A stretch of DNA of 64,000 nucleotides, from assembly GCA_003139795.1 (NCBI GenBank), contig PLGM01000101.1, positions 7,971 through 71,970 on the forward strand. Direction: 5' to 3'. This document shows, piece by piece, positions 1-64,000 of this stretch. Position 1 is the first letter of the stretch. Every line of letters starts with the position of its first letter. Origin of the DNA: Acidobacteriaceae bacterium (GTDB lineage: Bacteria > Acidobacteriota > Terriglobia > Terriglobales > Acidobacteriaceae). The translations under genes were made by a program, and so were the position numbers. The notes under the pieces are model-generated. The model saw only the letters and a list, made by a program, of their open reading frames with translations, ran no database searches and had not been told where the DNA came from.

Positions 1-325
1 GGGGAACGGTCTCTGGAGCAGTGTAGCAAAGCCCGCTCCGCGCAGACTGCTCCTTGGCCCTGGTAGGCAGGGATGCGCAAAAAGGGTTCCGGAAGGGTCC
101 AGATGCCTCCTCGGCGCCAGTTCAGCCGGGGCCCCTCTCCTTCGCGATACCGGTCAGATTCTCCCCGCATTGGTTCGATTCTCCCCGCCCCCCATTACTT
201 TTTGACTGAAAACCGGCACAAAATCAGGGCAAGGTACTACTAAAGAGTCACTTAAGTGCCGACAAAGAGGGAGATTCAAGATCGTCAACAGCGGATAGAT
301 TTGTATCTGAACTTGGGGGACCAAT

Positions 326-1633
326 ATGGCGACACTTCTATCGATGTACGGATACGACAACGACGACGATTTTGTCGAATCTGGGCCCGTTTCCGGGCCG
401 ACCCACAAGCCCCAGACCATCGCGGCACTTGATGTGCGTCAGTCAATTCTCGAGGATATTGCGCTAAAGACTCTCTATCTGTCCGGTTCGCTCTCCGTTC
501 TTGAGCTATCCAACAGGACCCAGCTCAGCTACGAAGTGGCAAACGAACTGTTTTGCAAGCTGCGCGCGGAATTGCTCTGCCAGGTCACTGGAATGACCGG
601 CACGGTCCCTCAGATCGCCATCACATCTCAGGGCAGATCGCGAGCTGTGGACCTTCTCGCCCAGAGCCATTATTCCGGCGCTGCGCCAGTATCGTTTGAG
701 AGCTACGCTGAGCAGACCAGGAAACAGAGCGTCAAGAAGGTGGAGGTGCACGCCGCCCATGTCAAGCGGGCATTTTCCCATCTGGTCATCGAAAATGAGA
801 TGTTACGGCAGCTCGGAACGGCACTCAACTCCGGTAGCTCCGTTTTTCTCTATGGGCCGCCTGGAACTGGAAAGACGACCGTGGCCGAAGGGCTATCGCG
901 GGTGCTCGCCGACGATGAGGTTTGGATCCCGTACGCGGTGGAAGTGGATGGTCAGATCATTACGATTTACGATCCGTCAATCCACAAGCGTGTACCGGAG
1001 TCGGAGCCCAAAAACCACGACTCCCGCTGGGTGCTCTGCCATCGCCCCGCGGTTTTGGTCGGCGGAGAGTTGACGGCCGAGATGCTGGACTTGCAATTCA
1101 ACCCGACTACAAAATTCTATGTCGCCCCCGCGCAGATGAAAGCCAATAACGGCGTCCTGATCATCGATGATTTCGGACGGCAGAGAATTCGCCCGGACGA
1201 ACTGCTGAACCGCTGGGTCGTTCCCCTCGATCGGAGGATCGATTTTCTGACTCTGGCAGGAGGCAAGAAGATCGAGGTCCCGTTCGAAATGCTGATCGTA
1301 TTTGCGTCCAATATGGATCCGGCCGAACTGGTGGATCCCGCCTTCCTGCGAAGGATTCAAACCAAGATCAGAATCGGCGAAGTTTCAGACGACAATTTCA
1401 ATGAAATCTTCTGCCGGGTTGCCGCTCAGAATCAAGTCCCCTTTGACATCGGCATACCCAACGATCTGATCGATTTCATTCACGTGACCCTGAAGCAAGA
1501 GTTGCGATCGTGCTATCCGCGGGATATTGTGAACCAGGTCTGCTGGGCCGCGCAATATGAAGGCAGAAAGCCGTATCTCGATCGCTCGGCCTTGAAACAG
1601 GCAGTTGAGGCTTACTTTCTGGCAAAGTCCTAG
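326..1633 (+). CDS. AAA-family ATPase (MoxR-like) with N-terminal helical/winged-helix-like region
   Basis: ORF of 435 aa; Walker A GPPGTGKTT, Walker B-like VLIIDDFG, sensor-like FASNMDP. Confidence 0.85.
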   Translation: MATLLSMYGYDNDDDFVESGPVSGPTHKPQTIAALDVRQSILEDIALKTLYLSGSLSVLELSNRTQLSYEVANELFCKLRAELLCQVTGMTGTVPQIAITSQGRSRAVDLLAQSHYSGAAPVSFESYAEQTRKQSVKKVEVHAAHVKRAFSHLVIENEMLRQLGTALNSGSSVFLYGPPGTGKTTVAEGLSRVLADDEVWIPYAVEVDGQIITIYDPSIHKRVPESEPKNHDSRWVLCHRPAVLVGGELTAEMLDLQFNPTTKFYVAPAQMKANNGVLIIDDFGRQRIRPDELLNRWVVPLDRRIDFLTLAGGKKIEVPFEMLIVFASNMDPAELVDPAFLRRIQTKIRIGEVSDDNFNEIFCRVAAQNQVPFDIGIPNDLIDFIHVTLKQELRSCYPRDIVNQVCWAAQYEGRKPYLDRSALKQAVEAYFLAKS

Positions 1634-1655
1634 AGGCCCTCGATGGAGCCGCCTC

Positions 1656-2030
1656 TAGTACCGCGACCGTGTGATTGTGAAATGTCGACGATGAGGATCT
1701 GGGTGGCCCCGGTCTCGTCCGCCGCGGCGGACTGCGGCGGAAGACCTGGGAGACGACATATCCACACGGTCGCGGTCCTGGGAGTCTGTCGGGAATAGGT
1801 TTTTCATCCTTTAGAATCAATAACTTACGAATTCTACATTTTACGTAAGCAGTTGATTCTAAATGGGTTAGGCTGCGTAAATCTCCTGTTTCCGACACAC
1901 TCCAAGTACCGCGACCGTGTGGTTGTGAAATGTCGACGATTAGGATCTGGGTGGCTCCAGGTCTTCCGCCGTGGCGGACCGCGGCGGAAGACCTGGGAGA
2001 CGACATATCCACACGGTCGCGGTACTGGAA
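1656..2030. repeat. Composite inverted-repeat element: two ~120-130 bp near-identical copies flanking a third inverted repeat
   Basis: Copy A ~1658-1776 and copy B 1901-2029 share CCGCGACCGTGTG...CACACGGTCGCGG termini and an internal palindrome; the spacer 1781-1903 has ends GGAGTCTGTCGG/CCGACACACTCC and an internal TTTAGAATCAA...TTGATTCTAAA. Confidence 0.85.
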
Positions 2031-2131
2031 TCCGCGCTTTATGCGGGAATCGCCGGGCCGGCAGATGGGCTCGCGGACAGCCGGTCACGCACGCGCCTTC
2101 AATGGCCGCAAATCTCCTCGAACACTCTCCT

Positions 2132-3484
2132 TCAGGCCAGCTTCATTGCATCCGGGTCCCAGTGGACGATTGTTCCGCGGTCGATGCTGAGATTGCTCAG
2201 CAGTGCGGCTCCGGCTGCCCGGTAACCGAAAACAGCATCTTCCACCACCGGCTTGCGGGATCGCACCGCTTCAAAGAAATTTCTGAAGTGGTCGTAGCTG
2301 TCGACATATCCGTCCGGCGCTACATACTTCTCGTATCCCACCGGCGGCTCTCCTTCGGGGTGCGGGCGCGGATACTTCTTCCGGTAGTCCTCCAGAATGA
2401 GCTTTTGCATCGCTTCAGGGAAGGTCTCAATCATCAATCCGGGTTCCTTCTCGCGCGGCACGCGGTTGACGCTCACTGAGTTGCCGGCGATCTCCATTGT
2501 GCCTTCCGAACCCGTAAAGATCAGCCCTTCGCTCTCCTCGCCGCCGTCCACAAAGTTCACGCGGAGGCTCAGGTTGAATCCCTCCCGATAGTCGAACAGA
2601 CCCAGCATCACGTCCGGCACGTCCCTGCCGTCTTTCCAGAAGCGCAGTGCTCCGGTGGCCATGCCCCGCGTGGGCCCGTTTGACCCGGTAATGAAGTGTG
2701 TTCCGCTGAACAGATGCACAAACAGGTCGCCGGCCACGCCGCTTCCGTAAGCCTTCCACTTGCGCCACTGGAAGAAGTGTTCGGCATTGAAGGGAATCTT
2801 CGGCGCGGTGCCCAAAAAACGCGGCCAGTCGCAGGTCTCCGTCGAGGCATCCGGCGGAACCGTGTAGCTCCAGGCGCCCGTGGCCGAATTGCGGTCCCAG
2901 CGCGCGGTCACCATGTTGAGCTGGCCGATGGCCCCCGCGGCGAGGAGTTCTTTCGCCTTGGCATAAATTACCGAGCTCACGCGCTGGCTGCCGATCTGGA
3001 GAATGCGTCCAGTTGAGTGCGCGGTCTCGATCATCGCCGGCCCATCCGCGTACAAATGGATCATCGGCTTCTCGCAATACACATCCTTGCCGGCCTTCAT
3101 GGCGTCCACCGAGGCTTGCTTGTGCCAATGATCGGGCGTGCCGATGATGACCGCGTCGATGTCCTTGCGCGCCAGAATCTCGCCGTAGTCGCGCGTGGTG
3201 AAGGTGTCCGTGCCCCAGATCTCCTTGCTGTGGTCCAGTCGGCCGTTGTAGCAGTCGGCCACGGCCACCAGCTTTACGCCCGGAACCTGCACCGCAACCT
3301 TGGTATCAAACTGCCCCTGGCCCCCCGCGCCGATCAGCGCGATCTGAATGTTGTCGTTGGCCGAGACCGGCCTGGCCGGCTCGTTTTGAACTGCGGCCAA
3401 CGCATGCAGCCTGGCTCCCAGCAACGTCCCCGCCGATGCCGCGCCCGCCACCCTGAGAAAATTCCTGCGATTCAGTTCGTTCAC
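2132..3484 (-). CDS. Gfo/Idh/MocA family oxidoreductase with Tat-type signal
   Basis: NELNRRNFLRVAGAASAG Tat-like N-terminus, Rossmann region IALIGAGGQGQ, EKPM motif; GTG start proposed inside the longer ORF. Confidence 0.85.
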   Translation of the reverse strand: MNELNRRNFLRVAGAASAGTLLGARLHALAAVQNEPARPVSANDNIQIALIGAGGQGQFDTKVAVQVPGVKLVAVADCYNGRLDHSKEIWGTDTFTTRDYGEILARKDIDAVIIGTPDHWHKQASVDAMKAGKDVYCEKPMIHLYADGPAMIETAHSTGRILQIGSQRVSSVIYAKAKELLAAGAIGQLNMVTARWDRNSATGAWSYTVPPDASTETCDWPRFLGTAPKIPFNAEHFFQWRKWKAYGSGVAGDLFVHLFSGTHFITGSNGPTRGMATGALRFWKDGRDVPDVMLGLFDYREGFNLSLRVNFVDGGEESEGLIFTGSEGTMEIAGNSVSVNRVPREKEPGLMIETFPEAMQKLILEDYRKKYPRPHPEGEPPVGYEKYVAPDGYVDSYDHFRNFFEAVRSRKPVVEDAVFGYRAAGAALLSNLSIDRGTIVHWDPDAMKLA

Positions 3485-3581
3485 TTTAGCTCCTCCGAAC
3501 TTCAAAGATTTCCGCCGCATACAACAATACACGCGCCGGGCGGGTCGCATCACAGGGAACTTCGCCCTGTCGGCAGGCCCA

Positions 3582-4298
3582 TTAGCATCGCATGGTCTTC
3601 CGCTTTTTGCCGACGCGCCCGGCGGCTTCGATTTTCTCGATGTAGGCCGTGGCCAGCGGCACTTTGCAGGCAGTGTCGCCCATATGCACCGAGACTGCGC
3701 CAATCCGGCGCGCAATGGCTTTGGCTTGCTTCAGCAGAGGCTTCACATAGCCTCCCACGGAGATCACAAAAGTGTTCATCGTGTAGCGAATCCGGTTCGG
3801 CGCGCTCCCGATTTGCTTGACGACCGTATCGAGAAGATTCTCGATTTCGCCAAGGTCCAGGGCTTCATCCGCTTTCGTAGCCACGAGCCCGGAATACGTG
3901 GACCAGCCGGCGGCGGCGATGTGCTCCTTCTTCGACTTGATCCATTCCAGGGCCAATGCGCGGCCGTGCGGATTCTCAACGGTCAGCCAGGGAATCGTGT
4001 ATTCGGAGATCATTTGCAGGCCCCCCGCACTCTCGGCCCAAGCGTTCAACTGTGTGCGGGTCAGCTTCGCGCCGTCGGCCACCATTCCGGCGAGGTACAT
4101 GGCGTCCATGTTGCCGGTTTCGTAGAGTTCGCAGGCCAGAGCCTGCTGGCCTTTGATGGATTTCGCGATGACCTTCAGGTCCGCGACGCTGACCCCGAAG
4201 ACGCGCTCCGGCGCCATGCCGTGACGAGCATAGATCTTCCGCGTCTGCTCTTTGCCTTTGCTCTTCAGGTCGGCCATGATGGAGGTGACGGTCGGCAT
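3582..4298 (-). CDS. DNA alkylation repair protein (AlkD-like)
   Basis: MADLKSKGKEQTRKIYARHGMAPERVFGVSVADLK; HEAT-like AlkD family pattern. Confidence 0.75.
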   Translation of the reverse strand: MPTVTSIMADLKSKGKEQTRKIYARHGMAPERVFGVSVADLKVIAKSIKGQQALACELYETGNMDAMYLAGMVADGAKLTRTQLNAWAESAGGLQMISEYTIPWLTVENPHGRALALEWIKSKKEHIAAAGWSTYSGLVATKADEALDLGEIENLLDTVVKQIGSAPNRIRYTMNTFVISVGGYVKPLLKQAKAIARRIGAVSVHMGDTACKVPLATAYIEKIEAAGRVGKKRKTMRC

Positions 4299-4453
4299 AA
4301 AGTTCTCCTTGTGAGGGCAACCGGGGCCCGGTCTGTTGCGCGCGAATCGCAATGCGAGGATTATGGATGCGGTTCGGGTGAAATGCAACCGCCAGAATAG
4401 TACGGGCGAGGGCGGGCCCACAACCTGGAGACAAATGCTTTAGCATCCAAATT

Positions 4454-6757
4454 GTGCCCGGCCTCGATACTCCAGTCATGTATGTGCGCGGCGTGGGTCC
4501 GCGCGTGGCCAAGATGCTCGCCGTCAAGGGCATCCAGACCGCCGAGGACCTGCTCTACCACCTGCCCTTCCGCTATGAGGACCGCCAGCACCCGCGCAGC
4601 CTGGACGAACTGAAGCCCGGCGAGATGGCAAGCGTCATCGCGGAGGTGCGGGGCTCGGCGCTGTTGCGCACCCGCAGGATGCCCATCTTCGAGTTGACCG
4701 TGGGACAGGGCCGCTGCGCGTTGAAGTGCATCTGGTTCAACGGAAGCTATTTGAGCGGCAAGTTTCACGCCGGGCAGACGGTGGCCGTCTACGGCAAGGT
4801 CGAGCCGTCGCGCTCCACAAGCAATTTGAAGATGATCCAGCCGCAGTTCGAGGTGCTGCCCGACGCGAGCGATGACGCCGAAACGCGGCTGCTTGAAGTG
4901 GGCCGCATCACGCCGGTCTACGAGTCGCTGGGCGGGGCGCGGCTGGCCTCGCGCTGGCAGCGAAAGACGATCTTCAACCTGCTGGAGGCGGTGCGCGGCG
5001 CGGTGCCGGAGTGCCTGCCGAGGGAGATGCTGGCCCGGCTCGACCTGCCGGAGCGCGAGACCGCGCTGCGCGAGGTTCATTTTCCGCCTGAAGGCACGCC
5101 TTTTGCCCAGTTGCAAAGCTGGGCGACGCCCTCTCACCGGCGGCTGATCTTCGAGGAACTGTTCTTTCTGGAACTGGGCCTGGAGCTGAAGCGCCGCCGC
5201 ATGAGGGAGCGCGCCGGCATCGCGTTTGCCACCACCGACAAGGTTCGCGAGGCCATCCGCGAGGTGCTGCCGTTTCATCCCACCAAGGCGCAGAAGCGGG
5301 CGCTGGGCGAGATTGTGGCCGACATGCGCAGCGCGAGCCCCATGCGCCGCCTGCTGCAGGGCGATGTGGGATCGGGCAAGACCATCGTCGCGCTGCAGGC
5401 CATGCTGGTGGCCATGGAAAACGGCTACCAGGCGGCGCTGATGGCGCCCACCGAGATCCTGGCCACACAGCACTTTCTGGCCGCGCGCAAACTGCTGGAG
5501 CGGTCGAGCCGCAAGCCGCGCGTGGTGCTGCTCACCGGCTCTCTCGATGAAGACCGCAAGCGCCACACCCGCGGCGAGATCAACCGCGGCGAGGCGCAAC
5601 TGGTGATCGGGACTCATGCCCTCATTGAGGAAAAAGTCGAGTTCGACCGGCTGGGGCTGGTGGTCGTCGATGAGCAGCATCGCTTCGGCGTGCTGCAACG
5701 CTTCAAGCTGATGAAGAAACCCAACCAGGCCGAGCCGGACGTGCTGGTGATGACCGCAACGCCGATTCCGCGCACGCTGGCGCTGTCGCTCTACGGCGAT
5801 CTGGACGTGAGCGTCCTGGATGAGCTGCCGCCGGGACGGACGCCCATCGTCACGCGGCGGGTTCCGGGCGAGGAAGCGGAAAAAGTGTGGGAGTTCGTTC
5901 GCAAACAGGTGGCGCAGGGCCGGCAGGCTTACATCGTCTACCCAGTGATCGAGGGAACCAAAGAGGACCAGCCGGAGCTGGATTTCTCCCACGACGACGC
6001 GGAGGCCGGCCTTGAGCCGCCGCCGCCGACTGCGCGCATGGCCGCTCGCAAATCCACCCGCAAGGGTAAGACGGCGGAGCTGTTCCCGAAGGCCGCGCAG
6101 GAAGCGAATCCTGGGGCCAAGTCGGGGCTCAAATCCGCCGTGGAGATGCACGAAAAGCTGCGCACCGGCCCGCTCGCCGGCCTGCGCGTAGCGCTGCTCC
6201 ATGGCCGCCTGGACGCCGACGAGAAAGAGATCATCATGCGCCGCTTTCAGCGCGGCGAGATCGACGTGCTGGTGGCCACCACCGTCATCGAGGTCGGCGT
6301 CGATGTGCCCAACGCCACCCTGATGGTGGTGGAGCACGCGGAGCGATTTGGCCTGGCGCAGTTGCACCAGTTGCGCGGCCGGGTGGGCCGTGGAGCGGCC
6401 AAAAGCTACTGTATTCTGATGACCGGCCCGCGCGTCTCACCGCTCGGCGAGGAACGCCTGAACGCCATGGTGCGCACCCAGGACGGATTCGAGCTGGCGG
6501 AGCTGGACCTGAACCTGCGCGGCCCCGGCGAGTTTTTCGGAACCCGGCAGGCCGGCCTGCCCGACTTTCGCGTGGCCAACCTGGTGCGCGACCGGCAGTT
6601 GCTGGAGCTGGCCAAGATGGAGGCCGCCCGCTTTGCCAACGCTCCCGGCACCGATAAAGCCAGGGCCGGCGAAGTGACTGACGCCGAGCGGGCGCGCGTG
6701 TGGGCGCGGCTCAAAGAGGCGTGGCAGCGCCGCTATGGGCTGGTGGAGGCCGGTTGA
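4454..6757 (+). CDS. recG: ATP-dependent DNA helicase RecG
   Basis: 767 aa; wedge domain, GDVGSGKTIVA, DEQHRFGV, QLHQLRGRVGRG. Confidence 0.95.
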   Translation: MPGLDTPVMYVRGVGPRVAKMLAVKGIQTAEDLLYHLPFRYEDRQHPRSLDELKPGEMASVIAEVRGSALLRTRRMPIFELTVGQGRCALKCIWFNGSYLSGKFHAGQTVAVYGKVEPSRSTSNLKMIQPQFEVLPDASDDAETRLLEVGRITPVYESLGGARLASRWQRKTIFNLLEAVRGAVPECLPREMLARLDLPERETALREVHFPPEGTPFAQLQSWATPSHRRLIFEELFFLELGLELKRRRMRERAGIAFATTDKVREAIREVLPFHPTKAQKRALGEIVADMRSASPMRRLLQGDVGSGKTIVALQAMLVAMENGYQAALMAPTEILATQHFLAARKLLERSSRKPRVVLLTGSLDEDRKRHTRGEINRGEAQLVIGTHALIEEKVEFDRLGLVVVDEQHRFGVLQRFKLMKKPNQAEPDVLVMTATPIPRTLALSLYGDLDVSVLDELPPGRTPIVTRRVPGEEAEKVWEFVRKQVAQGRQAYIVYPVIEGTKEDQPELDFSHDDAEAGLEPPPPTARMAARKSTRKGKTAELFPKAAQEANPGAKSGLKSAVEMHEKLRTGPLAGLRVALLHGRLDADEKEIIMRRFQRGEIDVLVATTVIEVGVDVPNATLMVVEHAERFGLAQLHQLRGRVGRGAAKSYCILMTGPRVSPLGEERLNAMVRTQDGFELAELDLNLRGPGEFFGTRQAGLPDFRVANLVRDRQLLELAKMEAARFANAPGTDKARAGEVTDAERARVWARLKEAWQRRYGLVEAG

Positions 6758-6820
6758 AAGCGTAGCCGGCCTTTGCTACGATCAGTGCCGTTCGGCTTCA
6801 TCCGGAGGTTGACGAAATCC

Positions 6821-7372
6821 ATGCTGCGAGTCGCGCTTTTCTTCGCCGCATCCGCCGCCATCCTTCCGTTGTCATGGCGGTCGCTCAAGGATTGGCGCAC
6901 GCACGGCTTCTATCGGTTTTTCGCGTTTGAGCTGCTGCTGGCCCTGATCCTGCTCAACGCGCCGCTGTGGTTTCGCAACCCTCTTTCGGTTCGCCAACTG
7001 GTTTCATGGTTGCTCGGAGCCGTCTCGATCGGGCTGGCGATCGAAGGCTTCCGGCTGCTGCGCGTGATCGGCCGGCCTCGGCCAACCGCCGCCCCTAGCG
7101 CCAATCTCCCTTTTGAGAACACGACTACGCTGGTTACGATAGGCGCGTATCGCTGGATAAGGCATCCCTTGTACGCTTCCCTGCTGGCGCTTGCCTGGAG
7201 CGCCTGGCTCAAGGACCCGCTCGGGACCGGCTCCGTGGCGCTGACCCTGGGCGCAAGCGGCTTTCTGCTGGCGACAGCAATGGCCGAGGAACGGGAGAAT
7301 CTCAAGCGGTTCGGCGCGGCCTATGCCGATTACATGAAGAGTACGCAGCGATTTATTCCATTTCTGTTCTGA
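6821..7372 (+). CDS. Membrane isoprenylcysteine/PEMT-type methyltransferase family protein
   Basis: Several TM segments and YRWIRHPLYAS motif followed by C-terminal EE-x-L-x-x-x-F-G; internal ATG start preferred. Confidence 0.65.
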   Translation: MLRVALFFAASAAILPLSWRSLKDWRTHGFYRFFAFELLLALILLNAPLWFRNPLSVRQLVSWLLGAVSIGLAIEGFRLLRVIGRPRPTAAPSANLPFENTTTLVTIGAYRWIRHPLYASLLALAWSAWLKDPLGTGSVALTLGASGFLLATAMAEERENLKRFGAAYADYMKSTQRFIPFLF

Positions 7373-7417
7373 AATCGGAATCGACGCGGGCCGTTTCGGA
7401 TGGATCCGATGGCCCGA

Positions 7418-7810
7418 TCAGGCCGCTTCCGGGGCCGCGGAGCCATGCACCATCTCCACCGGAAACGTTTGAATCTCCAGGTCGATGCTGGCGATCTCGG
7501 CGCCGCAGTCGCGCTGATGGCTGCGGGTGCACTGGCACAGCTCGGTAAAGCGGATATGCCCGCTCTGGCTCAGTTCCAGCCCCGCGGCGATCAACACACT
7601 GTAGATATCCACACAGGCCTGGCGCTCGAACTCGAACAACATGTTCACTGCGCCGGTATCGTTTGCGCCGCGGCTCAGAACCCAGCCCCCGCAGCCGAGA
7701 ATGGCGCCGGTGAGGGTCTGGACCAGTCGAGAGGGCTCCTCGATGGAGACGGCCTTCATCTGCATCGCCCAAGGTATGCTCATCGCTTGCCCCGCGTAGC
7801 GGCTTGGCAT
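7418..7810 (-). CDS. Conserved hypothetical protein
   Basis: MPSRYAGQAMSIPWAMQMKAVSIEEPSRLV...; coding-like ORF between two genes, no family recognised. Confidence 0.5.
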   Translation of the reverse strand: MPSRYAGQAMSIPWAMQMKAVSIEEPSRLVQTLTGAILGCGGWVLSRGANDTGAVNMLFEFERQACVDIYSVLIAAGLELSQSGHIRFTELCQCTRSHQRDCGAEIASIDLEIQTFPVEMVHGSAAPEAA

Positions 7811-8050
7811 TGTCAGCCTCACACCGGTCTTATCGGAGCCGCGCAGAACAGCATAACGATTGTGCAGGAGTCGAACGGCCCTTGACCGGCTTTGAAACAT
7901 GCGCGCATCACAGGGGTCCGGCGGTCCTGTCAACTGGTAATTGGAGGTGCGCCGGCCAACCCTTGCGAGGCCACGATTCCACGTCGGAACCGGCCAACCG
8001 GAATGGCCACAAACGCAACAAAAGCAAAATGATGTAGCTTGATAGACAGC

Positions 8051-8434
8051 ATGATCCTCGGCTCCGGAATCGATCTGGTAGAGATTGGGCGCATCCAGCA
8101 GTCCATGGACCGCTATGGCAGCCGCTTTCTCGACCGTGTGTACACCGGCGCGGAACAGGCCTACTGCCGGCGCAAGCGCGCGTCCGCGGAAAGCTTTGCC
8201 GCCCGGTTTGCCGCCAAGGAGGCAGGAGCCAAGGCCCTGGGAACGGGCATCAGCCAAGGCGTAAGCTGGCTGGAGATCGAGGTCGTCCGCCAACCGTCCG
8301 GAAGGCCTTCTCTGCAGCTTCACGGGCGCGCCGCCGAGATTGCCGCCCGCCTGGGCGTCGTCCACGCGGCGCTTTCCATCACCCATACTGCCGAGGTTGC
8401 CATGGCCAGTGTGGTGCTCGAGGACGGGCGCTAG
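8051..8434 (+). CDS. acpS: Holo-[acyl-carrier-protein] synthase
   Basis: MILGSGIDLVEIGRI, FAARFAAKEAGAKALGTGI, SITHT motifs. Confidence 0.93.
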   Translation: MILGSGIDLVEIGRIQQSMDRYGSRFLDRVYTGAEQAYCRRKRASAESFAARFAAKEAGAKALGTGISQGVSWLEIEVVRQPSGRPSLQLHGRAAEIAARLGVVHAALSITHTAEVAMASVVLEDGR

Positions 8435-8493
8435 CGCCGCCCCTTCTGCTATCCTCAAGGCGATAACCTGCTCATTTCAGCCAAGGGAGCATC

Positions 8494-9570
8494 GTGGCAA
8501 GCCGCAAAGAGATTCAATGGGCGCAACTGAGAGTGGGAGCGTTGGTCCTGGCGGCCATGGCCGTGCTGGTGGGGCTCATTATCCTCATGTCCGGCTCCAC
8601 AGGCGGGCTGTTTGCGCGCAAGCTGGTGCTCCGCTCCTACTTTGAGAATGCCGCGGGGGTCAAGGATGGAGCGCCGGTCACTCTGGAAGGCGTGACCATC
8701 GGCAATGTGATTCATGTACGCGTGGTCCCCGATCGCGATCCCACGCCCGTAGAGGTGTCCATGCAGGTGGGCCGCGAGTTTCTGCACGATCTGCACACGG
8801 ATTCGACCGCATCGATCGCGCAGGCCGGCGTTCTGGGTGACAGCTACGTGGATATCAGCTCGGTGCACGCCAGCGGGCCGCCGCCTGCCAACAACGCAGA
8901 GCTCAAGGCCTCCGGCGCACCCAGCATTCAGGACGTGATCCGCACCAGCGAGGATTCCATTACCCAGGTGCAGACGCTGATGCACAAGATTGAGTTGTTG
9001 ATCGATACGCTCAATTCCAAGCGCGGCACCGCGGGCCAGCTGATCAACGACCCCGAACTGGGCAGAAAGATCACCCTCATCGCCACCGATCTTCAGACCA
9101 TTACCGGCGCCATCGCCCAGGGTAAAGGCTCGCTGGGCAAACTGATCAACGACGATACGCTCTACACGCGCGCCAATTCGGCCATCGATCGCCTGGACAA
9201 GATCACCACCGCCCTCGACGAGGGCAAGGGCAGCGCGGGAAAGCTGCTCAAAGACGACTCGTTCTACAACAATCTGAACGCCGCCGTTTCCAATGCCAAT
9301 CAACTGGTGGCCGAGATCAACTCCGGCAAGGGTTCGATAGGAAAACTGGTCAAGGACCCCGCCTTCGCGCAAAAGCTTGACGATACCGTGACGCGCCTGG
9401 ACAAGATTCTCACCAGCGTGGACGAGGGCAAGGGCACGCTCGGGCAGTTGGTGGTGAACCGCTCCCTTTACGACCACGCCGACCAGACCCTGGATCAGAC
9501 CCAGCAGTTCGTGAAAAGCATTCGCGAAGACCCGAAAAAGTATCTGATCATCCGCATGAAGGTTTTTTAG
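8494..9570 (+). CDS. MlaD/MCE-domain protein with five tandem 34-aa repeats
   Basis: N-terminal TM, MCE domain (YFENAAGVKDGAPVTLEGVTIGNV), then GKGSxGKL repeats. Confidence 0.88.
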   Translation: MASRKEIQWAQLRVGALVLAAMAVLVGLIILMSGSTGGLFARKLVLRSYFENAAGVKDGAPVTLEGVTIGNVIHVRVVPDRDPTPVEVSMQVGREFLHDLHTDSTASIAQAGVLGDSYVDISSVHASGPPPANNAELKASGAPSIQDVIRTSEDSITQVQTLMHKIELLIDTLNSKRGTAGQLINDPELGRKITLIATDLQTITGAIAQGKGSLGKLINDDTLYTRANSAIDRLDKITTALDEGKGSAGKLLKDDSFYNNLNAAVSNANQLVAEINSGKGSIGKLVKDPAFAQKLDDTVTRLDKILTSVDEGKGTLGQLVVNRSLYDHADQTLDQTQQFVKSIREDPKKYLIIRMKVF

Positions 9571-9656
9571 GTTTACGGCGCACCGGCGATATGGACCGGC
9601 AGCACTGGGGAGCTTTCCTGTGAGCCGCTCCGTAACCAGTGGCATAGGAGGTCACC

Positions 9657-10298
9657 GTGTTCCCCAAAGCACTCGCCACCGCGGGAGCGGTATGCCTGGT
9701 TGCAGGCGCTATTGCCCTCCCTATCGCTTTCCGTCCACTCAAGACCGCAATGGCAGCATCTGCCGCGGCGCCTGCCTATAACAAAAGCGGAGAACTGTTG
9801 CCGCCCACGAATTATCGCGAGTGGATTTACCTCTCCTCCGGCATCGATATGAGCTACGCTCCGAAGGCCGCCGGTATGCAGGACCACTCCATGTTCGACA
9901 ACGTATTCGTCAATCCCGAGGCCTACCGGGCGTTTCTGGAAACGGGAACATGGCCCGACAAGACCGTGATGGTCCTGGAAGCAAGAGAGGCGCGGAGCAA
10001 AGGCTCGATCAATCAGCAAGGCCATTTTCAAAGCGGGGGCGTGATGGACCTTGAGGTCCACGTCAAGGACGAGGCGCGCTTTCCGGGCAAGTGGGCCTTT
10101 TTCTCCTTCGATTCAGTCGGCTCAAACGGCACGCTCATTCCCCAGGGAGCGCCCTGCTACACCTGCCACACCGCCCATGCCGCGGTGGACACAACCTTTG
10201 TGCAGTTCTATCCGACGTTACTGCCGATTGCACAGAAGAAAGGCACACTCAGCGCTGCGTATCTGAAGGATGAGGCAGGCACAGGCGCCGGAAAGTAG
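9657..10298 (+). CDS. Cytochrome P460 family protein
   Basis: Signal/TM N-terminus, YREWIYLSSGIDMSY, heme motif CYTCH; RBS aggagg before GTG. Confidence 0.8.
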   Translation: MFPKALATAGAVCLVAGAIALPIAFRPLKTAMAASAAAPAYNKSGELLPPTNYREWIYLSSGIDMSYAPKAAGMQDHSMFDNVFVNPEAYRAFLETGTWPDKTVMVLEAREARSKGSINQQGHFQSGGVMDLEVHVKDEARFPGKWAFFSFDSVGSNGTLIPQGAPCYTCHTAHAAVDTTFVQFYPTLLPIAQKKGTLSAAYLKDEAGTGAGK

Positions 10299-10403
10299 GA
10301 GAAGACGCGACGGAAGGGTCCAGAGCGAACATAGCATCCACTGGCTGGAAGGCCTGACTTCGCGAATCGAAATGTGGTCAAATACGCGTGAGGTCAATCG
10401 AAG

Positions 10404-10664
10404 ATGTTGATGCGGCTTTTCAAGTCCGCCGCCGTGGCGGGTTTGTACTCGGCGCTCGTGCTAACCGGGCTCGTGATGCTACGGCTCATCCTGACCATCT
10501 TGTCACTGAATAGCGAGTCCGGAACCGGAGCCGGTTCATTTGCAGTGCCAATCACCCCAAGTGAGAAAAAGATCGCAGTGGGAATTGTCGTCGCTGTTTT
10601 CTTTTATTCATGGAGGAGGGTCTGGCGGCGGCTTGGGGAAGATCCTGATCTGCCGATATCGTAG
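10404..10664 (+). CDS. Small membrane protein, hypothetical
   Basis: 86 aa with two predicted TM segments. Confidence 0.5.
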   Translation: MLMRLFKSAAVAGLYSALVLTGLVMLRLILTILSLNSESGTGAGSFAVPITPSEKKIAVGIVVAVFFYSWRRVWRRLGEDPDLPIS

Positions 10665-10665
10665 T

Positions 10666-11583
10666 TCACTTACCGCGAAACATCTTCCAAAACTCTTGAA
10701 AGCCCTTCAGCCGCACCACCTGAAAGTAGTCGCTGACCACAAAGTAGAAGATCGTGGCCACGGCAAGTATCCCATGCATGGCGTCGGGGCCGAGTTGATC
10801 GCTGAAGGGCAGCGGCGCGGCGGACAGCACCATGGCCAGCACGATGAGCGCCAGGTTCACGATGCCCATCACCAGGTTGATCTCGACCAGCTTGCCGGTG
10901 AACGCCTTTCCCAGCCGCAGACTGCGCGCCAATGCCTGAGCCGGATTGCAGTCTTCCAGCAGCATCACAAGCGGAGCGATCGACAGCGCCCAGTTCACCA
11001 GCGCCCATGCCGTGAAGAATCCCAGCGAAAGAAAGATCACCCAGAACGAGTAGCCCACCAGGTCCGGCTCGCCGGTGGTGGTAATGTGCGTGGCCGCCGC
11101 CCACTCGATGGAGCGGAACCATCCCCAGCAGGTTGCGCCCAGCAGAACCAGCCATGCGGCCTGCAACGCGATCATCTCCAAAATCCGAAGACCGGGGAGC
11201 CGGAAGGGCAGCTGCGGGGCAAGACCTGAATCAAGCCGCTTGAAAACCAGGCTGCGGCCCAGTCCGGAGACAACCGCCCAGGCCAGCGCGGCCACCGGCG
11301 CCAGCCAGCGCAGTACCGCAATTACGTGCGGCTGGTAGAGCGCCCACGCGTTGGCAAGCTGCACTGCCGCTACCCAGGGGTTTTGCGGGTCGATCGCATT
11401 GAGCCCCGCGGATTCCGGCGGAAGGACAGTGAGAATCTGTTGCGCCTGCATCCAACATACAGCGACGAACGGAATGCCGAAGAGCCAGCGCCAGCCCACC
11501 TCAATCGCAGTCAGCGAGGGCCGGTCGAAGACCCAACCCATCTGGCCCACCAGCGACTGGGTTCCGCGCAGGGGCGCGGCCAT
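10666..11583 (-). CDS. Hypothetical multi-pass membrane protein
   Basis: 305 aa, hydrophobic, directly downstream of leuS on the same strand. Confidence 0.7.
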   Translation of the reverse strand: MAAPLRGTQSLVGQMGWVFDRPSLTAIEVGWRWLFGIPFVAVCWMQAQQILTVLPPESAGLNAIDPQNPWVAAVQLANAWALYQPHVIAVLRWLAPVAALAWAVVSGLGRSLVFKRLDSGLAPQLPFRLPGLRILEMIALQAAWLVLLGATCWGWFRSIEWAAATHITTTGEPDLVGYSFWVIFLSLGFFTAWALVNWALSIAPLVMLLEDCNPAQALARSLRLGKAFTGKLVEINLVMGIVNLALIVLAMVLSAAPLPFSDQLGPDAMHGILAVATIFYFVVSDYFQVVRLKGFQEFWKMFRGK

Positions 11584-11584
11584 T

Positions 11585-14167
11585 TTATTTCACCACCAGG
11601 CTCACCAGCTTGCCCGGCACCACAATCACTTTGACCACGGTCCTGCCCGCCGTGCGCGACTGCACCTTTCCGTCGGCCAGCGCCGCCGCCTCAATGGCCT
11701 TGGGCCCGGCGTCGGCGGCCACTCGCACCACGGTTACCAGCTTGCCGTTGATCTGCACGGGAATCTCCAGCTCGTCTTCCTTGGCCAGTTCAGGGTCGCT
11801 CACGGGCCAGGGAGCGCGCAGCACCGAGCGATATTCACCCTGGGCTTCGCCCAACTCCTCCCACAGTTCCGCCGCAAGATACGGAGCAAAAGGCGCCAGC
11901 AGCAGCACCAGCGAACGCAGCAGCTCGCGCACCACCGGCGCGCCGACCTCGCCAGCCGCCAGTTGCGCGTCCGCGGCTTGAATATCGTTCACCAGCTCCA
12001 TGATGGCCGCCACGCAAGTGTTGAAGTGCCAGCGGCCCTCAAAGTCCAGCGTGATCTTGGCGATGGTCTGATGCAGCTTGCGCAGCAGCCGGAGCGATGT
12101 GCCGCTGGGCGCGCCAGTCTGCCGGGTGGGCTGTTGGCCGCGCCCTGCACGCGCCACCGGCGCATACTTCACAGTCAGCCGCCAGACGCGGCTCAGGAAG
12201 CGGCTCACTCCGGCCACGCCGTCCTCCTGCCAGTCCAGGTCGCGGTCCGGCGGAGCGGCAAACAAGGAGTACATGCGCGCGGCGTCGGCGCCGTGGCGGG
12301 CAACCATGTCGTCGGGCGAGACCACGTTGCCCTTCGACTTGGACATCTTCGCCCCGTCCTTGATGACCATGCCTTGCGCGAACAGCCGCCGCACTGGCTC
12401 ATCGTTCACGATCAGCCCCAAATCGCGCATGACCATGGTCCAGAAGCGCGAGTAGATCAGGTGCAGAATCGCGTGCTCCACGCCACCGATGTACTGGTCG
12501 ATGGGAAACCAGTACTGCGCGATTTTGGGATCGAACGGCGCATTCGCGTTCCTGGCGTCGGTGTAGCGATAGAAGTACCAGCTGGAATCGACGAACGTGT
12601 CCATGGTGTCGGTCTCGCGCCGGGCCGGTCCGCCGCACCTGGGACAGGTTGTGTGCACAAACTCCGGCACACGGCCCAGCGGCGAGCCGCCCTGCTGCGT
12701 GATCTCAATCTGCGCGGGCAGCACCACGGGCAACTGGTTGTCCGGCACCTGCACCAGCCCGTCCCGCTCACAGTGAATCATGGGGATCGGCGTGCCCCAG
12801 TAGCGCTGCCGGCTCACCCCCCAGTCCTTCAGGCGGAAGGTGACCTTTCCTGCGCCGAATGCACCGCGCTCTGCAATCTCCTGGAGTTGCTCCTGAGCTT
12901 CCGTGCAGCTCAGCCCGTCGTATTCGCCGGAGTTGACGAGCACACCGTCTTCGGAGACGAAGGGCAGCACAACGCCAAGGACCGGCGCCTCGGGCTGAAT
13001 CACCTGCGCAATGGGCAGGCCGTATTTTGTTGCGAACTCAAAGTCCCGCTCATCGTGCGCCGGAACGCTCATGATGGCGCCGGTTCCATAGTCGGCCAGA
13101 ATATAGTTGGCCACCCAGATGGGCACGCGCCGGCCGTTATACGGATTGATTGCAAATCGCCCGGTCGGAACTCCGTGCTTCTCGATCGCGCCCAGGTCGC
13201 CCGCCTCGCGAGCCTTCTTCTGCTGCTCGATCAGCTCGTCAACCTGCGCCTTCAGTTCCGGACTCGTCGCGGTAAAACTCGCCACCAGTGCGTGCTCCGG
13301 CGCCAGTTGCACGCTGGTCGCGCCGAAGATCGTATCCACGCGGGTGGTGAAGACGCGAATGCGCTGGCGGTCGGTTCCCTGTTCCCTGGTCTCTATTCCC
13401 TGTTCCCTGGCCTCCGTTTCCTCGTCTCCCTCTTCATCGAGGAAAAAGTCCACCTCCGTTCCCTCGCTGCGCCCGATCCAGTTGCGCTGCATGGTGCGGA
13501 CCTTCTCGGGCCAGCCATCGAGCTTGTCGAGACCATCCAGCAACTCCTGGGCGTAGGCGGTGATGCGGAAGAACCACTGCACCAGGTCGCGCTGCTCGAC
13601 CAACGTGCCCTCATGCCGCCAGCAGCAGCCATCCACAACTTGCTCGTTGGCCAGCACCGTGGCGCACTCCGGACACCAGTTCACCTTGCTCTTCTTGCGA
13701 TAGGCCAGCCCTTTTTCATACATGCGCAGGAAGAACCACTGGTTCCAGCGGTAGTAGTCGGGCAGGCAGGTCGTCAATTCCGTCGCCCAGTCGTAACCCA
13801 GGCCCAGCCGCTCCATCTGCCGCTTCATGGCGGCGATGTTCGAAAGCGTCCACTCGCGTGGAGGGGTATTGTTCTTGAGCGCGGCATTCTCGGCCGGCAG
13901 CCCGAAGGCGTCCCAGCCCATGGGGTGCAGCACGTTGTAGCCCCGCATCCACATGTGCCGCGCCAGCGCGTCGCCGATCGCGTAGTTGCGCACGTGCCCC
14001 ATGTGCAACTGCCCGCTGGGGTAGGGCAGCATTTCGAGCACGTAGTACTTGGGCTTGCCGCAGGAAACAGGCTCGGCCGCGTACAGCTTGGGGTCCGTGG
14101 CCCACCGTGCCTGCCATTTAGGCTCAATCGCCGCCGGGTCGTAGCGCAGTTCTTTGTCTTCCGCCAT
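11585..14167 (-). CDS. leuS: Leucine--tRNA ligase
   Basis: PYPSGQLHMGHVRNY, KMSKSKGN, GWDAFGLPAENAAL. Confidence 0.97.
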   Translation of the reverse strand: MAEDKELRYDPAAIEPKWQARWATDPKLYAAEPVSCGKPKYYVLEMLPYPSGQLHMGHVRNYAIGDALARHMWMRGYNVLHPMGWDAFGLPAENAALKNNTPPREWTLSNIAAMKRQMERLGLGYDWATELTTCLPDYYRWNQWFFLRMYEKGLAYRKKSKVNWCPECATVLANEQVVDGCCWRHEGTLVEQRDLVQWFFRITAYAQELLDGLDKLDGWPEKVRTMQRNWIGRSEGTEVDFFLDEEGDEETEAREQGIETREQGTDRQRIRVFTTRVDTIFGATSVQLAPEHALVASFTATSPELKAQVDELIEQQKKAREAGDLGAIEKHGVPTGRFAINPYNGRRVPIWVANYILADYGTGAIMSVPAHDERDFEFATKYGLPIAQVIQPEAPVLGVVLPFVSEDGVLVNSGEYDGLSCTEAQEQLQEIAERGAFGAGKVTFRLKDWGVSRQRYWGTPIPMIHCERDGLVQVPDNQLPVVLPAQIEITQQGGSPLGRVPEFVHTTCPRCGGPARRETDTMDTFVDSSWYFYRYTDARNANAPFDPKIAQYWFPIDQYIGGVEHAILHLIYSRFWTMVMRDLGLIVNDEPVRRLFAQGMVIKDGAKMSKSKGNVVSPDDMVARHGADAARMYSLFAAPPDRDLDWQEDGVAGVSRFLSRVWRLTVKYAPVARAGRGQQPTRQTGAPSGTSLRLLRKLHQTIAKITLDFEGRWHFNTCVAAIMELVNDIQAADAQLAAGEVGAPVVRELLRSLVLLLAPFAPYLAAELWEELGEAQGEYRSVLRAPWPVSDPELAKEDELEIPVQINGKLVTVVRVAADAGPKAIEAAALADGKVQSRTAGRTVVKVIVVPGKLVSLVVK
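13374..13410. repeat. Heptamer tandem repeat (TCCCTGT/TCCCTGG) inside leuS
   Basis: tccctgt|tccctgg|tctctat|tccctgt|tccctgg. Confidence 0.85.
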
Positions 14168-14193
14168 AAGGGCTAGTTTAAACTGGGCGGCGT

Positions 14194-15093
14194 CTATTGC
14201 GAGGTCGGAGCCGGTTGCTGGCAGGGAACCTGATGCATCTCCTGGGTCGAGATCTCGTAGCCCTCCGGCGGATGGAGGCTAGCCGGATCCGGTTGATCCG
14301 GGCTGAACTTCACCAGTTCGGTAATTCTCTTACCGTTCTCAGGGTCGTCATCCACCTCGCGCACCGTCAGACCGATTCCATGCACGTTCACCTGCCAGGA
14401 TTCTCTGGTGCTGACAAGCGGCTTAGTGTTGCCGGCTGCGCCCGCCGGCGTTGTCTGCGTAACCCGGCTGCCGTGCGCCTCAAAGCCCTGGATTGTCTGA
14501 GTGCCAAGGTGCTCGATCGTTGTTTCCACCTGCCCCGGCTTCGAGACCGTGGGAGTCCCTGGGGTAAGCCCGGTCGGGGGGCCAGCTATCTGGAGGGCTT
14601 TGCCGCTCGACTGACCATCGGTGGCCGAGTCGGTGGAGACGTTCTCTGGCGTTATGGCCCAACAGGACGCGCGGCCCGGTTCCTGCGAAGGTCTTTTCAC
14701 CACTGTGGCAAGGCTCGTTCGGGAATCCCATCTGGCATTGGTACGAGCTACGGGGTCAGAAACGCTGACCTTGGTCGTCGCTGTCTCGTCACTGGATGCC
14801 GGAATGGTCGTTATCGCAGTCATCGTGCGTCCCTGCGCGTCCACTGCCCTGACTTCGGTAAATTCCTGGGTGATGGTCGATCCATTGGCCAATGTCTTCA
14901 CGGTGGAAACTTCGTACTCCGCGATGTAGGGCTCGGATCCGCTGCGCGCAGTGGCGCCGTTGGGCGCCGTGTTTTGCCCCCCGGAGACTTGGCCCCAGAC
15001 CGGCAGCGCAAGACTTGTGGCCGCAAGAGTCGTTAATACTCGCAGAATGCTTGCACGGAACGTACACACCTCCCGCACGCAATATATTCGCAC
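14194..15093 (-). CDS. Hypothetical secreted protein
   Basis: Signal-peptide-like N-terminus ending PVWGQ; 299 aa. Confidence 0.65.
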   Translation of the reverse strand: MRIYCVREVCTFRASILRVLTTLAATSLALPVWGQVSGGQNTAPNGATARSGSEPYIAEYEVSTVKTLANGSTITQEFTEVRAVDAQGRTMTAITTIPASSDETATTKVSVSDPVARTNARWDSRTSLATVVKRPSQEPGRASCWAITPENVSTDSATDGQSSGKALQIAGPPTGLTPGTPTVSKPGQVETTIEHLGTQTIQGFEAHGSRVTQTTPAGAAGNTKPLVSTRESWQVNVHGIGLTVREVDDDPENGKRITELVKFSPDQPDPASLHPPEGYEISTQEMHQVPCQQPAPTSQ

Positions 15094-15424
15094 AAAGTGT
15101 CATTCGCGGTCGAGCCGGCGCGACTGACAGGCCCCGGTGTTCACGGCGATAGTCTTCGCCGCCGGCGTGCAGCGCGGTTCCTCAGGAAAAGGCTTTCCCT
15201 GTCGGGGAACGTCTGAAACTTCGTCACACACTCAGCATAAAAGGGGCAAGACCAAGGATGAACTCGCCGGGATCGACCGCCAATACTATGAATGTTAGCT
15301 CATGATTGCTTTTATTTACAGCCTTTTCTGTTCATATTTTGTTCATCTTCGACAAATAGACCGGAAATCAGTGCAAATGATCCGGTGCCAGGCGGGTCGG
15401 CGAGCAGGCCGAAAACTTCAAAAC

Positions 15425-16279
15425 CTATTGCAACAGGCTCTTGAGCACCCTTACGTTCCGCTCTTCATCGCCGGGGTCGTCCACCGGGGTTTCGGCGATG
15501 AACGCGGCATGGGCAAAACGCTCGTCGTTCAAGAGGCGCCGGAAGGGTTCGACGCCCATGGAGCCCTGTCCGATGTGCTCGTGCCGGTCGAGTTTGGAGC
15601 CGCGCTCAGCCTTGGCGTCGTTGCAGTGCCACACGCGCACCGCGTCAAACCCCACCGTCGAGGCGACCTGCGCCATCGTCTCCTGATAGCCCTCTTCACT
15701 GACCAGGTTGTACCCGGCCACGTGGGTGTGGCAGGTATCCAGGCAAACGTCCACCGCTGCCGTGCTTCTGAGCCGCTCGACGAGTTCGGCCACTTGCTCA
15801 AAGCTGCCGCCCAGCGAGAACTCCGCCCCGGCCGTGTTTTCGATCAGGATGCGGAAACCCGTTCCCTGCCACGGAAGCCCGTCGATGGCGCGCGTAATCG
15901 AGTCGGCGGCCAGTTTGAGGCCTTCGTTGCGGGTGAGCCCCTTCCACGAGCCAGGATGCAGCACCAGGTACTCGGCTCCAAAATCCAGCGCCCGCTCGAT
16001 CTCTCCGCGAAACGCCGCGACGCTCTTTTCGCGCACATCGTCCGACTGGCTGCACACGTTCACCAGGTAGCTGGTATGGATGACCAGCGGCCCCACGTCC
16101 AGCTTGGCGCGCAGCTCTTTCATGCGGACGGCCTGCTTGGGGTCCACCCTGGGCGCACGCCACATGCGCGGGCTCGAAGAAAAAATCTGAAAGGTATTGG
16201 CGCCAATCTCCCGGGCCCGCTCCACTGCATTCGAAGCGCCGCCCGCCGTGCCCAGATGCACCCCAATCCGCTTGCTCAT
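15425..16279 (-). CDS. nfo: Deoxyribonuclease IV (endonuclease IV)
   Basis: IGVHLGTAGG, ANTFQIFSSSPRMW, VCLDTCHTHVAGYN, GSMGVEPF-type metal motifs. Confidence 0.93.
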   Translation of the reverse strand: MSKRIGVHLGTAGGASNAVERAREIGANTFQIFSSSPRMWRAPRVDPKQAVRMKELRAKLDVGPLVIHTSYLVNVCSQSDDVREKSVAAFRGEIERALDFGAEYLVLHPGSWKGLTRNEGLKLAADSITRAIDGLPWQGTGFRILIENTAGAEFSLGGSFEQVAELVERLRSTAAVDVCLDTCHTHVAGYNLVSEEGYQETMAQVASTVGFDAVRVWHCNDAKAERGSKLDRHEHIGQGSMGVEPFRRLLNDERFAHAAFIAETPVDDPGDEERNVRVLKSLLQ

Positions 16280-16354
16280 GCAGTTATCTTAATTGGACCT
16301 GCGCAGTTGAATTGCTTACCTGGGTCTCAAAAGCGAACCCTCCCCCCAAAAAGC

Positions 16355-16405
16355 TGTCATCCTGAGCGACCGAAGCGCAGCGCAGGGAGTCGAAGGACCT
16401 GCGGT
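16355..16405. repeat. Dispersed TGTCATCCTGAGCG...GAGTCGAAGGACCTGCGGT intergenic repeat
   Basis: Recognisable TGTCATCCTGAGCGaccGAAGCGCAGCGCAGGGAGTCGAAGGACCTGCGGT. Confidence 0.65.
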
Positions 16406-16434
16406 CGCCTTTTCCTTTTCCTTTCACCGGACGC

Positions 16435-16460
16435 CCCAGGTCTCGCCTTTGAGACCTGGG
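16435..16460. repeat. CCAGGTCTC/GAGACCTGG palindrome family copy
   Basis: CCCAGGTCTC-GCCTTT-GAGACCTGGG, perfect 10 bp stem. Confidence 0.9.
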
Positions 16461-16650
16461 CACCCCAGCCTATGCGGGATAAATGAAATGTGGGCCACCC
16501 GCTGCTCCCGAAAGGTTCGTCAATGCGCGCCCTTGCTCCGGCACGGTGAAGGGCTTACGATGAGGGTATCCAGCCGCACATCGGGAGTCCCGGCCATCGG
16601 GCCGGGCTATCGTCTTGCGATTGCCTATTCTATTGAGTCGGGGGCAAACT

Positions 16651-16926
16651 ATGATTGCAGATAATCAGCGCTTCATTCTTACGAGCGCCGCAAGGCCGTC
16701 CCATCTTCAAGATGGACATCAGATGACTATTGTGTACGAAGCCCTTGCTCCATATCAAGTCGAGTGGTCCTTTAAGGATTTGGTTGAGAAATGTTTCACC
16801 AAAGAATACGAGGCTAGAATCAAGAAGCCGCCCCTTACGCGCTCATTCCTGCGTGCGTCAGTCAACTACCACCTCAGGCGCATGATTAAGCGCGGAATGG
16901 TGAAGGAGGCCTCGCCGCAGCCGTAG
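16651..16926 (+). CDS. Hypothetical small basic protein
   Basis: MIADNQRFILTSAARPSHLQDGHQ...; no family recognised. Confidence 0.5.
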   Translation: MIADNQRFILTSAARPSHLQDGHQMTIVYEALAPYQVEWSFKDLVEKCFTKEYEARIKKPPLTRSFLRASVNYHLRRMIKRGMVKEASPQP

Positions 16927-16950
16927 TAACGAATTCTCTGCGACGCGCCA

Positions 16951-17535
16951 CTAGAGTTCCGGGTGCCTGCGAAGCTCCGCCTCAAGCATTCCGGTAATGC
17001 GGCTGACGGCATGGAATAGGGTCGGATTCACGGCACCATCTAGCGGAATGGTGGTATCGGAATTGTGGGCAAGTTCAGGGTGGGGGAATCCATCGCTTCC
17101 CATGAGAATCACTTGTCGGATGGCGATCGTCTTCTTTCGAGTATCAACCTGTACAAGCCTTCGATTGTAACGAAGCTCTGCACACGCTTGTAGCCATTTC
17201 AAATCTCTTTCGTGTCCCGCCGGAATTCGGTGGACTCGGCAATCGTGATCGGTCTTGTAAAAGGTATAGATGTAGGTTGCGTAGGTTCCATCCTTCTTAT
17301 ACGAAGGTCCATCCCAATACACACCACCGAGGGTTAGATTCTCGGATACGAATAGTTCAATATCGGGGTTCGAATAGACGGAGATCGGGGCTTCCCAATT
17401 TCCTCCGCCTTCACCCTCACCCCTCACCAAGGACGGTCGCCCTAACGGACCCGGCTTTATAAGTTCCATGTCTTGACTCAGAGATACGGCAGGAAAAACA
17501 AGCGCGACGGCGAGAATGACAAGAATCCTTCGCAT
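16951..17535 (-). CDS. Hypothetical secreted protein
   Basis: MRRILVILAVALVFPAVSLSQ signal peptide. Confidence 0.65.
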   Translation of the reverse strand: MRRILVILAVALVFPAVSLSQDMELIKPGPLGRPSLVRGEGEGGGNWEAPISVYSNPDIELFVSENLTLGGVYWDGPSYKKDGTYATYIYTFYKTDHDCRVHRIPAGHERDLKWLQACAELRYNRRLVQVDTRKKTIAIRQVILMGSDGFPHPELAHNSDTTIPLDGAVNPTLFHAVSRITGMLEAELRRHPEL

Positions 17536-17654
17536 GGAACTCACTCTACCATGACTCAGGTTGCCATGAGCCAAATTGATGCGTTTGCTTCACTGATGAC
17601 CGAACTTTCCGCCGTGAAAGCAACCGTGCCAGCGGATGTGGGTTAGCCGGGTGC

Positions 17655-17688
17655 CTCAGGTCTCGTACGCCGCGGCGGAAGACCTGGG
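17655..17688. repeat. CCAGGTCTC/GAGACCTGG palindrome family copy (GCCGCGGC loop variant)
   Basis: CCTCAGGTCTCGTACGCCGCGGCGGAAGACCTGGG. Confidence 0.8.
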
Positions 17689-17761
17689 AGGGCTAGCACC
17701 GCAGGCTGGCGCGGGACACCAGAACTCTCCTGGCGCGCAAGCACCGCCCCACCGCAGGTGG

Positions 17762-17998
17762 TCAGAGCAAGTCGAGGATGTCTTGGATTGAAACGGACTG
17801 AGCTTGGGCCACTTCGACAAGAATTCCATGAAATGTGCCTATCTTGAGCGGGTCGTGCAGCGGAACCGAGATCGAATGCGCAGGCACGTCTTGGTGAAAA
17901 AGCCTGACGTGGCTTCCCTTCTGGCGAATCACCGTATAACCTAGCCTCTCCAGGGCGCGAATCAACCGGTCGGCCGAGACCCCACGCGGCAGTTTCAT
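17762..17998 (-). CDS. hicA: HicA-family toxin
   Basis: GYTVIRQKGSHVRLFHQ ... VPLHDPLKIGTFHGIL. Confidence 0.85.
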   Translation of the reverse strand: MKLPRGVSADRLIRALERLGYTVIRQKGSHVRLFHQDVPAHSISVPLHDPLKIGTFHGILVEVAQAQSVSIQDILDLL

Positions 17999-18210
17999 GC
18001 CGCCTCGACCGCAATCAGTTCATCCTTTACAAAATGCAATTGGATGAGCTTAGGCATTGCCGCCGCATCGTCAAAGTGGAGACTTGTCACCTCCAGCACG
18101 TTATCGCGTAACTCCTGCCAGGTCTCGGCTTCCGTAAAGATCGCCTGCCCCAGCGCCCGCGCCACATAGCCGCCCTCTTCCGCCTCGCGTACCTCGAAGA
18201 TCAGTTCCAT
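17995..18210 (-). CDS. hicB: HicB-like antitoxin
   Basis: MELIFEVREAEEGGYVARALGQAIFTEAETWQELRDNV; 4 bp overlap with hicA. Confidence 0.75.
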   Translation of the reverse strand: MELIFEVREAEEGGYVARALGQAIFTEAETWQELRDNVLEVTSLHFDDAAAMPKLIQLHFVKDELIAVEAA

Positions 18211-18258
18211 GCAAAGATCATAACGGAAAAGCCGCCGTACGCGACGGACGATTGCGTC

Positions 18259-21096
18259 CTAATCGTCGTCGTCCTTCGCGGACTTCTTGCGGCGCTCTTT
18301 TAGCATCGCCGGCACTGGCACGTTGCCCATGGCGTCCTTCCAAAGAATCACGTTGAGCTTTTGCGCGTCGGCGCGGTCGGCGTGGCGGAAGTCCATCTTC
18401 ATGCTCTCTTTCGCGCCTGCGGCCGTCCTGGCGTTGGCTGTATAGATCAGCCCGTTCTCCCGGTTCGAGACGTCCGCCGCATAGGCCGGCTGATCGCCGG
18501 GACCGGTAAACAAGGTCGAGATCAGCGAGCTGAAGGCGTCGTTGTTGTTCATCGGAGGCAGGCCGAGCAGCGTCTCCATGGTCCGGATCACGCTTACGGT
18601 CGAGTAGAAGCGGCTATCGACAAACGGCGAGCCCTCGGCGCCACGCGGGGCATACTTGCTGACCACCAGCGCCAGGCTGCGGTGCGCGTCCACGTGATCG
18701 CCGCCGTCCTGGGCATCGTCTTCCAGAATGAAGAAGGCTGTATCGTCCCAGAACGGGGAGTGGGAGATCGCTTCCACTGCCCTGCCCACCGCCAGGTCGT
18801 TATCGGCGACCGAGGACTTCGGTGTGGGTCCGCCGGGCCGCGTGCCGGCGGTGTGGTCGTTGGGCAGCCGCAGCATCACGAAGTTAGGCATGGTGTCTTT
18901 GCCCTGCTCTTTATCCGCAACCCAGGCCTTCAAATGCCGCAGGAAAACTTCGACCCTGACCTGGTCGGGAACCATCAGTGCGAAGTCCGGCGATTCCTCG
19001 GCAAAATGGCCCACCAGTTCCGGCTTGGTGGCGATGTTGGTCGCGATCAGCGGAATCGCCCAGGCCCACTTGTTCACTCCGCCGCCCCACTCGGCGGGCA
19101 GCGCCTCGCCCGGAGCAATGGCGCCCTTGCTCGCACAGCCAGCGCCGGACAGCATAGGTCCCTGCTGGGGATTTGCGGTCTTCAACTCATTGCAAAAGGT
19201 GGTGGAGATGAATTCGCCAAAGTGATAGTAGGTCTTGCCGTGCGAGGCCAGATTGCCCCACAGGTAGCCGCTGGCCGGCTCGTTCACGTCGGGAATCTTC
19301 TGCTCGAGCGGCAGCCCCTCGGCCACCACGCCTTCATAGTCATAGGTCCGCTGTCCGCCGCGATACGATTGCTGCCACGTTTTCTCCAGATAGTCCGTAC
19401 CGATCGCCGCGTTTGACCAGACATGCCCATCGCCCGACACCTCGCCCGAGTCGTAGAAGTTATCCAGCACGCCGAACTGCAGGGCCAGCTTGTGCAGGTT
19501 CGGGGTGATGGTCTCGCCGTACATGGTCAGGCTCGGGTCGCCGTTGCCTGCAGGCTTTCCATCCTTTTTCAGGTCGCCCAAGATCTGATCGTAGGTCCGA
19601 TTCTCCTTGATGATGTAAATTACGTGCTTTATGCGGTCTTGCGCCGGGCCGGCGAAGGATATCTTTTCCTCAGCCGCCTTCATCCGGTTCGACTCCAGCA
19701 CCACCTGCGTCCAACGCGGCAAGTCCTCTTCGACATCAGCCAAATCCAGCGTAGCCAGCGAGCCGTGCAACAGCGTAGCGATATAGGTGGTGGGTCTCTG
19801 CGGCCGCTTGCGGCTGGAACCTTCCGCTTCCGGCTCGGGACGGTTATTCGGCCCGGTTCCCTTGCCCTTGGCGGTGGCAACATAGAGTTTTCCGCCGGAG
19901 GGAGTGGGAAGAAAAGCCATCGACATGGGCATCCACTCGGTGGGAACAAATCCGATCGGTTCCACCATTCCCTGCTTCGACGCCTTCAGAGTCAGCTTCC
20001 TGGTATCGATCACAGCAACGGCATCGCTGGCCGCATTGGCGACATACAAGCGGCTGCCGTCGGCGTTGACCGCCAGCGCCACGGGCTCCGCGCCAAAATA
20101 GCTCTGCCCCGGAAGCCGCGTATCGAAGTACCCCTTCACGGAGAACTGGCGAGCGCCCACATTCACGGCCGCAACAGCATCGCGGTTGGCGAGCGCCACA
20201 TAGAGGGTCTTTCCATTGGGCGAGAACTCGAACGCGCAAGGGTGCGTCCCCGGAGCCACAGCGCTAGGCGGCTTCAGCAGAGCCAGTTTGCGCACTACCG
20301 TCCGGTTGGCCAGGTCGAGCTCCACAATCTCCGATGCATTCCACAGCGCGACAAAGGCCCGCTCGCCGTCCTTTGAGACCGCCAGCGCAATGGGATAGGT
20401 CGAGGGCACGGCATCGCTTTCAGAGAGATCGAAGCGCTTCTCGATTGCACCGCTCAAGGGATCGAGAAGCAGCACATCGTCGGAGAGATTGTCGGCGACT
20501 AGCAGCTTCTCCGCGCCGCCGAGAGCAACCACAGCTATGGCCGCGGGAAACGGCACTCCTTTATCGCCATCCACTCCGCCAAGCAGCTTCGTCTTCTTGC
20601 CCGGAGCAAGCTGCTGCAGCGGCAACGGGATGAAGCGCTCCGGCGCGATCTTCCCCTCATTGAAGCCGTAAACCACCACGCCGTTGCCGGTCGCGGCCTT
20701 GCCATCGCCGGCCGGGTTCGATTCCGAGCCCATGCTCGCGTACACGTGGTTTCCGTCGCTGCTGAATGCCAATCCGGAGTAGAGCGTCTGCTTTGCGCTC
20801 CCCGGCGTGCGGTCGTCCGGAAAGTCCGTCACTGCGCCCGTCTGCGTATCCAGCACCGCCAGCGATTGTTCATACTTCGACTCGAGGGTCCCATACCCGG
20901 CATTTACCGTGACCACGTACCGTCCCCCGGGAGAGACAGCCATCGACATGGGCAGGCTGTTTAACCGTTGCGGATGACCCGGAATCTCCCCGATCAACTG
21001 TTTGCTCGTGGGCAGATCCACCGTCTGCGCCGCAAGAGACGCCGGCCCCAGGACGAGGGCCGTACTCAAAACCGTCAACAGAACTTTGATATGCAT
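18259..21096 (-). CDS. YncE-type beta-propeller fused to phosphoesterase/alkaline phosphatase-like domain
   Basis: 945 aa; propeller repeats then KHVIYIIKENRTYDQILGD and VVSKYAPRG regions. Confidence 0.85.
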   Translation of the reverse strand: MHIKVLLTVLSTALVLGPASLAAQTVDLPTSKQLIGEIPGHPQRLNSLPMSMAVSPGGRYVVTVNAGYGTLESKYEQSLAVLDTQTGAVTDFPDDRTPGSAKQTLYSGLAFSSDGNHVYASMGSESNPAGDGKAATGNGVVVYGFNEGKIAPERFIPLPLQQLAPGKKTKLLGGVDGDKGVPFPAAIAVVALGGAEKLLVADNLSDDVLLLDPLSGAIEKRFDLSESDAVPSTYPIALAVSKDGERAFVALWNASEIVELDLANRTVVRKLALLKPPSAVAPGTHPCAFEFSPNGKTLYVALANRDAVAAVNVGARQFSVKGYFDTRLPGQSYFGAEPVALAVNADGSRLYVANAASDAVAVIDTRKLTLKASKQGMVEPIGFVPTEWMPMSMAFLPTPSGGKLYVATAKGKGTGPNNRPEPEAEGSSRKRPQRPTTYIATLLHGSLATLDLADVEEDLPRWTQVVLESNRMKAAEEKISFAGPAQDRIKHVIYIIKENRTYDQILGDLKKDGKPAGNGDPSLTMYGETITPNLHKLALQFGVLDNFYDSGEVSGDGHVWSNAAIGTDYLEKTWQQSYRGGQRTYDYEGVVAEGLPLEQKIPDVNEPASGYLWGNLASHGKTYYHFGEFISTTFCNELKTANPQQGPMLSGAGCASKGAIAPGEALPAEWGGGVNKWAWAIPLIATNIATKPELVGHFAEESPDFALMVPDQVRVEVFLRHLKAWVADKEQGKDTMPNFVMLRLPNDHTAGTRPGGPTPKSSVADNDLAVGRAVEAISHSPFWDDTAFFILEDDAQDGGDHVDAHRSLALVVSKYAPRGAEGSPFVDSRFYSTVSVIRTMETLLGLPPMNNNDAFSSLISTLFTGPGDQPAYAADVSNRENGLIYTANARTAAGAKESMKMDFRHADRADAQKLNVILWKDAMGNVPVPAMLKERRKKSAKDDDD

Positions 21097-21244
21097 GGCA
21101 AAACCTCAGCAAAACAACGATACTCCTGCTTCAAAGCGCCATTACACCTTCATGGTCAGCCTGGCATCGTGGAGCTGCAGCCGTTACCAAAGCGCGACCA
21201 ACCGTAATCAGGCGCATTTGCCGGTTTCTGCTTAGAATTTGCTC

Positions 21245-21523
21245 ATGAACGAGCCTTTTGCATCCCTTACCCAGCTGCTTTCCGACGTCATCCTGCCCAA
21301 CCTCAAGTCTGTTCAGGCGAGCCAGGCCGAGCAGATTGCCGCCAACGACCGGCTGGAACAGGCCATTGAGGACCTGCGCGCGCACCTGGAGTTGAAGTTC
21401 GCCCAGCTCTCAGCCCAGCTTACGGCGTGCCGGGCCGAACTGGCCGCCACGCAGGCGGCGCTCAAAGCAGCGCAGATCCAGGCTGGTTCGCGGGCGCCTG
21501 AACGCACGACGCTCATCCACTAA
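21245..21523 (+). CDS. Small coiled-coil protein, family member 1
   Basis: LTQLLSDVILPNLKSVQASQAEQIAANDRLEQAIEDLRAHLELKF; resembles 58902-59180. Confidence 0.65.
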   Translation: MNEPFASLTQLLSDVILPNLKSVQASQAEQIAANDRLEQAIEDLRAHLELKFAQLSAQLTACRAELAATQAALKAAQIQAGSRAPERTTLIH

Positions 21524-21633
21524 GCCGCAGGTCTACGCAATCGTTGGCCCGATCTTCCAGGGCATGAAAGCGTGGAGCGCCTCATGCAATGCGGCAAGAG
21601 CGGGCTGAGCCTGCGGTGCAATAATCTTTGCAT

Positions 21634-22806
21634 ATGCGCACGGTGCTCACTGCGGAGAAGCTTTGGACTGGAACCGGCCTGCTCGACCACCCCGTGGTCT
21701 CGATCGAGGACGGACGGATTGCATCGATAACCCCCCGCGCGGCCGGCGAGTTGGCTGCCGGAACCGGAGGCCGCGTTTTCGACTATCCCGGCGCCACGCT
21801 GGCTCCGGCTTTTCTGGACGTTCATACCCATGGCGCCGCCGGTCACGACGTGATGGAGGCCACGCCCGAAGCTCTGAAAACGATGGGCCGCTTCCTGGCC
21901 TCGCACGGAACGGGCAGCTATCTGGCCACCACGGTTACCGCTCCCCTGGACGCGACGTTGCGGTCGCTTGCGGGACTGGCAAAGCTGCTGGCTCAGCCGC
22001 CGAACGTGGGCGAGACCGTGACCTGGCCCATCGGCATTCATCTGGAGGGACCGTTTCTTTCCCACGTCAAGCGCGGCGTCCACCCGCCCGAGTATCTGCT
22101 GGCCCCCGACATCGCCGTCTTCGACCGGCTCTTCGAGGCCGCCGAGGGCCACGTCCGGCTGATGACGCTGGCTCCCGAGTTGCCGGGAGCGGTCGAGTTG
22201 ACGGCCCACGCCACCCGCCGCGGCGTGCGCATCTCCGTGGGCCACTCGAATGCCACGGCCGCCGAGACCCGCGCCGCCATTGCCGCCGGAGCCGTGAGCG
22301 CCACGCACACGTTCAACGCCATGCGCCCCCTGGACCACCGCGAGCCGGGCATTCTGGGCATTGTGCTGACCACCGATTCCCTGTTTGCCGAGCTGGTCTG
22401 CGACGGCATCCACAACACCGCGGAGATGGTGAAGATCTGGTGGCGCTGCAAGGGACCGGAGCGCGCCATTCTCATCACCGATGCGATGAGCGCCACCGGC
22501 ATGCCCGACGGCGAATATCAACTGGCTGGATTCACGGTTCAGGTAGCAAAAGGCAGGGCCTCGTTTGGCGATGTCCTGGCCGGCAGCGTGCTCACCTTGG
22601 ACCGTGCTCTGGCCAATTTTCTTGCGTTTACCGGCGCGTCGGTGGAACAGGGGCTGCGGTTGCTCACCGCCAATCCGGCCGCGATGACCGGCCTCAGCGA
22701 TCAGGCAGGCTCACTCGCCGTCGGCCAACCCGCCAAGCTGGTGGCCGTGGATGCGGCAGGAAGGCTCGTGGCCAGCATCCAGAATGGGCAGCCAACTTCC
22801 GCCTAA
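21634..22806 (+). CDS. nagA: N-acetylglucosamine-6-phosphate deacetylase
   Basis: DVHTHGAAGHD, HLEGPF, GHSNA, THTFNAM, ITDAMSATG. Confidence 0.93.
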   Translation: MRTVLTAEKLWTGTGLLDHPVVSIEDGRIASITPRAAGELAAGTGGRVFDYPGATLAPAFLDVHTHGAAGHDVMEATPEALKTMGRFLASHGTGSYLATTVTAPLDATLRSLAGLAKLLAQPPNVGETVTWPIGIHLEGPFLSHVKRGVHPPEYLLAPDIAVFDRLFEAAEGHVRLMTLAPELPGAVELTAHATRRGVRISVGHSNATAAETRAAIAAGAVSATHTFNAMRPLDHREPGILGIVLTTDSLFAELVCDGIHNTAEMVKIWWRCKGPERAILITDAMSATGMPDGEYQLAGFTVQVAKGRASFGDVLAGSVLTLDRALANFLAFTGASVEQGLRLLTANPAAMTGLSDQAGSLAVGQPAKLVAVDAAGRLVASIQNGQPTSA

Positions 22807-22834
22807 CTTTCTGATTTTGATACTACCGATTGCT

Positions 22835-23752
22835 CTACTCCTTGGATTCCGCGAGGCGTTTGGCGCGCCAGAGGGCGCCTTCGAGGGGTACCACCCCCTC
22901 AGCCCCCACCGGCATCTGCGGCGCAGCGGCATGGAGGCCGGCGAAGAAGGCTTCGCGCACGATCGACATTTTCTCTATGATCCCGCCGGTCCAGGCCACT
23001 GGAACCTCGCCCGCGATCTGGTGCTTACGGCGCAGCTTGGCGCGCACCAGAAGCACGAAGTCCACCAGATCGGCCGCGGCCTGGCGCAAAACCCCCAGCG
23101 CGACCGGGTCCCCGGCCTCGGCCAGTTCATTGATCGCCGGCGCCAGAGCGGCAAAGTCCGGTCCCGGCGTGCTGTCGCCCAGGCTTACCAGGTCTTCAAG
23201 GCTCGGCGTACCCCAGATCTCGCCCACTTTTTCAAGAATCTGGGTCGGCTGCTCGCGATCATAGGCATGGAGCGCCCTGCGCACACTGTGCAGCCCAATC
23301 CAGTAGCCGGAGCCCTCATCCCCCAGCCGCGAACTGTAGCCGCCCGCCCACTCCCGGCTGCCGTCGGGCGCACGGCCAATGGTATTCGAGCCGGTTCCGG
23401 CGATCTGCAGAATCCCAGGCCCACCCTGGAAGGCTGCGTCCAGGGCAATCACCTCATCGCCCACCACCTCGGAGCGCTCGGCGCCAAAATCCTGAAGAAC
23501 CGCGGTGATCCACTCCACAGTCCCCGGCAGGCTGCAACTGGCCACCCCGCAAGAGGCTGCGCGCACGCCGGTTACGCCGGCCTGCGCAAACACATCCTTG
23601 AGCAGGGCGCGGAGATTTTCTTCGGCAGCCTCCGCACCCACGCGGAGCCGCTTGATGGAACCACTTTCTCCGTGAGCCAGAACCCGATCGCCGGCAAGGA
23701 TCGAGCCGCGGGTCCTTGTCCCTCCGCCATCAATTCCCAAAACCATTTTCAT
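22835..23752 (-). CDS. BadF/BadG-type ATPase, N-acetylglucosamine kinase-like
   Basis: VLGIDGGGTRTRG, ILQIAGTGSNTIG, LGDEGSGYWIG. Confidence 0.85.
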   Translation of the reverse strand: MKMVLGIDGGGTRTRGSILAGDRVLAHGESGSIKRLRVGAEAAEENLRALLKDVFAQAGVTGVRAASCGVASCSLPGTVEWITAVLQDFGAERSEVVGDEVIALDAAFQGGPGILQIAGTGSNTIGRAPDGSREWAGGYSSRLGDEGSGYWIGLHSVRRALHAYDREQPTQILEKVGEIWGTPSLEDLVSLGDSTPGPDFAALAPAINELAEAGDPVALGVLRQAAADLVDFVLLVRAKLRRKHQIAGEVPVAWTGGIIEKMSIVREAFFAGLHAAAPQMPVGAEGVVPLEGALWRAKRLAESKE

Positions 23753-23787
23753 TTTTCGCGTACTCCTTCATTTTCCGGCAGTGGCGC

Positions 23788-25107
23788 CTATTTCCCCACC
23801 TCGCCTCCGCCGTCGCGCAACGTTCCCGCCAACACATCCAGGCTGCCGTCGGTCCTGGGAGGGGCAAGGCCAAGCAAGTGGGCCAGCCAAGGGTACAGAT
23901 TCACATTTTCAAACGGCGCTACTGTCTTCCCCTCAAGAATATCCGGTCCGGCGGCAAAAAAGCTGGCCTTCATCTGAGGTAGCTTGCGGGGGTCGAATCC
24001 GTGCATGCCGATGGTCGGGGGACGATCCGTTGCATCGGCGGGAGGGGCGTGGGCGCGGATGGCGTAGGGCCCCGTGGCTATCACCACCGGGTCGCCTTCG
24101 CGGGGGTTCTGGCTGTAGTTGAGCGCTGCCGGAACATCCTTGCGACGATAGACGACAAACTGCGACGAGGCTTTCTTGAGCTGGTTGTAGACGCGGGCGC
24201 GGTCCTCTTCGGTTTTGCCGTAGAGCAGGGAGCCGGCGGTCTCAAAGCCCGTCAAATCAGCGAATTGGTCGAGGGTGATCCAGCCGCCTTCGGCTTTGAT
24301 CATGCCGTGATCGCTCACCACAACCAGATCGATGGGCAGGCCGGTTGCGTCGAGGCCGGCCTTCAGCTTGCCCACCAGGCCATCCACCTTTAACACAGCG
24401 GCCTTGGTTTCAGGGGCATCGGGGCCGAATTCGTGGCCTTCGTGGTCGGGCTCGGAGTAGTAAAGGGTAATGAAATGAGGGCGATCCGCCGCCGGCAGCC
24501 GGAGCCAGGCGAGCACCTGCCGGATGCGGTCCACATCGTCGATCTTGTCGTCGAAATGCAGATAGTAAGTGGGTTGGAAGCCGGCGATCTTGGCCTCGGA
24601 GCCGGGCCAGAACAGACACGCGGAACGCATCCCCTGGCTCTCGGCTAAACTCCACAAAGGAATGCCGTTATACCAGGACCCGTCGGTTACTGCCTGGGGG
24701 TCGGAGGAGGCGTAGCGGGCCTGTGTGGCCGGGTCATAGAAGCTGTTGGCGACCAGGCCGTGGTGCTCAGGATAAAGGCCGGTGACGATGGTGAAGTGGT
24801 TGGGAAACGTGAGGGAGGGATAGCTGGGCAGCATGCCTTCCGGAGCCCAGACGCCGCGTTTGCCGAGGGCCAGCAGATGGGCGGCTCCGTCGCGCTTGGC
24901 GTAGTCCCAGCGGAAGCCGTCGAGCGAGACAAGCACCACATAATGCTGGCTTTGCGCCTTTGCCGAGTTGGGGCCGTTGTCGACATGAATGACCAGCAGG
25001 GCCGGATTGAGCGCCTCGGACACAGCCGGTTGCTGGGCCGCCAGGCCGAGACCGAATACCAGTGCCAGCGACGCAAGAGCCAGACGGCTCACGGCGCGAA
25101 AACTCAT
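23788..25107 (-). CDS. Alkaline phosphatase family / ectonucleotide pyrophosphatase-like protein
   Basis: VLVSLDGFRWDYAKRDGAAHLLALGKRGV, PSLTFPNHFTIVTGLYPEHHG; signal peptide. Confidence 0.88.
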   Translation of the reverse strand: MSFRAVSRLALASLALVFGLGLAAQQPAVSEALNPALLVIHVDNGPNSAKAQSQHYVVLVSLDGFRWDYAKRDGAAHLLALGKRGVWAPEGMLPSYPSLTFPNHFTIVTGLYPEHHGLVANSFYDPATQARYASSDPQAVTDGSWYNGIPLWSLAESQGMRSACLFWPGSEAKIAGFQPTYYLHFDDKIDDVDRIRQVLAWLRLPAADRPHFITLYYSEPDHEGHEFGPDAPETKAAVLKVDGLVGKLKAGLDATGLPIDLVVVSDHGMIKAEGGWITLDQFADLTGFETAGSLLYGKTEEDRARVYNQLKKASSQFVVYRRKDVPAALNYSQNPREGDPVVIATGPYAIRAHAPPADATDRPPTIGMHGFDPRKLPQMKASFFAAGPDILEGKTVAPFENVNLYPWLAHLLGLAPPRTDGSLDVLAGTLRDGGGEVGK

Positions 25108-25162
25108 CGAAAGTACCCCCCGCACCAGCTTACCGCATGGGGTGGGTCGGGGGGGGGAGAGG

Positions 25163-25211
25163 CTAGGGACTAGGGAATAGAGAACAGGGAATAGAGCATA
25201 GGGAACAGGGG
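25163..25211. repeat. Heptamer tandem repeat, consensus CTAGGGA/ATAGAGA/ACAGGGA
   Basis: ctaggga|ctaggga|atagaga|acaggga|atagagc|ataggga|acagggg. Confidence 0.9.
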
Positions 25212-25647
25212 TGAGTTGGGCAGACGAAAATGACGGGGGTGAAGCTTTCCGGTTTGTGGGTAAATGGAAAGGCTCTGGCCATCGTTTTTAGGGTAATCGT
25301 GCGGCTGCAGGCTATCGGATTTGCGCAAATGGCGGTGTGCAGTTGTGCAGTTTGGACAAGAGCGTTGTCTGCAATTGTCGGGAGGCGGAGCCCCAGGGGC
25401 TGCCGTTCCTCCCAGGGCCGTGGCTGGTTGGGATTCGTGGTCTTCCAGGTCTCAGAATCGAACCTTCCCAACAACCAATGCTCCGTGCCCCATTGTTGCG
25501 ACTGCTTTTCGAGGAAAAGACTGTCGCAAGGGTGGGAGGCCACGAAGACCTGCGCGCCGCCATCCATCACGAATTGGCCTGCGAAACCCCACCCCGTCTG
25601 CCACCAATCGCCTCCATCCCGCATCATGGATAGGGAGGCAACAAACC

Positions 25648-27012
25648 TTGGGCGAACCCACCAAACCCCTCCAGCAACCTACCCGCCCCCGCGTAATCAT
25701 CATCGGCGGCGGCTTTGCCGGCATCCACGCCGCCAACGGCCTGGCCCATCTTCCCGTCGACGTCACCGTAATCGACCGCAACAACCACCACACCTTTCAG
25801 CCCCTTCTTTACCAGGTCGCCCTCGCCGTCCTCTCCCCGGCCAACATCGCCCAGCCCATCCGCACCATGCTGCGCAACCACCCCAACACCGACGTGCTCA
25901 TGGACGAGGTCACCGCCATCGACGTCTCCGCCCGCACCGTCGGCCTGAGCTCCGGCGCCCGGCTGACCTACGACTACCTTGTGCTTGCCACAGGCGCCAC
26001 CCACTCCTATTTCGGCAGAGACGAGTGGGCGCCGCTCGCCCCCGGCCTCAAGACCATCGAAGACGCCACTGAAATCCGCCGTCGCGTGCTGCTGGTCTTC
26101 GAGCTTGCCGAGCGCCAGATGCTCGAGCACGGCTGGCACCCGCCTCTCAACTTTGTCGTCATCGGCGCGGGGCCCACCGGCGTGGAGTTGGCTGGCGCCA
26201 TCAGCGACATCGCCCAGCTCTACATGCGCCGTGACTTCCGGCACATCGACCCCGCCAAATCCCGCGTCCTGCTCCTCGAAGGCTCGCCGCGCGTCCTCGG
26301 CGCCTACCCGCCCGACCTTTCCGCCAAGGCCGAGGCCGCCCTCACCCGCCTCGGCGTCGAGGTCCACACCCAGACCCACGTCACCGCGATCGGTCCCGGC
26401 TGGGTCGAAGCCACAGGCAGCACCGGCAGCAGGCGCATCGACGCCGTCGTCACCCTCTGGGCCGCCGGCGTGCAGGCATCGCCGCTGGGCAAGCTCCTCG
26501 GCGCGCCGCTCGACCGCCGCGGCTGCGTCCTGGTCGACGACCGCTTTAATCCCCCCGGCCTTTCCAACGTCTTTGTCCTCGGCGACCTGGCCCACCTGGA
26601 GCAGGACGGCCACCAGGTTCCCGGCGTCGCCCAGCCGGCCATGCAGATGGGCGATCACCTGGCCAAAATCCTCGCCGCCGACCTGAGAGGCGCGCCGCGC
26701 CCAGCCTTTCGCTACTTCGACAAGGGCGACATGGCCACCATCGGCCGCATGGACGCCGTCGCCAAGGTCGAATGGCCCTTCAAGGCCCACATCAGCGGCT
26801 TTCCCGCCTGGGTCACCTGGCTCACCGTCCACATCTTCTTCCTCATCGGCTTCCGCAACCGCCTCTCCGTCTTCGCCGCCTGGATCTGGACTTACTTCAC
26901 CTTCACCCGCGGCGCCCGCCTGATCACCGGCGACCAGCGGCTGCCGGGCTGGCAGGATCAGGTCGATGCGGGACCCGCCAACCCGCCACAACAGCAGGCA
27001 GCACGGGATTAG
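25648..27012 (+). CDS. NAD(P)/FAD-dependent oxidoreductase, type II NADH dehydrogenase-like
   Basis: RVIIIGGGFAGIHAA, VVIGAGPTGVELAGAI, C-terminal membrane segment; TTG start after tagggagg. Confidence 0.88.
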   Translation: MGEPTKPLQQPTRPRVIIIGGGFAGIHAANGLAHLPVDVTVIDRNNHHTFQPLLYQVALAVLSPANIAQPIRTMLRNHPNTDVLMDEVTAIDVSARTVGLSSGARLTYDYLVLATGATHSYFGRDEWAPLAPGLKTIEDATEIRRRVLLVFELAERQMLEHGWHPPLNFVVIGAGPTGVELAGAISDIAQLYMRRDFRHIDPAKSRVLLLEGSPRVLGAYPPDLSAKAEAALTRLGVEVHTQTHVTAIGPGWVEATGSTGSRRIDAVVTLWAAGVQASPLGKLLGAPLDRRGCVLVDDRFNPPGLSNVFVLGDLAHLEQDGHQVPGVAQPAMQMGDHLAKILAADLRGAPRPAFRYFDKGDMATIGRMDAVAKVEWPFKAHISGFPAWVTWLTVHIFFLIGFRNRLSVFAAWIWTYFTFTRGARLITGDQRLPGWQDQVDAGPANPPQQQAARD

Positions 27013-27044
27013 TATGAGCCACGCAGTTCGAAGAAACATTGAAA

Positions 27045-27077
27045 ATATCACCATTTGGTGATAATATTGGTGATATA
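27045..27077. promoter_or_regulatory. Probable vapBC operator
   Basis: ATATCACCA-TT-TGGTGATA-ATAT-TGGTGATAT: inverted half-sites directly upstream of the vapB RBS. Confidence 0.7.
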
Positions 27078-27088
27078 GGAGGGTTTTT

Positions 27089-27286
27089 ATGAGAGCAACT
27101 GTGGCGCTCGACGACGAGTTGGTACGTAAGGCCCAAGCGTTTTCAGGCGTGACGGAACGAACGGCCCTGCTCCGGGAGGCTTTGAAGGCGCTGATTCACA
27201 TGGAGGCTTCGCGTAGGCTCGCGGCGGTTGGAGGCACGGAACCGGATTTAGAAGACATCAAGCGTGTGAGGGTCGACAGTCTGTGA
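27089..27286 (+). CDS. vapB: VapB-family antitoxin
   Basis: MRATVALDDELVRKAQAFSGVTERTALLREALKALI. Confidence 0.88.
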   Translation: MRATVALDDELVRKAQAFSGVTERTALLREALKALIHMEASRRLAAVGGTEPDLEDIKRVRVDSL

Positions 27287-27651
27287 TTCTGGCCGACACA
27301 TCGGTCTGGGTTGACCATCTGCGAAATCGCAACCTTGAGATGGAGAAGCGCCTTATCAGGGGGCAGATAGTCATGCATCCCTTCATAGTTGCTGAGATTG
27401 CCCTTGGCTCGCTTCACAACCGCCGAAAGAGACTTGACGACATGGATGCGCTCCTCGAAGTGAAGGTGGCGCAACTCCATGAAGTGCGGCACATGATTGA
27501 AGCACACGCCCTCTACTCGAAGGGCAATGGCCTTACGGACGCGCACCTGATTGCGTCCTGCCTGCTGACGCCGGGAACGCAATTGTGGACACGCGACAGC
27601 GCTTTGGAAAAGGTAGCCAAGACTTTGGGAATTCTCATCACCATGCCTTAA
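27283..27651 (+). CDS. vapC: VapC-family PIN-domain toxin
   Basis: ILADTSVWVDHLR, HPFIVAEIALGSL, GLTDAHLIASCLL; 4 bp overlap with vapB. Confidence 0.92.
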   Translation: MILADTSVWVDHLRNRNLEMEKRLIRGQIVMHPFIVAEIALGSLHNRRKRLDDMDALLEVKVAQLHEVRHMIEAHALYSKGNGLTDAHLIASCLLTPGTQLWTRDSALEKVAKTLGILITMP

Positions 27652-27696
27652 GGCATCCAGGAAAGGTCCAAACCCGTCGGTTAAACTGGAAGAGCG

Positions 27697-29117
<1,421 letters not shown>

Positions 29118-29121
<4 letters not shown>

Positions 29122-29537
29122 CCCAACCCATGAACCCCGCCGCAACCCCGTCGCAACCACGCACTCTCAAGCAGATCCTGCTGAGCTATTTCTACTGGAC
29201 CTACCCCCGCGGCAGCTTCCACTACGACATCATGGTCACGCTCATCCTCCTGTTCATCTTCGCCACGCCCTTCCTGTGGAACTACCGGGACACGCCCTCC
29301 TCCATGGCCGGCCCCGCGCATCCCATCCTGGTGATCGGCGATGGCGAACACGGCCTTATCGTCACCGTCCAGGGCCCGGATGTGACCATCCCCGCCGACG
29401 CCTCGGAGAAGATGGTCAGGAAGGCCCTGCGCAGGGCCATCGAGCCGGTCACCGGCGACGCCGTCTCGGTGGATGGTTGGGAAACCGTGACCGACGCTCA
29501 GGGAAACCTCGCCTGGAAGGTCTGGGCCCACCGCTAA
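29118..29537 (+). CDS. Hypothetical membrane-anchored protein, coupled to serS
   Basis: Single TM ([18 protein letters not shown]), GTGA overlap with serS stop. Confidence 0.65.
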
Positions 29538-29592
29538 TTCATTTCATTGCTTCTTCCGGCGCATTCGCGCGTCGAACAAGAGTAGGAGACTC

Positions 29593-30327
29593 ATGCGTCT
29601 GGGAATGAAACTCATCTTCGCCGCGTCCATTGCCCTCGTCCTCGTCCTCGTCTCAGGCCGTGCCGCCTCCGCGGCCACCCCAGCCGACGATAAGGAAAAG
29701 GCGAAGGAAAAAGTCCTCGAGCGCCTCAACGTCGCCGCCGCCAACTTCCACTCCACCTCCGCCGACTTCGAGTTTGACACCATCGAGACCGACCCCGTCC
29801 CCGACACCGACGTCCAGAAAGGCGTCGTCTACTACGACCGCAAAGACAATGCTTTCCGCATGGGCGTCCACATCACCGAGCACAACAAGAAGCCCTCCGC
29901 AAAGGCCTACACCTACATAGGCGGCGTCTTCAAGCTCTTTGAACCCGGCCCCAACCAGGTGACCACCTATGGCAAGGCCGGCAAATGGGAGAGCTACGTG
30001 ATTCTCGGCTTCGGCGCCAGCGGAAGGGACCTCGAAGCCAAGTGGGAGATCAAGTACCTCGGCTCAGAGCCTCTGTCCGACGGCAAGAACACCGTGAAGA
30101 CCGAGATCCTCGAACTGGTCGCCAAGGACCCCGAAGTCCGCAAGAACCTCCCCAAGGTCACCATCTGGGTCGACCCCGACCACGCCGTAAGCCTCAAGCA
30201 GATCTTCTACCAAAGCGCCACCACCTCCCGCGTCTGTCACTACTCCAACTTCAAAATGAATGAGTCCCTCCCCGACGACGCCTTCAAGTTCAAGACCGAC
30301 CGCCAGACCGTCTACAACAACCAGTAA
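29593..30327 (+). CDS. LolA/outer-membrane lipoprotein-sorting-like protein
   Basis: Signal peptide; SADFEFDTIETDPVPDTDVQKGVVYYDRKDNAFRM; LolA-like beta pattern. Confidence 0.7.
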   Translation: MRLGMKLIFAASIALVLVLVSGRAASAATPADDKEKAKEKVLERLNVAAANFHSTSADFEFDTIETDPVPDTDVQKGVVYYDRKDNAFRMGVHITEHNKKPSAKAYTYIGGVFKLFEPGPNQVTTYGKAGKWESYVILGFGASGRDLEAKWEIKYLGSEPLSDGKNTVKTEILELVAKDPEVRKNLPKVTIWVDPDHAVSLKQIFYQSATTSRVCHYSNFKMNESLPDDAFKFKTDRQTVYNNQ

Positions 30328-30495
30328 CGCGCCGGCGCCCGGCAGGGCACAGGGCGCCCCACATTCGGCGCGCATTTCAGGGCTTGGGTGGAATAGCTCC
30401 ACCTATCTACAGCCCTTTATTGTCTTTCGCCGTAACTACAGTTCCTTCCTGTCCTTCACCGTAAAGAATGAAACAGCCCGCCAGCCGCCGCCTGC

Positions 30496-30524
30496 CCCAG
30501 GTCTCGCTTTTGAAAGACCTTGGG
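30496..30524. repeat. CCAGGTCTC palindrome family copy
   Basis: CCCAGGTCTcgcttttgaaAGACCTTGGG, imperfect stem. Confidence 0.8.
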
Positions 30525-30719
30525 ATACAACGAATCTCCAACCCCCAGTCCTGCATCCATATTTGGAGTTAGAATAAAAGCAGCGCCATGGCCCTCCACC
30601 ACCCCATCCCGACCCTGCTCTAGCGGCGCCCGCCGCCCACACTCGCTCCCCGCCCATTTTTCCCTTTACTCCCAGAAACAAGCACCAAAGCGCCCTCAGC
30701 GCGCCAATGAGGTTCAGCC

Positions 30720-31796
30720 GTGATCGATCGTTTGGAACATATGGAACAACGGTACGAGGAGCTCTCCGCACAGCTCGGCCTTCCCGAGGTCATCACCGAC
30801 CACGAGAAGTACCAGAAAGCCGGCCGCGCCCTGCGCGAACTCGAAGTCCCGGTCATGAAGTTTCGCGAGCTGAAGCAGGTCCGCCAAGGCCTGGCCGAAG
30901 CCCGCGCCATGCTCTCTGAGTCCGACCCCGAGCTGCGCCACCTGGCCGAGGAAGAGATCGCCGCCCTGGCCCCGCGCGAGCCCGCCCTCGAAGAAGAGAT
31001 CAAGCTCCTGCTGCTGCCCAAGGACCCCAACGACGAGAAGAACGTCATTCTGGAAATCCGCGCCGGCACCGGCGGCGACGAAGCCTCTCTCTTTGCCGCC
31101 GAAATCTTCCGCATGTACACCCGCTTTGCCGAGCAGCACCGCTGGAAGGTCGAAGTGCTTTCGCTCTCCGAGTCCGGCGTCGGCGGCTACAAGGAAGTCA
31201 TCGCCATCATCGAGGGCGAACGCGTCTATTCGCAGATGAAGTGGGAGAGCGGCGTGCATCGCGTGCAGCGCGTCCCGGCGACCGAGACCCAGGGCCGCGT
31301 TCACACCTCCGCCGTCACCGTCGCCGTGCTGCCCGAGGCCGAGGACGTGGACATCAAGATCGAAGCCAAGGACCTGCGCATCGACACCTTCTGCTCCTCC
31401 GGTCCCGGCGGCCAGTCGGTGAACACCACTTACTCCGCCGTGCGCATCACCCACCTGCCCACCAACACCGTGGTCAGTTGCCAGGACGAGAAATCGCAGA
31501 TCAAGAACCGCGACAAGGGCATGCGCGTCCTGCGCTCCCGGTTGTATGAAATGGAGATGGAGCGCCAGAACGCCGAGTTAGCCAAAACCCGCAAGGAGCA
31601 GGTGGGCACAGGCGACCGCAGCGAGAAGATCCGCACCTACAACTTCCCGCAAAATCGGATGACGGACCACCGCATCGGCCTCACCCTGCACCAGCTCGAC
31701 CTGGTGATGGAGGGCCGCCTGCAGCCCATCGTCGACGCCCTCATCGCACATTACCAGGCCGAGCAGCTAAAGACCGGCAACGCCCAGGCAGCGTGA
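30720..31796 (+). CDS. prfA: Peptide chain release factor 1
   Basis: [35 protein letters not shown] (PAT codon-recognition motif of RF1). Confidence 0.96.
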
Positions 31797-32650
31797 CCGT
31801 GCTCCCGCTGAGCAGCTTGGTTGCAAACTGCACGGAGGGCCTGCGCCGCGGACCCCATCCAGACCGCGCGCGCCAGGACGCCGAAACCTTGCTCCTCCAC
31901 GTCCTGGGCAAGAACAAAGCCTGGCTCCTCTCCCATTTGGACGAGGAACTCCCGGAGGACCAGGCCGCTCGCTATACGCAGCTCCTCGAACGCCGCTACC
32001 GCGGCGAGCCCATCCAGTACATCACCGGCGAAACCGAGTTCTACGGCCTCCCCTTTCGCGTTACGCCGGAGGTGCTGATCCCACGCCCCGAAACCGAGCA
32101 CCTGGTCGAAAAGGCGCTCGAGCTGGCTTCCAACTTTGTTGCCCCGCGCATTGTGGACGTAGGATGCGGATCGGGCGGTATTGCCGTTGCGCTGGCCCAC
32201 AAACTGGACCACGCGCAAATCACTGCTATCGACCTTTCTGCATCTGCCCTCGCCATCGCCCGCCAGAACGCGCAGTTGAACGCCGTCTCCCACCGCATTC
32301 GCTTTCTTGAGGGCGACCTTCTCGCTCCCGTTGCAGAAGAACGATTCGAAATCGTTGTTTCCAACCCGCCCTACGTCCCCGCCACGGACCGCCCAACTCT
32401 CTCCGTCGAAGTCCGAGACTACGAACCCGCCTTAGCCCTCTTCGCCGGCCCCGACGGCCTCGACATCTACCGCCGCCTCATCCCGCAAGCCTTCGCCGCG
32501 CTCGTTCCCGGCGGCTTCATCGCTCTCGAAATCGGCCACGGCCAATCCCCGGCCATCCGCGCCCTGCTCGCCGCTTCCGGCTTCCACCAGATCGAGGTCG
32601 TCTCCGACCTCCAGGGCATTCCACGCGTAGCATGCGCCCAGCGGCCATGA
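31793..32650 (+). CDS. prmC: Release factor glutamine N5-methyltransferase
   Basis: [24 protein letters not shown]; overlaps prfA by 4 bp. Confidence 0.94.
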
Positions 32651-32716
32651 ACCGGGCGCCCCACGTGCGGCGCAGTCCTACAGCGCCCAGGATGGGACGG
32701 ATGCTCGACTACCGCG

Positions 32717-32850
32717 GCCGGTATAACATGGCCGCGCAAGTCGAAGTCATCCCCATCCGACAGATCGACGAAGCCTGCGGGCGCCTGCCCAGGAAGGACG
32801 TGAAATACCGTTTCGTCATCGGCATGAGTCATCTGCGCCAAGCGGGAATC
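32717..32850 (+). pseudogene. C-terminal remnant of a zinc-dependent alcohol dehydrogenase
   Basis: VEVIPIRQIDEACGRLPRKDVKYRFVIGMSHL resembles the C-terminus of YahK/Adh-type enzymes; no upstream catalytic domain. Confidence 0.6.
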
Positions 32851-32869
32851 CGGCGCTGTCTGGCCTTTC

Positions 32870-33862
32870 TCAAGGTCCAAGTGCAGTCTCCCCGGTCTTG
32901 ACGTTCAATTCCCATTTTCGAGGCGGGGGCAGATGAAGCGCGCCGCCCTCGATCTCCAGCGGCATCCAAAGATAGCGCGAATCCCATAACTCCTTCGGCC
33001 GCCAGATATCGCCCATGAAGATAACCGTTGTCTTCTTGCTGCCGGCAATCTTCAAGAGCATCGACGATTGAGCCCCATAGGTGTTTGTCTCCGGCGGGGC
33101 AATGTCCTTGAACTCCGTCCAGGGCCCGCTCAGCGAAGGCGCCGTCGCATACACATTGGGGTTCGGACGCCAGCCCGTCATATGGGAGCCGGCTACGTAA
33201 TACAGGCCCCCGTAATGAACCACCGCGCCCCCTTCGAGCGGAGCTTGAATGAAACTTACCTTCTTCTCCACGCTCAGGTAGTCGTCAGACAGCTTCGCTA
33301 TGAAGAACCCCTTGGTCGGCCTCGACTCGAAGATCAGGTACGCCGCGCCGTCGTCGTCGATGAACTGTCCGATGTCGCGGCTCTCCTCATCCAGCGGGCG
33401 AAAGCTCCTCAGATATCGGTATTCGCCGTCGATGCGATCGCTTACTGCGACCGCGACGCGAGCTAACTTGTAACTTCCATCGTCCAGGTGGGCATAGAGC
33501 ACAAACTTTCCCGTCCGCGCGTTGGCAAAGACCTTGGGCCGCTCCAATATCCAGTGCGGGCCAAGATGCTCGGGGTCGGTAAGTGCCAGCACCTGCCGGC
33601 GAAACTTCCAATGCACAAGATCCTTTGAGGAGTAGCAGGCAACGTAGCGCTTATCCGGGCTGTTGGATGGAGAGCGGTCTTCTCCAAACCAATAGTAAGT
33701 GCCTTTCCACAACAGCATGCCGCCGCCGTGCGCCTGAATCTGCTGCCCGCGATCGTCGAGCCATGGTTCACCTGGAGCAACGACCTGCGGCCCCGCAAAG
33801 AGCGCGCTCGCCGCGCAAAGGAGAGCAACCAATCCCATGCTCCCAACCAACAACTTCCTCAT
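32870..33862 (-). CDS. Glycoside hydrolase family 43-like secreted protein
   Basis: Signal peptide; IQAHGGGMLLWKGTYYWFGED, VACYSSKDLVHWKF. Confidence 0.82.
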   Translation of the reverse strand: MRKLLVGSMGLVALLCAASALFAGPQVVAPGEPWLDDRGQQIQAHGGGMLLWKGTYYWFGEDRSPSNSPDKRYVACYSSKDLVHWKFRRQVLALTDPEHLGPHWILERPKVFANARTGKFVLYAHLDDGSYKLARVAVAVSDRIDGEYRYLRSFRPLDEESRDIGQFIDDDGAAYLIFESRPTKGFFIAKLSDDYLSVEKKVSFIQAPLEGGAVVHYGGLYYVAGSHMTGWRPNPNVYATAPSLSGPWTEFKDIAPPETNTYGAQSSMLLKIAGSKKTTVIFMGDIWRPKELWDSRYLWMPLEIEGGALHLPPPRKWELNVKTGETALGP

Positions 33863-33985
33863 ATCGTTTCCTCCACAAGCTCATGCATTCCATTTCTTCC
33901 CATGAGCCGGGCGCCGCGGGCTTGGCTTGCGAGCCGTGGCCGGTTGCGACCGCCTGGCTGCGTGCTTTGCGGATCATGTGGCCGG

Positions 33986-34507
33986 TCAGTCAGCCCGGCC
34001 GGTCTTATTCAATTCGCGGTACAGGCCCAAATCCGCGCCGGATAGGTTCTTGGCGATATAGAGAATCTGTCCGTAGTGCATTGCAAAGTGCTCCACGACC
34101 TGGTAAACAGCTTCCAGGCCGCTGACGTGGTAACCCTGAATCTCGTAGGGCGCAATCAGATCGGCCTGCGTAAGTCTGACCATAACTTCCGCGGCTTGCT
34201 GCATGGTCGCGCCGAGATTTTCGAGCAGCACGGAAGCAGGGATCGACCCGGTTTCATCGAACTCGGCGGGCCGGTTGCGATCGTCCTCCCAGCGGTTGAA
34301 CGAAGCCACCAGCCACTGCCGCACGTTGCCGTTCAGATGCAGGATCAGATTCCCGATGCTGTTGCTGGCGGCGTTGGGACGCCACCACACTTGGCTCTCG
34401 GTCAGCGATGCGACGCATCCCCGCAGCCGGGGCCAGTAGTGCTCCAGCAGCTTCCGCCGGGAGAATTGAAGAAAAAGCGAGGCCACATCCGCATCCAGGT
34501 CTGTCAT
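33986..34507 (-). CDS. DinB-like protein (DUF1572 type)
   Basis: VWWRPNAASNSIGNLILHLNGNVRQWL; EHFAMHYGQILYIAK. Confidence 0.8.
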   Translation of the reverse strand: MTDLDADVASLFLQFSRRKLLEHYWPRLRGCVASLTESQVWWRPNAASNSIGNLILHLNGNVRQWLVASFNRWEDDRNRPAEFDETGSIPASVLLENLGATMQQAAEVMVRLTQADLIAPYEIQGYHVSGLEAVYQVVEHFAMHYGQILYIAKNLSGADLGLYRELNKTGRAD

Positions 34508-34689
34508 CGGAAATCAAGGCTCCTTTTTGAAAGTTTTCTCTTCCGTAGAGTACGCCAGATTCTTCCCCATTCGCCCCTCGGAGGCGCCGCCCTCCCTTAT
34601 CCCTCCTCGAAGCAGGCGAGCCCGCGATTGCCGAATCCCGCTCCACCGGCATAGAATTCCCCCTGAAATCGTTTCCATGAGGTTCGACC

Positions 34690-35892
34690 ATGCGCATTTT
34701 CGCTTCACTCTCCCTCGCCGTTCTCGCCCTGGCGCTCGTTCCCGCCACACAGACTCCTGCACAGGCCCAGGCAGTAGCCCAAACCCCGCCCATGGGCTGG
34801 AACAGTTGGAACTTCTTCGCCGAGAAAGTCACCGACAAGGACATTCGCGCCGCCGCCGACAACCTCGTCGCCACCGGCATGAAGGACGCCGGCTACATCT
34901 ACATCAACATCGACGACACCTGGGAGGGCCAGCGCGACGCAAGCGGCATCCTCCACACCAACGCGAAGTTCCCCGACATGAAGGCCCTGGCCGACTACGT
35001 CCACTCCAAGGGCCTGAAGATCGGCATCTATTCCGGTCCCGGCCCCAAGACCTGCGGCGGCTTCGAGGGCTCGCTCGGTCACGAAGCCCAGGACGCCCAG
35101 CTCTACGCCTCCTGGGGCATCGACTACCTCAAATACGACATGTGCAGCTTCATCCCTGAAGTCATGGAGAAGCAGGCCCCCAACGACAAGGCCGCGCAGA
35201 TGCACATCATGTACGACGCCTACGCCAAGATGGACAAGGCTCTCAAGGCCACCGGCCGCCCCATCGTCTTCTCGCTCTGCCAATACGGCTGGGACGCGTC
35301 GTGGGAGTGGGCACCGCAGGTCGGCGGCAACCTCTGGCGCACCACCGGCGACATCTCGCCCGACTGGGACCGCATCTACTCCATCGTCAGCCAGCAGGCC
35401 GGCTTGGAAAAATATGCAGGCCCCGGCCACTGGAACGATCCCGACATGCTCGAGGTGGGAAACGGCAAGCTCACCCTGGCCGAGAACCGCACCCACTTTT
35501 CGCTCTGGGCTATCCTCGCCGCGCCCTTGCTGGCCGGCAACGACCTGCCCAACATGAAGCCCGAGATCAAGGCCATCCTCACCAGTCGCGACGTCATCGC
35601 CATCAACCAGGACAGCCTGGGCAAGCAGGGCTCCCGCGTCTACTCTGAAGGCGAAACGGAGGTCTGGACCCGACCTCTCGCCGGCGGCGCGCTGGCCATC
35701 GCCGTCGTCAACGTCGGCGACAACCGCTACTCCACCCATCCCTTCCACCTCAGCCTGGCCAAACTCGGCCTCCACGGCCCCCAGGCCGGCAAGGACTTAT
35801 GGACCGGCAAGCCCATCACGCTCACCGACAACCAGCCCCTCGAACTGGCCAGCCACGACGTGCTGCTGGTCCGCATCGACGCGCCGAAGTAG
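34690..35892 (+). CDS. Glycoside hydrolase family 27 alpha-galactosidase-like protein
   Basis: TPPMGWNSWNFF, YINIDDTWEG, GIDYLKYDMC, GPGHWNDPDMLEVGN. Confidence 0.94.
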   Translation: MRIFASLSLAVLALALVPATQTPAQAQAVAQTPPMGWNSWNFFAEKVTDKDIRAAADNLVATGMKDAGYIYINIDDTWEGQRDASGILHTNAKFPDMKALADYVHSKGLKIGIYSGPGPKTCGGFEGSLGHEAQDAQLYASWGIDYLKYDMCSFIPEVMEKQAPNDKAAQMHIMYDAYAKMDKALKATGRPIVFSLCQYGWDASWEWAPQVGGNLWRTTGDISPDWDRIYSIVSQQAGLEKYAGPGHWNDPDMLEVGNGKLTLAENRTHFSLWAILAAPLLAGNDLPNMKPEIKAILTSRDVIAINQDSLGKQGSRVYSEGETEVWTRPLAGGALAIAVVNVGDNRYSTHPFHLSLAKLGLHGPQAGKDLWTGKPITLTDNQPLELASHDVLLVRIDAPK

Positions 35893-36241
35893 AGCGGACC
35901 AATGTCCCCTCGCGAGAAGACGAAGGAGAATTTTCCCATCGCACAAATGCCGGGTGCCCCTTCCTTTCGCCTTTTTTCCCACGAAAGGGTCGGAAACCAT
36001 GAATCCCCCGGGCCCGGCGGGCGAAATCCACTCACCGGTTGCACGCACTGCGCACTCTTCGGCATGGGAACGAATCTTTCCCCAAACTGACCACTTCCCG
36101 GCATTTCGCCCGTCCACTCGAGAATCGGCCAATTTTGCTCAGCGCATTTCCCCCTTTTGGTGGTCTAATATTTGGTGTTCTAATGCTAGTGAGCGATGTG
36201 ATCGGTTGATCGCCCCACCAATCCCTTCTTGAGGAGGGAAT

Positions 36242-37048
36242 ATGTGTAGGCTCTATCCGCACCGCTGGCTGCCTGCGCTCGCAGTTTGCGCAGCCGTCGC
36301 TCTTGCGTCCCCCGCCCTCTTCGCCCAGACTCCCGCCCAGAATCCCGCCGCAGTTCCCGCCGTCACCCCGCAGCCCCAGCCTTCTGAAGTTGCTCCTCAG
36401 CCTGCGCCAACCCCCGAGCAGGTCGGCGACGCGCTCATGACCCACCAGCGCTACCAGGCAGCCATCGAAGCCTACAAGAAGGGCCCGCGCGACTCCCCAG
36501 ACGTGTGGAACAAGATGGGCATCGCCTATCAGCTCATGTTCAACATGGAAGACGCCTCCCGCTGCTACCGGGCGTCCCTCAAGATCGATCCAAAGAGCCC
36601 CCATGTCCTCAACAACCTGGGAACCATCTTCGACTCGCTCAAACAGTACGGCGAGGCGGAGCGGATGTACCGCAAGGCAATCAAGCTCGATCCCGACTCC
36701 GCCCTGATTTACAAGAATCTCGGCACCACCTTGCTGGCCCAGCACAAGTACAAGAAAGGCTGGGAAGTCTACAAGACCGCGCTGGCCCTCGATCCGCATA
36801 TCTTCCAGAACAACGCCAGTCCGAGGGTCGAAAACCCCGCCACCGTCCAGGAGCGCGGCGCCATGAACTACTACATGGCCAAGGGCTGCGTCCGCGCCGG
36901 CATGAACGACCGCGCCATCGAGTACCTCCGCATGGCCCTCAATGAGGGGTTCACCAGCCCCAAGAAGATTGTGGCCGACAGCGAGTTCGCCGCCCTGCGC
37001 GGCATCCCCGCCTTCGACCAACTCCTCGCCGCCCAGAGCCCGCAATAG
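36242..37048 (+). CDS. Secreted tetratricopeptide repeat protein
   Basis: Signal peptide, Pro-rich linker, TPR motifs. Confidence 0.8.
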   Translation: MCRLYPHRWLPALAVCAAVALASPALFAQTPAQNPAAVPAVTPQPQPSEVAPQPAPTPEQVGDALMTHQRYQAAIEAYKKGPRDSPDVWNKMGIAYQLMFNMEDASRCYRASLKIDPKSPHVLNNLGTIFDSLKQYGEAERMYRKAIKLDPDSALIYKNLGTTLLAQHKYKKGWEVYKTALALDPHIFQNNASPRVENPATVQERGAMNYYMAKGCVRAGMNDRAIEYLRMALNEGFTSPKKIVADSEFAALRGIPAFDQLLAAQSPQ

Positions 37049-37125
37049 CCGCCCGCCTCGTCGTCTCCTGGGACGCTTTCCCCGTCTATCTCGATAGGGC
37101 CGCCTTCTGGCCCCCAGGAGCTTCC

Positions 37126-37893
37126 ATGAAATTACGGTTGGTGTCCACATTCGTCTTCGGCCTCGCCCTCGGCGTGGCCGCTTCCGCCCAGGATGCACCC
37201 ACTCCTCCACCCGCCGGTCCACCGCCGGCCCAGGGACAGGGCGGCGGCCAGGGCCAGCGCGGCGGTGGCCGCGGCGGTTGGGGCGGCGGCGGCATGATGG
37301 GCACCGGACGCGGCCTCATGGGCACCGTTACTGAGGTAGCCGCCGACCACTACACCATCAAGACCGACGCGGGCGAAACCTATACTGTCCACTTCAGCGC
37401 CAACACCCGCATCCTCAAGCAGCAGGCCCAGCGCCGCGGCGAGGGCGGGGAGGGCGGTAATCCCCCGCAGTCGCTCAAACCCACCGACATCAAGGCCGGC
37501 GACGCCATCGTCGCGGTGGGCGAAGCGGATGCTGCCGCTAAATCCGTCGGCGCGGTCACCATCCTCCAGATCGACCCCGAGCGCGCCAAACAGATGCGCG
37601 AGATGCAGGCCAACTACGGCAAAACCTGGCTCGGGGGCAAAGTCACGGCCATCGACGGCGTCAAAGTCACCCTCATGGGCACGGTCGACAACGCCGCCCA
37701 CACCTTTGTGGCCGACGAGAACACCACCTTCCGCAAGCGCCGCGATCCCATCACCCTGGCCGACATACAGGTTGGCGACACGGTGCGTGTCGAGGGCTCC
37801 GTCAAGAATGGAACCTTCCTGGCAACCTCAGTCAACGCAATGGGCGCGCAGGGCCCGCCGCCAACTGTTCCCCGCAGCGCACCGCCGCAATAA
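37126..37893 (+). CDS. DUF5666-like secreted protein with Gly/Gln-rich segment
   Basis: Signal peptide; repeated GTVTEVAADHYTIKTDAGETYTVHFSANTRI / GKVTAIDGVKVTLMGTVDNAAHTFVADENTTF modules. Confidence 0.7.
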   Translation: MKLRLVSTFVFGLALGVAASAQDAPTPPPAGPPPAQGQGGGQGQRGGGRGGWGGGGMMGTGRGLMGTVTEVAADHYTIKTDAGETYTVHFSANTRILKQQAQRRGEGGEGGNPPQSLKPTDIKAGDAIVAVGEADAAAKSVGAVTILQIDPERAKQMREMQANYGKTWLGGKVTAIDGVKVTLMGTVDNAAHTFVADENTTFRKRRDPITLADIQVGDTVRVEGSVKNGTFLATSVNAMGAQGPPPTVPRSAPPQ

Positions 37894-37931
37894 CCAGCCC
37901 GGGTTTACCCATCCACCAAGGCCGGGTGCCG

Positions 37932-37966
37932 GGTTTCCCAGGTCTCGACTTCGAGACCTGGGAAAC
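37932..37966. repeat. CCAGGTCTC/GAGACCTGG palindrome family copy (extended perfect stem)
   Basis: GGTTTCCCAGGTCTCGA-CT-TCGAGACCTGGGAAACC, 17 bp arms. Confidence 0.93.
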
Positions 37967-38026
37967 CTCATGACCTCTCCGCCGCATGAAACCGGCAGTC
38001 GATCAATTCCTTCGGAAAACAGCCGT

Positions 38027-38665
38027 CTACGGAATGCCCAGTATCTTGTGCGTCTGCAGGCTCAATCGCCACTGCGGATGATCGAGGCAATACTTGAGCG
38101 CCAGCGTAGTGTTCACGGCGCGGCTGGGCCCATCCATCGGCTGCAGAAAGAAATGGCTGAAGGCGAGCGCTTCAAAGTCGCATGGATCGGCTCCAGCCTG
38201 GGGATAGACCAGCTTCAATTCGTCCCCGCTTAGCTGCACCACCACCGCCCCCGCCTTGGGGCTCACGCACAGCCAATCCACGCCCGCCGGAGCCGCGATG
38301 GTTCCATTCGTCTCCACGGCAATTTCAAAGTCGCGCGCATGAAGCGCTTCGATCAAGCTTCCATCCAGTTGCAGCAAAGGCTCTCCGCCCGTGCAGACCA
38401 CAAACTTTTTCCCCAGCGGGGCACCACCGGGCCACTTTCGCTCAACCGCCGCGGCCAAAGACTCAGCGGAGTCAAACCTCCCGCCGCCCGCTCCATCCAC
38501 GCCCACAAATTCCGTGTCGCAAAAGGGGCAGATGGCCGCACCGCGGTCCGCCTCGCGCCCCGACCACAGATTGCATCCCGCAAACCGGCAGAAAACCGCC
38601 GCGCGCCCCGCCTGCGCACCTTCTCCTTGCAGCGTATAGAAGATTTCCTTGACGGCGTAGCTCAT
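38027..38665 (-). CDS. queE: 7-carboxy-7-deazaguanine synthase
   Basis: [44 protein letters not shown]. Confidence 0.92.
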
Positions 38666-39381
38666 GCCTGAGCCCCATCTTCCGCTCGTCTGTACGGCAA
38701 CGGGTCGTCGATCCCGTTTTCGCTGAAGCCCTTGCGCCGCAACAGGCACGAGTCGCATTCCCCACACGGCGCGCCCGTTGGCGATGGATCGTAGCAACTG
38801 CTGGTCAGCCCGTAGTCCACCCCCAGCTCCATTCCCTTGCGAACGATCTCCGCCTTCGACAGCGCAATCAGCGGCGTGTGAATCTTCAGCGCCTGCCGCC
38901 CTTCCACGCCGGCCCTGGTGGCCAGGTTGGCCATCTTCTCGAAGGCCGCGATGAACTCCGGCCGGCAGTCGGGGTAGCCCGAGTAGTCCAGCGCATTCAC
39001 GCCAATGAAAATATCGCTCGACCCCAGCACCTCAGCCCAGGCCAGCGCAAACGACAGAAAAATCGTGTTGCGCGCCGGAACGTAGGTGATGGGAATGCCG
39101 TGCGACATATCGTCAGCCGAACGACCCTTGGGAACGTCCATATCTCCGGTGAGCGCGGAGCCGCCGAAGACGCGAAGATCGATGGCCGCGATGCGGTGGG
39201 CCGCAACGCCGATGGATGCGGCGACACGGCGGGCCGCATCAAGTTCAAGAATGTGCCGCTGGCCATAGGAGAACGAGAGCGCATAAAGCTCGTAGCCCTG
39301 GCTCCGCGCAATGGCCAGCACGGTCGCCGAGTCCAGCCCTCCGCTCAACAGCACCACCGCTCTTTTTGCCTCGCTATTCAT
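38662..39381 (-). CDS. queC: 7-cyano-7-deazaguanine synthase
   Basis: [37 protein letters not shown]. Confidence 0.96.
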
Positions 39382-39449
39382 GATTCTTTCTACCCGGTGT
39401 CTCGTTTTGAGGCAGTCTGGCTCTGTCGCCGCAGTTGCCGCCGAAGCCT

Positions 39450-40067
39450 TCAGGACAGATCCCCGCCTTTGCCAATATCCATCGCAGGCGGCATCGGGTT
39501 GCTTTCATCGATCGATGCCTCGATACATTTCTGCAGCAGGCCCTTGGCTGCGAGGATGAATTCGATCGCATCGCGCCCCGCGCCTTCGCCGCCGCCATGC
39601 GGCGTCACATAGTGCGCCTCCGCCTTCACCTGCGCCCGCGCATTGGCCGTGGCCACGCCAAGGCCGACCTCCCGCATCACCGGCAGATCGATCACGTCGT
39701 CGCCCACATACGCAATCTCGTCCAGCGTCACGCCTTCCTTCTCCGCAATCTCGCGCACCGCCTTCATCTTGAAGGCCTGCCCCTGGTACACAAATTCCAT
39801 TTTCAGGTCGCGCGCCCGCAGGGCAACCGTCTCGCTGATGCGCTTGGTAATCACGCCCACCTTCATCCCGCCCAGCCGCGCCAGGGTCATCCCCGCGCCA
39901 TCGTGCGCGCTGAACCCCTTGGCCTCCACCATTTTGGTGGTGACGGAACCGTCCGGCAGCGCCACGGGCATGGGATAAATCCAGATGGTCCCGTCGGTCA
40001 AAACTCCATCCACGTCGAAAAGAACGATCTTGATGCGGCGGGCGCGATCCTCTGCGGAAATCGTCAT
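39450..40067 (-). CDS. kdsC: KdsC-type HAD phosphatase (3-deoxy-D-manno-octulosonate 8-phosphate phosphatase)
   Basis: [40 protein letters not shown]. Confidence 0.88.
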
Positions 40068-40136
40068 GATTCAATATTACTCATTGCTTGCAGGTGGCCG
40101 TGCGCAAGGCGCGCCGGCTTGCGCGAAAATGGAAGG

Positions 40137-40346
40137 ATGGATCGCAATCCGCCCGCCGAAGCACAGTTACCGCCCGCGCTCGAACCCGGAGACTACTACC
40201 TCGACGGTCCCAACCTCGTTTTCACCGCGGCGTATCACCTCAGGCGAGGCTCCTGCTGCAACTCCGGTTGCCGCCACTGCCCCTACGGGTTCACGGCCGC
40301 AGACGCGCCCGCCGCGCCCGGCGAAGACGCGCCACCGGCCGGCTGA
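40137..40346 (+). CDS. DUF5522-like small Cys-rich protein
   Basis: DYYLDGPNLVFTAAYHLRRGSCCNSGCRHCPYGF. Confidence 0.8.
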   Translation: MDRNPPAEAQLPPALEPGDYYLDGPNLVFTAAYHLRRGSCCNSGCRHCPYGFTAADAPAAPGEDAPPAG

Positions 40347-42511
40347 GTTCCCGACGGCACTGCTGGAGGCGGCGCAGCCGCAACCGGCTCCCGCACCAGC
40401 ACCGCAAACCTCGGAAACGCAAAGCTCCCGTTGGCGTCGTCGATCACGTTCAACTGGCACACATACGACCCCGGCTTCAATCCCGCCAAAGGCACGTCCA
40501 GCTCGATGGCAACCGCATCGCGCCCCTCCACGTTGATCGCCCTGGCCTGCACCAGCGGCGTCTCATACACCTTCGTCGATCCCTGGATCAGTTCCAGGCT
40601 GCTCAGCAGGTTGATCCCCGCCTTGGTCCCCTTGGGTGCGTCCGCGGCAACCTTCTCCTTCGCCGGAGCATAGATTTCGTACAGCAGATACAAGTGCTGG
40701 TCCTGGCGGAAGACGTGGCTGATGTTGGGCACATACTCCTCTCCGCCGCGCACCAGCGGGCTCTGCTTCTTGCTCGGCTGCCGCATCGAAGCCAGAACGA
40801 TCGAGCTCATCTTCAGCGGAGCTTTCTTCATATCCGGAAGCGTGATCTCCGCTTCAAACGAGCCCATGCGGCCGGTCTGGTTCTCGCGCACCACAAATTT
40901 CATCCGGTACTTGCCCGGCGGCAGGTTGAAACTCGTCGTATATTGAATGTTCTTCTGCCGCGCCTGCAAGCTCGGATCCAGGTTCAGCTTCACTGTCTCC
41001 CGCGCATGGCCGATGGGCCGCTTCACCTCGTCGATCACCGTGCCGATAATGTCCAGCGTGGCCTTATCCTTGTCGCCGCCCTTCACAAAAGGAATCTGCG
41101 AGCCCGGCACGATCAGCGAAACCGGCACAAAGTAGCGATTGTCGTCCAGCCGGAAGTACATCGCGTCCAGATAGACGGCCATGTCGGTGGCCGGCAGGTC
41201 GCTGGCCAACTGCTCCTCAAGCTCCCGTTCGCGGTCTTCGTGAGCCGAGTGTTGGAAGTCCGCCGGCGCATAGTACCCAGGCCGATACTCAAGCTTCAAG
41301 CCCGGCCGGTTCACCTTGATGGTCAGCTTGCGATAGCGGCCGTCGCGCAGCGGATTCGTGCTACGAAATCCAATTGCGTAATACGCCGAAGTGTCCCGCT
41401 CCACCTGCGCGAACGCCGGCGCAAAATCGTTGGAATCGAAGAACGACTTGCCGCCCGTGTCGGTGCTGAGCGTCGCCATCACCTCCTGCGTGGCAAAGTT
41501 GGCGTTCATGTTGTTCGTCAGCGCGCCGCCGTTATAGGCGCCGGTCCCGCGCAGGCTCCCCGTCGATGCGTCGCCCAAAGGCCCAATCGCCTGCAGGCCG
41601 CGCGTGTCCACGCTGTAGATGGCCAGGTTGGCCCGCACCGCCGCGTTGATGGCCGCCCGCAAAGAAGCCTGGTTCTCGATCCCGTCGCGCGAAATTCCTC
41701 CGGAGAAATAAAGCAGCGACTTCTTCTCCGTGATCTTTTCGAGCGACTTCGCCACCGCCCGCAGCGCAAACAGTTCGCGATCGGTGTTGAGGTCGTTGTA
41801 CTCGCTCTCGTCGGGCGTGTAGCCGGTGGTGTCCTCCACCTGGTTCGAATTCGCGGTGGCGCCCTGGGCAAAGCCCTGTCCCTCGGTACCGTTGTAGACG
41901 CCCACCTCGTTGATGAGCGCATTCTTGTCCGCGGTAAAGTCCTGGTCCACATTGAGCGTGTCGCCGAGCGAAACCAGCGCCACCAGGTCGGCCGGCTGCA
42001 TCTTCTGTTTAAGAAACGCCTGCGCCGCGTCCACGCTCCGGTCAAGATCCTCGGGCTGCATCGAGGTCAGGTCGAAGAACATCACAATCAATCTGTGATT
42101 GCGCAGCTCCTCGGGCCTCGCCACCACCACGGCCTTGCTCCCACTGCCGCTTGCCCCAGCGGCCAGCCCGCTCACCGTGGCTTCGTTCAGCGGCGTGGCC
42201 TTGTCAACGCTCTCAAAGTCGAAGGTATCGATCTGCTGCTGCTTGCCGTTCTCGTAGATGGTGAAGTCGCTCTGCTTGAGCCCCAGCACCAGTTCGCCGG
42301 TCTTCGCGTCCCGCGCCACCACGTTGGTCAGCACCAGCTCGCCGTTCATCTTCAGAACAAACCCGCCCTGCGGGGTTCCGGTGACCTTTCCACTCGATGC
42401 CTGGCCGCTTGAATCCTGGCCGGGGCTCTGCGCGCACGCCGGCTGCGCGCCCGGCAACGCCAGCGCCAGCCCCGCAACCCAAGCCCCGATCCTCCGCATC
42501 CAGCCCCTCAT
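40283..42511 (-). CDS. VWA-domain protein (TIGR03436-like acidobacterial family)
   Basis: LTNVVARDAKTGELVLGLKQSDFTIYENGKQQQI, LIVMFFDLTSM; signal peptide. Confidence 0.88.
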   Translation of the reverse strand: MRGWMRRIGAWVAGLALALPGAQPACAQSPGQDSSGQASSGKVTGTPQGGFVLKMNGELVLTNVVARDAKTGELVLGLKQSDFTIYENGKQQQIDTFDFESVDKATPLNEATVSGLAAGASGSGSKAVVVARPEELRNHRLIVMFFDLTSMQPEDLDRSVDAAQAFLKQKMQPADLVALVSLGDTLNVDQDFTADKNALINEVGVYNGTEGQGFAQGATANSNQVEDTTGYTPDESEYNDLNTDRELFALRAVAKSLEKITEKKSLLYFSGGISRDGIENQASLRAAINAAVRANLAIYSVDTRGLQAIGPLGDASTGSLRGTGAYNGGALTNNMNANFATQEVMATLSTDTGGKSFFDSNDFAPAFAQVERDTSAYYAIGFRSTNPLRDGRYRKLTIKVNRPGLKLEYRPGYYAPADFQHSAHEDRERELEEQLASDLPATDMAVYLDAMYFRLDDNRYFVPVSLIVPGSQIPFVKGGDKDKATLDIIGTVIDEVKRPIGHARETVKLNLDPSLQARQKNIQYTTSFNLPPGKYRMKFVVRENQTGRMGSFEAEITLPDMKKAPLKMSSIVLASMRQPSKKQSPLVRGGEEYVPNISHVFRQDQHLYLLYEIYAPAKEKVAADAPKGTKAGINLLSSLELIQGSTKVYETPLVQARAINVEGRDAVAIELDVPLAGLKPGSYVCQLNVIDDANGSFAFPRFAVLVREPVAAAPPPAVPSGTQPAGGASSPGAAGASAAVNP

Positions 42512-42560
42512 CGCATGTCCTTCCACCACGAAAAAGCTGCTTGCCGATCCGCCAATGAGC

Positions 42561-42588
42561 TGTCATCCGTCATCTGTCATCCGTCATC
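42561..42588. repeat. Heptamer tandem repeat TGTCATC/CGTCATC (4 units)
   Basis: tgtcatc|cgtcatc|tgtcatc|cgtcatc. Confidence 0.92.
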
Positions 42589-42594
42589 TGCATT

Positions 42595-45500
42595 TCAAAA
42601 CCTAAACCTCGCCGTAAACTGAAACGCCCTCATCGATCCCGCCGACGTCACCTGCCCCGCGGTCGGTGAGTTCAGCGCCGTGCCCACTCCGGAATATTGC
42701 ACAGTGTTGAACACATTGCTGGCCGTCGCGCGAATCTCCATGCTGCGCGTTTCGCCCATGTTCACTGTCTTTGAGAGCGACATATTGTTCTGCACCGTCC
42801 CCGGCCCCATGATCGAGTCCCGCGAAACGTTGCCGAACGCATTCCCATAGGCATCGGCCACCGGTTGAGTAAAGGCCGCTGGATTGAACCACTCCTTTTG
42901 CGATCCCCCTCCGGCCGTCGGCGAAGTGCCCGCAACGTAATTGGGCCGCAGCGTGCCCGTCGCTCCGTGAGCCACGTCGGAGACCGCCGCAGGATAATAG
43001 GGCGTCAGCGGCGAGCCGGTAGCAAACGTGAAGCTGCCCGATACCGAAAACCCCTCCAGAATGTGCGAACCCACGCCGCTCGTCACCCAGTATTTATCCT
43101 TGCCGAAAGGTAACTCATAGAGATAAGTCCCGCTCACCTTGTGCCGCACGTCGAAGGTTGAGTTGCCTTCCTCGGCCGCGATGTCCTGCCAGTCCTGTAC
43201 TGCGCTGGCCGCGTCGTCGATGGAGTGCGAATACTGATAGTTGGCTCCCAGCGCCACTCCACCCGTCAGCCGCTTGTTCACCCGCAGCGTCCCCGCATTG
43301 AACCGCGAAAACCCCACCGCCTGCTCGTAGTCGAAGGTCGCAATCGGCTGCCCCGTCGATGGATCGTAATCGGTATTCGGGCTGCTCGCGCTGCGCCGCG
43401 GAAAGCTCTTCACGTCCAGCCGCGATCCAGTCGAACCGTTGTAGCCCACGTTCAGCACCACGCCCCACGGCAGCGTCTTCTGCACATCCAGGTTATAGGC
43501 CTGCACATAGGGCAGCCGATAGTGCGGATCGACCACATACGTCCCCGGCGTAGCCGTCGTCGGAATCGTCGGGAACCCGTTGGCCAGCGTGAACTGCCCC
43601 GCCTGCGCCGCCACGTTAGTTTGCTCGTTCACAAAAGCGGGCTGCAACGCCATCGGCTGCAGCGCCATCGTCGAGGCAAAGCCGCCGTATTGGCCCACCG
43701 TAAAGTTCATGCCGTACCCGGCCCGCACCACCATCTGCTTCACCTTCGGCACGCGCAGCGCAACGCCCAGCCGCGGCGCTAGCGCCAAGTGGAACGGATA
43801 CACCAGCGACTTCGGCAAGCTATCGCTGAACGATGGCGCCGCGCTGCCCGACTGCACTTCGGCGAAACAGCTAAATTGATCAATGCAATTCGCTGACGGA
43901 TTCGCGCTCAAGTTCGTAGCCAGCAGCGCCAGCCGGTCATATTTCTCGGTATACGGAGCAAAGAACTCATACCGCAATCCGTATTGCACCGTCAGGTTCG
44001 ATCGCGCCCGCCAGTCGTCCGTCGCGTAGGCATCCCACACGTTGTCGCGCAGGTAGCTCTTCGAGGTGGGCGAGTCGACGGTCGTCTCTTGCGGCAGCCC
44101 CAGCAGAAAATCCGCCAGCGCCGTGCCCGTGGTCGGGTCCTGCGCCTGGTTCTCGGTGAACTTGCCGCTGAACGTAAAGCTGCCCGTCGCGTTCGATCCC
44201 CCCAGGAAATTCCGATGCACCCTCCGGTAGTCCCCGCCAAAGCGCAGGTTGTGTTTGCCCTTGATCCAGCTCAGCGTCTCCGAGATGGAGATCGTCTGCG
44301 ACAGTGAAAAGCTCGGCTGCGCTTCGCTCAATCCCGCAATCGCCCCCAACTGCACGCTCGGAATGCCGTAATTGGTAGGCAGCGTATTCAGCGGGGCGCC
44401 GTCCGGTCCGAAGATCCCAAGCTGGCTCGCAATGTCCACGCCATTGGTAAAGAAGTTCGTAGCCTGGCTCGTGGCTCGATTCCAGTTCTCGTTGAAGATA
44501 TTCGTCAGCTTGTGGTAGCCGACCGTGTATCCCGCCTGCACACTGTTTGAGTTCGTCGAATTCTTCCCTCCCAGTTGCGGAAACATGTTCACGTTGTCCG
44601 CGGCTGTGCCAATCCAGTTGTAGTTGAAGTTGATGGTCTGCCGCAGCCCCTGGTTCTGGTTCCTGCGCCCGCCGGCGCCTCCGCCCCCACCGCCGCCGCG
44701 ACCGCCGCCGCCCGGCTGTGTCGCATTGGGGCCCAGGCTCCGCAGATAGCGAACTCCGGCCTGTGTGGTGTTGGTTTGCGCCGTCGTCAGCAGATGATAG
44801 TTGTAGCCGCTGGTATTCGATCCGGAGGCCAAATTTAGCGCGGGATAGTAGTTCAGCAGTGCCGTAGCCTGAGACGTGAGGCGTGTTGCAGGAATCACGT
44901 TAGGCGTGCCGTTCGGAATATTGGGATTGCCGCTCGCCACAAACTGCAGCCCGGTCGTCGGGTCGTAGATGGCAGGCTGGCCCCTGAAGTCTCCCGCGCG
45001 CTCGTTGAAGGTCCCATAGGTACCATCCGCCGGCCCCGTCGCGTACTCATCCACCGGGCTCGATTGCCGCGTCCCCGAGAGCGTAAAGAACACCGTGTCC
45101 TTCCCGCTCGGTTTGGTCAGATGAGGAATGTACGGCGCGCTCATAAACGTAATGCCGAAGCGGTTGCTCCCCGAGGCCGGCTGCTCCGACTGCTGGCTGG
45201 TCAGTGCAAAGGGCTCCGCATTGAGCGCCGCATTGCTGCCGAACCAGAAGACCGCCCCGTGCGGCTGGCCGGGATTGAAGCCGCGGAAGTTGCCCCGTCC
45301 ACCGCCGCCGCCGGGACCACCGCCAAACCCGCCGGGCCCGCCAAATCCACCTCCGCCGAAGCCCCCGCCGCCAAACAGGCCGCCGCCCTGTCCGCCCGGC
45401 AAAACGCCCTGCGCGCGCGCCGTCTCCATCAAATCCCGGATGCGGTCCACATCGATTCCAGCCAATGGGCTAACCGAACCCGTCTGCCCGCTGATGGCCA

Positions 45501-46209
45501 CCGAATCCCCGCCAAAGTCCGAGTTCCCCGCTATCGAGGGCAGCGCCGCACCCGACTGGCCGCCTGAGCCCTGCGTTCCGCTCTGGTTCTCGGTATCCGC
45601 TGCCAGCGCGCTCACCAGGCTCAGGCTCTGCGCCCCGTTCCCCGCCAGTTGCCGAATGGCTTGAACCGCCGCTGTATCCTGATCGGCCCCATTCTGTGCG
45701 CCCTGCCGCGCCTGTTGCTGCTGTTGCTCCAGCGCCCGCGAGGCCAGCATCAACTCGAGACTCACCGTCTGGTCGCGGTTGGCGGCGTTCAGCACCGCCT
45801 CCTGCGATGCAATCGCAAAGGCCGCAAACTGCGTGCGGATCACGTAGCGCCCATTCTGCGCAATGTTCAGGGACCACGCGCCGGTAATGTCAGTGGTGGT
45901 GGAGAAGCGCTTGCCGGTGAGCGTATTCTGCGCGGTCACGGTGACGCCCGGCAGCGGGATGTTGCCGCTTTTGACCACCCCGTGCAGCTTGCCGCCCGCA
46001 ACTGCCTGACTGGACGGCGCCTGGCCGGTTGGACTGGGCGCGGTTGGGGCCTGTGTGGGAGCGCTGGAGGCCGCACCGGGCGCAACTGCGGGCGCCGGAG
46101 TCTGGGCTGGAGTCGACGCTGGGGTTGGGACCGCCGTCTGCGCCCATGCCGCAAAGCCGCCAGCCACAAACATCCCCATCGCTCCTGCCCACGTGGCTGC
46201 TCGCCGCAT
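42595..46209 (-). CDS. TonB-dependent receptor-like outer membrane protein with carboxypeptidase-regulatory domain
   Basis: 1204 aa; signal peptide; LHGVVKSGNIPLPGVTVTAQN; C-terminal aromatic FTARFRF. Confidence 0.9.
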   Translation of the reverse strand: MRRAATWAGAMGMFVAGGFAAWAQTAVPTPASTPAQTPAPAVAPGAASSAPTQAPTAPSPTGQAPSSQAVAGGKLHGVVKSGNIPLPGVTVTAQNTLTGKRFSTTTDITGAWSLNIAQNGRYVIRTQFAAFAIASQEAVLNAANRDQTVSLELMLASRALEQQQQQARQGAQNGADQDTAAVQAIRQLAGNGAQSLSLVSALAADTENQSGTQGSGGQSGAALPSIAGNSDFGGDSVAISGQTGSVSPLAGIDVDRIRDLMETARAQGVLPGGQGGGLFGGGGFGGGGFGGPGGFGGGPGGGGGRGNFRGFNPGQPHGAVFWFGSNAALNAEPFALTSQQSEQPASGSNRFGITFMSAPYIPHLTKPSGKDTVFFTLSGTRQSSPVDEYATGPADGTYGTFNERAGDFRGQPAIYDPTTGLQFVASGNPNIPNGTPNVIPATRLTSQATALLNYYPALNLASGSNTSGYNYHLLTTAQTNTTQAGVRYLRSLGPNATQPGGGGRGGGGGGGAGGRRNQNQGLRQTINFNYNWIGTAADNVNMFPQLGGKNSTNSNSVQAGYTVGYHKLTNIFNENWNRATSQATNFFTNGVDIASQLGIFGPDGAPLNTLPTNYGIPSVQLGAIAGLSEAQPSFSLSQTISISETLSWIKGKHNLRFGGDYRRVHRNFLGGSNATGSFTFSGKFTENQAQDPTTGTALADFLLGLPQETTVDSPTSKSYLRDNVWDAYATDDWRARSNLTVQYGLRYEFFAPYTEKYDRLALLATNLSANPSANCIDQFSCFAEVQSGSAAPSFSDSLPKSLVYPFHLALAPRLGVALRVPKVKQMVVRAGYGMNFTVGQYGGFASTMALQPMALQPAFVNEQTNVAAQAGQFTLANGFPTIPTTATPGTYVVDPHYRLPYVQAYNLDVQKTLPWGVVLNVGYNGSTGSRLDVKSFPRRSASSPNTDYDPSTGQPIATFDYEQAVGFSRFNAGTLRVNKRLTGGVALGANYQYSHSIDDAASAVQDWQDIAAEEGNSTFDVRHKVSGTYLYELPFGKDKYWVTSGVGSHILEGFSVSGSFTFATGSPLTPYYPAAVSDVAHGATGTLRPNYVAGTSPTAGGGSQKEWFNPAAFTQPVADAYGNAFGNVSRDSIMGPGTVQNNMSLSKTVNMGETRSMEIRATASNVFNTVQYSGVGTALNSPTAGQVTSAGSMRAFQFTARFRF

Positions 46210-46401
46210 CTGCGCTCCCTGGCATTTCGTTGCCGTACTCAGTCAGACGCTTCCCGCGCCGCGAAGGTTTACCGCTTGTCGTCTGTCGTGCCCTGCGGGC
46301 ATTACAATGACAGTCCCATGGAAGAATCGGCGTGTCCCGCAAGAAATCGCACCGTCGCGGCCTTCCCCGGCTAGACAATCGTCTCAGAATCGAGGTCTCC
46401 C

Positions 46402-47148
46402 ATGAAGACTTTTCGTGCGTTCCTCTGCGCGCTGCCGCTGCTCCTCACCGCTTTCGCCGTAAATGCCCAGCAGGCTGTGACCTTCCCCAGCGGCGACTCC
46501 ACGGCCCAGGCGCTGCTCTATCTGCCCCAGGGTCCTGGCCAGCATCCGGCCTTGATCGTGATCCACGAGTGGTGGGGCCTGAACGACTGGATCAAGCAGG
46601 AGGCCCAAGGCTATGCGGCCAAGGGATACGTCGCGCTGGCCGTCGATCTCTATCGCGGCAAAGTGGCCGCGGACCCCGAACTCGCCCACGAACTGATGCG
46701 CGGCCTGCCCCAGGACCAGGGCGTCCGCGATCTGACCTCCGCCGTCACGTTCCTCCAGAGCCGCAAGGACGTAAAGCGCGACCGCATCGGGGCCGTCGGC
46801 TGGTGCATGGGCGGCGGCTACGCGCTGCAGTTGGCCATCGCCTCGCCCGCGCTCAAAGCCGTGGCCGTCAACTACGGCTCGCTCGCCACAGACAAGGCCG
46901 ACCTGGCCAAGATCCACGCCGCCGTGCTGGGCAACTTCGGCGGCAAAGACCAGGGCATTGCTCCGGATGCGGTCCACGCATTCGAGGCCGCCATGCAGTC
47001 GCTGGGCAAACCTGTGGACGTCAAAATCTACCCCGATGCCGGCCACGCCTTCGAGAATCCCAATAACGCCGCCGGCTACCGCCCCGACGATGCCGCCGAT
47101 GCACTGGCCCGCGTGGACCGCTTCCTGGCGGCGAATCTGGGCCACTAA
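46402..47148 (+). CDS. Secreted dienelactone hydrolase family protein
   Basis: IVIHEWWGLNDWIK, IGAVGWCMGGGYAL, YPDAGHAFEN. Confidence 0.92.
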   Translation: MKTFRAFLCALPLLLTAFAVNAQQAVTFPSGDSTAQALLYLPQGPGQHPALIVIHEWWGLNDWIKQEAQGYAAKGYVALAVDLYRGKVAADPELAHELMRGLPQDQGVRDLTSAVTFLQSRKDVKRDRIGAVGWCMGGGYALQLAIASPALKAVAVNYGSLATDKADLAKIHAAVLGNFGGKDQGIAPDAVHAFEAAMQSLGKPVDVKIYPDAGHAFENPNNAAGYRPDDAADALARVDRFLAANLGH

Positions 47149-47348
47149 GGCGGAACCCTACCCGGTTCTATCGCCCCGGCGCGGCCGTGGCAAACCGGCC
47201 CGTGCCCGCGACGACTCCGGCCTCCCAAAAGAGCCACAATTGCGCTTGCATTCTCCTGCCGCGCATGTTAACTATTAAGCCAATAATCTTTTGATTGCTG
47301 CCAAGCTGGTAAACTCCCGGCAGACAGCGGACAGGACCGGATCCCGCC

Positions 47349-47696
47349 ATGAAGATCGGCACCACCATTCGCGCTTACCGGCTGCAGAAGGGCCTGTCGC
47401 AAGGAGATATCGAGAAGAAAACCGGTCTCCTGCGCTGCTACCTCTCGCGCGTGGAAAACGGCCATACCGTGCCCTCGCTGGACACGCTGTCCAAGATCGC
47501 CCAGGCCCTCGACCTGCCTATCGCCCAGTTCTTTGCCGACGACTCGCTCGGCCACGAGTTCAACACCCAGAGGCTCTCCGACGAGGAACTGCGCTTCCTC
47601 ACCCAGATTCGCCGCTACTCTTCCAACCTGAACGAGAGCGACCGCAAGCTGCTGCTGGCCATGGTCAGAAAGTTCGCCGCCACCGCCGTCCGATAA
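47349..47696 (+). CDS. XRE-family helix-turn-helix regulator
   Basis: IRAYRLQKGLSQGDIEKKTGLLRCYLSRVENGHTVPSLDTLSKIAQAL. Confidence 0.9.
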   Translation: MKIGTTIRAYRLQKGLSQGDIEKKTGLLRCYLSRVENGHTVPSLDTLSKIAQALDLPIAQFFADDSLGHEFNTQRLSDEELRFLTQIRRYSSNLNESDRKLLLAMVRKFAATAVR

Positions 47697-47708
47697 CGCT
47701 GAACCACC

Positions 47709-47919
47709 TTAGAACCTGTCGAGGAACTCTGAAGGGATGTCGAACATGAGACAACACAGCATCCCGCAGGGGCTAAAGCCCGTCCTCATTTTCGGCCTTT
47801 GCGGCACGACTGAAGTCGTGCCCTGTTACAAAACCCTCACGAATCGCCGCTGGAACTGGTTTTTCCGCAGCCTCCAAAGCTCGTACCCTTCAACGCATGG
47901 TTTTTAGACGGGTTCTTAC
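47709..47919. mobile_element. MITE-like element with imperfect terminal inverted repeats and internal hairpins
   Basis: TTAGAACCTGTC...GACGGGTTCTTAC ends; internal GGGGCTAAAGCCC (47769-47781) and GGCACGACTGAAGTCGTGCC (47803-47822). Confidence 0.7.
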
Positions 47920-48878
47920 ACATCGTTGCCCAGGTGGAAGATCGGTTCCACTCCATGGCCGCCGCTGAGCAGGGCCTGCTCTTCGTGCGCTTCCAGCGGC
48001 TTGTAGTTCTGCGCCACGTCCATCGCCAGCCTGAAGTAGCGCTCATCTCCGGGCGGGATCGCCGCCGTGATGGGATGCCCCAGCGTCCAGCGCAGCCCCA
48101 GCGACGCCTCATCGGGAAAACCGGCCGGCTGATACCAGCACTTGGGCTGGGGATGATTCTGCCGCTGATCCGCCGTCCAAACCGTCTTGGCCATGCCTTT
48201 CAGCGCCAGGATGCCTATCTTCTTTTCCTGGGCGCGCTGAAGAATCTGCGGCCCGAAGTTGGCCTGCGTGAACAGAACCCAATTGACGGGGAACAGCACC
48301 GTATCGAAGTGGTAACGGTCCATGGCCGCCAGCGCGGTCTCCGCCGAGTGAACGGAGAATCCGATGAACCGGATCTTCCCTTCCTTCTTTGCGGCTTCCA
48401 TGGTCTCCATCGCCCCGCCCGGGCCCAGAACCTTGTCCAGGTCCGTCATTTTGGTCAGCGCGTGGAACTGATACAGGTCTACATGGTCGGTCTTGAGCAG
48501 CCGGAGGGACTCCTCAAGCTGCGCGCGCGAGTCGTCTTTCATGCGCCCGTCGGTCTTGCAGGCCAGAAAGCACTTGTTCCTGTAGGGAGCCAGCGCCACG
48601 CCCAGCCGCTCCTGCGCGTTGCCGTAGCTGGGCGCTACGTCAAAGTAGTTGATGCCCCGGTCAACCGCCTCGGCAACAATGTTCGATGCCGCGCCGGTCT
48701 CCTCATCCATCACCACAATGCCGCCAAACCCGATGATGGAGAGCTGTTCGCCCGTCTTGCCCAGGGTGCGCCGCGCAATCGGGTTGGCTGGGGTTGCGGC
48801 GGACGCGTTCATTTGGCTGGTGGATGCAACGGCTGCGGCGGTAATCGCAGCCTGCTTCAAAAATTCGCGGCGCTTCAT
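47916..48878 (-). CDS. Aldo/keto reductase with Tat-like signal
   Basis: MKRREFLKQAAITAAAVAS; VDRGINYFDVAPSYGNAQERLG. Confidence 0.88.
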   Translation of the reverse strand: MKRREFLKQAAITAAAVASTSQMNASAATPANPIARRTLGKTGEQLSIIGFGGIVVMDEETGAASNIVAEAVDRGINYFDVAPSYGNAQERLGVALAPYRNKCFLACKTDGRMKDDSRAQLEESLRLLKTDHVDLYQFHALTKMTDLDKVLGPGGAMETMEAAKKEGKIRFIGFSVHSAETALAAMDRYHFDTVLFPVNWVLFTQANFGPQILQRAQEKKIGILALKGMAKTVWTADQRQNHPQPKCWYQPAGFPDEASLGLRWTLGHPITAAIPPGDERYFRLAMDVAQNYKPLEAHEEQALLSGGHGVEPIFHLGNDV

Positions 48879-48946
48879 GGTCTGCCTCCGGGGGGTGGAA
48901 TAAGACGTTCAGCGTACGAGAATATTCTTGCACACCCTTGGGGCTC

Positions 48947-49822
48947 TCAGCCGGGCGAGATGCGATCCAGCCCTGCGGGTGGCGTCACATGGGCCACGTA
49001 GAACCCAAACAACACCAGCAATGCGACGATCATCGCCACCGCCATGCGCAGGCGCACCTGGAAGAGTCTCCGGGGCGAGCCGAGCCGCGGAACCAGCGGA
49101 GCCGCGAAGAGCAACCCGCTGGTGAAGCCCCCAATGTGGGCCATGTTGTCAATGTTCAGCCCCGAGCCGATCACATGGGTGCCGACGTTGATCGAGAGGC
49201 CCAGCACCAGGTTAAGGACGGCAAAGTAAATCACCGACTTGCGCAGCCTTTTCAGCTCCATCGGCGGCACCGGCAGCCGATTCGACTTGAGCAGCACGAT
49301 CAGCGCCCCGGCGATCCCGAAGACAGCTCCCGATGCGCCCGCCCCCGCGGGAAAAAAGACCCCTCCGGCCTGGTCGTGGATCGGCCACACCCAATTGACC
49401 AGCGTCGAAAGCAGGTTTCCCGCCGCGCCGGTAAGAATGTACACCGCCAGTACCCCCGCCGATCCCATCAGCGGCTCGGCCAGCAGACCCAGGTTCCACA
49501 GGCACCACATGTTGGTGGCCAGGTGAAGAATCCCCACATGCACAAACATGGCGGTCACAATCCGCCACCACTCGCCGTTGATCAGCACCGAGCCTGCATT
49601 GTTGGCGCCCCAGTGCATCAGTTGGTCGGTGGTAGGAGTGCCCACGCTGACCCCATGCGCCACCATGGCCAGGAACACTGCGCAGTTGATGCCCACAAGC
49701 AGATAGGTCGCCGGCGAGGTCACCCACGTTGGCCGCGGACGGCGAACCGCTCGCTGCGGCGGCGTTCCGCCGCTGCCGGGAGGCAGAATTTCGGGCTGCG
49801 GAACGGGGGAGTAACTACCCAT
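48947..49822 (-). CDS. Rhomboid-family intramembrane serine protease
   Basis: GASGAVFGIAGA, NMAHIGGFTSG, NMWCLWNLG motifs. Confidence 0.93.
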   Translation of the reverse strand: MGSYSPVPQPEILPPGSGGTPPQRAVRRPRPTWVTSPATYLLVGINCAVFLAMVAHGVSVGTPTTDQLMHWGANNAGSVLINGEWWRIVTAMFVHVGILHLATNMWCLWNLGLLAEPLMGSAGVLAVYILTGAAGNLLSTLVNWVWPIHDQAGGVFFPAGAGASGAVFGIAGALIVLLKSNRLPVPPMELKRLRKSVIYFAVLNLVLGLSINVGTHVIGSGLNIDNMAHIGGFTSGLLFAAPLVPRLGSPRRLFQVRLRMAVAMIVALLVLFGFYVAHVTPPAGLDRISPG

Positions 49823-50016
49823 GATTTAACTCTAAAGCATTTTCCAAATCTCTGTAGGATGGGCGATTCGATTGCAATCTGCAACAATCTCAGTTCCATC
49901 CTGTCCTGCGGCAGCCTCACCCGGAAGTTCGATGTACTCTGGTGAGTGGCCTTCGCCTGCAATGTCCCGCCGGCGGCGGGTGTGGACCGGCGCAAGCCTT
50001 CAAGAGGAGTTCACCT

Positions 50017-51702
50017 GTGAGTCAGAACGTAACTTCGGCAAAACCGATCCGCAGAGCGTTGTTGAGCGTGACCGACAAGACCGGCCTGGTCGAGTTTGCC
50101 CAGGTGCTGGCGAGTTTTGGCGTCGAGCTGATCTCCACCGGCGGCACCGCGCGCGCCCTGCGCGAAGCCGGCCTGACCGTCAAGGACATCAGCGACCTCA
50201 CTGGCTTTCCTGAGATGCTCGACGGCCGCGTCAAGACCCTCCACCCGCGTGTGCATGGTGGGCTGCTCTACATTCGCGGCAACGCCCGGCACGAGGCAGC
50301 CGTGGCGGCCCATGGCATCGATCCCATCGACATGGTGGTGGTGAACCTCTACGCCTTTGAGAAGACCGCCGCCCAGCCCGGCGTCGCCTTTGGCCACCTC
50401 ATCGAAAACATCGACATCGGCGGACCCTCCATGGTCCGTTCCGCCGCCAAGAACTTTGAAGACGTCGCCATCGTCACCCGCGTCGTTGATTATCCCGCCC
50501 TCATTGAGGAACTTCAGTCGAACAACGGCAGCCTCAGCCGCGCAACCCGCTGGCGGCTCGCCAAACAGGCCTTTTCCACCACCGCCGCCTACGACACCGC
50601 CATCGCCAACACGCTCGAGAGAATCGGGGACGCACTAACGGATCCGGAGCGAGATCGATTGCGTTTGGTGGGATCGGGTCTAGACATCGCCGGAATCCTC
50701 GAAAGCGCCGCCGTCGCACCTCTGCCCGACAGCCCAGCCAATCTCGACGCCGCCGGCCTGCCCACCATCCTCCGCATCAACCTCCCGCTGGCCCAAGCCC
50801 TCCGCTACGGCGAAAACCCCCACCAGCGCGCCGCCCTCTACGCCGACGGCTCCGGCCTAGGCATTGCCGGGGCAACCCAGCTCCAGGGCAAGGAACTCAG
50901 CTTCAACAACCTCGTCGATCTCGACGCCTGCTGGGAGCTGGCGCAGGAGTTCCCCTCAGGCGAGTCCGATCCCGCCGTCGTGGTCATCGTCAAGCACACC
51001 AACCCCTGCGGCGCGGCCACCGGCGCCACCGTCCTCGAAGCCTATCTAAAAGCCCTCGCCTGTGACCCCGTCTCAGCCTTCGGCGGCGTCATCGGCATCA
51101 ACCGCCTCGTCGACGCCGAGGCCGCCACCGAAATCGCCAAACTCTTCGTCGAAGCCATCGCCGCTCCGTCCTTCACCCCCGAAGCCCGCCAGCGGTTCGC
51201 CGCCAAAAAGAACCTGCGCCTGGTCGAAGTCCAATCCGCCCCGCCCAGGCCCGTCGTCAAGCACGTCTCCGGCGGATTGCTCCTCCAGGACGCCGACACC
51301 GCCCGCGTCACCGAATCGGAGCTGAAAGTCGTCACCTGGCGTCCGCCCACCGCCGAGGAGCTGCGCAGCCTGCTCTTCGCCTGGCGCGTGGCCAAGCACG
51401 TCAAATCCAACGCCATCGTCTACACCCGCGACGGCCAGACCCTGGGCGTCGGCGCGGGCCAGATGAGCCGCGTGGACGCCGCCCGCTTCGGCGCCATGAA
51501 AGCGGTCCTCCCGCTCCAGGGCTGCGTAGCCGCCTCCGACGCCTTTTTCCCCTTCCCCGACGGCCTTGAAACCGTAGCCCAAGCCGGCGCCACCGCCGTC
51601 ATCCAGCCCGGCGGTTCCGTAAGAGATCAGGACGTAATCGACGCCGCCGACAAACTCGGCCTCGCCATGGTCTTCACCGGGATTCGTCACTTCCGCCATT
51701 GA
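50017..51702 (+). CDS. purH: Bifunctional AICAR formyltransferase/IMP cyclohydrolase
   Basis: [62 protein letters not shown]. Confidence 0.97.
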
Positions 51703-51800
51703 GGAATCAGAAACTACGCAGGCTCCGCTCACCACCGTGCGACTTCTGCTCCAGGGTTGGGAGGTTCGCTCCAACGAATAAATGTGCTCATAATCAATGC

Positions 51801-52454
51801 ATGGGAATCTATGTGGGATTCGATCCAGGGGGAATTGGTGCATTTGGATGGGCGGTCCTCTCTGGCAAAGCATTTCCCCTTCAGCTCGTAGGTTGCGGCA
51901 CGGCCGATCACGCGCAAAGCGCGTTTGAGGCCGCCAGAAGATGCGCAGGTGACAAATTCAATGCCGTTGGAATCGACGCGCCTTTGTTTTGGAATCCTGC
52001 CGGGGACAGGTATGCAGACCAGATCGTTAGAACAGCAATTACGAAGCTGGGATCCCGGGGCGGTACAGTTGGTTCGGTCAATTCGCTTCGAGGAGCTTGC
52101 TTGATTCAAGGGATTCTTGTGGCCATGATGTGCCAACAGATGTTAGACCAAGGAAGTCATATTACCGAAGCCCATCCAAAGGCGCTCCTTTGGCTCCTTG
52201 GCAAGGCAACGCGCACACACCGCCCTGACATGATCGCCTTGAATGACCTTCACGACTATTTTGTGATGAGCGGGACTCAGGGAGCCAATGACCACGAAAG
52301 AGATGCCTCGCTTGGTGCAATCTCTGCATTTGCTGCGCAGACCCGACCTTCCGCGTGGCAAGACCTTTTTTGTCTCGAACCCAACCCGATCACGCCCTTA
52401 GACCCGTCGCCTGGGTATTGGATGCCCCTTAGTTTGGAAAAACCATCAAAATGA
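51801..52454 (+). CDS. DUF429-like predicted RNase H-fold nuclease
   Basis: MGIYVGFDPGGIGAFGWAVLSG, VGIDAPLFW, ITEAHPKALLWLLG, NDHERDASLGA. Confidence 0.75.
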   Translation: MGIYVGFDPGGIGAFGWAVLSGKAFPLQLVGCGTADHAQSAFEAARRCAGDKFNAVGIDAPLFWNPAGDRYADQIVRTAITKLGSRGGTVGSVNSLRGACLIQGILVAMMCQQMLDQGSHITEAHPKALLWLLGKATRTHRPDMIALNDLHDYFVMSGTQGANDHERDASLGAISAFAAQTRPSAWQDLFCLEPNPITPLDPSPGYWMPLSLEKPSK

Positions 52455-52480
52455 TTTAACGGAGGGGCAGCGAAATCTCA

Positions 52481-52648
52481 TCAGCCCGCCTTCTGGTCTT
52501 CCGCCCAAAGCCAGCCGGTAATGGCCTCTCGAATGTTGACGAGAGCCTCTTTTTCATCTCTGCCCTGGCTCACGCAGCCCGGCAATGCCGGGCACTCGGC
52601 CACAATCCAGCCATCCTCTTCGGAATGCAGAACCACATGAAACATCAT
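52481..52648 (-). CDS. Solitary HicB-like protein
   Basis: MMFHVVLHSEEDGWIVAECPALPGCVSQGRDEKEALVNIREAI. Confidence 0.85.
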   Translation of the reverse strand: MMFHVVLHSEEDGWIVAECPALPGCVSQGRDEKEALVNIREAITGWLWAEDQKAG

Positions 52649-52970
52649 GGCAATACTCCTCGGCAACCCGAATTGCAATGCTTGAACACCGCCGGATTGC
52701 GCGTCAAACGATTGTACGAGCGCCGGACGCCCTACACCAGCCTACCACCAGCGAGCATTCGGATAGTGAGGCTATGAGCCCCTTCGCCCTACCTCGACGG
52801 CTGCCTTTCGCGAGAATCCCGCATTCCGACGTGCTGTTCGAGACAAATGACCGGAAAAATCGTCTGTACAATAGGCAGAGTGGCTCCTACCGGCTGCCTG
52901 CGCTGTCTTTCGGCCCTCCGGTGTGGAGTTTTCCCCGTTCGCCCGGCTTGAAAGGCACGGAATCCCAACG

Positions 52971-55172
52971 ATGATGAAACTCAAGAACTCTTCGCTGCCC
53001 CTCTGGCTCTCGATTGTTGCCGCCACGCTGGTCTCGCTGCCGGCCTTGCAAGCCCGCGCCCAGAATGAGCCGGGAAGCACACTTCCGGAAACCACTGCTC
53101 CCCCGAAGTTGCCCGCCAGTAGCCCCGCCCAGACTGCTCCCGCCAAAACCGCGCCGGCCAAGGTCGCGGCTTCCAACCAAACCCCCGCGCAGCCTCCCGA
53201 CCGCGCCACGGCCTACTATCACCTCGCGCTGGCCAACAACTACGAGGAAGACGCCATTGCCAATGGCAACACCGAGGACGCGCGACTGGCCATCGAGGAG
53301 TACAAATCGGCGCTAAACGCCGACCCCAACTCCCCGCAGTTGAACGACGGCCTCTCCGATCTCTACTTCCGGACCGGCCACATTCACGAAGCCGAAGCCA
53401 CCGCCCGAGGCCTGCTCAAGACCTCTCCCGACGACATCGAGGCCCACAAGCTGCTGGGGCGGCTTTACCTGCGCCAGTTGAGCGACGCCTCCAATGCGGT
53501 CTCGTCCGCCTCGCCCTCCGGCAACGTTCTCGACCAGGCCATCGCCGAGTTTGAAAGGATCATCCAACTGCAACCCAAAAGCGTCGAGGATCGCATGGTC
53601 CTGGGCCAGCTTTACACCGTCAAGCACGATCCGAAAAAAGCGGAGGAAGAGTTCAAGACCGCCCAGGCCATCGAGCCCGATTCCGAGGAAGTGGTCCTCA
53701 ACCTGGCCCGTCTCTATGCCGAAAGCGGCGATGTGGCACACTCCGTCAAGGTGATTGAAGCCGTCCCGGTGGCCGACCGCAGCCCCAAGATGGAGGTAGC
53801 CCTGGGCGCGGCCTATGACCAGTTGAAGCAGACCAAGGACGCCATCGCCGCCTATCAGCGCGCCGCCGACATGGATCCTGAGGACGCCCACACCCTCGAT
53901 GCTCTCGGCCAGGCGCTGCTTGCCGACAACCAGCTCGACGAAGCCCTGAAGCAATTCAAGCTGCTGGCCGAGGCCGATCCCGAGGACACTGAGGCCCTGA
54001 TCCACATCGCTGAAATTCAGCGCCGCCAGGGCAAGTATGAGGATGCGCTGGTCACCATCCGCAAGGCCCGCAAGCAGGACCCCAACTCCCTGGAGGCCGG
54101 TTTCAACGAAGGCCTGCTCCTTGACCAGTTGGGCCGCTTCGACGAGGCCACCCAGACCTTCGAAAAGATGGTGGACCTCACCTCCCACGCCAACGGCGCC
54201 TACACCAACGAAGAGAAGACCAACCGCGGCTTCTTCCTGGAGCGGCTCGGCGCTATCTACCACGAGCAGAACAAGACCGATCAGGCCATCGCCACCTACC
54301 AGAAGATGGTCGACATGGGCGGCGAAACCGCCGTGCGCGGCTTTGAGGCCCAGGTCGAGACCTACGGCGAAGCCAAAATCTTCGACCGCGCCGTCGAGGT
54401 CGCCCGCAAAGCCGTCGCAGCCAACCCCAAGGATATGGATCTGAAGCTCACGCTCGCCGGCGCCCTGGTGGAGCAAGGCAAAAACGAAGACGCCCTCACT
54501 TTGACCAAGAGCCTGCTGGACAACTCCGACAAAGACCGCGTGGTGTGGCTGAGGCTGGGCCAGTTCTACACCGAGATGCACCGCTGGAAGGAGGCCGACG
54601 AGGCATACGCCAAGGCCGGTCCGCTCACCACCAAAAATGAAGACCGCGCCTACCTGCTCTTCCTGAAGGGCGCGCTGGCTGAGCGCCAGAAGCACTACGA
54701 GCCCGCCGAGCAGTTCTTCCGCCAGGCCCTCGATCTGGACGCCAACAGCGCCATGACCCTCAACTACCTGGGCTACATGCTGGCCGACAAGGGCATTCGC
54801 CTCCCCGAGGCCCTCAAGCTGATTCGCAAGGCCGTCGATCTCGAACCCACGAACGGCGCTTACCTCGATTCCCTCGGCTGGGCCTACTTCAAGCTGGGAC
54901 AGTACGAAGAGGCCGAGGAAAACCTCCGCAAGGCCGTCGAACGCGACCAGACCGACCCCACCGTCCACGACCATCTGGGCGAACTCTACGAGAAGACGGG
55001 CCGCATCCGCCTGGCCGCCGCGCAATGGGAACTTTCGCTCGCCGAGTACGCCAAATCCGCTCCCGCCGACGTTGAGCCCGGCGACGTAGCCAAGGTCCAG
55101 CGCAAGCTGGAAAGCGCCCGCGTCAAGCTCGCCAAGCAGGAAAGCGCCGCCGGCCAACCCAAGCCGGAATAA
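52971..55172 (+). CDS. Secreted tetratricopeptide repeat protein
   Basis: Signal peptide and many TPR units across ~730 aa. Confidence 0.9.
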   Translation: MMKLKNSSLPLWLSIVAATLVSLPALQARAQNEPGSTLPETTAPPKLPASSPAQTAPAKTAPAKVAASNQTPAQPPDRATAYYHLALANNYEEDAIANGNTEDARLAIEEYKSALNADPNSPQLNDGLSDLYFRTGHIHEAEATARGLLKTSPDDIEAHKLLGRLYLRQLSDASNAVSSASPSGNVLDQAIAEFERIIQLQPKSVEDRMVLGQLYTVKHDPKKAEEEFKTAQAIEPDSEEVVLNLARLYAESGDVAHSVKVIEAVPVADRSPKMEVALGAAYDQLKQTKDAIAAYQRAADMDPEDAHTLDALGQALLADNQLDEALKQFKLLAEADPEDTEALIHIAEIQRRQGKYEDALVTIRKARKQDPNSLEAGFNEGLLLDQLGRFDEATQTFEKMVDLTSHANGAYTNEEKTNRGFFLERLGAIYHEQNKTDQAIATYQKMVDMGGETAVRGFEAQVETYGEAKIFDRAVEVARKAVAANPKDMDLKLTLAGALVEQGKNEDALTLTKSLLDNSDKDRVVWLRLGQFYTEMHRWKEADEAYAKAGPLTTKNEDRAYLLFLKGALAERQKHYEPAEQFFRQALDLDANSAMTLNYLGYMLADKGIRLPEALKLIRKAVDLEPTNGAYLDSLGWAYFKLGQYEEAEENLRKAVERDQTDPTVHDHLGELYEKTGRIRLAAAQWELSLAEYAKSAPADVEPGDVAKVQRKLESARVKLAKQESAAGQPKPE

Positions 55173-55239
55173 GCAGCAACGGCAGACCGGGGCTACCAGG
55201 CTGGGGCTCTGCAGGCTGCGGAAAAATGCACTGGCACCC

Positions 55240-55261
55240 CAGGTCTCGACTTTGAGACCTG
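55240..55261. repeat. CCAGGTCTC/GAGACCTGG palindrome family copy
   Basis: CAGGTCTC-GACTTT-GAGACCTG. Confidence 0.85.
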
Positions 55262-55337
55262 TGAGTCGATGAAGCCCAACCAACGCCGGCCCGGAGCGAT
55301 GGCAGGCCGGGGCTCTACAGGTTGCGGAAACACCCGT

Positions 55338-56219
55338 CTACTGCTTGGTCTCCAACGGGTGCTGCGAATCCTCGAAGAACTGGTTTTGCAGTTTGAGGCT
55401 GACCCGGTCGGCCTTGATTGCCTTGATCGCTTCGGCAATCTGGCGCGACCATTCCTTCTGTTCGAATTCTCCCAGTTCCTTGTTCCCTGCCGCGCCCTCA
55501 CCCGAATAGTGATTCGGAAAACGCGCATACCACCAGATGCCTGTATAAACGGAGCCCGGCAAAGACTGCCGTTTCTGGTCCGCGCCCGATTCCTGCGTTG
55601 CACGGTCCATGTGCACCAGGTCGGGCCGCGCAATCAGCATCAGCGAAGTCTCCGTTTCGCCTGCGTGCATGTCTGTCTGCGTCTTCATGGCTGGCCGTCC
55701 CGGCACGTCCGTGTTCGGCAGTCCGAAAACATAAACCACGTAGTCGCGCGGGCTGGCCAGCTGCGCCTGCGCGAACAGCGGCAAAAGGCTGTTGTTTCCG
55801 CCGTGGCCATTCACAATGACCACCTTCTTGCAGCCATTGCGCGCCATCTCCTTTACCGTCTCCTCAAGCAGCGTCAGTTGCGTCGTCAGGCTGTAGGCCA
55901 CCGTTCCGGGCTGTTGCTGGGCCTCGAATATCTGCCCGAAATAATACTCGGGAAATACCACCGCATACTCCTGCTTGACCGCATTCATCACCGCGAAGCG
56001 AACATCGAGCAGGTCCGTGCCCAACGGCAGGTGCGGTCCGTGTTTTTCAATAATGCCGAACGGCAGCACGCAAACCCCTTGCGACTGGTGAACGGCCTCA
56101 ATGAAGTCGGGTCCGGTAAGTTCTTCCCATTTTGCGGAAAGGCTCCCTTGAGGCAGACAGACCTGTGCCGGCAGCAAAAGAAAAAACAGCGAGAGAATCA
56201 TGCTGGATTTGGTTTTCAT
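55338..56219 (-). CDS. Secreted creatininase-family protein
   Basis: Signal peptide; VCVLPFGIIEKHGPHLPLGTDLLD; VNGHGGNNSLL; HAGETETS. Confidence 0.88.
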   Translation of the reverse strand: MKTKSSMILSLFFLLLPAQVCLPQGSLSAKWEELTGPDFIEAVHQSQGVCVLPFGIIEKHGPHLPLGTDLLDVRFAVMNAVKQEYAVVFPEYYFGQIFEAQQQPGTVAYSLTTQLTLLEETVKEMARNGCKKVVIVNGHGGNNSLLPLFAQAQLASPRDYVVYVFGLPNTDVPGRPAMKTQTDMHAGETETSLMLIARPDLVHMDRATQESGADQKRQSLPGSVYTGIWWYARFPNHYSGEGAAGNKELGEFEQKEWSRQIAEAIKAIKADRVSLKLQNQFFEDSQHPLETKQ

Positions 56220-56319
56220 CGTCACCCCCCTTGGCGCTTGACCCGGAAAATCATACCACCGTTGTGGGCAGTGCATTGCCAGGAGCGCGCTTGGAGCCAC
56301 GCCGCCGGCGAGCCGTTGA

Positions 56320-56366
56320 AGCAAAAACAAGAAAGCCCGCGTCTCGGATTGGAGACACGGGCTTCC
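56320..56366 (-). terminator. Probable intrinsic terminator of the 56430-57419 gene
   Basis: AAGCCCGCGTCTC-GGATTG-GAGACACGGGCTT hairpin followed, on the minus strand, by cTTGTTTTTGC. Confidence 0.65.
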
Positions 56367-56429
56367 TCGAACATGCAACTCCGCCATCGTGATTGGGCCG
56401 GAATCGATGAAAGCGTTCGAGCGTCTTCC

Positions 56430-57419
56430 CTACTTCGTTCCCTCCGCAGCTGATGCAATGTACAAATCCACGTTGCTGCTGTCCACCAGCGAGGTGCCGG
56501 TATCCACAAACACCGGGTACGGCGAGAAGGAGTCGGTTGCGTAGTCTTTGTTCAGTGCCTTGGGCGGGTCATGGTAGATCTCGTCCAGCGCCTTCAGCCC
56601 CACCAAACCCATCGTGAAGGGCTTCTGCGCGATCGTCGCGTCGATGGCGCCCGACTTGATTCCGTCCAGCGTATCCTGGTCCACATCCCAGGCCATCAGC
56701 TCCCGGCCGCCGCCGCTCCGCTTGATGGCATCGGCCACCACCTTGCCCGACGATGCTTCCAGACACACAAATGCATCGATCTTCTTCGGGCCGGTCAGCG
56801 CCAACACCTCCTGGGCCTTGTCGAACGCGTTGCGCGCATCGCCCTTGATGTCCACCACATCCACGATCTTGATCTCCGGACGGGTCGCGAACACGTCTTT
56901 AAAGCCCTTCAGCCGCTCGTCCGTATTGGGCTGGCCGCCGAGGGTAAAGAAGATCACGTTGCCCTTCCCGCCCAGCTTCTCGATCACCCGTCTGCCGCCC
57001 AGACGTCCTGCCTCCAGGTTGTTGGTCCCGATGAAATACAGCCTTCGGCTGCCTGCCGCATCCGAGTCCATGGTAATCACGGGAATCCCTGCGTTGACCG
57101 CCGCATCGAGCCCTGGCAGCAGCACCGATGCGTCGGCCACGGAAATCAGAATCCCCGACGGCTTGGCCGCAACCGCCTTCTGCAATTCGTCCAGTTCGGC
57201 CTTCGGATCGTAGGTGTCCGGTCCCACCACTCTGGCCGTCACCTTGTACTGAGCCGCTGCCCGTTTGAATCCCGCCGCCGCCGTCTGCCAGTAGGGCAGG
57301 TTCACGTTGGTCGCTATCAGGTAGAAGACCTCTTTGGTCGAGTGCCTGCCTTCGCAGCCCGACGTGAACGCAACTCCCAGCGCCAGTATCGCCAACGCTG
57401 CTGTCTTGATCGCTTTCAT
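56430..57419 (-). CDS. Sugar ABC transporter substrate-binding lipoprotein (RbsB-like)
   Basis: Lipobox-like ALGVAFTSGCEG; VNLPYWQTAAAGFKRAAAQY; FFTLGGQPNTDERLKGF. Confidence 0.88.
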   Translation of the reverse strand: MKAIKTAALAILALGVAFTSGCEGRHSTKEVFYLIATNVNLPYWQTAAAGFKRAAAQYKVTARVVGPDTYDPKAELDELQKAVAAKPSGILISVADASVLLPGLDAAVNAGIPVITMDSDAAGSRRLYFIGTNNLEAGRLGGRRVIEKLGGKGNVIFFTLGGQPNTDERLKGFKDVFATRPEIKIVDVVDIKGDARNAFDKAQEVLALTGPKKIDAFVCLEASSGKVVADAIKRSGGGRELMAWDVDQDTLDGIKSGAIDATIAQKPFTMGLVGLKALDEIYHDPPKALNKDYATDSFSPYPVFVDTGTSLVDSSNVDLYIASAAEGTK

Positions 57420-57676
57420 GCTTGCCTCCCGGTCCGGATGTGAGATGTCTTCGGGGGCCGGCGCCGGATTTCGTCCCCGCGCCAACCCTCTCGCAAAATT
57501 CGGCAGGATAGTACTACCGCTCGATTGCCCTTGTCCAATCCCCGCCGCAATGAAAACGTTATACCACTGCCGGGTCGCGTCGATGGTGATTCAGAGCACG
57601 TTCGTCTCTTTCCTTCTGCGCTCACGTCCCCATCTGCGGTATAACCAGACGTGAACTCCTCTCTTGCGCATTGACG

Positions 57677-58846
57677 ATGTCGGACTCTCAAACCAGCTCG
57701 CCTGCCAAACTCCCGCCGGGGATTGCCGTCTGCGGCCGCCAGGACGCCGAACTCGCCCGCCGCACCCACGCCGAATCCCCTCATTCCTACCGCACTCCCT
57801 TCGCCCGCGACGCCGCCCGGATTCTGCACTCCAAGGCCTTTCGCCGCCTCGCCGGCAAGACCCAGGTCTTCACCCGCCTGCCCGCAGAATCCCCCTCCGA
57901 CCACTTCCGCAGCCGCCTCACCCACACCCTCGAGGTCACCCAGATCGCCCGCACCCTGGCCGCCGCCCTGGGCCTCAACACCGAGCTGGCCGAGGCCCTC
58001 GCACTGGTCCACGACATTGGCCATCCGCCCTTTGGCCACGCCGGCGAGCAGGCCCTCGACCACGCCCTCCAGGCCCACGGCCTGCGCTTCGACCACAACC
58101 TCCACGCCCTGCGCATCGTTACGTGGTTCGAGGAGCGGTACGCCGCCTTTCGCGGCCTCAACCTCACCCTTGGCGTAAGGGAGGGCATCGTCAAGCACTC
58201 CCGCGATTACTCCGCCGCCGCCCACCCTGAGCTGGCCGAGTACTTCCTCGACCAGTTCCCGCCCCTTGAAGCCCAGCTCATCGATCTGGCCGACGAAATC
58301 GCCTATCTCACCGCCGATCTCGATGACGGCCTCGACTCCGGCATCCTTGCCCTCCCCCAGGTCCGCGAAGCCGTGCCACTGTTCCGCGGCTTCCACGACG
58401 CTGTTCTCATCCAATACCCCGCCGCCGCGCCCAAGCTCGCCGTGAACGAAGCCATCAAGCGCGTCCTGAACGCGCTGGTCACCGATCTGTTGAACGAAGT
58501 GCGCGCCCGCGTAGCTGCTCTCGGCGCCACAACCCTGGCCGATATCCGCCGCGCGCCCCACCGCCTGGCGGCCCTCAGCCCGCAACTCGAAGCCGAACGC
58601 GCCGCCGCCAAGGATTTCCTTTACGACAACCTCTACAACTCTCCCATCATGGAGGACGCCCACAGCCACGCCACTCAGGTCGTCCAGAGCCTCTTCGCCG
58701 CCCTTATCGCCGACCCCGCCCAACTGCCCGAAGACCACCGCGCACAAATCCCCACCGAAGGCCTCGCCCGCACCGTCGCCGACTACATCGCCGGCATGAC
58801 CGACAGCTACATCGAGCAGGCATGGTTGCGCTGCGGCGGGTCCTGA
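57677..58846 (+). CDS. dgt: Deoxyguanosinetriphosphate triphosphohydrolase-like protein
   Basis: RSRLTHTLEVTQIAR, LVHDIGHPPFGHAGE, ADEIAYLTADLDDGL. Confidence 0.94.
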   Translation: MSDSQTSSPAKLPPGIAVCGRQDAELARRTHAESPHSYRTPFARDAARILHSKAFRRLAGKTQVFTRLPAESPSDHFRSRLTHTLEVTQIARTLAAALGLNTELAEALALVHDIGHPPFGHAGEQALDHALQAHGLRFDHNLHALRIVTWFEERYAAFRGLNLTLGVREGIVKHSRDYSAAAHPELAEYFLDQFPPLEAQLIDLADEIAYLTADLDDGLDSGILALPQVREAVPLFRGFHDAVLIQYPAAAPKLAVNEAIKRVLNALVTDLLNEVRARVAALGATTLADIRRAPHRLAALSPQLEAERAAAKDFLYDNLYNSPIMEDAHSHATQVVQSLFAALIADPAQLPEDHRAQIPTEGLARTVADYIAGMTDSYIEQAWLRCGGS

Positions 58847-58901
58847 CCCGGTCGGCCTGATTTCATTTGCGCCCGGAGACGGGGCAGCATAGAATGCCGC
58901 C

Positions 58902-59180
58902 ATGGCAGATCTAGTTGGCGGCTTGCGGCAGGCGATTCAAGACCTTGTCGCTCCAGATCTCAAAGCGATTCAGGCGAAACAGGATTCAATGAGCGAGCAG
59001 ATGGAAGTGCAACACGATGCGCTCCTGAAGACAGTGGAAGCATTTCGCGCCGAGATGCGCTCTGAGTTCGCGGCGCTTCGGACGAACAACCAGCTTGAAG
59101 TCTTGCGGCAAGTATCTCCATTGAGTGAACGTATCAGCGTGGTTGAGAGCAGCGGTGGGCGCAAGTTCCGCAAGGAGTAA
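58902..59180 (+). CDS. Small coiled-coil protein, family member 2
   Basis: LRQAIQDLVAPDLKAIQAKQDSMSEQMEVQHDALLKTVEAFRAEMRSEF; similar to 21245-21523. Confidence 0.7.
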   Translation: MADLVGGLRQAIQDLVAPDLKAIQAKQDSMSEQMEVQHDALLKTVEAFRAEMRSEFAALRTNNQLEVLRQVSPLSERISVVESSGGRKFRKE

Positions 59181-59249
59181 TGACGGGCAGCCATAGAGTA
59201 GGGACGTCATGGAAGACGGCGGCGTAAGCTCCATCTGCCGCGCTGCTCA

Positions 59250-59459
59250 CTATTCCTTTATGGTCCGCTGCTCCGCAAGCCGCGTTTCCGGCTGGAGAAT
59301 AATACGATCTCCTTCCACACAAATGGCAACGCGGGTTCCATCCACGATTCCGAGCGACTCACAGATCGCAACGGGAATTTCCAGTTCGCCTTCCGAGCCT
59401 ACCGTAGCGTAGTACTGCTCCATGGATTCAATTCTGGCATAGCTCTGGACAATACGCAT
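59250..59459 (-). CDS. AbrB/MazE/SpoVT-like DNA-binding protein
   Basis: MEQYYATVGSEGELEIPVAICESLGIVDGTRVAICVEGDRIILQPE (swapped-hairpin AbrB pattern). Confidence 0.8.
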   Translation of the reverse strand: MRIVQSYARIESMEQYYATVGSEGELEIPVAICESLGIVDGTRVAICVEGDRIILQPETRLAEQRTIKE

Positions 59460-59538
59460 GAGCCTGCCAAAAACAAAGCGGCAAAACGTGTCATTTCCGT
59501 CTTGCCGTTTCCTGTGTTCCCGTATTGCCGCGCCGCCC

Positions 59539-60567
59539 CTACTGCACTGTCCCCGCCGGCCTCAACCTGCGCAAATCCAGCGCGCACGCCACCGCATTCT
59601 GCGCGTGGAGCCGCAAATTGTCCGACGCCGCCCACAGCCACAGCCGCGAAGTCTCATTCGTATTCCGCGACCCGCCCAGCTCCGGCCGCAGCCGCACCAG
59701 CACATCGTTCTGCCCCGTAGCCGCCAGGTTCGAAGGCGAATCCGTATCTTCCAGCACCAGGTCCATGTGTTCCCCGCCCAGAGCCTCTTCCAGCGCCGAA
59801 ATCTCCACCGCCCGCTCCAGCTCCACCGCGATCGAAAACGTGTGCCCGTGAAACACCGGCGCATGAACCACCTGCAACGCCAGCGCCGGCCAGCGCCCGC
59901 CCCCCAGCGCGGCATAGTGGCGCCGAATCCGCGCCTCCGCCGCGCCCAGGCTGATCCTGGCGCTTTCGCCCAGGCCGGAGAGAAGGTTATAGGCTATCTG
60001 CGCGTCGTAAATGGCCCGCGGCAAGCCCTGGAAGCTCAGCAGGCTCACCGTCTGCTGGTGCAGCTCGTCCATTGCCGCACGGCCAAATTCGCTGGCCGGC
60101 TCCAGCACCGTGGCGGCCGCAAACCGCACCTCGGCGGCCAGTTGCAGCCGCTCCAGAACCAGCGCCAGCGCCAGCGCCGCCGGGTGCGCCGGAACCACGG
60201 CGGGGGTAAACAGGTCGGCCGTCGCCGCCTCCGATCCCAGCCACGGCGCCCGCACCAGCACCCCCGTCTCCTGGTCCAGCGCGCCGGAAAGGTCCAGCAC
60301 CGTCGAACCGGCCCGCAGCGCCTCCCGCCAGTGCTTCCGCGTCAGGTCCTCAGTGCCCGCAAAGAACGTGAAGTCCGCGCGCTCAAACGCATCCGCGCCG
60401 ATGGCCTGGACAAATGTAATCTCGTCCCCCACCCGATCCAGTTGCCCCTGCGCCTGTTCTTCATCCAGCAGCACAAAGCTGGCCGCGGCCAGCGGCGAAT
60501 CCGACAGCGCTTCCTTCAACTCCCGGCCCAGCAGCGTTGAGGCCCCGGCAATGGCGATCTTGTACAC
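59539..60567 (-). CDS. Aspartate-semialdehyde dehydrogenase-like (Usg-like) protein
   Basis: MYKIAIAGASTLLGRELKEAL; VHAPVFHGHTFSIAVEL; recognisable Asd C-terminal fold but no NCST motif. Confidence 0.8.
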   Translation of the reverse strand: MYKIAIAGASTLLGRELKEALSDSPLAAASFVLLDEEQAQGQLDRVGDEITFVQAIGADAFERADFTFFAGTEDLTRKHWREALRAGSTVLDLSGALDQETGVLVRAPWLGSEAATADLFTPAVVPAHPAALALALVLERLQLAAEVRFAAATVLEPASEFGRAAMDELHQQTVSLLSFQGLPRAIYDAQIAYNLLSGLGESARISLGAAEARIRRHYAALGGGRWPALALQVVHAPVFHGHTFSIAVELERAVEISALEEALGGEHMDLVLEDTDSPSNLAATGQNDVLVRLRPELGGSRNTNETSRLWLWAASDNLRLHAQNAVACALDLRRLRPAGTVQ

Positions 60568-60594
60568 AAGCGTCCTTTTCTTCTGTTGGAAAAA

Positions 60595-61494
60595 TTACGA
60601 GCGGCTGAGCGAATCCGGCTCAACCGGGGCAGCGTCCTCGACCGCAACCTTCGCCGGCCTTCGCCGCCGCCGCCGCGTCCAACCGTACGCCGCCCGCGCC
60701 CAGATTCCCGAGAACATGTAGAGCAGCGCCAGCGAGAAAAGCACCCCTTGGGAAAATCGGAAAATGATATAAAACACGATCGCCAGCACCAAAAGAAGCT
60801 GGAAAGGGTGGCTGCGCGAGAAGTTGATCTCCTTGCCCGACCAGAACCGCCAGGTGCTCACCATCAGAAACCCGCTCAGCCCCACCAGAACCAGCCAGGG
60901 AATCGCAATCCACCACGCCAGCACCGGATAGCCGTAGCACAGGTGCACCGTGGCGGCCAGCAGCCCCGCCGCCGCCGGAATCGGCATCCCCACGAAATAC
61001 TTGCGCCCCGGCCGTCCCGGATTCCGCGGCTGCGCATCGTGCGAGATGTTGAACCGCGCCAGCCGCGAAACCCCGCCGATCAGAAACAGGAAACAGATGA
61101 ACGCCCCGGCCTGGCGCAGATGCTCCAGCAACTGCGGGTTGACCGAATCCGGCAGAAAGTGGAATCCCCAGATCAGCGCCAGCAGGCTCGGCGCCATCCC
61201 GAACGTAATGGCGTCGGCCAGCGAATCCAGCTCTTTGCCGAAATCGCTGGTAGTGTTGGTCATGCGGGCAATCCGCCCATCCAGCGCGTCAAAGGGAATG
61301 GCAAAGATGATGGCGATGGCCGCCCAGTCCAGATGCGTGTGCGCGTTGCCGACGTCGCTGATCGCCTTGATCGTCTCGCTGATGGAAAAATAACCCGCGG
61401 CGATGTTGCCCACGGTAAACAACGAAGGCAGCAGGTACATGCCGCGCCGCAGCCGCGCCTTGGCGTCGGCCAGTGCCGGGTCGCGCCCGTTCAT
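60595..61494 (-). CDS. pssA: CDP-diacylglycerol--serine O-phosphatidyltransferase
   Basis: CDP-alcohol motif [26 protein letters not shown]. Confidence 0.94.
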
Positions 61495-62192
61495 TGACCT
61501 TCTCCGTCGGACACGCCTACCAGCACACTGGCGCTCATTTCCATCCTGGCTATGGGCACAACCAGCGCCTCCTTGGGCTTGGGCATCTCCGCCAGCACGC
61601 TCCATCCGCCCTTCACCCGTTCGCCCACCTTCACCCGCAGCGCCGCCTCGGCCGGTACAACCGTATCCACCCTGGAGCCGAACTTGATCAGGCCCACCCG
61701 CTGCCCGCGCTCCACCCTGTCGCCCTCACGCAGGTTGAACACGATCCGCCGCGCCAGCAGCCCGGCAATCTGCTTGAACGTAACCTCGATCCCCTCGCCC
61801 CGCACCGTCACTTCGTTCTGCTCATTGCGGTCCGCCGAGGCCGGATTCATGGCGTTCAGATACTCGCCCTTTCGGTAGCGCACAAATCTGACCATCCCGC
61901 CGATCGGCGAGCGGTTCACATGCACGTCGAATACGCTCAGGAAGATGCTGATCCGCTGCCTGGGGCCCTCGGGAGTGGCGATCATGACCGTCTCGGTCAC
62001 CAGGCCGTCGCCGGGCGACACAATCAGGCCCGCGCCTGAAGGCACTGTCCGCCGGGGATCGCGGAAAAACCACAGAAAGAATGCCGCCAGGAGCACAGGC
62101 GCAATACCCCACGCCCAATTGCCTGTAAGCCACGCCAGCACAAGCGCCACCGCTAGCAAGCTGAAACCGTAGATGTAACCGTCACGAACCAT
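61491..62192 (-). CDS. psd: Phosphatidylserine decarboxylase family protein
   Basis: [43 protein letters not shown]; 4 bp overlap with pssA. Confidence 0.93.
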
Positions 62193-62332
62193 CGTCCCCA
62201 ACGATTATACGGCTATTCCACTGGCCTGCCGGCTCGTTCGGCCGCTCGCCCTGGCGCACACCACTCGCATTGAGGCCAAGCGCGGCCGACGCTTAAGCAA
62301 TTCGCCCGCGCGATCCAGGCCGATCTATAGCC

Positions 62333-62542
62333 TCAGGCGATCACCGGCAACCGGCGCTCCAAGGCAAAGATCAGGTCCTTGGCGTGCAGCTTCAGCTTCT
62401 TCAGGCGCACTTCTTCGAGTTGTTCATCCGAAGAAAGATAAGGTTTTTGAAGCAATTCTTCCAGCCGCTGAGCGTAGCGATGATGTTCGGCATGCAGACG
62501 ATCGATCTCTTCGCTCAGCGTGGGATCCTGTACTTCGTCCAT
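62333..62542 (-). CDS. DUF465/YdcH-like small protein
   Basis: LHAEHHRYAQRLEELLQK...EEVRLKKLKLHAKDLI. Confidence 0.85.
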   Translation of the reverse strand: MDEVQDPTLSEEIDRLHAEHHRYAQRLEELLQKPYLSSDEQLEEVRLKKLKLHAKDLIFALERRLPVIA

Positions 62543-62563
62543 CAAGCACCTCCGTCGTTTAAC

Positions 62564-62597
62564 TGAACATTTACATATACTGAACATTTACATATAT
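62564..62597. repeat. 17 bp tandem duplication upstream of the DUF465 gene
   Basis: TGAACATTTACATATAC TGAACATTTACATATAT. Confidence 0.9.
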
Positions 62598-62690
62598 CGC
62601 CGCCCCAGTGCAAACGGCAAGAGAGAAATTCAGCGAAAGTAACCTGAACCTGTGAATTTCAGCATCGAAGACTGCCAGGCGTGACCCCAA

Positions 62691-63194
62691 TCACGTCCCG
62701 GTTTCTGGAACCGGCGATGCCCCCACCCGCAGCCCCATCAGAACCGCATCTTCTTGAGGATCAGCGTAGTAGCGCGGCCGTCGCTCGGTTTCCTTGAATC
62801 CCTGCGCCTGGTAGAAACCCAGCGCCGCCCGGTTTGAGGCTCTCACTTCCAAAATCACCTCCGTCACCTGCTCCGTGAGCAGCTTCTCGACCATCGCCTT
62901 GAGCAACCGTCCGCCCACCCCTCGCCGTTGCCACTCCGCGGCCACTGCAATCGACTCCAGCTCCGCCTGCGGCGCCAGCAAACTCGCCACTGCGAAACCC
63001 GCCACGGCGTCCGTCTCCGGCTCCTCCGCCACCAGCGCAATCCTCCGCGGTGTGTTCAGGGGGTCCAGCGCTGCCCAATAAGCCGAAACCGGCCACCGGG
63101 GCGCATCCCGCAAGCTCTCCGCAATCTCCATCACGCGCTCGAGGTCCGCCGCGCTCATGCGCCGAATCCGCACCTCCGTCGCACGCGAATTCAT
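62691..63194 (-). CDS. rimI: [Ribosomal protein S18]-alanine N-acetyltransferase-like GNAT protein
   Basis: IAVAAEWQRRGVGGRLLKAMVE; EVRASNRAALGFYQAQGFKETERRPRYY; adjacent to tsaB. Confidence 0.9.
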   Translation of the reverse strand: MNSRATEVRIRRMSAADLERVMEIAESLRDAPRWPVSAYWAALDPLNTPRRIALVAEEPETDAVAGFAVASLLAPQAELESIAVAAEWQRRGVGGRLLKAMVEKLLTEQVTEVILEVRASNRAALGFYQAQGFKETERRPRYYADPQEDAVLMGLRVGASPVPETGT

Positions 63195-63889
63195 GCCCGT
63201 TGCGGCCCCGCCGGCGCGCCAAAAACCTCCGTGCCAAAGATCTCCGCATCCGACCGCCGCAGATAGTTCCCATCCAGCAGCGCCAGGTCCACAAACTCCT
63301 CAGCCTCAACCCGCCCCGCGCAAAGCCGCAGCGCATCCGCGGCCGTCGGCACGAGGGTGCGCACCAGCTCCGCATCCGGCCACGCCGCCTTCAGCAGCGC
63401 CTGAGCCGCATCGTCGCAAACGGCAACCCGCTGGGGCGCCGGATCGATCACCGCCAGCTCCTGCCTACCAGCCAGCAGTTCCCTGGCCTCCAGACCCAGC
63501 CCTCCCACCCGCAGAAAAACCTCGCCCCGATGCGCATCCAGGGCCGACGACTCCACGCCCGCCTTCCATGCCAGAACTTCAAGCCGCGAAACCGCCGCCA
63601 CCGGAATCTGTGTGCCTTCGCCCAGTCCCTTCACCGCGCTCAGTCCCACGCGCACGCCCGTAAAGCTCCCCGGCCCGTTCACCGCCACCATCGCGCCAAT
63701 CTCCCTCAGTGGCGCTCCGGCACGCGCCAGCAATTCGCCCACCGCCGCCACCAGCGTAGCGGAGTAGCTCCGCCCCTCAAGCTCGATCTGGCCGAGAATC
63801 TCCACCGCGCCCTCAGCCAGCCGTCCCAGCGCCACCGACCCCGTCGGCCCGCAGGTATCGATCCCCAGTAAGAGCGCAGATTCAAGCAT
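63191..63889 (-). CDS. tsaB: tRNA threonylcarbamoyladenosine biosynthesis protein TsaB
   Basis: LLLGIDTCGPTGSVALG; VAVNGPGSFTGVRVGLSAVKGL. Confidence 0.93.
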   Translation of the reverse strand: MLESALLLGIDTCGPTGSVALGRLAEGAVEILGQIELEGRSYSATLVAAVGELLARAGAPLREIGAMVAVNGPGSFTGVRVGLSAVKGLGEGTQIPVAAVSRLEVLAWKAGVESSALDAHRGEVFLRVGGLGLEARELLAGRQELAVIDPAPQRVAVCDDAAQALLKAAWPDAELVRTLVPTAADALRLCAGRVEAEEFVDLALLDGNYLRRSDAEIFGTEVFGAPAGPQRA

Positions 63890-63897
63890 GATGCCCC

Positions 63898-64000
63898 TTA
63901 CACCGCTCCCAGCGCCTGCTCCAGGTCCGCAATCAGGTCGTCCTTGTCCTCAATCCCCACCGAGAGCCGCACCAGCCCCTGCGTAATCCCCAGCCGCTCC
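63898..64000 (-). CDS. C-terminus of a Cys/Met-metabolism PLP enzyme (cystathionine gamma-synthase/lyase-like), truncated by the window edge
   Basis: Translates to [33 protein letters not shown]. Confidence 0.8.

Follow-up and report, generated by a model that had tools for sequence, protein, structure and literature searches.

Three adjoining miniature elements with IS630-like and IS1182-like ends between convergent genes of an acidobacterial genome

A cluster of palindromes between two convergent genes is very probably an array of three gene-less MITEs, placed end to end, of which the outer two (A and B) derive from IS630 and the middle one (M) from IS1182. The window, by which we mean the whole 64-kb stretch of DNA that was analysed, lies on contig C337, in a 6.34-Mb genome of 412 contigs (the own genome, below). 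The array occupies positions 1655-2028 and reads CTAG-A (119 bp)-CTGG-M (121 bp)-CAAG-B (118 bp)-CTGG, a series of three adjoining inverted-repeat units (Table 1). All three have bodies of 118-121 bp and terminal inverted repeats (TIRs), and none contains a transposase gene, as is typical of MITEs. When the element ends were sought across the 64-kb window, this array was the sole match.

Table 1. Features of the array and its flanking genes (window coordinates).
Feature	Position	Strand	Basis
CTAG, left edge of unit A	1655..1658	.	sequence and copy comparison
MITE A, IS630-derived (B1 family), TIR TACCGCGACCGTGTG / CACACGGTCGCGGTC	1659..1777	+	repeat search, copy comparison
CTGG, decayed CTAG common to A and M	1778..1781	.	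sequence
MITE M, IS1182-derived, TIR GAGTCTGTCGG / CCGACACACTC, inner arms 1810-1829 / 1844-1863	1782..1902	+	
CAAG, decayed CTAG common to M and B	1903..1906	.	sequence
MITE B, IS630-derived (B1 family), orientation as A	1907..2024	+	repeat search, copy comparison
Core hairpin of B (CCAGGTCTTCCGCCGTGG...CCGCGGCGGAAGACCTGG), elsewhere also dispersed alone (own and related genomes)	1957..1996	.	
CTGG, decayed CTAG, right edge of B	2025..2028	.	sequence
Left-flank gene for an AAA ATPase, facing gene 2132-3484 (convergent)	326..1633	+	
Right-flank gene for a Gfo/Idh/MocA-type oxidoreductase that has a Tat signal	2132..3484	-	synteny

An earlier note on this DNA had described two near-identical copies separated by a different inverted repeat, and our repeat search agrees. 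A and B align as direct repeats (1657-1710 with 1905-1958, and 1715-1781 with 1962-2028, each 94%), both have terminal repeats (1657-1673/1763-1779 in A, 1905-1927/2004-2026 in B), B has an inner palindrome (1957-1974/1979-1996, 94%), and the DNA between the copies is M, whose nested arms were recovered. The units that the note delimited are present; their exact extents shift to those of Table 1, with CTAG-type spacers between them. The longer terminal match proposed for B (TCCAaGTACC/GGTACTGGA) is in part a decayed CTAG site and not element sequence. The note's picture of one composite of nested repeats does not hold: the units are adjacent, each has its own palindrome, and they belong to separate families that are also found alone at unrelated sites. 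Its proposal of a non-autonomous mobile element is supported by the dispersal of both families, by their terminal repeats of IS type and by candidate transposases of parent elements.

Terminal sequences suggest that the parents of A and B are likely IS630-family elements of the genus, and the parent of M an IS1182-family element. A 1.2-kb IS630 element in a related genome (G020:C77, L225) carries A/B-type ends, CTAGTACTATGACCGTGTGGTTGAGTAAT / CTAGTACTGTGACCGCATG, on both sides. Its transposase, in two overlapping frames, matches DDE_3 and HTH_32 (Pfam) and, above the cut-off, IS630 (NCBIfam). Further IS630 relatives have B1-type ends on both sides (G019:C308, L248) or on one side (G037:C197, L247). 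A and B resemble the IS630 family (Tc1/mariner-like) and its derived MITEs in these ends and in their CTAG flanks, and differ in being ~118 bp long and gene-less and in having a core hairpin that is not the same in every copy; ~29 terminal bases are all that A/B and IS630 have in common. That the transposase gene is divided between two overlapping frames in both L225 and L247, from two genomes, could point to programmed frameshifting instead of decay.

In the own genome we found no intact IS630 carrying B1-type ends, but multi-copy elements may be hidden in an assembly of 412 contigs, in which repeats collapse. Two IS630 genes of that genome (C52, C311) were rejected as parents of A and B, since the nearest several hundred bases to the left and right of each contain no CTAG. 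The open reading frames next to several B1-type ends (C122, C297) turned out to be those of ordinary genes that neighbour a related, longer MITE-like repeat, and a scan of viral contigs returned no relative of the IS630 transposase.

For M, the closest candidate is a 1.7-kb IS1182 element in G020 (C272), whose ends, CTAGGAGCGTGTCGGAAATAGATT / CTAAGAGCGCGTCGGG, match those of M and which scores 302.7 bits with the IS1182 model (cut-off 270). The M TIR is shared with the ends of the IS1182 loci L187 and L184, and the C25 copy of M agrees with 22 of the first 24 bases of the G020 IS1182, CTAG included. Such similarity covers ~24 terminal bases, which are all that the 121-bp, gene-less M and IS1182 have in common. 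Contig C254 of the own genome holds a shortened IS1182 with M-like ends; it represents an intermediate step toward M, and is the kind of deletion product that can yield a MITE. Two further copies of M were found in the own genome and relatives of M in G020, G031, G004 and G011. In G020, six copies that we compared do not differ in a single letter while their six flanks are all different, and M has thus spread recently in that genome. We conclude that A, M and B are new copies and that their MITE families are probably not yet named but do not form a new kind; what is mildly novel is their stacking at a shared CTAG.

CTAG flanks most copies of these elements on both sides; most A/B copies lie between two such sites or one-base variants, and M has CTAG on either side in G020, G031 and contig C9 of the own genome. 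Because the site is palindromic, a CTAG at each edge may stem either from a duplicated target or from the element ends themselves. The single CTAG at shared junctions favours a target origin. Related systems offer precedents. ISY100, of the IS630 family, duplicates TA in vitro (PMC2170065), and an IS630-based transposon prefers the TA of CTAG, according to the title of a study cited there (Tenzen and Ohtsubo 1991, in PMC2170065). The 100-bp MITEPsy1 of Pseudomonas syringae is reported to duplicate CTAG or YTAA on insertion (PMC3189936). It is likewise a short MITE, but that paper assigns it to ISPsy2, whose placement in the IS5 family carries a question mark, and its ends are unrelated to those of A, B and M. 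In titles and abstracts, we found no description of IS1182 with CTAG or of MITEs in Acidobacteria.

Junctions of the same kind recur elsewhere. Among the loci fetched we typed 16 distinct junctions with a shared CTAG, a few of them doubtful by eye. An IS630-type MITE and an M-type end have one CTAG in common in G031 (C208), as do an IS630 end and an M-like end in G020 (C5). A/B-type elements meet a second IS630-type MITE family at one CTAG in own contig C213 and in G027:C167, and IS1182 or M ends share CTAG with a further element, ending in CTAG-AGCCTGTTATTAAC, in G020 and own contig C165. Since unrelated elements with one common CTAG recur in this way, the most likely course is that earlier insertions supplied the CTAG sites into which further elements of the composite then went. 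We also noticed a repeated end, CTAG-AGCCTGTTATTAACTTTG, at many sites (1354-1402 of L077 in own contig C165; L137, L145, L147, L149, L150 and L191 in G020), where the CTAG is often common with IS1182 or M ends.

A mechanism consistent with these junctions can be outlined. An IS630-family (Tc1/mariner-like) transposase would act in trans on A and B and insert them at the TA of CTAG, and an IS1182-family transposase, which would also use CTAG, would do so for M. If every insertion duplicates its target and leaves CTAG on either side, a resident element would offer fresh targets at its edges. Where CTAG is scarce in the genome, later elements of either family would pile up at those edges. In the window CTAG is indeed scarce, at 23 occurrences (about one per 2.8 kb) against 69 expected from a Markov estimate based on tri- and dinucleotides. 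In the fetched loci, 7 of 37 B1-type ends of the own genome adjoin another typed end, two of the seven being in the window. With uniform insertion over CTAG sites we would expect a few per cent of abutting ends, by our own estimate from CTAG density and tens of ends. The excess is suggestive, in loci that were fetched by similarity, and tolerance of insertions in intergenic DNA only could explain much of it. More tentatively, and with somewhat less than even confidence, we propose that several unrelated families (more than one IS630 subgroup, IS1182 and the CTAG-AGCCTGTTATTAAC element) target scarce CTAG, their edges serving as renewable landing pads on which mixed intergenic arrays grow while genes are spared. 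The shared CTAG provides an easily testable rule for the stacking of unrelated miniature elements, and known transposon families would explain the compound palindromes of these soil acidobacterial genomes.

One variant concerns only the placement of M. IS1272, which belongs to the IS1182 family, takes the place of inverted repeats at its target and makes no duplication (PMC5678879), and M has palindromic elements on both sides. IS1182 could thus have placed M by the same stem-loop replacement rather than by target duplication, but we consider this unlikely. CTAG-M-CTAG in G020, G031 and own contig C9 does not resemble the outcome of a sequence-blind target, unless CTAG belongs to the ends; the argument is not decisive.

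The array could instead be a functional structured RNA or a bidirectional terminator, selected between convergent genes, which is an explanation that we regard as very unlikely. Its location fits, and the folds are strong: B has a z of -10.0, with none of 200 shuffles equally good, and M a z of -6.2, with 1 of 200. Both are stable far beyond chance. The core stem, moreover, remains paired in 95.7% of cells over 30 IS630-type copies, some of which have two-sided changes at three pairs. Such pairing can be explained, without function, by the kinship of the copies and palindrome correction, and symmetric change is also expected from transposase recognition or template-switch repair of palindromes. 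No Rfam match came near its gathering score, the only matches being sub-threshold ones to microRNAs, and the array shows neither a promoter-like site nor an excess of terminator-like sites.

The history of the gap also argues against selection for an RNA. The ATPase and oxidoreductase genes converge in nine genomes, the own included, and the same gap in relatives lacks the array. It measures 24 bp in G041 and G040 (empty sites of the sort that the earlier note had proposed to look for), 57 bp in G089 and ~500 bp here. The array flanks do not align to the empty gaps of the relatives at the level of single bases, and no pre-insertion site exact to the base was found. In G037 another IS630-type MITE occupies the gap, with CTAG on one side and a decayed CTAG on the other. 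Because the relatives' gaps are short or contain another MITE, the array is an addition to a gap that tolerates insertions. It is probably old, its leftmost CTAG being the only one undecayed. If its hairpins helped to terminate the two genes, that would be a by-product of the MITE array, and a palindrome cluster in such a convergent gap is not necessarily a regulatory RNA or a REPIN.

The copies of A and B found elsewhere bear on another alternative, a local tandem duplication of one palindrome into which M was inserted. With 93% similarity and a common orientation, A and B look as a duplication would leave them. A copy on contig C409, however, is 94% and 96% like A and B, closer to each than they are to one another, so that A and B are separate insertions; each family also occurs alone at unrelated sites. 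We therefore hold a local origin to be highly improbable. In the own genome, copies like A/B over most of their length lie at ~9 places, the two in the window included, besides many copies of the core hairpin only. A degenerate pattern with at most one mismatch finds 36 A/B-type ends there, against three for the reversed control. Related ends occur in 33 of 59 genomes of the genus, some single hits being due to chance. These counts rest on sequence searches. The recurrence of both units in the own genome and in relatives answers the earlier note's concern that they might have no other copies. Among named records, the degenerate form of this end is found almost exclusively in acidobacterial MAGs, many of them labelled bog, fen or palsa; one MAG is labelled Burkholderiales.

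Some A/B copies are mosaics. In L056, L048 and L045 (own contigs C331, C317 and C213) the two halves come from different subfamilies, which suggests recombination between MITEs at the core hairpin. In G031, about thirty ends of the form CTAGGTCCGTGACCGGATG (loci L226-L235) belong to one IS630-type MITE family. The copies that we read often have a stretch of N in their interior, as though the assembler could not pass the hairpin.

We give almost no weight to the REPIN-like origin that the earlier note had also raised, in which a RAYT (Y1) transposase spreads REP-type repeats: the units are short and palindromic, like the dispersed extragenic palindromes of such systems (PMC3733652), RAYT-type Y1 transposases are present in the own genome and its relatives, and the inner hairpin of B is also solitary and lies near two Y1 genes in G040 (L331, L333), but 0 of 18 Y1-transposase loci have termini of the A/B or M type, the core is absent from the three such loci of the own genome, the termini are CTAG-flanked inverted repeats common to IS630 and IS1182 DDE elements, and known REPs bear GTAG or CGTC at one end (PMC3733652), a tag that is absent here, where most copies have CTAG at both.

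The core hairpin itself varies between copies in its loop, which is CGATTTTG-like or CCGCCGTGGCGGACCGCGGCGG. It occurs alone in the own genome, G040 and G011. One solitary example, at 17648-17691 of the window (GGTGCCTCAGGTCT...AGACCTGGGA), ends near CTAG and is without MITE termini.
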